Positions 1-24,371 of a stretch of 24,371 bases of DNA are shown piece after piece. Made by a program: the position numbers and the translations under genes. The stretch is taken from positions 1 to 24,371 of the IMG/VR virus record IMGVR_UViG_3300031963_000900; one strand, 5' to 3'. Source of the DNA: a virus. Numbering within the stretch: position 1 is the first letter of the stretch; the number at the start of each line of letters is the position of its first letter. The notes under the pieces were generated by a model. The model was not told the origin of the DNA. It made no database searches and worked only from the letters and a program-made list of their open reading frames with translations.

Positions 1-495
1 AACTGTACCGGGATCATTCCCAAGCGAGAGCGTCAATGCGAGTGCGGGTTTACGATCCCGCATCGAGAGCCGAACCATCAGCAGGAAGCCGACACGGAGG
101 CCGAACTGATTTCGACCAGCGAGCCGGAAACGTGGATCGTAGCCGGCGCGTCGGCAACGATCCACGAGAAGGAAGGGAAGATCCCCAGTCTGCGGATTAC
201 CTACGAACTAGAGCACCAGGGGAACATGCCCTTCGGCGTGAGCGAATGGATTTGCGTTGAGCATACGGGGTATGCACGGAGCAAGGCCGAGCTCTGGTGG
301 CGGGATCACTGCTCGCTGCCGTGTCCCGATTCAATCGATGAGGCTATCGACTTGTTTCGTCGGGGTTGGATTGCGATCCCGAGATCGCTGACAACGCTGC
401 GGGAAGGTCGCTTCCAAAAGATTGTGGCGAGGGAGATCGAGGAGATCCCGGTCGGAGTTGAAGAAGGTCAAGTGGTTGAGGAGTTGCCGTTCTAG
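1..495 (+). CDS. Phage DEAD/DEAH-type helicase, C-terminal part (5' end outside window)
   Basis: The reading frame is open from the first base to the stop at 493-495 and has no convincing start inside the window, so this is the 3' end (164 codons) of a longer gene. The visible part begins with a probable zinc-binding knuckle (CxC preceded by another Cys: NCTG...CECGF). It then has the pattern WxVxG-ATIHEKEGKxPSLRITYE, followed by SEWICVEHTGYARSKAELWW. From memory, this tail is characteristic of phage superfamily 2 helicases of the DEAD/DEAH (type III restriction subunit-like) group found in replication modules. The helicase motors themselves would lie upstream and cannot be checked here. Role inferred: DNA unwinding in replication or recombination. 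The next gene follows after 44 bases with its own ribosome binding site. Confidence 0.7.
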   Translation, partial: NCTGIIPKRERQCECGFTIPHREPNHQQEADTEAELISTSEPETWIVAGASATIHEKEGKIPSLRITYELEHQGNMPFGVSEWICVEHTGYARSKAELWWRDHCSLPCPDSIDEAIDLFRRGWIAIPRSLTTLREGRFQKIVAREIEEIPVGVEEGQVVEELPF

Positions 496-539
496 TAACG
501 ATCGCTCGATTTTACCAAGTTAAAAGGAGACAGGTAAAC

Positions 540-860
540 ATGAGTGCAGACAGTAATGATGTTTTTGTTCAATCCGTTGTCATGCGGCTTTGCTCACGCT
601 GCAAAGTTGAGAAACCAGAGTCGGAGTTTTACGTTGGACAGAAGCGTCCATGTAAAGAGTGCGAACGCGCAAGGATGCGACAGTATCGCCAAAGGCCGGA
701 AGTTAAGGCAAACATAAAAGAGTACAACCAAAAGCCAGAAGTTAAGGAGAAAGTTAAGGAGAAGAGCAAAACGCCAGAAGCGAGGAATCGTCTATCGGCA
801 AGAAAGAAGTGGGCAAACCAAATGTACAAACTGCTGAAACTTACAGAGGCGGATTACTAA
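540..860 (+). CDS. Small zinc-finger protein, endonuclease VII/HNH-like N-terminal domain
   Basis: A 106-residue basic protein with a good ribosome binding site (AAGGAGA) about 9 bases before ATG. Residues 18-42 carry a CSRC...CKEC four-cysteine knuckle of the type found at the start of phage recombination endonuclease VII and HNH proteins (LCSRCKxEKPxxxFY). It is followed by imperfect repeats of about 11-13 residues with the core PEVKxxxKEYNQ (residues 52-80), which are Lys/Arg/Glu rich and probably helical. No HNH catalytic core (His-Asn-His after the knuckle) is visible, so this may be a DNA-binding remnant or a stand-alone small nucleic-acid-binding protein rather than a working nuclease. 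The local sequence is more AT-rich than the flanking genes, which would fit a mobile accessory gene. Confidence 0.6.
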   Translation: MSADSNDVFVQSVVMRLCSRCKVEKPESEFYVGQKRPCKECERARMRQYRQRPEVKANIKEYNQKPEVKEKVKEKSKTPEARNRLSARKKWANQMYKLLKLTEADY

Positions 861-885
861 TCCATATAAGGGAAGCAACAGCAAC

Positions 886-1197
886 ATGGACACGGATGAA
901 CTGGAAATAAACGAACTGGCGCAGAAGGAAATTGCATGGACGCTCAAGTATTGCTCAAACGACCTTGGACATGCATTGCACCAATTATGGTCTGCATGGT
1001 GGGGCAAACGTAGAAAAACAAAGCGGTTCATGGAAAAGGGTGAAGTGTACTGGAAGAGCGTTTGGGATAAGACGGTTCGCCAAGTGCAGGGAGAAAGAGA
1101 AATGCGGGCTCGCAATCGCTGTCCGCATTGCGGTGTGAAGCTGGCGTCGACTCGATGCCTAGCGTGTCATTTGCGGTTGGGTGTGGTCAAGAAATAA
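886..1197 (+). CDS. Small zinc-ribbon protein of unknown function
   Basis: A 103-residue hypothetical protein starting 25 bases after the previous stop, with a weak purine-rich upstream site (AAGGGAAG). The N-terminal 60 residues are Trp- and Lys-rich and probably helical. The C-terminus has RCPHCGVKL...TRCLACHLRL, two CxxC pairs (residues about 79-94) forming a likely zinc ribbon. I do not recognise the family. The position in a replication block and the basic charge suggest nucleic acid binding, but that is inference. Like the preceding gene, it is AT-richer than the rest of the window. Confidence 0.55.
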   Translation: MDTDELEINELAQKEIAWTLKYCSNDLGHALHQLWSAWWGKRRKTKRFMEKGEVYWKSVWDKTVRQVQGEREMRARNRCPHCGVKLASTRCLACHLRLGVVKK

Positions 1198-1207
1198 CGC
1201 TTTGATT

Positions 1208-1265
1208 CATCGAGTCCCCGCTCGGTGAGTAACCATCAGGAAACGCGTCGACGGGGGCTTCGATG
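1208..1265 (+). repeat. Long bulged hairpin in a gene gap
   Basis: The arms 1208-1220 (CATCGAGTCCCCG) and 1252-1265 (CGGGGGCTTCGATG) pair over 13 base pairs with one bulged base and one possible G-U wobble, enclosing a 31-base loop. A smaller hairpin (CGAG/CTCG, 1211-1224) is nested in the left arm. It lies between two genes, 23 bases before the next ATG, and no T-run follows, so it is not a classical intrinsic terminator. An RNA element acting on the next gene or on mRNA stability is possible. Confidence 0.45.
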
Positions 1266-1288
1266 CAATCAATTGTTAGGACGCTTTT

Positions 1289-1843
1289 ATGACAACAAAG
1301 TTACGAAACGACAAAGTATCAATCGAAATCCAACGACACTGGGGAGACATTGAAGTAGTCGATGCAGACAAAGACCTTCGCGTGTTTGTTCAGCCAGAGG
1401 ACGTGGCATCTGCGGTGGAAAAAGATCCAGGATGTTGCGTCTTTGCACAAGCCTGCAAGCGGCAATTCGCGGCAACCAAAGTATTGTTTTGGAAGAGTGT
1501 TGCATACGTTGAGCTTCCCGGACCAGACGGGAAACGGCGTGTAGAGCGGTTTCAGCTCTCGCCGCAAATGCGTGAATTGATCGAAGATTTTGACAAAGGC
1601 AAGCCAGTTATTCCGGAGGCAGGCTTTGAGCTGAAGCGTGTTCGCGACAGTGAGCGATTCGAGTATCGCGAAGAAAAGCGACGAAAGGAAAAGGAGCGAA
1701 AAAGAGCAGCTCTGATTAACGGTACAAGCACTGACAAGAAAAAAGGCAACCAAGGCAAAGGAGCATTTAGCAAATCTGCGATGGTTGTTGACTTGGAAGT
1801 GCGTAACGGCATGGGAAGAGTTCATTTCAAGAAGTCGTCATAA
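1289..1843 (+). CDS. Conserved phage hypothetical protein
   Basis: A 184-residue protein starting at ATG with a TAGGA site about 9 bases upstream. The segment FVQPEDVASAVEKDPGCC, then FAQACKRQF, a WKSVAYVEL strand and ...VERFQLSPQMRELIEDFDKG resembles a widespread uncharacterised phage family. In that family a 'C-x-A-A-C/K-R' helix is followed by a beta strand and a 'I-x-x-F-D' block near replication genes; this similarity is from memory only. The C-terminal 60 residues are highly basic and low complexity (REEKRRKEKERKR), likely disordered or nucleic-acid binding. It sits directly before the primase-helicase gene (10-base gap). No function is assigned. Confidence 0.6.
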   Translation: MTTKLRNDKVSIEIQRHWGDIEVVDADKDLRVFVQPEDVASAVEKDPGCCVFAQACKRQFAATKVLFWKSVAYVELPGPDGKRRVERFQLSPQMRELIEDFDKGKPVIPEAGFELKRVRDSERFEYREEKRRKEKERKRAALINGTSTDKKKGNQGKGAFSKSAMVVDLEVRNGMGRVHFKKSS

Positions 1844-1853
1844 CGAGATAATC

Positions 1854-4019
1854 ATGGATGTACCTGACGCACTGACAACGCGACCGCAGTGGATCACCTG
1901 GCGGATCGTCGAAGGACAGAAGCGACCGAACTGCCGATGGCAGGATCCGGCTAACTGGTGCGAGTATTCCGAAGTCTGCGACTTTGAGAAGATCGGAATC
2001 GTGTTTACGGCCAACGATCCGCTGTGCGGGATCGACCTCGACGACTGCATTAATGAGGGTGGCGACTGGTCAAACTGGGCGATCGAGATCATGGACCGAT
2101 TTGCTGGCGTAGCATATGCCGAGATCTCTCCGTCCGGTGCAGGGGTCAAGCTGTGGACGCAGGCCAAGAAGCCGGAATGGGCGAAGTGCAGCAACGGCAA
2201 GGGTGTCGAGTGCTACGACCGGGACCGCTGGTTTACGGTCACAGGCCGGCGAGTCGATGAGTACAGCGAGATCGGCAACGGTCAGGATGCGGTGGACTGG
2301 TTGTGCGAGAAGCATCTGAAGGTAGGGGGCAAGGAATCGCCTGCGGCACCAAGCCAAAGGATTCGTTTTGCATCAATCGCACTGGCGGATCGTGCGAGGA
2401 AGTACGTCGAGAATGCCGACCGACCGAGTGCGGGAGGCCGGAACAATACGGCGTTTCGGTTGGCAGGTCATCTGTACGCAATGGTTCAGCCGGACGGCGA
2501 GCGATTGACGGAGGCGGAGATACTGGAGCTGATGAATTGGTGGAATCACGTCCTACCGGATCCGTTGGAGCCTCGGGAGATTGAGCAGGTGGTTGCGTCG
2601 GCTGGGAAGTCGGGGACTCCGCGGCAAGACAAGGAGCCGACGCTGCGGGTTGCTGAGGATCCCGAAGTCGATATCTCAAAGATCATCAACCAGCAATGGG
2701 CGAACAAGCAGCAGGAACAAGCCGACGAAGACAACGACACCGACGAGGCGTTTTGCGAAGCGATGGTGCCGGAGTCGGGGTTGCTGCGTGAGGTGTTTGA
2801 TTTCTATTGCCGGATGGCGTACCGCAAAAGCAACGTCATGGGATTGGCGGTTGCGGTGTCGCTGTGCGAGACGCTCTTTGGCCGGCGAATCTGCAGTCAA
2901 ACAGACATGCGGACCAACGACTACAACTTGATTTTGGCGACAACAGGAAGCGGAAAGGAAGCGTGCGAGGCGACGATTACCAAGATCCTCGACGCAGCGG
3001 ATCCGACGGGGTCGCACCAACTGCCACCGGATATTCAGTCGGGGAATGGATTGATGAAAGCGATCTCGATCAACCCGTGCGGGATCTGGGTCTGCGACGA
3101 GTTCGGAAAGATCCTGCAAAGCGTGCTGGATAGGAAGGGGAACCAGCACATCAAGAACATCGGTACGCATCTGCTCAAGGTCTATTCAAAGAGCAACGGT
3201 GTCTATGGCGGTGCCGGCCATTCGGACGGGATCCGAAACCGAGTCAGGGAGCCGCACTTGGTTTTGTTGGGTCTTTCGACAGGCTCGACGGTATTCGCGG
3301 CGGTGAGCTCGGACCAGGTCGCTGATGGGTTGCTGGGTCGGATCGCGTTTTGGCCTGTGCAGGATCGGCCAGCTCCGTCGAGACGTTTCGAAAAAGTGTC
3401 TCCCAGCGAAGAACTGGTTGAGAAGGTTAAGGCCTGGATTGCGTTTGCACCAGGCGGGAATCTGGGTGCTCAGTTCCCACGAGCGGAGACGATCCGATTT
3501 AGCTCAGACGCGGAGATTCGATGGGATGAGCATGGCGTCCAGATCGATGAACGCATGCGTTCCGAGTCGGACGCACGAGCTGCGGTGTGGGCAAGGGTGG
3601 CGGCGCGAAGCATGAAGCTTGCACTGGTCCACCGAGCTGCTAGACTAGAAGTGGATCCAGGATCGTGTGCGTTCGAGTTTGTTCAGCTTGAACTGCAAGA
3701 CGTGAACTGGGGGATCAAGCTTTCGAACTGGCTAGCCAGGATCGCTTGTGACCTGATCCAAGAGAACACGGTTGACCGTGGACTCGATAAAGCAAAGATG
3801 GTGCTGACCGAGGCGACCAAGTATGGGCCGGCTCGGTCACGAGACTTGCTGCGAGCTTGTCGCAGCATTACGGCAGGGGACTTGGCCGCAGCCGCGGTTG
3901 CTCTTGGATACCTGGTCGAGGAGATCCCGACTAGGTCCAAAGGCAACAAGGCCAAGATCTACCGCCGACCTGACAGTGTCCTTGCTGTCCCGACCAGTGT
4001 CGGCAAGGAATCTCAATGA
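1854..4019 (+). CDS. Phage primase/helicase (AEP-like, PriCT-like and P-loop domains)
   Basis: A 721-residue replication protein. The ATG at 1854 is preferred over an in-frame start at 1785, which would run through the preceding gene. Residues 1-155 look like a primase-polymerase module: acidic motif GIDLDD (59-64), SPSGAGVKLW (92-101), and VECYDRDRWFTVTGRR (118-133). Residues about 177-252 resemble a PriCT domain (GRNNTAFRLAGHL...WWNHVLPDPLEPREIEQVV). Residues 310-550 form a DUF3987-like helicase region with a non-canonical P-loop, ATTGSGKE (362-369, Glu where Ser/Thr is usual), and a Walker B-like IWVCDEFG (411-418). The C-terminal 90 residues may be a winged helix. Role inferred: priming and unwinding at the phage origin, which may be the repeat array immediately downstream. 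Confidence 0.78.
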   Translation: MDVPDALTTRPQWITWRIVEGQKRPNCRWQDPANWCEYSEVCDFEKIGIVFTANDPLCGIDLDDCINEGGDWSNWAIEIMDRFAGVAYAEISPSGAGVKLWTQAKKPEWAKCSNGKGVECYDRDRWFTVTGRRVDEYSEIGNGQDAVDWLCEKHLKVGGKESPAAPSQRIRFASIALADRARKYVENADRPSAGGRNNTAFRLAGHLYAMVQPDGERLTEAEILELMNWWNHVLPDPLEPREIEQVVASAGKSGTPRQDKEPTLRVAEDPEVDISKIINQQWANKQQEQADEDNDTDEAFCEAMVPESGLLREVFDFYCRMAYRKSNVMGLAVAVSLCETLFGRRICSQTDMRTNDYNLILATTGSGKEACEATITKILDAADPTGSHQLPPDIQSGNGLMKAISINPCGIWVCDEFGKILQSVLDRKGNQHIKNIGTHLLKVYSKSNGVYGGAGHSDGIRNRVREPHLVLLGLSTGSTVFAAVSSDQVADGLLGRIAFWPVQDRPAPSRRFEKVSPSEELVEKVKAWIAFAPGGNLGAQFPRAETIRFSSDAEIRWDEHGVQIDERMRSESDARAAVWARVAARSMKLALVHRAARLEVDPGSCAFEFVQLELQDVNWGIKLSNWLARIACDLIQENTVDRGLDKAKMVLTEATKYGPARSRDLLRACRSITAGDLAAAAVALGYLVEEIPTRSKGNKAKIYRRPDSVLAVPTSVGKESQ

Positions 4020-4026
4020 AAACACC

Positions 4027-4210
4027 CACTGTCCGCACTGTCCGCACTGTCCCAAGGGGTAGCCTCCCAGCTTCTTTGACCCAAGGAGGGTCTACACCTA
4101 TCAGGACAATGGGACAGTGGTATTTAGTATGTGTGTTTTATATGGATTTTTATAGGGTTTTTTACTCAAAACCACTGTCCCGAAATGGATCGGGACAGTG
4201 GTGGACAGTG
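4027..4210 (+). repeat. CACTGTCC octamer array, candidate replication origin or operator cluster
   Basis: Seven exact copies of CACTGTCC lie in 184 bp. Forward copies are at 4027-4034, 4036-4043, 4045-4052 (9-bp period) and 4173-4180; inverted copies are at 4112-4119, 4193-4200 and 4203-4210. Degenerate copies occur at 3975-3990, 4103-4109 and 4212-4218. Between the groups is a strongly AT-rich segment (4121-4170). The block fills the only sizeable gap in the replication module (4020-4227), directly after the primase-helicase gene. Iterons flanking an AT-rich unwinding region are typical of replication origins, so origin function is inferred. A binding site array for a phage regulator is the alternative. 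Confidence 0.6.
4171..4202 (+). repeat. 12-bp perfect inverted repeat within the octamer array
   Basis: ACCACTGTCCCG (4171-4182) and CGGGACAGTGGT (4191-4202) are perfect reverse complements around an 8-base loop (AAATGGAT). A second, weaker inverted repeat, GGTTTT (4156-4161)/AAAACC (4168-4173), abuts it. No T-run follows the 12-bp stem, so it is not a standard terminator. A protein-binding palindrome or a single-stranded initiation hairpin fits better. Confidence 0.6.
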
Positions 4211-4227
4211 CAGGACAGAGGTAGAGC

Positions 4228-4596
4228 ATGAGGCGATTCGTTAGACGGGATAACACTCGGTACGGAAAACGGCATGTGCCGGGCCAGATGAACCAGACGG
4301 AGGCAGCGTACGCGGAAACGCTGCTGCTTCGCAAAATGGCATCGGAGATCATCGATTGGCAGTTTGAGGCGATCACCTTCAAGCTGGCTCCGGACTGCCG
4401 CTATACGCCAGATTTCGCGATCTGGATGGCGGACGGGACGATGGAGTTCGTGGATTGCAAAGGCGGAGGTCCGATGGATGAGAAGTCGCGGGTCAAGGCC
4501 AAGGTCGCCGCAGAGAGGTATCCGATGTTTGTGTTCGTGATCGAGCAGAAGAAAGCCAAGAAGGATGGCGGCGGTTGGAAGCGGGAAGTGTTTTGA
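4228..4596 (+). CDS. DUF1064-type phage nuclease (PD-(D/E)xK fold)
   Basis: A 122-residue protein with the layout of small phage DUF1064 endonuclease-like proteins: NQTEAAYAE (22-30, with E25), YTPDF (59-63, with D62) and EFVDCKGG (73-80, with D76 and K78). It then has SRVKAKVAAERYPMFVFVIEQ. The E...D...D-x-K spacing matches a PD-(D/E)xK nuclease active site, so catalytic residues appear intact. The family is typical of phage replication and recombination modules; branch resolution or DNA degradation is inferred, not shown. The start ATG follows the octamer array, with AGAGG about 10 bases upstream. The C-terminus is Lys-rich. Confidence 0.75.
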   Translation: MRRFVRRDNTRYGKRHVPGQMNQTEAAYAETLLLRKMASEIIDWQFEAITFKLAPDCRYTPDFAIWMADGTMEFVDCKGGGPMDEKSRVKAKVAAERYPMFVFVIEQKKAKKDGGGWKREVF

Positions 4597-4611
4597 GAAC
4601 AGGAGGCCGGC

Positions 4612-4830
4612 ATGAACGGATTGATTGACCTGAAACAGATCGCTCGGCTCACTGGAATGTCTTACACAACGATCCGAGTTTGGCGGAAGGCCGGCGTGCT
4701 GCCGCCTCCGATGATCGAGTTGTCGAACAACCGCAGATACTGGACGATCGAGCAGTTAGAAAAATGGCGGTGCCAGTTGTCGCCAGTTGTCGCCAGTCCG
4801 GTTGATTCGGACGAGAGTTCGAAACCCTGA
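4612..4830 (+). CDS. MerR/AlpA-like helix-turn-helix DNA-binding protein
   Basis: A 72-residue protein with an excellent AGGAGG site 8 bases before ATG. Residues 4-58 (LIDLKQIARLTGMSYTTIR, VWRKAGVLPPP, RYWTIEQLEKW) form a MerR-type winged helix-turn-helix of the excisionase/AlpA-like class. The long effector or coiled-coil half of true MerR proteins is missing. Such proteins serve as phage regulators or excisionases; which applies here cannot be told, because no integrase is in the window. Codons 54-63 are encoded by a 10-bp tandem repeat (about 2.6 copies of GCCAGTTGTC, 4772-4797). Confidence 0.75.
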   Translation: MNGLIDLKQIARLTGMSYTTIRVWRKAGVLPPPMIELSNNRRYWTIEQLEKWRCQLSPVVASPVDSDESSKP

Positions 4831-4854
4831 TGCGATAGCATGGCCGTGGATCCT

Positions 4855-4877
4855 GGAGCATGGACGCTCCTCTTTTC
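4855..4877 (+). terminator. Possible weak intrinsic terminator after the replication module
   Basis: GGAGC (4855-4859) and GCTCC (4866-4870) form a 5-bp GC-rich stem with a 6-base loop, followed by TCTTTTC. It sits 25 bases after the HTH gene and before the next ribosome binding site, where a module boundary is expected. The stem is short and the T-tract is interrupted, so this is tentative. Confidence 0.35.
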
Positions 4878-4897
4878 GTGTACTCACGGAGGTTGCC

Positions 4898-5092
4898 ATG
4901 CCGTCATTCGTTCAAGACCTAATCAAGTCACGTCGCTTCTGGGTCAGCGTAGGCGCAATCGCCGCGGTCGTTCTCAAGGACCGGCTGGGACTGCCTCTCT
5001 CGGAAGAGCAGATCACCGACCTGGCGATCCTGATCGGATCTTGGGTTGTCGGTGAATCGCTGCGGTCCAGTTCGGCAAAGGCATCGGTCTGA
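4898..5092 (+). CDS. Small membrane protein, candidate holin
   Basis: A 64-residue protein. The ATG at 4898 is chosen because GGAGG lies 8 bases upstream; a longer in-frame version from 4787 would overlap the HTH gene and add an uncharacteristic basic tail. It has two hydrophobic stretches, FWVSVGAIAAVVL (residues about 12-24) and ITDLAILIGSWVVG (about 37-50), separated by a charged turn with the pattern LGLPLSEEQ. Small two-helix phage proteins of this pattern, placed before lysis genes, are often annotated holin-like. It starts a run of membrane or exported genes ending in a protease. Holin function is inferred from size, topology and position. The next gene overlaps its stop (TGATG). Confidence 0.55.
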   Translation: MPSFVQDLIKSRRFWVSVGAIAAVVLKDRLGLPLSEEQITDLAILIGSWVVGESLRSSSAKASV

Positions 5093-5403
5093 TGCGTGGC
5101 CTATCTCGTGCTGAGGGACTGGATAGGTTTGGCAATGTGCGGCTCCGCATGCGTCTGCTGACGCGAGCCGTGGCACGATCGGCATGGGTCAAGTCCGGCA
5201 GCAAGGGCGAAGATGCGTTAATCGATTTCAACAACGATCCTCGACTGTACGGACTCGATCCTGCCTTGGTTGCTCTCTTGGTGCAGATTGCTCTGCTGCT
5301 GTGGAAGTACTGGCACGAAAACAAGATCGACGTACCCAGCGTGGTTCCGTCTTCGGATGAGCCGGTCGATTACGAGACGGAGGATGTAGACGATGACGAC
5401 TGA
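5092..5403 (+). CDS. Hypothetical membrane protein
   Basis: A 103-residue protein beginning at an ATG that overlaps the preceding stop, so it is probably translationally coupled. The N-terminal 40 residues are Arg-rich. A single strong hydrophobic helix follows (LDPALVALLVQIALLLW, residues about 56-72), then a very acidic C-terminus (DEPVDYETEDVDDDD). I recognise no family. The charge asymmetry (basic N-terminus, acidic C-terminus) around one membrane helix suggests an inner-membrane protein with the basic side in the cytoplasm. Being in the same run as a candidate holin, it may act in lysis, for example as an antiholin or second holin, but this is speculative. An internal start at 5149 is possible. 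Confidence 0.5.
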   Translation: MRGLSRAEGLDRFGNVRLRMRLLTRAVARSAWVKSGSKGEDALIDFNNDPRLYGLDPALVALLVQIALLLWKYWHENKIDVPSVVPSSDEPVDYETEDVDDDD

Positions 5404-5776
5404 GACTCAAAAAAGCTTGGTTCCCTGGCTGATCATTGCGGCGTTGGCGATCGCGCTTTGGCGTGCTAATTCGCCACTTCCGCCGGAGCCGGAACCAACG
5501 CCGTCTTCGGACATTCGACAAGTTGTCCAGAAGATGACCAAAGACACGCAAGCGGGTTACGCTCGCGAATTTCAACGTGCCGCTGCCGACGTTGGCAACG
5601 GGGCAATCAAAGACGAAGAAGCACTTTGGAAACAACTTAAGGAAGGGCTGGACAATGTACGTTCTGCGGCTAGCGATGATCTCAATCGTGCTCTTGATGC
5701 TAACATCCCAACAGAATGGAGCGACGGCAATGCCGTCAGCACCTTTCTCCGATCCGTCAGTGATGGATTCAAGTGA
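5393..5776 (+). CDS. Membrane-anchored periplasmic protein, possible inner-membrane spanin
   Basis: A 127-residue protein with GGAGG 10 bases before ATG and an 11-base overlap with the previous gene. Residues 9-24 (LVPWLIIAALAIALWR) form an N-terminal signal-anchor. A Pro-rich linker (SPLPPEPEPTPSSD) and an Ala/Lys/Glu-rich, probably helical domain follow. One membrane anchor plus a helical extracytoplasmic domain, with another exported protein encoded out of frame at its 3' end, is the layout of Rz-type inner-membrane spanins. No sequence family is recognised, so spanin function is only an inference from architecture and neighbourhood. Confidence 0.5.
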   Translation: MTTETQKSLVPWLIIAALAIALWRANSPLPPEPEPTPSSDIRQVVQKMTKDTQAGYAREFQRAAADVGNGAIKDEEALWKQLKEGLDNVRSAASDDLNRALDANIPTEWSDGNAVSTFLRSVSDGFK

Positions 5777-5927
5777 TTGTGCAAACGGTCAATGCCGCAT
5801 GCCAAAGGTTGCTGCGGTTGTTGAGCCAGTGGCAAAAGTCGCTGCTCTTCCTGTGACAAAAACGACCCAGTTTTTCAAACAGCGTCAGCCAGTGCGTTCG
5901 GCACTGCGGAGGCTGGTGGGTAGATGA
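5655..5927 (+). CDS. Secreted small protein overlapping the previous gene in another frame
   Basis: A 90-residue protein. The start at 5655 is preferred because GGAAGGG lies 7 bases upstream and it yields a clean Sec signal peptide (MYVLRLAMISIVLLMLTSQQNGATA, cleavage likely after residue 25 at ATA-MPS). An earlier in-frame start at 5577 would bury the signal. The mature part has a CANGQC motif (CxxGxC) and a basic C-terminus (VRSALRRLVGR). No lipobox cysteine is present. It overlaps the preceding gene by 122 bases in the +1 frame, as outer-membrane spanin genes often do. Similar CANGQC motifs are, from memory, frequent in small secreted planctomycete proteins. Function unknown. Confidence 0.55.
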   Translation: MYVLRLAMISIVLLMLTSQQNGATAMPSAPFSDPSVMDSSDCANGQCRMPKVAAVVEPVAKVAALPVTKTTQFFKQRQPVRSALRRLVGR

Positions 5928-6793
5928 GCGAGCTGGACCTGACGGAACCTGATTTGCCGGTTGGCGGTTATCGAATCGAGCTCGAAGACCGCGAAGGAAT
6001 CGCGGCTTCTTCGACCGATTGTTTGTTCGCGACGTTCGGCGACGTTCCCGTAAAGGTCGATCCTCGCAAGAGTCCGCTGGCGCAGAAGGGCTGGTTGCAG
6101 GTAGAAAATCAGCTACAGGTTGGATCGTGTCAGGGGCAAAGTCTAACCGAGTGCTCTGAGTTTTGTTGGGCAACGGCGACGGGCGGCAACGTGATCCAGT
6201 TGTCTCGCATGTACGCCTATCTTCGCTCGCAGCAGTTCGACAACATTCGCGGTGACTCTGGCAGCACTTTGTCAGGTGGCACGAAGACGGCCAAAGAAGG
6301 GATCTGCCTGGAAGCAATCGGCCCGTATACCTCTAGTTATCCTGGCTGGGGTTGGATCACTCCAGCGATGAGCGAGAACGCGAAGAACTACAAGCTCAAG
6401 ACGCACTCGGTGATCAGGTCGGCGGACGAGGTGCGACAGTATATCGGATCTGGTATTGGGATCGTCCAGATCGGGATTGCCTGGAATTCGACGATGACGC
6501 CTGACTCGCGAGGTTGTATTCGTCGGTGGTCTCCAGGCGGCGGCGGGCATGCGGTCGTCTTCTGCGGCTATCTACCTGATGCCGAAGTGGGTGCTCAAAG
6601 CTCGAAGGGCTGGTGGGCATTGCTCAAGAACAGTTGGGGTACACGCTGGGGCATTGGTGGCTATACCTATGTCGATCCCAGCGCGATCAACCAGATGCTG
6701 TCGCACTCATGGACGGTCATGATCGGGCGATCGGACATGGAGGTTCCAGGTCCGCGAAACATCGATTGGGTGAAGGAGAGCGTTTTCTCATGA
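5924..6793 (+). CDS. Papain-family (C1) cysteine protease
   Basis: A 289-residue protein with the full C1 peptidase signature: VENQLQVGSCQGQS, in which Q63 is the oxyanion glutamine and C69 the nucleophile with papain-like six-residue spacing; GGGGHAVVFCGY with catalytic H209; and LLKNSWGTRWGIGGY with N236. All four active-site residues are present, so it should be active. There is no signal peptide and only a short N-terminal extension (about 45 residues), which could act as a propeptide. It starts at an ATGA overlap with a secreted-protein gene and ends at an ATGA overlap with a membrane-protein gene. The setting suggests release into the envelope via a holin, and attack on host envelope protein is inferred. 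Alternatives are virion maturation or an injected virion protease. Confidence 0.88.
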   Translation: MSELDLTEPDLPVGGYRIELEDREGIAASSTDCLFATFGDVPVKVDPRKSPLAQKGWLQVENQLQVGSCQGQSLTECSEFCWATATGGNVIQLSRMYAYLRSQQFDNIRGDSGSTLSGGTKTAKEGICLEAIGPYTSSYPGWGWITPAMSENAKNYKLKTHSVIRSADEVRQYIGSGIGIVQIGIAWNSTMTPDSRGCIRRWSPGGGGHAVVFCGYLPDAEVGAQSSKGWWALLKNSWGTRWGIGGYTYVDPSAINQMLSHSWTVMIGRSDMEVPGPRNIDWVKESVFS

Positions 6794-7032
6794 CACAGGA
6801 TTCGCTCATCTACATCATCGGAACCGGCGTCTGCGGTGCACTCACGACAGCGGTGGTCTATTTGTTTCATCGATTCGAACAAGCCAAGAGTTTGCTTGTG
6901 AATCACTTTGAGGCTCAGCTTACTGTCGTTAATTCTCGGCTTCAAGATTGCGAAACGGATCGAGAGTCGCTTCGACAATCGATATTTGATCTACACCGCG
7001 AAATGATCGAACTGAAGCGGAGGATGGCGTAG
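6790..7032 (+). CDS. Small membrane-anchored coiled-coil protein
   Basis: An 80-residue protein. ATG 6790 overlaps the protease stop (ATGA), and AAGGAG lies 11 bases upstream. A longer in-frame start at 6613 lies inside the protease gene and is rejected. Residues 6-25 (LIYIIGTGVCGALTTAVVYL) form one membrane helix. Residues 28-79 are heptad-like and charged (LLVNHFEAQLTVVNSRLQ..., ending EMIELKRR), a likely coiled coil. This shape is seen in phage spanins and small lysis accessory proteins. It is the last gene before the tail-fibre block. No family recognised. Confidence 0.6.
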   Translation: MTQDSLIYIIGTGVCGALTTAVVYLFHRFEQAKSLLVNHFEAQLTVVNSRLQDCETDRESLRQSIFDLHREMIELKRRMA

Positions 7033-8525
7033 TGGGCGTATCTGCTCTGCTGTCTACTCAGATCCTCGATTCCTCGGCAACTGGTCGATCGGTTTTGACT
7101 GGTGCGGATGCCGCGGCGATACGCAGCGTTCTTGGTCTGGGATCGCTGGCGACGCAGAGCGGCACCATTGCCGACTACTTGACGATTGCGTCGGCGGCAT
7201 CGAGCTATCAACCGCTCGATAGCGATCTGACAGCGATCGCGGCATTGTTTACGACTTCATTCGGTCGAGGCTTGCTGACAGAGTCATCGAACAGCACGGC
7301 ACGAACCACGCTCGGGCTTGGGACGCTTGCCACCGTATCGCCAACAGGGACGCCTGACGGAACTAAGTTTCTGCGTGATGACGGGTCTTGGCAAGTACCT
7401 GCCGGAGGCGGTGGCGGGATCACCACGCTGAACACATTGACGGCGACGACGCAGACGTTTGCGACCGGGACAAGCGGAAGCGACTTCGGAATCAGTTCGA
7501 CGACCTCTACGCACACCTTCAATATGCCGGACGCTGGTGCGTCTGCTCGCGGGGTGGTGACGACTGGAACGCAGACGTTTGGCGGTGCTAAGACGTTCAA
7601 CTCGCTATTCACGAACGCACTCGGGACGATCACAGCTTCGACGCCTGCCACGTTTACGCAGACGTGGAACTCTGGAGGTGTGACGTTCAATTCGTTGCTC
7701 GTCAACGTGACTGACACCGCGTCAGCGACAGCAAGCACGCTGCAGGATTGGCAAGTCGGTGGAGCGAGCCGGGTCAGGATCACGAAGCAAGGAAGCATTG
7801 TTGTTAGTGACACTCCAGGCACTTCGGCAGGGTTTGCGAACACGGCTACATTCGGAGCGTCCGGAGTTAATCCTGTGTTCTATCGTGGCACCCAATTGGT
7901 CGCGATGTTCGATGCTGCGCTCACCATACTATCAACAGGCTACCTAGGAATCTCATCCGGCACGCCCACAGAAGGAAACGCGGACGTTCGGTTGTTTCGC
8001 GACGCGGCGGCAACGTTGGTGCAGAGAAACGCTCTCAACGCCCAGACGTTCGCCGTGTCCAATACCTACACGTCTTCGACCAGTTTCGAATATGGGCGGT
8101 TCTCATGGGTGTCGTCCGAGTTTCGCGTTGGAACGGCAGTCGGATCGGCAGGCGGTACGCAGCGAGTGACCTCGTTCGGGTTGTGGAACTCAGGTGGAAC
8201 GTGGACCGAAGCACTGAGAATCAACACAGCAGGAACCGTGACGATCGGAGCGTACACGTTACCAGCGGTTGACGGCACAAACGGCCAAGTGCTCAAGACA
8301 AACGGGTCTGGAGTTGTAACGTGGCAAGCCGACAGCACGGGCGGCGGCGGTGTAACCGACGGTCATAAAGGGGATATCACGGTTTCAGCGAGCGGTGCAA
8401 CGTGGACGATCGATAACTCTGCCGTAACGCTGGCTAAGACGACCGGAATCCAGAAGGTGATCACCTCGGGAACGGCGGCTCCGAGTGGTGGCACCGACGG
8501 CGACATTTACTTGCAATACACTTAG
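7032..8525 (+). CDS. Tail fibre protein
   Basis: A 497-residue protein from a GTG start that overlaps the preceding TAG (TAGTG junction). The composition is Ser/Thr/Gly/Ala rich. The N-terminal third holds tail-fibre repeats: LTGADAAAIRSVLGLGSLATQSGT (about 22-45), LDSDLTAIAALFTTSFGRGLL (about 63-83) and STARTTLGLGTLAT (about 88-101). Then comes DGTKFLRDDGSWQVPAGGGGG, a phrase common in phage fibres before a glycine linker. The middle and end are beta-rich (TQTFGGAKTFNS; TNGSGVVTWQAD). Such fibres trimerise and bind host surface receptors. The C-terminal half is not recognisable by eye, as expected for rapidly changing receptor-binding regions. Confidence 0.8.
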   Translation: MGVSALLSTQILDSSATGRSVLTGADAAAIRSVLGLGSLATQSGTIADYLTIASAASSYQPLDSDLTAIAALFTTSFGRGLLTESSNSTARTTLGLGTLATVSPTGTPDGTKFLRDDGSWQVPAGGGGGITTLNTLTATTQTFATGTSGSDFGISSTTSTHTFNMPDAGASARGVVTTGTQTFGGAKTFNSLFTNALGTITASTPATFTQTWNSGGVTFNSLLVNVTDTASATASTLQDWQVGGASRVRITKQGSIVVSDTPGTSAGFANTATFGASGVNPVFYRGTQLVAMFDAALTILSTGYLGISSGTPTEGNADVRLFRDAAATLVQRNALNAQTFAVSNTYTSSTSFEYGRFSWVSSEFRVGTAVGSAGGTQRVTSFGLWNSGGTWTEALRINTAGTVTIGAYTLPAVDGTNGQVLKTNGSGVVTWQADSTGGGGVTDGHKGDITVSASGATWTIDNSAVTLAKTTGIQKVITSGTAAPSGGTDGDIYLQYT

Positions 8526-8534
8526 GAGTAACGC

Positions 8535-9002
8535 ATGCCAGACAACGTAGGTTATACCGCCGGGAGTGGCGTCAATATCGCAAGCCGCGAGGTCAGCTAC
8601 TCTGGGCAGACGGCACAAGCTCAAGTCGTCGGGCTGGCAACGTTTGCTGGATCGGATGACGCGAAGACGATCGCGGATGTCAGCGACTCGAATCCCCTAC
8701 CGATCGCTGGCTACGGCGAACTCATTGAAGCGATCGAGGCGATGCGATTTGCGATTAACCAACTGACACGCTCGATTGGATACGCCCTGCCAAACACGAG
8801 CGGTCAGCCTATTTTCGAGGCTCGGCAAGCAACAGCAGCAAACCTTCAGACCACAGCGACACAAGCCGGAACGTGGAACATCGGAACAGTGACGGCCGTC
8901 ACAAGCCAAACGCAAATCGGCGGTCTGGCGGCAGTCCATGTTGTTCCATCCGTAATGAACACTGACGCGGCGACACTCCGGCGAAACATCTCAGTCACCT
9001 AA
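8535..9002 (+). CDS. Hypothetical virion protein in the fibre block
   Basis: A 155-residue protein with GGAG about 6 bases before ATG. The first 60 residues and last 60 are Ser/Thr/Gln rich and likely beta structure (GSGVNIASREVSYSGQTAQAQVVGL; TATQAGTWNIGTVTAV). The centre is helical (ELIEAIEAMRFAINQLTRSIGYAL). The TAxQAGTWxIGTV phrase recurs in phage tail and decoration proteins. Position between two fibre-type genes supports a structural role, probably at the tail tip or fibre base. No exact family identified. Confidence 0.55.
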   Translation: MPDNVGYTAGSGVNIASREVSYSGQTAQAQVVGLATFAGSDDAKTIADVSDSNPLPIAGYGELIEAIEAMRFAINQLTRSIGYALPNTSGQPIFEARQATAANLQTTATQAGTWNIGTVTAVTSQTQIGGLAAVHVVPSVMNTDAATLRRNISVT

Positions 9003-9011
9003 GAGGAAATC

Positions 9012-10442
9012 ATGGCAACGACAAACGGAAACCGAAAGATTCTGGACCTTAAGCGGTGGGAGATGTGTGCCCCTGCTCCTGTTGCATCGGCGGCGGGTTC
9101 GTGCATCGCATCGAGTCGGCATTCCCGGCAGCAGCAATTGTATTTTCGGAGCAACACCGAAGCGTACATTTACAATCCGTCCGAGGACGGTTGGGTGCAA
9201 CTCGCGTCTCCGGTCATGGCAGGCACGTTTGGTGCGGGGGCGAGTGCTACCGCTGGGGCATGGTCAACTGGGTCAACGGTCGCCGCTGCCTCGCTGACCG
9301 CAACGGCTGGAACGACTTCGACCATCACGACCAACCAAACACTTTCCCGCGACCTTCGCGGCTACAAAATCTACATTCTGAGCGGTCCTAACAATGGCTC
9401 GGTGCTGGATATTGTGTCGAATCAAATCGGGTCCAATGCCGTTATTACGGTGGCGACCCAAGCCTCGGCATTTTCGGCCTCGACGGTGTACCGATTGCTG
9501 ACCCCTCGCTGGTATCTGCTGTCTGCAGGTACGCTCGCCTCGGGCAGTTTTCGCGTTTACGATTTCGCTACCAACACCTACCAAACGCTGGTCAACACGG
9601 GCCTCCCGGCGACCATCGGAACCGATGGCAAGCTGATTGCCACACCGTCGATTGTTGACGGGGCTTTCAAACAGTTCGCCACTGGCACGGCGACGAGTGC
9701 CACCTCGACGACGCTAGTGCAAACTGGCAAGACTTGGACGGCGAGTCAATGGATTAACTCGCAGGTCCGCATCACTGGCGGAACCGGGGCCGGTCAGATT
9801 CGGACTATCACGGCAAACACGACCGACACGCTGACCGTCGCAACGTGGACCACCACGCCAGACGCGACCTCGACCTATGCAATCGAAGGCAACGACGATT
9901 TTCTCTACTACATGGGAAACAATGCCGTTACACTGTACCGCTACAGCATCAGCGGCAACTCTTGGTCAACGCTAACGCCGGGGGCGGCTCGGGCAGCTGC
10001 ACCGTCAACCGGCATGTCAGCCCACTGGGTTCACTCGGCAACGGAAACCGACTGGACCAACGAATCGGCAATCCTTAACGGGCGGTACATCTACTCGTTC
10101 CAAGGTGGTGCAACTGCCAACCTTCACCGGTACGACATTGCCGGGAACACTTGGGCGACGATTACCTACGCGCCCAACACCGAGACGTTTACCACCGGAA
10201 CAAAATACGCCTTGCACAACGGGATTCTCTACATCCAAAAGGATGCGACTGGCCGCTGGTTTGCGTTTGACTTCTCGCGAAGCGAAATGTTTCCTTGGGG
10301 GACGATGCTTTACACGCAAGGTGCGGCGCTGGTTGGCGATACTGCCTTCGACGTGATTTACGAGGACGGAGCGACCGACATTTACTACGTCCACATGCTC
10401 CACAACACTTCGACGATCCAACTTCGCCAACAGGTGATCTAG
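9012..10442 (+). CDS. Kelch-like beta-propeller virion protein with inserted modules
   Basis: A 476-residue protein with GAGGAAA upstream of ATG. Kelch-type blades, in which Tyr-hydrophobic-Tyr/Phe is followed by a small-polar turn and Trp, occur at residues 43-64 (AYIYNPSEDGWVQL), 180-193 (RVYDFATNTYQTL), 298-321 (LYRYSISGNSWSTL), 357-384 (LHRYDIAGNTWATI) and 405-430 (WFAFDFSRSEMFPW). Two Thr/Ala-rich inserts interrupt the blades, at 74-163 and 221-292. The second contains GGTGAGQIRTITANTTDTL and TTPDATSTYAIEG, a phrase known from other phage surface proteins. There is no signal peptide. A receptor- or glycan-binding part of the tail is the likely role. Confidence 0.65.
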   Translation: MATTNGNRKILDLKRWEMCAPAPVASAAGSCIASSRHSRQQQLYFRSNTEAYIYNPSEDGWVQLASPVMAGTFGAGASATAGAWSTGSTVAAASLTATAGTTSTITTNQTLSRDLRGYKIYILSGPNNGSVLDIVSNQIGSNAVITVATQASAFSASTVYRLLTPRWYLLSAGTLASGSFRVYDFATNTYQTLVNTGLPATIGTDGKLIATPSIVDGAFKQFATGTATSATSTTLVQTGKTWTASQWINSQVRITGGTGAGQIRTITANTTDTLTVATWTTTPDATSTYAIEGNDDFLYYMGNNAVTLYRYSISGNSWSTLTPGAARAAAPSTGMSAHWVHSATETDWTNESAILNGRYIYSFQGGATANLHRYDIAGNTWATITYAPNTETFTTGTKYALHNGILYIQKDATGRWFAFDFSRSEMFPWGTMLYTQGAALVGDTAFDVIYEDGATDIYYVHMLHNTSTIQLRQQVI

Positions 10443-10443
10443 C

Positions 10444-10992
10444 ATGTTCCTGACGCTGCTTGCACCACAAAGCACACCAACACCAGCATCTACCAAAGCG
10501 TGGATCCGCGTTAGCAGCGTTTGGAAAGAGGCTACTCCGTTTGTGCGAGTTGCTGGAACGTGGAAGCAAGCAACGCCGTTCATTCGCGTGAGCGGGGTCT
10601 GGAAAACGCAACTGGACAAGACGCCAGCGGCGATTGATTGGAGCACAGTAACGTTCAACTCGACGGACGAGGAATGCATCGTTGTCGGTCGTCAGTTCAC
10701 TGGGATTGATCAGCAGATCAGCGTGCAGATCCAGCCGGGGACGGGGACAAACCCGACATTGCACTACCAGAAGACCTCAACAAGTCTGAACGGAAATACA
10801 GTGACCGCGTTTCCAACCAGTCCTTGGGTTGATGTGACGGCAAACACAACGATCACAATTGATGCGGGAGAATGGCTGAACTTTGCCTGCTCGGATTCGT
10901 TCCAAGCTACTTCGTCTCGCACGGCCACAATCGTCAACGTCTCAGACGGAAACGCAACTCTCGACACCTTTAATTATCGATCGGAACTCTAG
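10444..10992 (+). CDS. Tail fibre-like protein with W-x-RV-x-G-x-WK repeats
   Basis: A 182-residue protein starting one base after the previous stop. Residues 19-55 contain three copies of a 15-residue repeat with the pattern (A/P)-x-(I/V)-RV-(S/A)-(S/G)-x-WK-x-ATPF: AWIRVSSVWKEATPF, VRVAGTWKQATPF and IRVSGVWKTQ. This repeat type is common in phage tail and fibre proteins. The remainder is beta-rich (TVTFNSTDEECIVVGRQFTG; DVTANTTITIDAGEWLNFAC), possibly a jelly-roll or Ig-like fold. Role inferred: virion surface or fibre component, in series with the kelch-like protein. Confidence 0.6.
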   Translation: MFLTLLAPQSTPTPASTKAWIRVSSVWKEATPFVRVAGTWKQATPFIRVSGVWKTQLDKTPAAIDWSTVTFNSTDEECIVVGRQFTGIDQQISVQIQPGTGTNPTLHYQKTSTSLNGNTVTAFPTSPWVDVTANTTITIDAGEWLNFACSDSFQATSSRTATIVNVSDGNATLDTFNYRSEL

Positions 10993-10994
10993 CT

Positions 10995-11357
10995 ATGCCT
11001 CCTTACAACGAGCCGCAACCTGGTTTTGATGCCGTGCAACATGCTGCCAACAAGGTCGCGAGAGCGAACGACTTTCATGATTTGGTTGTCGCGACCTATC
11101 AGCAAACGTATCGCGACTTCTGGGGACTGAAGCAAGAGGGTGGAAGCGTCTACAGCACCGAGCAGATGCAAGCGGTCGTTGATGCGATGCCTCAATCGAC
11201 TGCGATCCAGATTTTGCAGCACGCGGGAGCGTTCGCGGCGTACATTTCGACTTCGTATCCCGGATCGCTCGGAGTTCAATTCCTCGACGCTGCGTTCGAT
11301 TACACGATTGACGAGAACGGACTGACTATTGGGAGCCTCAAGCAGGAATGGTCATGA
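10995..11357 (+). CDS. Hypothetical protein in the fibre block
   Basis: A 120-residue protein starting two bases after the previous stop, mostly helical by composition (QHAANKVARANDFHDLVVATYQQ; STAIQILQHAGAFAAYISTSYPG). It has no membrane helix, signal peptide or recognisable motif. Similar helical proteins sit beside tail-fibre genes in other phages as attachment or baseplate-associated proteins, but I cannot name a family. Its stop overlaps the start of the following cysteine-rich gene (ATGA), so the two are likely translationally coupled. Confidence 0.6.
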   Translation: MPPYNEPQPGFDAVQHAANKVARANDFHDLVVATYQQTYRDFWGLKQEGGSVYSTEQMQAVVDAMPQSTAIQILQHAGAFAAYISTSYPGSLGVQFLDAAFDYTIDENGLTIGSLKQEWS

Positions 11358-11497
11358 GATCGTGCTTTGTGTGTTTGGTTTTGGTTGTAGGTTGCAATGC
11401 GGATCCGTGTTGCAAACGTTGCAAGCCGCCATGCGAATGCAATGCGTGTGATGAATTCTGTGCTTGCCAAGAAATGGAGTCTGTAAGTGACGATTGA
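11354..11497 (+). CDS. Very small cysteine-rich putative lipoprotein
   Basis: A 47-codon frame begins at an ATGA overlap with the previous stop. Residues 1-14 (MRSCFVCLVLVVGC) form a short signal peptide ending in a lipobox (V-V-G-C, with C14 as acylation site). The mature part of about 34 residues holds nine cysteines including C14, with dense CC, CxxC and CxC patterns (DPCCKRCKPPCECNACDEFCAC), 11 cysteines in total. The tail is acidic. Coupling, a plausible lipobox and non-random composition argue that it is real, although it is too short for certainty. Possible roles are metal binding, superinfection exclusion at the envelope, or an outer-membrane spanin; all are speculative. The next gene starts 11 bases before its end. 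Confidence 0.5.
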   Translation: MRSCFVCLVLVVGCNADPCCKRCKPPCECNACDEFCACQEMESVSDD

Positions 11498-11639
11498 AAT
11501 CACTCAAGAAGAGCAGCAGCAACTGATTGCTTGCATCGAGATGGCAATCAAGCACGCACCAAACAGCTTGCAAGTGGCGGCACTGCTAATTCCGTTGGCA
11601 ACGAAATTGAGCGAGGCGAACAATGTCTCAAGTAGTTGA
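11487..11639 (+). CDS. Small helical phage protein
   Basis: A 50-codon frame from GTG with GGAG (11475-11478) about 8 bases upstream, overlapping the preceding gene by 11 bases and the following ATG by 17. The protein (MTIEITQEEQQQLIACIEMA..., ending NNVSSS) is one or two amphipathic helices with IKHAPNSLQVAALLIPLATKL. This resembles the short 'LIDLAVKxxGLxxAxxxxPLAxK' proteins found in phage genomes, a similarity recalled from memory. Function unknown. Confidence 0.5.
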   Translation: MTIEITQEEQQQLIACIEMAIKHAPNSLQVAALLIPLATKLSEANNVSSS

Positions 11640-12666
11640 GTTTTTTGCGGCTCCTGGGCAGACTGTAACCGCGCAGCTTTATTCGGCTGGCGACGATACG
11701 CTGGTATCGTCGCAGTCGGCAACCGAAGCTACGAACAGGAAGGGCGTTTACACGGCGACCTATACGGGCGTTGCAGCGGGAACGTATCGCGTCCTGGCGT
11801 TGGTTGGATCGACACCGATTGCAACTTGGTGGGTGGATTTGCTCACGGGATCTGCGACGTACATCGCTTACGAAATGCCGCTGGCCGTGCAGGTCGCAAG
11901 CGTCTACAACGCATCTCCGTCAGCCGGTTGGACGAATGGATCGTTTGGTGATCGTTTGCTCATTTCTGCTTCAGCACAAAGGACTGTCAGCGTCACAGGA
12001 TCAAACCATATTGCGTCTGCAGTGCATAGCATGGAGCCAGACGTAATGACCGCATCGGCTCTTGCGTCTGACGCAGTATTAGAGATTGCAACAGCGGTGG
12101 AGGCAACGCAGGCACTAAGTCGTCTAGATTCGATGATCGAGTCCGATGGTGCGGGGCAATTCCGGTTCGACACGATTGCACTATCGATGGCTCCAGCAGG
12201 TGGTGGCGGTGGTTCTGGCGATGCGAGCCAAGCGACACTTTTGCTCGTTAAGGCGAAGACGGATTTGATCACTGTCGGTCAGGTGCAATACACATCTCCA
12301 GTATCACCTATTGGGAACATTGCTACGCCGATACTCGCAGGCGACGACTACAAGGCCAGCATCGGAAACGCTTTTACTTGGACCATCAACGCTCGCACTG
12401 GTTACAGCGTATCGACCGCAACTTGTCGATTCGGCGGGTCTAGCGAAGACACCGGCGACGGTTGGAATGTGTCTGGTACGGTCAGCGATTTGGGTGGAGG
12501 TGAATGGCAACTGTCGTTCGACCTGCCGAAGGCGACGACATCGACGCTATCTCCTGGTTTTTATCGCTGGTCAGTTGAGCTCGTGAACCCTGGAGGCGAT
12601 GAAGTGACTGAGGTGTACAACAGCAACGCGAATAGGCAGGTTGAAGTGAGGGCAAAGCAGACATGA
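11623..12666 (+). CDS. Virion structural protein (fibre or baseplate type)
   Basis: A 347-residue protein. Residues 1-75 look like a beta-sandwich (FFAAPGQTVTAQLYSAGDDT, GVYTATYTGVAAGTYRVLAL), reminiscent of bacterial Ig-like or carrier domains. The centre contains SRLDSMIESDGAGQFRFDTIAL, a Gly-rich linker (PAGGGGGSGDASQ) and a helix, ATLLLVKAKTDLI. That helix matches the 'LLxIKAKTDLI' phrase frequent in phage tail-tip proteins. The C-terminal 100 residues (YKASIGNAFTWTI; GWNVSGTVSDLGGGEWQLSFDLP; SVELVNPGGDEV) are another beta domain like the receptor-side domains of phage baseplate proteins. Exact role unknown. It ends the fibre block. Confidence 0.6.
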   Translation: MSQVVEFFAAPGQTVTAQLYSAGDDTLVSSQSATEATNRKGVYTATYTGVAAGTYRVLALVGSTPIATWWVDLLTGSATYIAYEMPLAVQVASVYNASPSAGWTNGSFGDRLLISASAQRTVSVTGSNHIASAVHSMEPDVMTASALASDAVLEIATAVEATQALSRLDSMIESDGAGQFRFDTIALSMAPAGGGGGSGDASQATLLLVKAKTDLITVGQVQYTSPVSPIGNIATPILAGDDYKASIGNAFTWTINARTGYSVSTATCRFGGSSEDTGDGWNVSGTVSDLGGGEWQLSFDLPKATTSTLSPGFYRWSVELVNPGGDEVTEVYNSNANRQVEVRAKQT

Positions 12667-12778
12667 TCCCCCCCTACATGATGGGTCCTTATAGTATGCC
12701 AAAATGGCATCTTGCCGAATATCAGCCACGTTTTTTTCAAAAAAGTTAGTGCGTTAGAGGGTTAGGGAGGGGTGAGTT
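12667..12778 (+). other. AT-rich intergenic gap between fibre and packaging modules
   Basis: This is one of the longer gaps in the structural half. It contains a C7 run (12668-12674), a TATAGT box (12690-12695) that could serve as a -10 element, a 6-bp stem with 3-base loop (ATGCCA 12696-12701/TGGCAT 12705-12710), a T7-C-A6 stretch (12731-12744), and a purine run ending in GGGAGGGG before the TTG start. No clear -35 element or intrinsic terminator can be fixed. A promoter for the packaging and head genes is plausible by position. Confidence 0.35.
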
Positions 12779-13150
12779 TTGTTTGCACTTCAAACGGTCA
12801 GCGACGTGCGACTAGTGGGGAGAGCTTTGAAGGAAAAATGGAATGTCAACAGGACGAAAATAAAGTCCGCACTTATGAATGCTTTGGCCGATCCGGATCT
12901 TGCGATCGATGCCGCTAAGGTTTTGTTGTTGGCTGACGCTCTTGATGTGAAGCGAGAGGAACTCGAACAGAAAAAGGAAGTCAAAGAAAATGAGCAGCGA
13001 CTACGACTTCTTGAACTCGCTCGATCTGTCCCAGCTTCAGAACTTGCTCGTCTTGCATCCGAAAACGGCATCGGCGGCAGATCCGGTCAAGGGGGACGAG
13101 CGGCTAAAGCAACGCCAGTTAATGGCAAAAAAGCGAGCCGCAGAGCGTGA
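12779..13150 (+). CDS. Probable terminase small subunit
   Basis: A 123-residue protein from a TTG start with GGAGGGG about 5 bases upstream; no in-frame ATG occurs before residue 33, so TTG is favoured. Residues 8-34 (VRLVGRALKEKWNVNRTKIKSALMNAL) look like a DNA-binding helical segment. ADPDLAIDAAKVLLLADALDVKREELEQKKEVKENEQRLRLLEL is a long charged helix, a likely oligomerisation coiled coil. The C-terminus is basic and Gly-rich. A helical DNA-binding domain plus a central coiled coil, directly before the large terminase, is the usual small-subunit layout; family identity is not visible by eye. It overlaps the large-subunit gene by 161 bases. Confidence 0.6.
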   Translation: MFALQTVSDVRLVGRALKEKWNVNRTKIKSALMNALADPDLAIDAAKVLLLADALDVKREELEQKKEVKENEQRLRLLELARSVPASELARLASENGIGGRSGQGGRAAKATPVNGKKASRRA

Positions 13151-15197
13151 TCTTGCAATACCGATTCCGCTCGATATTACACGCCGAATCGATGCCGAGC
13201 GAGATCCGCAGCGATGGCTAAACGTCTACTTTGCAGAAATCTTTCGCGAAGCCTGGACCGACGACCGCCTAGCAATGCTTCACTCAATAATCGACGCCGC
13301 ACTCTACGGAGGCGACCAGGCAATAGCCGGTCCTCGCGGCGAAGGCAAGACGACGATCGCAACTCATGCGGCACTGTACTTGATGGTTCGCGGGCTCTCA
13401 ACCTTTCCTGTTGTGATCGGGAAGAGTCAAGGCAAGGCACAACTAGAACTCAAGTCGATCAAGGAGCAGCTCCAGCAGAATGAGCTATTCATTGCCGACT
13501 ATCCCGAAATCGGAGTGCCGATGCAAGCGGTTGGTGGCTGGTCGTCTCGTGCTCGCATGCAGACGGTCGGCGGCATGAACACCAATATCGAGCTAGCCGC
13601 CGATCACATCGCGTTCCCAACGATTGCACGCTTGCAGTTAGCGGACTGGCCAGAGTCGTTTGAGGTCGCAAGTTGCGGCCAGGTGCTCTACTGCCTTGGT
13701 ATTGACGGACCTGTTCGCGGTACGAAGTTTAGAAATCAGCGTCCAACGCTCGCAATTATCGACGACATCGAAGACCGTGAGGCGGCAGCGTCTGAAGCAT
13801 TGATTGAGAAGAACGAAGAGATCCTGGAAAAGGACGTTGCAGGACTCGGAGCCAGTAGTGAGCGGATTCCCAGAGTCATGCTCTGCACGGTGCAGAATCG
13901 CAAATGCATTGCCTATCGTTTCACCGATCCGCAGGTCAAGCCGTCTTGGCGAGGTAAGCGATACCGCAAGATGCTTCGCGAGCCTGATCGTATGGATCTC
14001 GTCCAGCAGTACATCCAGATGCGGCAGACTCGATCGACCGATGACCCGGACGCGCGGGTTGCGTTCCAGTTCTGGCGTGATAATCAGGTCGAGATTGAAG
14101 CGGGTTGCGTGGTTTCCAACGTCAATAGCTACTCAAAGAAGCTTCACGCAGACGGCGAGCCGCTGGAGTTGTCGGCAATTCACGCCTACTACAACCGAGT
14201 CGCAGACGTTGGACCAAAGGCTGTAGCGACCGAGATCGACAACGATCCTCCGCCAGAAGCGGGACCAGCTGGTCTTGGCATAACAACGGACATCATCATG
14301 TCGCGAATCAGCGGTCTGGATCGTCGGCAGTTGCCAGCCAACACCATCGCACTTACCGCAGGAATCGACGTCGGCAAGTATCGATGCCACTGGGTCGTTA
14401 CGGCATGGTGGAGCGGTGCCGGTGGATGCGTGGTTGATTATGGCGTTCTGGAGGTGTCAAACACCAATAGCGACATGGATCATGAAGCCGCGGAACCGCA
14501 GATCTATAAAGCACTCCTCGAATGGCGGGACTCGCAGAACGGCAAGCAATACGTTGACGCGACCGGAACCGAGCGAAAACTAGACTTCGTGCTTGTTGAC
14601 TCGGGAACCTTCACCCAGGCGATCTACGAGTTCACTAAGCAGGTTCGCGGCATTTATCATCCCGCCAAAGGCCAGTATCCTTACCGTCAACGCAAGCAGA
14701 ACACAGCTAATACGCTTGCCTCCGAGCATCTGCACGCGGAACGCATGGCATCGTCGGACGTTTGGCTCTACGAGCTCGACACATCCTACTGGAAACAGTT
14801 CGTTCATGAACGATTCTTGTCTCCGACCTTTGACGACCAGAACATGCTACGGCGTGGGGCATTGTCTCTTTTCAATCCGATGCACGGCAAAAGCCACTTG
14901 AACTACGCCATGCACTTGACCGCCGAAGAATTGGTCTCGGAGTTCAAAGAGGGCAAGGGCGTCAAAACATACTGGACCGTCAAGAACGAGAACAATCACT
15001 GGCTTGACGCGACCTACCTGTCGGCGGCGGCTGGCGAGATTTGCGGTGTCAAGCTGATCGCACCGAGCGAAAAGGAGATCGCACCTCGCATGGTGGACAA
15101 AGACGCACCCAAGCAACAGCCGCAACCACAACGAAGGAATCCGCACGGTCGATTTCGTCAACGGCCAGGCGGTTGGATACCACGGAGGAGAGGATAA
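12990..15197 (+). CDS. terL: Terminase large subunit (packaging ATPase and nuclease)
   Basis: A 735-residue motor protein that packages phage DNA into the prohead. The Walker A motif is GPRGEGKTT (114-122), Walker B with the catalytic acid is LAIIDDIE (254-261), and a probable coupling motif near 297-302 (VMLCTVQN) follows. The C-terminal RNase H-like nuclease begins at LTAGIDVGKYRCHWVV (D460), with a second acid at DFVLVDSG (D537) and a third region near 680-690 (HWLDATYLSAAA, with D). The length exceeds the common 450-600 residues, because of an N-terminal 90-residue extension and large inserts. AGGAAG lies 9 bases before ATG 12990. An internal ATG at 13122 lacks a site and is disfavoured. 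The gene overlaps the small-subunit gene by 161 bases. Confidence 0.9.
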   Translation: MSSDYDFLNSLDLSQLQNLLVLHPKTASAADPVKGDERLKQRQLMAKKRAAERDLAIPIPLDITRRIDAERDPQRWLNVYFAEIFREAWTDDRLAMLHSIIDAALYGGDQAIAGPRGEGKTTIATHAALYLMVRGLSTFPVVIGKSQGKAQLELKSIKEQLQQNELFIADYPEIGVPMQAVGGWSSRARMQTVGGMNTNIELAADHIAFPTIARLQLADWPESFEVASCGQVLYCLGIDGPVRGTKFRNQRPTLAIIDDIEDREAAASEALIEKNEEILEKDVAGLGASSERIPRVMLCTVQNRKCIAYRFTDPQVKPSWRGKRYRKMLREPDRMDLVQQYIQMRQTRSTDDPDARVAFQFWRDNQVEIEAGCVVSNVNSYSKKLHADGEPLELSAIHAYYNRVADVGPKAVATEIDNDPPPEAGPAGLGITTDIIMSRISGLDRRQLPANTIALTAGIDVGKYRCHWVVTAWWSGAGGCVVDYGVLEVSNTNSDMDHEAAEPQIYKALLEWRDSQNGKQYVDATGTERKLDFVLVDSGTFTQAIYEFTKQVRGIYHPAKGQYPYRQRKQNTANTLASEHLHAERMASSDVWLYELDTSYWKQFVHERFLSPTFDDQNMLRRGALSLFNPMHGKSHLNYAMHLTAEELVSEFKEGKGVKTYWTVKNENNHWLDATYLSAAAGEICGVKLIAPSEKEIAPRMVDKDAPKQQPQPQRRNPHGRFRQRPGGWIPRRRG

Positions 15198-15427
15198 TGG
15201 CAAAGAAACGGAAGCAACAACCAGTGCAAGAAGTTCAAGAGACACAAGTAATCGAAGCGGTTATTGAGGAATCGAAGCCGCGTGAGTTCGAAGCACGTCC
15301 ATGCTCATCTTGTGCAAGCGTCCGACCATACGGCAAGAACTATAGCCGAGTCTATTGCACGCGAGCTTCGATTCGATATTGCAAATGCGACTTTTGCGGA
15401 AACACATGGTCGCAAGAAGGAAAGTAA
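15197..15427 (+). CDS. Small zinc-ribbon protein between terminase and connector genes
   Basis: A 76-residue protein whose ATG overlaps the terminase stop (TAATG), with a strong GGAGGAGAGGA purine tract just upstream. The N-terminal 35 residues are Lys/Gln/Glu rich and probably disordered. The C-terminal part has CSSC (residues about 37-40) and CKCDFCGNTW (about 63-72), a four-cysteine zinc ribbon similar to those in small phage proteins encoded near terminases. Role unknown; DNA or RNA binding during packaging is a guess. Confidence 0.65.
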   Translation: MAKKRKQQPVQEVQETQVIEAVIEESKPREFEARPCSSCASVRPYGKNYSRVYCTRASIRYCKCDFCGNTWSQEGK

Positions 15428-15439
15428 ATTTTCGCCCTC

Positions 15440-15459
15440 TGTACTATTCCAATAGTACA
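15440..15459 (+). promoter_or_regulatory. 20-bp palindrome, candidate operator
   Basis: TGTACTATT (15440-15448) and AATAGTACA (15451-15459) are perfect 9-bp half-sites separated by CC. It lies in a 73-base gap between the zinc-ribbon gene and the gpW-type gene, 41 bases before the ATG. No T-run follows. The symmetry and spacing fit a dimeric repressor site better than an RNA terminator. The binding protein is unknown. Confidence 0.5.
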
Positions 15460-15500
15460 AACATCTAGCAACCAAAACATGCCATGCGAAACTTGCTTGC

Positions 15501-15716
15501 ATGGCAACATCTGCAAGCCTGCTCTCACAAATTGACGCAGCTATCGAGGCACTGCTTACCGGCGGTGCGTCTTCGTATTCGATTGGAAATCGATCGGTTA
15601 CGAAGCTTGACTTGCCGGCCTTAATGAGCGAACGCCGGATGTTGCTAACTGAAGTGCAACGCGAAACCGGATCAGGCGGAATCGCCCTCGGCAAGATGAC
15701 GAGGCACCGCCGATGA
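15501..15716 (+). CDS. gpW-type head-tail joining protein
   Basis: A 71-residue protein with the features of the lambda gpW family: two helices (SLLSQIDAAIEALLTGG; DLPALMSERRMLLTEVQRE) around a short beta hairpin (SYSIGNRSVTKLD). The family stabilises filled heads and lets the tail attach. The size matches the usual 65-75 residues, and the position between terminase and portal is the same as in lambda. Its stop overlaps the portal start (ATGA). No strong ribosome binding site is visible before this ATG, which is unusual for this window. Confidence 0.75.
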   Translation: MATSASLLSQIDAAIEALLTGGASSYSIGNRSVTKLDLPALMSERRMLLTEVQRETGSGGIALGKMTRHRR

Positions 15717-17527
15717 TCGACCGCATCTTCGATTCCTTGGTCTCTGCCATTTCTCCTGTCTCTGGTTTGCGACGCATGCAAGCCAGACGCCTGCTTCGCT
15801 CCTACCAAGGCGGCGAACCCTCCCGCGTTAGCAGTTCGCGGAATCCTAAGAACCAACCCGCGGACATGGAATTGCTCGGCCCGTTTGGTGCCGATCGAAC
15901 CAGAGCATGGGCCAGGGATCTTGTTCGCAACAACGCCTACGCTTGGGGCGTCGTCGATACGATCGTTTCCAGCGTGGTAGGTTGCGGGATTCGAGCACAA
16001 TCCACCTTCGAAACTCCGGAAGGCGAAGACGTCGAAAACGTCAACGATGTACGCGACAAGGTTTGGTCCGAGTGGTGCGAAGTCTGCGACGTCAACGGCC
16101 AATACACCTTCGAGGAATTGCAGGCCGCTGCACAGCGTGAGATTGTCGAGGCCGGGGAAGTGCTGGTCCGCATTGTCCGCACCTCAAGCATTACCTATCG
16201 CGGCATCCTGCGACCTGTGCCGCTCGCACTTGAATTGATCGAAGCTGACCGTCTCGCAGGCGACAAGGACACCTACGCCGCTCGGCTGTCGGCACAAAAC
16301 GGCAACCGCATCATCCGTGGCGTCGAGGTGGACGACCTTGGCAAGCCTGTCGCGTACTGGATCTACAAAGACCACCCGCTCCAGCCGTACGCATTCACTC
16401 GCACACCGGAGCGGATACCGGCCAACGAGATCATGCACCTATTCCGGCGTGATCGAGTCGGCCAGACTCGCGGCGTGACTTGGTTTGCTCCGGCACTTAG
16501 CTGGATTCGGGATCTCGGAACCTACGTTGACAACGAGCTGCAAGCCTCGGCGGTCGCGTCCTGCTTCACGGTGGCGATCAAGACCGATACGCCGATCGGC
16601 AACCTCTACGATCCAGACGGCGGCAGCGGCACAGACTCAGCAGGCAATCGAGAGCGGTACGTTGAGCCTGGCATGATTATGGAACTCAAGCCTGGCGAAG
16701 ACGTCGTTGGCCTCAATCCAGGCCGTCCAAACGCCGGTGCCGAGCCGTGGATTCAACTCATCCTCCGTGGGATCGCGGTCGGCACCGGCCTCTCCTACGA
16801 AGTTGTCGCACGCGACTACAGCCAGACATCGTATAGCTCCAGCCGCACCAGCCAACTCGAAGACCGACGCCGCTTTCGATGCTGGCAGCAATACCTGATT
16901 CGGCACCTCTGCCAACCAGTCTGGGACGCGTTTTGTGATGCGGCGGCGTTGTCTGCGTTGCCAGGGTTCGCGGCATCGTCCGATCTGCTTGACGATCGAC
17001 GCCGCGTCGCTCCGGTCGAGTGGCAAACTCCGGAGTGGGAGTGGGTCGATCCACAGAGCGAACAGACCGCTAGCGAGATGGCGTTGAACTCGTTCACCGA
17101 CACGTACCAAAACGTCCTCGGATCGCGTGGCCGATCGTTCCGCAGCGTCTTCTATCAGCGAGCAAAAGAAGAGCGGATGCGGCGGAAGCTGGGCCTAGTC
17201 ACTGCCGAAGAGCAGCAACTAGCGATCAGTGCCGCACAGACACAACAGACGGCGGCAAGCGATCCGCAGGGATCTGCACCATCCGCACCTGTCGAGCAAC
17301 GAACCTCTGGCACCGGCGAAATGGTGGGTTTGTCAACCCTCCAGTTCAACCGCAACCGCAAAGCCATCTTCAAGACCCTGGAAGAGCTTGCTGCAGGCAC
17401 TCTCTCAGAGACTCAGGCTCGCGTCTTCCTATCGTCGATCGGCATGAGTCCCGACAACGTCGATGCGTTGGTCACTGACGCTATGGATGGATCCGTGGAC
17501 ACCGTAGAACCGGAGGCCGCAACGTGA
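15713..17527 (+). CDS. Portal protein, lambda type
   Basis: A 604-residue protein starting at an ATGA overlap. It resembles the lambda gpB portal family: YQGGEPSRVSSSRNPKNQPAD near the N-terminus (residues about 31-51), RDLVRNNAYAWGVVDTIVSSVVGCGIR (about 68-94), and WSEWCEVCDVNGQYTFEELQ (about 113-132). ANEIMHLFRRDRVGQTRGVTWFAP (about 236-259) and VARDYSQTSYSSSRTSQLEDRRRF (about 360-384) are family hallmarks. The portal is the dodecameric ring at one head vertex through which DNA enters and leaves. The C-terminal 120 residues are longer and less conserved, ending in a helical region (LEELAAGTLSETQARVFL). Confidence 0.9.
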   Translation: MIDRIFDSLVSAISPVSGLRRMQARRLLRSYQGGEPSRVSSSRNPKNQPADMELLGPFGADRTRAWARDLVRNNAYAWGVVDTIVSSVVGCGIRAQSTFETPEGEDVENVNDVRDKVWSEWCEVCDVNGQYTFEELQAAAQREIVEAGEVLVRIVRTSSITYRGILRPVPLALELIEADRLAGDKDTYAARLSAQNGNRIIRGVEVDDLGKPVAYWIYKDHPLQPYAFTRTPERIPANEIMHLFRRDRVGQTRGVTWFAPALSWIRDLGTYVDNELQASAVASCFTVAIKTDTPIGNLYDPDGGSGTDSAGNRERYVEPGMIMELKPGEDVVGLNPGRPNAGAEPWIQLILRGIAVGTGLSYEVVARDYSQTSYSSSRTSQLEDRRRFRCWQQYLIRHLCQPVWDAFCDAAALSALPGFAASSDLLDDRRRVAPVEWQTPEWEWVDPQSEQTASEMALNSFTDTYQNVLGSRGRSFRSVFYQRAKEERMRRKLGLVTAEEQQLAISAAQTQQTAASDPQGSAPSAPVEQRTSGTGEMVGLSTLQFNRNRKAIFKTLEELAAGTLSETQARVFLSSIGMSPDNVDALVTDAMDGSVDTVEPEAAT

Positions 17528-19716
17528 ACAAAGCTAGCCTCATCAAACGACGCAAGCAACTCGACGAGAAAAAGTCGGTAGCACGCCTGGCGTCGGTTCA
17601 ACGGATCACCCGCCTGTTCGCTGCACCCAAAGACGGCAAGGCTGTGATCGCGACCGAGACGCCGATCGAAATCTACGACCAGCAACGCGGCTGGATCAAG
17701 CAAGTCTTGCTGATGGACGGCGTGCGATTCCGTAATGCCAAGCGGCAGTTGCCGATTGTTGACAGCCACAACGACAAGACCGTTCGCAACGTCTTCGGCT
17801 CGATTCGAAACATCACCATCGAGGACGGACAGCTAGTCGGAGTCGCTGAGTTCGCAAGCGACGACGAATCGCAAGTCGTCGCCACTCGCTACGCCGAAGG
17901 GCATCTCAACGACTTCTCGATTGATGCGATTGTCATCGATCGCCAATTGATCCCAGAGGGGAAGACCTACACCACCGCACGGGGTGAGGTCGTCGAAGGT
18001 CCAGCGGAAATCATCACCGCATGGGAACCGCATAACGCGTCGATCTGTGCAACGGGTGCAGATCCGAATTCTACAGTTCGTCGGTCATACGACCGGGAAG
18101 AGGTGCAGAGAATGGACGAAGCCTTGATGCAGGCAGTCTCAAAACTCGGCGTGCCGGAAGGTATGACCGACCCAGTAGCAATCATCACGTTTCTAGCGGG
18201 CAAGGCGTCCGCTAGCGAGTCCGAGTCACCCGAGATGCCAGAGGTCGAAATGATGGCTGACGCCAAAGAAGAACCCAAGGAAGAGCCCGCACCCGAAGCA
18301 GTGCGAGCCGACATGCCAGCCGAAGACGTTGAGCAAAAGGTTGAGGCTGAGGTTGCTCGTCAACTCGCTGCCGACCAACTCCGACGCAAATCAATTTACT
18401 CCGATGTGAAACTCGCAAAGCTTGAGCGAAGCTTTGCCGAGCAACTCATCGACGAGGGTGTTTCTGTGGAAGTCGCTCGCGAAAGGATCATCCGCAAGAT
18501 GGCAACCCAAGAACCCGTAGGAACCTCTCCCAATCCCGACGTTCGCGTTACCGAATCCGCCGACGACAAGTTTGCATCGGCAATCGGCAGCGGACTGATT
18601 CAGCGATCGATGAAGGCCGCTGGTCTTCGCAATCGTTCTCAGACCGCACCAGGTGCTGACGAGTTCGAGCGAATGGACCTTCGCCGAATGGCAACCATGT
18701 GCGTCCAGCGGATGGGCATTCACACCGACAAGCTCGGCATGCCCGAGATCGCACGCATCGCAATGGGTGCTCGTGGCGTCGAGCAGAAGTATCGCATCCA
18801 ACGCGATGCGTACCATACGACCGGCTCGTTCCCATCGCTACTGCTCGACGCAGCAAACAAAACGCTGCTCGCTGCCTACGAAGAAGCGACCTACACATGG
18901 TCAATCTGGGCACGGCAAGCCGCAAGCGTTGACGACTTCAAGCCGATCAACCGGATCCGCATGGGTGAGTCGCCCGACTTGGAAGCGATCCCAGAGGCTC
19001 AAGCTTACCCCGAAGGAGCCATCACCGACCTTCGGACCAGCTACCGGGTCGAAAAGTACGGCAAGCAGTTTTCGGTATCGTGGGAAACGGTCATCAACGA
19101 TGACCTGGACGCCTTGAGCCGCATTCCTGCCATGCACGGCAACGCTGCTCGTCGCCTTCAAAACAAGAAGGTCTACGAGGTGCTGACCGCCAATGCGAAC
19201 GTGGCCGACGGTTTCGCTCTCTTCAGTGCCTCGCACCCAAGCGGTAGCAACGTCTCTGGTAGTGCAGGTGCTCCGGCGGTCGGAACGCTCAACACTGGCT
19301 ACCAGCAGATGATGCTCCAAAAAGGCTTGGCATCGGATGCAATCCTCGGATTGACTCCGGCGTTCCTGATTGTGCCGCCTGCTTACAGTGCAACCGCTCT
19401 GGAGTTGGTCAACAGCCAGTCCTACAACGCCGCGAATAACAACGAAGGCGTTGTGAACATCTACGGCGTCAACGGCGTTCGTCCGCTTCAAGTTGTGGTC
19501 GAGCCGATTTTGCATGCAAGCAGCTCGACCAACTGGTTCCTGGCCGCGAACACGAACCAAATCGACACTGTCGAGCTTGCGTTCCTGAACGGCGAAGAGT
19601 CGCCGGTACTGACCAGCACGCAAGACTTTGACACCGACACTTACAAGTACAACGTCCGACAGACGTTCGGTGTCGCTGCAATCGATTGGCGTGGGTTGTT
19701 CCGCAACGCTTCCTAG
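17524..19716 (+). CDS. Prohead protease / scaffold / major capsid fusion protein
   Basis: A 730-residue protein overlapping the portal stop by 4 bases. Residues 40-185 form a prohead serine protease of the HK97/S78 type: IVDSHNDKTVRNVFGSIRN with H82, LNDFSIDAIV with S132, and WEPHNASICATGADPNS. Residues about 190-330 are acidic, Glu/Ala/Pro-rich and helical, acting as scaffold. From about 340 there is a capsid domain of the Mu gpT-like group (YGKQFSVSWETVINDDLDAL, HGNAARRLQNKKVYEVL, FALFSASH, AFLIVPPAYSATALELVNS). Such protease-capsid fusions are a known arrangement. The protein must cut itself to release mature capsid subunits. No separate capsid gene is present downstream. Confidence 0.88.
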   Translation: MNKASLIKRRKQLDEKKSVARLASVQRITRLFAAPKDGKAVIATETPIEIYDQQRGWIKQVLLMDGVRFRNAKRQLPIVDSHNDKTVRNVFGSIRNITIEDGQLVGVAEFASDDESQVVATRYAEGHLNDFSIDAIVIDRQLIPEGKTYTTARGEVVEGPAEIITAWEPHNASICATGADPNSTVRRSYDREEVQRMDEALMQAVSKLGVPEGMTDPVAIITFLAGKASASESESPEMPEVEMMADAKEEPKEEPAPEAVRADMPAEDVEQKVEAEVARQLAADQLRRKSIYSDVKLAKLERSFAEQLIDEGVSVEVARERIIRKMATQEPVGTSPNPDVRVTESADDKFASAIGSGLIQRSMKAAGLRNRSQTAPGADEFERMDLRRMATMCVQRMGIHTDKLGMPEIARIAMGARGVEQKYRIQRDAYHTTGSFPSLLLDAANKTLLAAYEEATYTWSIWARQAASVDDFKPINRIRMGESPDLEAIPEAQAYPEGAITDLRTSYRVEKYGKQFSVSWETVINDDLDALSRIPAMHGNAARRLQNKKVYEVLTANANVADGFALFSASHPSGSNVSGSAGAPAVGTLNTGYQQMMLQKGLASDAILGLTPAFLIVPPAYSATALELVNSQSYNAANNNEGVVNIYGVNGVRPLQVVVEPILHASSSTNWFLAANTNQIDTVELAFLNGEESPVLTSTQDFDTDTYKYNVRQTFGVAAIDWRGLFRNAS

Positions 19717-19734
19717 TCTGATTGACGACTTCCC

Positions 19735-19761
19735 GCCCTGGTCGCAACCGGCCAGGGCTTT
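19735..19761 (+). terminator. Hairpin after the capsid gene, possible terminator or mRNA stabiliser
   Basis: GCCCTGG (19735-19741) and CCAGGGC (19752-19758) form a perfect 7-bp GC-rich stem with a 10-base loop, followed by only TTT. It lies 18 bases after the capsid stop. With so few Ts, it would be a leaky terminator or a 3'-end protector for the abundant capsid message. Confidence 0.5.
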
Positions 19762-19800
19762 CCCTCAAGCAAACACAACTTCCAAACCTGGAGAAAACAA

Positions 19801-20472
19801 ATGGCCGAGCTTCTCGATTTTGAACAACGCTACGTTGACGACTTTGTCGGTTCGAGCGTTACGTTTCCAACCTCCGCAAACATCGGTACTCCGTGGGTTA
19901 CTGCGGTCACTGGTGCTGCACCTCCGACCCACGTTCGAGCCGGCAGTCTTGCGACCCTGACGTTGACCAGTGCCAGCCAGATTCAGATTCTCGGCTTGCA
20001 TCACGGTGACTCTCTGGCGTTCGACATCGACGACATCCAGCGAGTCACCATGCGGGTCCGCATCGGTGCGACGACCTTCACCTCCGGATCGATCCTCTGC
20101 TTCGGCGTCGGGTCGGCTCGAAACGATGCGTCGAACGATGTCGCCGCGAATGCTTGGTTCCGGATGGAGGGTGCAAACTCGACGTCGCTTGTCTACTGCG
20201 AGACCGACGATGGCACGCGAGACGTTGACGACGTTTCCACCGGCTTGGCGCTTGCAAACACTTTCCGCGATTTCGTGATCGACTTCACGGGCGGCAAAAG
20301 CAACGTCAAGTTCTACATCGACGGCATCCGAGTCTGTGCCTCGCAGACCTTCGATATGTCGGCGTACAGTTCCGGACTGCAACCGATCGTCCAGTTGCAG
20401 AAAGCCGCAAACACCAACGCGGACGTCTGTGTGATCGATTTCGTAGAAATCGTTTGCAAGCGACGAGCCTAA
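19801..20472 (+). CDS. Head decoration-like protein with lectin-type jelly-roll fold
   Basis: A 223-residue protein with GGAGA 8 bases upstream of ATG. The pattern is beta-rich: DDFVGSSVTFPTS, QRVTMRVRIG, SGSILCFGVGSAR, VYCETDDGTRDVDDVSTG, and FRDFVIDFTGGKSNVKFYIDGIRVC. The last is typical of concanavalin/LamG-like folds (V-x-FYIDG). It directly follows the capsid gene, where lambda-like phages carry a decoration protein (gpD position), so capsid decoration or surface glycan binding is inferred. No gpD sequence similarity is claimed. Its stop overlaps the next start (TAATG). Confidence 0.6.
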   Translation: MAELLDFEQRYVDDFVGSSVTFPTSANIGTPWVTAVTGAAPPTHVRAGSLATLTLTSASQIQILGLHHGDSLAFDIDDIQRVTMRVRIGATTFTSGSILCFGVGSARNDASNDVAANAWFRMEGANSTSLVYCETDDGTRDVDDVSTGLALANTFRDFVIDFTGGKSNVKFYIDGIRVCASQTFDMSAYSSGLQPIVQLQKAANTNADVCVIDFVEIVCKRRA

Positions 20473-20819
20473 TGACGCTGCATGACACCATCCGCTCTGA
20501 TGCGGCTCAAGTGTTCTGCAACGCAAGCGACTTCGCGGAGTCCGTTGTGTACTACAAACGCAACGGACTCTCGCGAACCATCAACGCCGTCGTCCAGCGC
20601 GAGGCGTTCGCGATCAACCCCGAAGACGGGGACACCATCACTCCCGTCTTCGAGGTCCATGTTGCCAACGATGCCGCCACCGGAATCGCCAGCAACGAAC
20701 TGAACATTGGCGGTGACATGCTCACGTTCGCGGTGCGGGTTGGAAAGCCAGCCGAGCGACGGAGCATCACACGCCTCATCAGCCATGACGAAGGAATGTT
20801 GGTGCTTGAATGTCGCTAG
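20472..20819 (+). CDS. Head-tail attachment protein (lambda FII / Gifsy-2-like position)
   Basis: A 115-residue protein. The ATG at 20472 overlaps the previous stop and is preferred to one 18 bases upstream inside that gene. The pattern MTLHDTIRSDAAQVFCNASDF with VVYYKRNG, then TINAVVQREAF...VFEVHVAND and ITRLISHDEGMLVLECR, matches small beta-barrel head-tail adaptor proteins: an N-terminal helix, then a barrel ending in 'ItrvlsqDxgxwxlel'. It would fill the portal-to-tail interface. Confidence 0.7.
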   Translation: MTLHDTIRSDAAQVFCNASDFAESVVYYKRNGLSRTINAVVQREAFAINPEDGDTITPVFEVHVANDAATGIASNELNIGGDMLTFAVRVGKPAERRSITRLISHDEGMLVLECR

Positions 20820-21289
20820 CCATCGTTGACCAGATAGCCAATGCGATCACCGATCGCGTTGCCTTGATGGTGGACAACGACGCCTACGAGATCGGTATCG
20901 CCGAGGTTGTGGTACCGACGCGAGTCGGAGAATTCACGCCTCGCGATCGCCAGATCGTTATCGTCCAAGGCGACGATGAACGAGTTCCCGACCTAGACAT
21001 ACCAGGAAATCCGCCAGGCATTGCACGGAGGCAAACCTGGAATATTCGATGCCACTTGATGCCAGACGAAGGGAGCGGTGAGGATGCAGTCAATCAAGCC
21101 GCTGCCGACATCGTCAAAGCGATCACCACACCCAACAGCACATGGCATAACTGGGGCGGGCTGGCGATCAACACCGAGCTCGGACGCATTGAGTACGTCT
21201 CGTTCGATGGCGGGCCTGACGGAGTCAACCTTCCGATCCATGTGCTTTACCGCGTCTCTGAATACTCTCCATTCGTGTCGAGGATCTGA
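20810..21289 (+). CDS. Probable tail terminator / tail completion protein
   Basis: A 159-residue protein overlapping the previous gene by 10 bases. It begins with a helix (LAIVDQIANAITDRVALM). Strands follow (VPTRVGEFTPRDRQIVIVQGDDER; RRQTWNIRCHLMPDEGS), then a long helix (AVNQAAADIVKAIT) and a strand (PIHVLYRVSEYSPF). This helix-sheet-helix-sheet order is that of gpU-like tail terminators, and the position between head-tail adaptor and tail genes agrees. Recognition is by layout, not by a catalytic motif. Confidence 0.6.
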   Translation: MSLAIVDQIANAITDRVALMVDNDAYEIGIAEVVVPTRVGEFTPRDRQIVIVQGDDERVPDLDIPGNPPGIARRQTWNIRCHLMPDEGSGEDAVNQAAADIVKAITTPNSTWHNWGGLAINTELGRIEYVSFDGGPDGVNLPIHVLYRVSEYSPFVSRI

Positions 21290-21295
21290 GCCGTG

Positions 21296-21940
21296 ATGAA
21301 AATCGACGTGGACAAAAAAAGTCTTGCAGAGTTGTATGTCGCTGCTGGCGATTTCCAGAAGCTGATCCCTCGACACCTGCGAGCATCAATCAACAAGGTA
21401 TCAAAGACCGTGCGAGTGCAGATCGCCAAGGAACTTGGCAAGGTAATGCACCTCAAAAACAACTTCGAGCCAGGGTTCAAGAAGGCCGAGACGCTGAAGC
21501 GATCGATCAAGGCCAAGAGCATGGCGACGACCGAAACCCTCCAGGCACGTCTCGGATTCTTTGGCGGTTATCCGTTCCCGCTCAAGTACTACGACGCACG
21601 GCAATACACCAAGACTCGCAAAGGCGAAAAGCAAAACAAGGGAATCAAGGTCAAGCTCACCAAGCCCGTCAAGGGCAACAACGGCACGCGGATCCTGCAT
21701 GATGCGTTCATCGTCACCACTCGCAAGCATCACGTCTTCCGTCGCGTCGGATCGACTCCCTCTCCGATCATTCGCCTCAACGGTCCCGCACCAGGCGACT
21801 ACTACAGCGACATCCAGGCGATTCCAAAGGCCAAAAAGATCGCCGAAGAACGCTTGCCGATCGAAATCAAACGCAGAGTCAGAGCGATTCTGCTGGAGAA
21901 AAAAGGAATCCTAAAACTCCGAGCATCCAGGGGCACCTAA
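21296..21940 (+). CDS. Minor tail protein, gpZ-like
   Basis: A 214-residue basic protein. ATG 21296 is chosen; a GTG one codon earlier (21293) is equally possible. N-terminal segment: HLRASINKVSKTVRVQIAKELGKVMHLK. The middle is basic and Gly-rich (GFFGGYPFPLKYYDARQYT, GIKVKLTKPVKGNNGTRIL) followed by FIVTTRKHHVFRRVG. This matches the prophage minor tail protein Z / HK97 gp10-type completion proteins, which act at the tail-head junction. The remaining 50 residues are helical and very basic. Confidence 0.65.
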   Translation: MKIDVDKKSLAELYVAAGDFQKLIPRHLRASINKVSKTVRVQIAKELGKVMHLKNNFEPGFKKAETLKRSIKAKSMATTETLQARLGFFGGYPFPLKYYDARQYTKTRKGEKQNKGIKVKLTKPVKGNNGTRILHDAFIVTTRKHHVFRRVGSTPSPIIRLNGPAPGDYYSDIQAIPKAKKIAEERLPIEIKRRVRAILLEKKGILKLRASRGT

Positions 21941-22876
21941 ATGACACTGCTGAAACGAAAACGAATCCTTGCCGCCAAGACTGAGGCGACTGCCGGCACT
22001 GCGGAAACGCTGGGTGCTGGAGACGCGGCATACAACGTCTACGATCTCACCGTCCAGCACGAGATCGAAAAGACACCTCGCGAGGGTCAAGGTTCCTTCG
22101 GCCACTTGTCCAGCACCACCGGCGGACACAAGGGACGGATCACGTTTAAGACCGATCTCGGCTGGGACGGTACTGCCACGGAACCCGGATGGGCAGACAC
22201 GTTCTTCCCTGCTTGCGGCTGGGTCAAGGTCACTAACACGTTTACCCCTCGCAGCGAGGCACCTGGTGCCAACGTCAAAACGCTGACGATGGCCGTGTAC
22301 GAAGACGGACGCCGCAAGCAGATCCGCGGTTGCATGGGGACGTTTAAGTTGGTCTGCGATACCGGCAAGCAAGCCATGATCGAATGGGACTTCACCGGCA
22401 TCTGGGAGACTCCTACGGACGTTACTCTGATCGCACCGACGTACCCGACGGTCGCACCGCTCCGATACGCTTCCGGTGTAACGACGTTCAATTCGGTCGC
22501 CTTGCAATGCCAGAACGTAACTTTGGACTCTGGGAACACGGTCTATCTTCGAGAAGGCACTGCCGCAAACAACATCAGCGGCTACCTGTCGGCGGTCGTC
22601 ACCAACAGGAGACCGCTCGTCACCTGCAACCCGGAAGCAAAGCTAATCGGAACCCAAGACCGCTATCTGTTCTTCCGGGACTCGACCCCCTACGTCCTGA
22701 CTTTCGAAATCGCTGGACCGACCAGCTCGAAGATTGTCGTCTCTGCACCAGTGGCGACGATCGAAAACATTCAGGGAGCGGATCGCGAATCGCTGATTAC
22801 CGACGAGCTGACGTTCCTATGCGGCCAGAACGGATCGACTCCTGATCAAGAAGTATCGATCGTCTTCACGCCGTAA
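21941..22876 (+). CDS. Major tail tube protein
   Basis: A 311-residue protein starting immediately after the previous stop. It opens with KRKRILAAKTEATAGTAETL, a typical start for siphovirus tube proteins ('...LLAKxExtxGtaetl'), followed by beta strands: FKTDLGWDG, KTLTMAVYEDGRRKQIRGCMGTFKL, and MIEWDFTGIWETPTD. Then comes the C-terminal repeat of the tube fold (YASGVTTFNSVALQCQNVTLDSGN). The placement before the G/GT chaperone genes supports this. At 311 residues it is longer than the usual 150-250, probably with a surface-exposed extra domain. Confidence 0.75.
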   Translation: MTLLKRKRILAAKTEATAGTAETLGAGDAAYNVYDLTVQHEIEKTPREGQGSFGHLSSTTGGHKGRITFKTDLGWDGTATEPGWADTFFPACGWVKVTNTFTPRSEAPGANVKTLTMAVYEDGRRKQIRGCMGTFKLVCDTGKQAMIEWDFTGIWETPTDVTLIAPTYPTVAPLRYASGVTTFNSVALQCQNVTLDSGNTVYLREGTAANNISGYLSAVVTNRRPLVTCNPEAKLIGTQDRYLFFRDSTPYVLTFEIAGPTSSKIVVSAPVATIENIQGADRESLITDELTFLCGQNGSTPDQEVSIVFTP

Positions 22877-22905
22877 TTTTCCACAACTGCAAACGAGGAG
22901 GATGT

Positions 22906-23253
22906 ATGCCGAAGTTTCTTGAGCCTGGCGTTTTGTTCGGGATTGTCCTGGACAGCGACGCATCAAAACCGAAAGACGAGCAACCGACATTCCTGGTCGC
23001 TTCGCTCAGCATGCGAGGTCAAACGCAACTTGAATCCGACATGGAGGAGAGCCTGAAACATGATACCGCCGACGCGATCTTCGGAGCTACCTGCGATCTG
23101 CTCGCTAAGCACGTTCGCGGGTGGCGAAACATGGGCGAATACAAATTCGGCGAGTCCGACTTTCGCGACTTCCTTTCCCACGGAGAAGCTCGCGAACTGC
23201 TCCGAAAGATTCTGGCAAACCAGCACGTCGAGCCAGACGAAAAAAAAGATTGA
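22906..23253 (+). CDS. Tail assembly chaperone, G-like (unshifted product)
   Basis: A 115-residue protein with a strong GAGGAGGA site about 7 bases before ATG. It is made by reading through to the TGA at 23251-23253 without frameshifting. N-terminal beta segment (FLEPGVLFGIVLDSD; TFLVASLSMRGQTQLESDME), then helical (KHDTADAIFGATCDLLAKHVRGW; ESDFRDFLSHGEARELLRKILANQ), ending in DEKKD. The gene lies between tail tube and tape measure, the standard place of lambda G. It coats the tape measure protein during tail assembly. A slippery site at its end produces the longer GT form. Confidence 0.75.
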   Translation: MPKFLEPGVLFGIVLDSDASKPKDEQPTFLVASLSMRGQTQLESDMEESLKHDTADAIFGATCDLLAKHVRGWRNMGEYKFGESDFRDFLSHGEARELLRKILANQHVEPDEKKD

Positions 23254-23588
23254 GGGTAGCCGCGGCGATCCGCCGTGGCCGCCTGTGCGGATCGTGTACC
23301 AGTAAGTGCCGCGATCTAGGAACCGAGAGCCAACCGATAGAAATCGAATGCCCGAGCTGTCATGGTTCGGGATGCCGCCACTGCAAGGACGGAAACGTGA
23401 CCATCACCGGATGCCCGAGCGAATACTGCCGATCCATGTCGAGTGCCGTTCGGCTATTTGAGCTGTTCGAGAAGGGAATCCTCCCGGTCGCAGGTGGTGC
23501 TCTTGACCAGTCCGCCTGGTTCCTCGCTGCCGAGCGTCAGTTTCGGATCGACGACGCCACCATGAAGGCGGAGGCATCAAATGTCTGA
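22906..23588 (+). CDS. Tail assembly chaperone GT fusion made by -1 frameshift
   Basis: Reading 22906-23247, then slipping back one base and continuing 23247-23588, gives a protein of about 227 residues. The first 114 come from G and the last 113 from the -1 frame. The T part is Arg-rich at first, then has CGSC...C and ECPSCHGSGCRHCKDG...GCPSEYC. The CxxCxGxG phrase is that of DnaJ-type zinc fingers. The end, RLFELFEKGILPVAGGALDQSAWFLAAERQF, is like phage T-domains. No plausible start and ribosome binding site exist for T alone, which supports frameshifting. It overlaps the tape measure start by 8 bases. Confidence 0.75.
23241..23247 (+). promoter_or_regulatory. Slippery site for -1 ribosomal frameshifting
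   Basis: The heptamer A_AAA_AAA sits in the correct phase of the G gene (codons GAA AAA AAA GAT TGA), two codons before its stop, within an eight-A run. A -1 slip leads into the open T frame. AGGGTAGCCGCGGCGATCCG with downstream CGCC/GGCCGC segments could form a stimulatory hairpin, which I did not fold. Confidence 0.75.
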
Positions 23589-24371
23589 AGCCGTCGAAGT
23601 CATCATCTCCGCTGACGACCAGGCATCGAAGAAGTTTGCCCAGGTTGCCGCGAACGCCGAAAAGGAACTCGGCCGCGTCAAGGACGTAGGGAAGAATCTC
23701 AAGGGGGCTTCCGCCTTCGGTAGCGTCATCGCAAACATGCTTGGCGGAACCGAGATCGGCGGTGCATTCAACAAGGTCGGAGAGTTGACCGAGAAGGTCA
23801 ACCAGTTCGGCGAAGTCTCCAAGATGGGCAAGGCCGGTGCTCTTGCGTTCAAGGCCGGCCTCGTCGGGCTCGCTGCCGTAGCTGGTTTCCAGCTTGGCCA
23901 AGCACTTGGAAACTTGATTTTCGACACGGCAAAATTTGAACGCCAGCTAGAGAAGGCACGCGAGAAAGCGAAGTCGCTCGATGCCGAATTGCGGAACATG
24001 GCGTCCGCTCGAATGAGCCGCGATGTTGCCGACCTGGAACTGATCCGAGATCCAGAGAAAAAGACTGCGGCCATCCAACGGATGATGGAGATCACGCAGA
24101 AAAACATTGCTGGCACCGAAAGCAAAATCAAGGCAAGCGAAAAGTCGGTAGACGCCTGGGCCGCTGCCTGGAAGATTACTGGCGAACGCAAGGGCGAAGA
24201 GCAACGGGTCAAGGATCAGCTTGAGTCCGAAAAGCAGATGTTGGAAACGTACAAGCAGCAACGCCAGCAACTGCAGCAACTTGCCGACGACAAAGAACGA
24301 GCCGCAAAACTCGCTGCAATCCAGGACGCGGAAAAGCTTGCTCAGCAGTTCGACACCATGCTGACCGGCCT
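23581..24371 (+). CDS. Tail tape measure protein, N-terminal part (3' end outside window)
   Basis: The frame opens at ATG 23581 and stays open to the window end (263 codons visible). It starts with MSEAVEVIISADDQASKKF, the typical 'I-x-A-D-A-S-x-x-F' opening of tape measure proteins, followed by Lys/Glu/Gln-rich helical sequence. A hydrophobic segment, AFKAGLVGLAAVAGFQLGQAL (residues about 91-111), could be the membrane-inserting part. Long coiled-coil heptads follow (KQMLETYKQQRQQLQQLADDK). It sets tail length and passes DNA into the host. It comes after G/GT, as in lambda. Confidence 0.85.
   Translation, partial: MSEAVEVIISADDQASKKFAQVAANAEKELGRVKDVGKNLKGASAFGSVIANMLGGTEIGGAFNKVGELTEKVNQFGEVSKMGKAGALAFKAGLVGLAAVAGFQLGQALGNLIFDTAKFERQLEKAREKAKSLDAELRNMASARMSRDVADLELIRDPEKKTAAIQRMMEITQKNIAGTESKIKASEKSVDAWAAAWKITGERKGEEQRVKDQLESEKQMLETYKQQRQQLQQLADDKERAAKLAAIQDAEKLAQQFDTMLTG

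Follow-up and report, generated by a model that had tools for sequence, protein, structure and literature searches.

A two-sided iteron array behind a phage DUF3987 primase-helicase gene is a probable replication origin, with a repeat word that appears to follow the C-terminal winged helix

A C-terminal domain of SaPI Rep, and likewise of SCCmec Cch2, binds iterons that follow the protein's own gene, and the helicases of SaPIbov1 Rep and SCCmec Cch belong to the DUF927 family (PMC7581432). The PrimPol-helicase of plasmid pRN1 (ORF904) has an essential origin just 3' of its gene (PMC4234260). The alpha protein of phage P4 is characterised as a primase-helicase with a C-terminal winged-helix origin-binding domain (PMC10516667). 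The PICMI satellites require a DUF3987/DUF5906-type primase for normal replication, and the accessible part of that account describes no origin (PMC10803314). DUF3987 proteins are predicted helicases, and it has been suggested that an attached winged helix might recognise the origin (PMC5862659). In the literature that we searched, there was no report of an origin for these proteins.

The locus described here has the order seen in the SaPI and SCCmec elements, i.e., a helicase gene with short iterons directly 3' of it. It lies in a stretch of 24,371 bases of viral DNA, the whole of which we analysed (hereafter the window). The gene (1854-4019, forward strand) encodes a primase-helicase of 721 amino acids, the proposed initiator, composed of an NrS-1-like PrimPol domain, PriCT_1, a DUF3987 AAA+ helicase and a predicted C-terminal winged helix. 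We favoured the ATG at 1854 over the TTG at 1785 because, in one relative (L007), a stop codon lies shortly before the corresponding position. The protein matched PriCT_1 (E 1e-9) and DUF3987 (PF13148, E 1e-7, 31.9 bits, above the Pfam gathering cut-off of 27), as well as the DNA primases of PHROGs (phrog_3022, E 6e-62). Its N-terminus is of the AEP/PrimPol type, as it resembles the NrS-1 primase-polymerase in sequence (E 3e-10) and in fold (Z 21.8). In the AlphaFold2 model (mean pLDDT 82.9), MCM-type AAA+ proteins were the nearest matches of the helicase core (Z 17.9, rmsd 3.4 over 263 residues).

The structure prediction also gives the protein a C-terminal DNA-binding domain of the winged-helix type. 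This putative iteron-reading domain spans residues 640-704 (3771-3965, forward strand), with predicted helices at residues 642-657, 662-668 and 674-684 and strands at 687-692 and 699-704. Modelled alone (pLDDT 80.4), it matched winged-helix DNA-binding proteins at the level of the common fold only (best Z 7.5). Among the 60-residue blocks in the conserved half of the protein, it is the most variable, with a mean identity of 0.52 vs 0.63-0.80 in the helicase blocks. The primase half, for its part, is swapped in some relatives: L021 shares 65-66% with L013, L088 and L089 in the helicase and only 10-13% in the primase half (residues 1-280), and L022-L027 carry a different N-terminal primase type.

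The array takes up the intergenic space from the primase stop (4017-4019) to the start of a DUF1064 gene (4228), and begins 8 nt past the stop. The original prediction counted seven exact copies of the octamer CACTGTCC here, and we reproduced both the count and the orientations: four forward copies start at 4027, 4036, 4045 and 4173, and three inverted ones at 4112, 4193 and 4203. All are within 4027-4210. As expected from that prediction, the octamer reaches no similar density elsewhere, with not one further exact copy in the 24,371 bases (chance level for the whole window: mean 0.73, maximum 2 in 100 dinucleotide shuffles). The left iteron block (4027-4052, forward) consists of three direct copies with a 9-bp period, as had been described. 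Next to it is an inner left pair on the reverse strand (4104-4119), made of CATTGTCC (4104, one mismatch) and CACTGTCC, both inverted. The AT-rich core, a proposed DNA unwinding element, extends over 4122-4171, where AT reaches 78%, vs 44% in the whole window. A stretch of this kind had been placed at 4121-4170; it is present between the repeats and is unsurpassed by any other 50 bases of the window, with its peak one base further on. The inner right iteron (4173-4180, forward) belongs to the left arm of a perfect inverted repeat (4171-4183/4190-4202, 6-nt loop), which comprises the last direct and the first right copy and measures 13 bp, not 12 bp as first reported. The right iteron block (4193-4220, reverse strand) contains two copies of CACTGTCC followed by CTCTGTCC (4213, one mismatch). 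Once this near copy is counted, inverted copies recur every 10 bp on the right (4193, 4203, 4213), and these three face the three direct copies of the left block across the AT core. Two degenerate copies, CAGTGTCC (one mismatch) and TGCTGTCC (two mismatches), lie on the forward strand in the final primase codons (3974-3990, starts 3974 and 3983). The window has the elements expected of an iteron origin, with clustered short repeats, an AT-rich stretch and a putative initiator gene side by side.

We collected relatives of the primase by scans of IMG/VR. This primase family was found in about 50 viral contigs, nearly all of which have a two-orientation array around an AT-rich stretch behind the stop. 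The original prediction proposed a search for the octamer beside homologous primases: the array is indeed kept there, but the word itself changes. Copies inside one phage agree, and the words differ among relatives (TTTTGTCC, CTTCTTTCC, AGATGTCC, CGATTGTCA, AGTTGTCGC, CTTTTGTCC and CCTGTCC, and further CTTCTGTCC, ATCTGTCC, TTCTGTCC, AGGTTGTCC, CGAGTGTCA, CGATTGCCG and CGTTTGGCA). In 35 of the 36 distinct loci, the count of the repeated 7-mer was matched by at most five of 200 shuffles, where the 7-mer counted in L018 and L019 belongs to a separate one-strand array and their own two-sided array is unclear. The exception (L017) has a remnant array only. In the separate array of L018 and L019, some 330-430 bases past the primase stop, AGGGTGAAG is repeated six to seven times in direct orientation, always on the same strand. 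All of the later in-family loci with enough flank and a readable array have it behind the primase. In the contigs checked, the iteron word was 38 to nearly 700 times denser behind the primase than elsewhere. The alignment of the window with L009 runs through the array, with spacers partly retained and iteron letters swapped site by site. Two pieces of the AT core (TTTTTATAGGGTTTT and GTGTTTTAT) are retained in L008 and L009 despite their different iterons. Distant primases of cultured phages of Acinetobacter, Rhodobacter, Pseudomonas and Paracoccus (L072-L075) have no such array downstream.

Downstream genes are not conserved: DUF1064 is present in the nearest relatives only, the MerR-type gene in the nearest relatives and, as weak matches, in two others, and the downstream sequence is unrelated between relatives sharing one array. 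Upstream of the primase, the sole window neighbour conserved in nearly all relatives is ORF226 (226-495), which resembles the C-terminus of a helicase-like protein. Many of L012-L027, L088, L089, L111 and L127 carry a TAGTGTACA-like motif (TGTACA core) on both flanks of the array, once within the last primase codons; the window lacks it. The window also encodes a papain-like C1 peptidase (5924-6793, Pfam E 2e-10), a gene that is also found in L003, L006, L007, L012, L013, L022, L026 and L027. In L135 (135-2931), the translation of a DEAD-type helicase has an apparent intein-like insertion (CLDAATEVLVPGG ... VLGNCGRG).

The change of the word among relatives was compared with the change of the protein. 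In one clade of nine members, the difference between words was correlated with winged-helix identity once helicase identity was allowed for (partial Mantel r=-0.68, p=0.0002 by label permutation). Over all pairs, the partial correlation with the winged helix given the helicase was weak (-0.13), because very distant pairs saturate, and the claim rests on the within-clade test. The helicase tree makes L014 the sister of L013 and L127 that of L088/L125, and the grouping by word cuts across it: CTTCTTTCC is common to L013, L088 and L125, and CAGATGTCC to L014 and L127. L026 and L027 are about 100% identical in helicase residues 290-640, and in the final 700 bases of the helicase their DNA agrees at about 95-98%; identity then falls to 71% in the winged helix and to 43-65% in the array DNA, before returning to 91-100% from +300. 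Each is a single metagenomic contig, and an assembly artefact is an unlikely source of this contrast. The right-hand TAGTGTACA-like copy of these two phages sits where identity resumes. These comparisons strongly suggest that the array word tracks the winged helix rather than the helicase body, i.e., that the link is at the level of the domain.

One residue may account for part of this link. Among all columns of the protein alignment, residue 663 showed the closest association with base 2 of the five-base core (normalised mutual information 0.71, the next column reaching 0.48). It is Arg in phages with a TGTCC-like core, and in phages with TTTCC it is Ser (L013, L088, L125) or Thr (L188, L189). 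Before the last scans, we predicted the presence of the array and this rule for new relatives. An array was present in every distinct new group of the family. In the follow-up set, the rule holds in L201 (Thr, TTTCC-like), and L266 and the L257 group (Arg, TGTCG) obey it if helix 2 is one residue shorter. There is one apparent exception (L249, which keeps G and lacks Arg) and one unclear case (L264), and the register of the word is unclear in both. The association is suggestive, and R663 may be the residue that contacts base 2 of the TGTCC core. The association found for base 5 of the core (C to A) is confounded by descent, since its best columns lie outside the winged helix too.

We consider that the array is a replication origin, or at least its initiator-binding part, read by the winged helix of the upstream primase-helicase, with a probability of roughly 85%. 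This iteron-type origin beside the primase, which the original prediction had proposed, is well supported because the array stays behind homologous primases, is absent from the rest of those contigs, and has a word that co-varies with the winged helix. By analogy with SaPI Rep, Cch2 and pRN1, the primase-helicase would bind the octamers via its C-terminal winged helix, and the direct left and inverted right copies would set two helicase rings facing each other across the AT core. The core would then melt, the rings would load and unwind outward, and the PrimPol domain would prime. Cumulative GC skew, suggested earlier as a check, had no turning point at the array, either in the window or in four longer relatives; it tracked gene orientation and lends the origin no support.

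An operator cluster, through which a regulator, or the primase as a self-repressor, controls the downstream genes, could look similar. The array directly precedes the DUF1064 gene and the MerR-type gene, and operators often combine inverted with direct sites in arrays. Plasmid initiators also commonly repress themselves at their iterons, which could coexist with origin function. Yet the array persists where both the DUF1064 and the MerR-type genes are missing, and the sequence downstream is unrelated among relatives with the same array, which makes such a cluster an unlikely explanation. Our scan of 3900-4700 found no sigma-70-like promoter and no terminator, although this type of promoter may not be that of the host. 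The MerR-type HTH protein (4612-4830), which had been put forward as a binder, was rejected as a candidate: it is not likely to bind the array because its gene is missing from most of the relatives that keep the array.

The adjacency to the primase might also reflect linkage alone, the array being bound by some other phage or host protein, e.g., a factor for partition, packaging or recombination. Recombination moves the array along with the C-terminal half of the gene, and the co-variation could therefore be partly a matter of linkage. However, it is the winged helix in particular with which the word changes, over and above the kinship of the adjoining helicase, and the downstream side of the array, which is just as linked, does not follow the winged helix. 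Moreover, apart from the primase, the only window gene conserved beside the array is the upstream helicase end (ORF226). We regard another binder as very unlikely. There is hardly any chance that the repeats are coding, or a low-complexity tract arisen by chance. A 71-codon ORF (4016-4231) has an ATG that shares bases with the primase stop; it crosses the whole array in the window, and its frame stays open across most of the array in L006 and L007. But both of these stop earlier, L008 and L009 have no overlapping start at the primase stop, and substitutions at codon positions 1/2/3 (3/4/0 in L006, 6/6/4 in L007) show no excess at position 3. The ORF was rejected as a gene on this substitution pattern and on the earlier stops, and the dinucleotide-shuffle counts exclude a chance tract.

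The origin reading was complemented by wider searches. Arrays of the window octamer CACTGTCC (exact CACTGTCCnCACTGTCC) also occur in other phages, beside unrelated replication proteins: in L033, L041 and L049 they directly follow the gene of a VapE-like helicase, in L043 that of a DUF927 helicase, and in L062 they lie near a Toprim/AAA_25 protein. Many other matches of the pattern are plain coding sequence. The region 3800-4700 had no match in Rfam, and a DNA search for the array among cultured phages gave none either. In two scans covering 84,980 genomes of bacteria and archaea, no relative of the primase was confirmed, and hence no host can be assigned.

If it functions as proposed, the array supplies an origin for a family of uncultured tailed phages with DUF3987 proteins. 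It would also provide a rule for finding origins, namely a two-sided repeat directly after the primase-helicase gene, with a word specific to the phage. With more than 20 repeat words, each with its matching putative reader domain, it would become directly testable how initiator and origin change together without loss of function, and the set includes near-identical phages that differ mainly in reader and array. The coding region of the winged helix and the array can apparently be exchanged as one fast-diverging unit of specificity. We propose, more tentatively, that the two may form a specificity cassette, quickly diversified and exchanged by recombination, that gives each phage lineage a private origin. 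Such a cassette would be to replication what heteroimmunity is to repressors, and would limit the cross-use of replication machinery by co-infecting phages or satellites. Its natural pairs would let a residue-to-base recognition code be read off.

Compared with the described systems, the window shares features with several and differs from each. The helicases of SaPI and SCCmec are of the DUF927 or D5/Primase_Cterm families and the one of the window is DUF3987. SaPI5 Rep also has a primase domain. Those elements are chromosomal islands, whereas the window is a contig of a tailed phage that encodes a terminase and a portal protein, and the reading of iterons is predicted there. In a probe of kinship with the SaPI Rep/Cch helicases, 7ola aligned in the primase part only, and 7pds (PriRep1 with dsDNA) was among the structural matches of Foldseek, with a weak score (E 2e-3). 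As in P4 alpha, the window protein is a primase-helicase that ends, by prediction, in a winged helix; the iteron sequence and site layout of P4 differ from those of the window array. The PrimPol fold at the N-terminus is shared with NrS-1, whose helicase part is SF3-like, whereas that of the window is nearest to MCM-type AAA+ cores. The origin of the archaeal plasmid pRN1 is a stem-loop without iterons. In lambdoid phages and iteron plasmids, initiator and iterons are co-inherited and type-specific, and the iterons adjoin an AT-rich stretch. The O protein has no helicase or primase, and the lambda iterons are inside the O gene, whereas the proposed reading domain here is the C-terminus of the helicase itself. 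Hence, the array is, on our reading, an iteron origin of a known general kind. What is new is the evidence for such an origin in DUF3987 phages and for a putative winged-helix/array cassette, and the sequence comparisons that support it are unusually direct in suggesting that a reader domain and its array change together.

Follow-up and report, generated by a model that had tools for sequence, protein, structure and literature searches.

A rare cysteine-rich lipoprotein gene of uncultured phages, possibly acting at the envelope of the infected cell

Identification of the lipoprotein gene

A short open reading frame in a 24,371-base IMG/VR virus record (this whole stretch of DNA is hereinafter referred to as the window) was found to be a genuine, selectively maintained but rare phage gene, and its product, a predicted cysteine-rich lipoprotein, most likely modifies the infected cell's envelope, perhaps keeping rival phages out. 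Its translation, MRSCFVCLVLVVGCNADPCCKRCKPPCECNACDEFCACQEMESVSDD, comprises 47 residues with 11 Cys, as the original prediction had stated. Cysteine makes up about one-quarter of the residues, and proline is restricted to one pair and one single residue. The following features were assigned to the gene.

11344-11347, + strand: AGGA, Shine-Dalgarno-like, 6 nt 5' of the ATG at 11354 (read from the sequence)
11354-11497, + strand: Cys-rich lipoprotein gene, 47 aa (from the ORF, relatives, purifying selection, and shuffles)
11354-11392, + strand: predicted lipoprotein signal peptide, 13 aa (from the motif; sequence varies between relatives)
11384-11395, + strand: lipobox VVGC, with the predicted acylated Cys14 at 11393-11395
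11408-11467, + strand: Cys core, codons 19-38, 8 Cys, CC-x2-C-x3-C-x-C-x2-C-x3-C-x-C
11420-11440, + strand: first C-x3-C-x-C unit, CKPPCEC (from the sequence)
11447-11467, + strand: second C-x3-C-x-C unit, CDEFCAC (from the sequence)

The predicted mature part consists of 34 residues with nine Cys including that of the lipobox (mature positions 1, 6, 7, 10, 14, 16, 19, 23, and 25), in agreement with the earlier description of a short signal ending in VVGC and nine Cys in a mature part of about 34 residues. The ATG overlaps the TGA of the preceding 120-aa gene (10995-11357) as ATGA, which corresponds to the coupled start that had been proposed. An in-frame ATG at 11348 was disfavored as the start, because AGGA lies 6 nt before the ATG at 11354. 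G/A-rich Shine-Dalgarno-like stretches were also present 5' of the starts in two relatives (L003 and L004, see below). An AlphaFold model of the lipoprotein was too poor for use (pLDDT 61, pTM 0.26).

The window was scanned for frames combining a start, K/R, a charge-free stretch, a lipobox, and a minimum number of Cys (at least 5 to at least 9) in 34 residues. Exactly one frame passed at every Cys threshold from 5 to 9. Across 200 dinucleotide shuffles, a mean of 0.085 frames passed at ≥5 Cys, and at ≥6 Cys none of the 200 yielded a start-plus-lipobox frame, which upholds the claim that such a frame is not expected from random sequence.

Relatives and purifying selection

A scan of 2.9 million viral contigs (IMG/VR) matched 11 stretches, of which five encode a relative, and the frame was intact in all five. 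An alignment-based scan of the viral contigs and a scan with the L003 protein revealed no contigs beyond those already known. Several of the locus handles used here denote the same contig (L002, L007, L092, L297, and L380; L004, L009, L294, L295, L300, and L382; L003, L008, L296, L303, and L381). L004, L005, and L006 are identical in protein sequence; at the contig level, the 100% identity spans 19 kb for two of them and 10.6 kb for the third. There are thus four distinct proteins including that of the window (window, L002, L003, and L004).

Identity to the window protein was 86% for L002 and approximately 60% over the shared part for L003 and L004. The L003 and L004 proteins are extended by a longer tail that includes a further Cys unit, CHESCIC, which gives them three C-x3-C-x-C units where the window protein contains two; the L003 form is 83 aa long. 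The signal peptides (MRSCFVCLVLVVG, MRACFMCLILVAG, MVCRLLFVGLFLLAG, and MKIAKWAGLLCLLAILG) are unlike one another, yet all end at a lipobox, with VAGC, LAGC, and ILGC in the relatives in place of VVGC. Despite these differing signal peptides, the G-C of the lipobox and eight or seven core Cys are kept in all four distinct sequences; the invariant columns include G15, C16, C22, C25, C29, C31, C34, C38, and C40 (49-residue numbering). One core Cys of the window protein, C19, is replaced by Phe in L002. Besides the acylated Cys, the window, L002, L003, and L004 proteins contain 8, 7, 11, and 11 Cys, and their His counts are 0, 1, 4, and 4, respectively. His stands next to Cys in L002, L003, and L004, and three of the four His in the latter two are so placed.

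Substitutions were counted over 27 codons starting at the lipobox Gly. Between the window and L003, 14.8 synonymous sites carried 13 changes and 66.2 nonsynonymous sites carried 7 (Fisher 1.8e-8); the window and L004 differed by 13.5 synonymous and 6.5 nonsynonymous changes (Fisher 2.9e-10). Because synonymous sites are saturated in these wider pairs, a dN/dS ratio is not quoted for them. L003 and L004 differed by 6 synonymous and 3 nonsynonymous changes (dN/dS 0.085; Fisher 9.3e-4). Substitution patterns across the divergent pairs thus indicate that the Cys core is under purifying selection.

That the frame might be spurious is very improbable. The closest pair (window and L002), taken alone over the whole ORF, gave no signal of purifying selection, with 7 nonsynonymous versus 2 synonymous changes, unlike the neighboring genes in the same pair, where synonymous changes dominate. 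However, codons 1-19 hold six of these seven nonsynonymous changes and codon 39 the seventh, and codons 20-38 carry a single change, which is synonymous; the changes therefore cluster outside codons 20-38, as if the Cys core were held while the signal and linker drift. The strong purifying selection in the divergent pairs, the frame open in five of five relatives, and the outcome of the shuffles also speak against a chance frame. A frame disrupted in close relatives or lacking purifying selection would have counted against the original observation; since the frame is open and the divergent pairs are under selection, the observation holds.

Searches for known families

The gene had been described as undescribed, and no match was found in the libraries or literature searches used. 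No match was obtained by tblastn with the 47-aa protein and the 83-aa L003 form against annotated phages, or with the L003 form against plasmids. At E≤10, every match of the lipoprotein family in Pfam, NCBIfam, or PHROGs was insignificant (influenza C CM2, 0.25 and 1.2; TraV, 2 and 9.7; phrog_20640, 1.1), and the only PDB sequence matches were to NKG2-D (E 0.39-6.4, insignificant). A genome-contig scan with the family alignment returned 62 stretches that fit a pattern and no relatives. A DNA pattern of the Cys spacing matched at least 119 stretches in viral contigs; among the matches listed, none looked like a further member, and these were mostly low-complexity or antisense Cys-rich frames. 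Literature searches for cysteine-rich phage lipoproteins or lipoprotein metallothioneins, at the level of listings, turned up nothing relevant. The lipoprotein family thus appears to be previously unannotated; its product would behave as a small accessory phage lipoprotein, any tie to a named exclusion family being tentative.

Gene contexts and accessory distribution

The lipoprotein gene occurred in three gene contexts, all in the fiber/packaging region, and in the window it is followed by genes for a gpA-like terminase, a lambda-type portal, and capsid. The neighboring genes of the window were as follows.

7032-8525: ORF with a weak head-fiber match
9012-10442, + strand: kelch/beta-propeller-type fiber-region protein (Pfam Kelch_4, 28.1 bits, cut-off 21.6)
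10444-10992, + strand: 182-aa protein, weak 37-residue match to the minor tail protein family phrog_6977 (E=1.8e-5)
10995-11357, + strand: 120-aa gene without a family match, overlapping the lipoprotein start as ATGA
11487-11639, + strand: 50-aa gene with a GTG start, overlapping the lipoprotein stop by 11 nt
12990-15197, + strand: terminase large subunit, gpA-like (family matches)

Family searches assigned no function to the 120-aa and 50-aa neighbors, and no relative of the 120-aa gene was found besides that of the L002 contig. In the first context (window and L002), the lipoprotein gene follows this 120-aa gene. In the second (L003), it follows a short ORF and a kelch gene 76.7% identical to that of the window, and in the third (L004), a terminase-small-subunit-like gene (phrog_4044, E=6e-6). 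The start overlaps the preceding stop in all three contexts, as ATGA in the window and TGATG in L003 and L004. L003 and L004 share 667 bases at 86%, and since this stretch begins inside the lipoprotein gene, a recombination edge lies in the 5' part of the gene.

The gene is accessory (a "moron" of a tailed phage) and absent from most related phages. Its core motif was present in none of 80 portal-related loci, one of 76 kelch-related loci, and, for the 137-aa gene next to it on the 3' side in L003 and L004, four of 80 loci (two distinct phages); absence means that no frame of these loci, many of them fragments, contained the octapeptide RCKPPCEC. At nearly all other 137-aa loci, the position of the lipoprotein gene is taken by the end of a different ORF, the upstream DNA of L345 being too short to show an upstream ORF. 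A looser lipobox-plus-Cys scan of 168 records (L001-L167 and the window) gave 23 rows. Twelve belonged to the Cys-rich lipoprotein family (the window and repeat copies of contigs); the other 11, judged by eye, were antisense or non-coding-looking frames and one unrelated lipoprotein-like ORF (L167). A lipobox search 3' of the kelch gene at 64 loci (63 of the 76 kelch loci and L008) gave four rows, two of them from the family.

A ConA-like lectin gene is located two genes 3' of the lipoprotein gene in L009 and L008. This lectin gene lies 3' of the 137-aa gene; its two ends are conserved and its middle part is hypervariable. Pfam Laminin_G_3 matched two of the seven members tested. A model of the lectin of the L004 phage was confident (pLDDT 87, pTM 0.86) and matched models of ConA-like phage lectins as well as a cyanophage tailspike. 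Its PDB fold matches (the lectin part of trans-sialidase and neurotoxin binding domains) reflect the shared ConA-like jelly-roll fold, and nothing suggests a toxin. Through this nearby lectin gene, the lipoprotein is tied to an adhesin region in the L003/L004-type phages. The link is looser in the window, where the kelch protein lies three genes 5' and the other matches are weakly tail-like. The location among fiber genes proposed originally was supported by the kelch protein, by weak tail and head-fiber matches (10444-10992 and 7032-8525), and by the lectin in the L009 context.

Other features of the phage contigs

Lectin genes of this type (approximately 240-280 aa, with conserved ends) were swapped widely among the L300-L379 contigs. 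The window and contig IMGVR_UViG_3300027816_002719 (L007) were nearly identical over approximately 11 kb, with 188 differences in all and divergence in three sharply bounded patches (4600-5000, 5600-6200, and 10600-12400), explicable either by a recent mosaic exchange or by strains mixed during assembly.

A papain-family (C1) cysteine protease was encoded at 5924-6793 in the window and at 8909-9745 in L294 (Pfam 41.6 and 21.4 bits), set in both phage types amid small membrane-protein-like ORFs (membrane segments judged by eye). It had no match in the annotated phage collection and is a possible unusual lysis enzyme. Next to it, L294 encodes a membrane-anchored protein with a CEPC motif (9742-10212) and weak thioredoxin-domain and holin matches (phrog_22, E=0.025; phrog_2877, E=0.0031). 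A second phage lipoprotein, with lipobox VSC and a DnaJ-like CxxCxGxG pair, was found at 6194-6604 of L294 (PF00684, E=0.0013, below cut-off). Further, L295 contains one 2351-residue frame (9752-16807) with Mu-type portal, methyltransferase, and SNF2-like helicase matches, an unusual portal fusion. A host search via the portal yielded only a 15-kb contig in an "uncultured Microbacteriaceae" MAG (one of 297 genomes of the order, E≤1e-60), which is probably a binned phage contig and was not taken as evidence of the host.

Possible function of the lipoprotein

We tentatively propose, as the likeliest among several readings, that the product is an envelope-anchored moron excluding superinfecting phage like Llp, Cor, and Rtp45. 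The short signal peptide would direct its export, and after cleavage at the lipobox Cys14 would tether it to the infected cell's envelope. The mature part may form a tiny, rigid knob in which bound metal and/or disulfides hold the repeated C-x3-C-x-C units together. This knob would act at the cell surface during infection by binding and disabling an envelope component that the phage uses, so that superinfecting phages would be excluded. Export, lipidation, metal or disulfide bonding, and the exclusion role are all inferred here.

Small phage lipoproteins by receptor-binding genes are known exclusion factors (PMC9586334, PMC12685063, PMC13164509). The Llp gene lies adjacent to, and downstream of, the receptor-binding gene (PMC9586334), the Cor locus lies just downstream of tail-fiber genes, and relatives that use another receptor lack it (PMC13164509), and Rtp45, the LptDE-binding exclusion lipoprotein of phage Rtp, is approximately 6 kDa with a Cys30-Cys38 disulfide (PMC12685063). 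Like T5 Llp and T1-phi80-N15 Cor as described there, the present product is a very small phage protein with a signal peptide and lipobox (by motif) and is patchy among relatives. Its gene may likewise belong to an adhesin region: it lies two genes before the lectin gene in L009 and L008, and in the window it has the 120-aa gene and the kelch and tail-like genes on its 5' side. Its size, lipobox, location, and patchiness fit the layout of known exclusion lipoproteins. It differs from Llp and Cor in having far more Cys and no sequence similarity that we found, and from Rtp45, to which homology was not detectable, in having 7-11 core Cys as against the one internal disulfide reported for Rtp45. 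No similarity to known exclusion proteins was found in PDB sequences (E up to 10), Pfam, NCBIfam, or PHROGs. The Cys core is near-invariant across different downstream genes, which argues against exclusion, as a receptor-matched factor might vary. Of the three roles originally suggested (exclusion, metal binding, and a spanin-like role), exclusion would fit best with a patchy accessory gene near adhesins.

The main rival is a lipid-anchored metallothionein-like protein in which the C-x3-C-x-C units would bind a membrane-located cluster of zinc, copper, or cadmium and so buffer metal or protect the envelope or virion assembly. Metal binding, as originally suggested, is plausible, although we consider it less likely than exclusion. 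The number of Cys besides the acylated one is odd in three of the four sequences (7, 11, and 11), so not all can pair in intramolecular disulfides, and the His beside Cys in L002, L003, and L004 likewise disfavors all-disulfide bonding. Metallothioneins have C-x-C motifs and few aromatics, and the C-x-C motifs and almost aromatic-free core resemble them; bacterial forms (SmtA/BmtA, Pfam Metallothio_Pro) are also short and Cys-dense, though not known to carry a lipid anchor. The second lipoprotein of the L009 phage, with its weak DnaJ-like pair below cut-off, points in the same direction. However, the four proteins gave no Pfam metallothionein match at E≤10, no metal-related genes were noticed beside the lipoprotein gene, and the lipobox is conserved here, whereas metallothioneins are described as cytosolic (PMC8790569).

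The exclusion and metal-binding readings do not conflict, because exclusion could be carried out by a metal-held knob. A combined form, in which a virus-encoded, lipid-anchored metallothionein-like cluster on the infected-cell envelope would exclude rivals or buffer metal, with a unit number that varies between phages, is less probable still; no envelope-tethered metallothionein of this kind turned up in the literature searches.

Slightly lower again we place a disulfide-rich structural peptide of the envelope or virion, such as an adhesin-associated lipoprotein, that is not an exclusion factor. The dense Cys of a predicted exported protein and the fiber/packaging location would suit it, but the odd Cys number in three of four sequences and the absence from most relatives sharing structural genes do not, and the accessory distribution counts against a virion-essential or lysis role.

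An outer-membrane spanin subunit for lysis, part of the original prediction, is highly unlikely: the product is short and lipobox-bearing like Rz1-type o-spanins, and an 80-aa transmembrane coiled-coil protein (6790-7032; weak Rz-like match to phrog_739, E=0.14) lies beside the papain-type protease, but this only i-spanin-like candidate is approximately 4.3 kb away with no transmembrane coiled-coil gene adjacent, the gene is missing from most related phages, and the product has few prolines while Rz1-type proteins are proline-rich.

Implications

Most small phage lipoproteins known to remodel the infected cell's envelope come from coliphages, and the present gene adds a verified family from uncultured phages whose Cys-repeat module is unusual. 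If the product excludes superinfecting phages, it would represent a new scaffold for this function; should it bind metal, it would be a viral metallothionein-like protein with a lipid anchor. The family also indicates that conservation by itself suffices to find very short morons next to adhesin genes.
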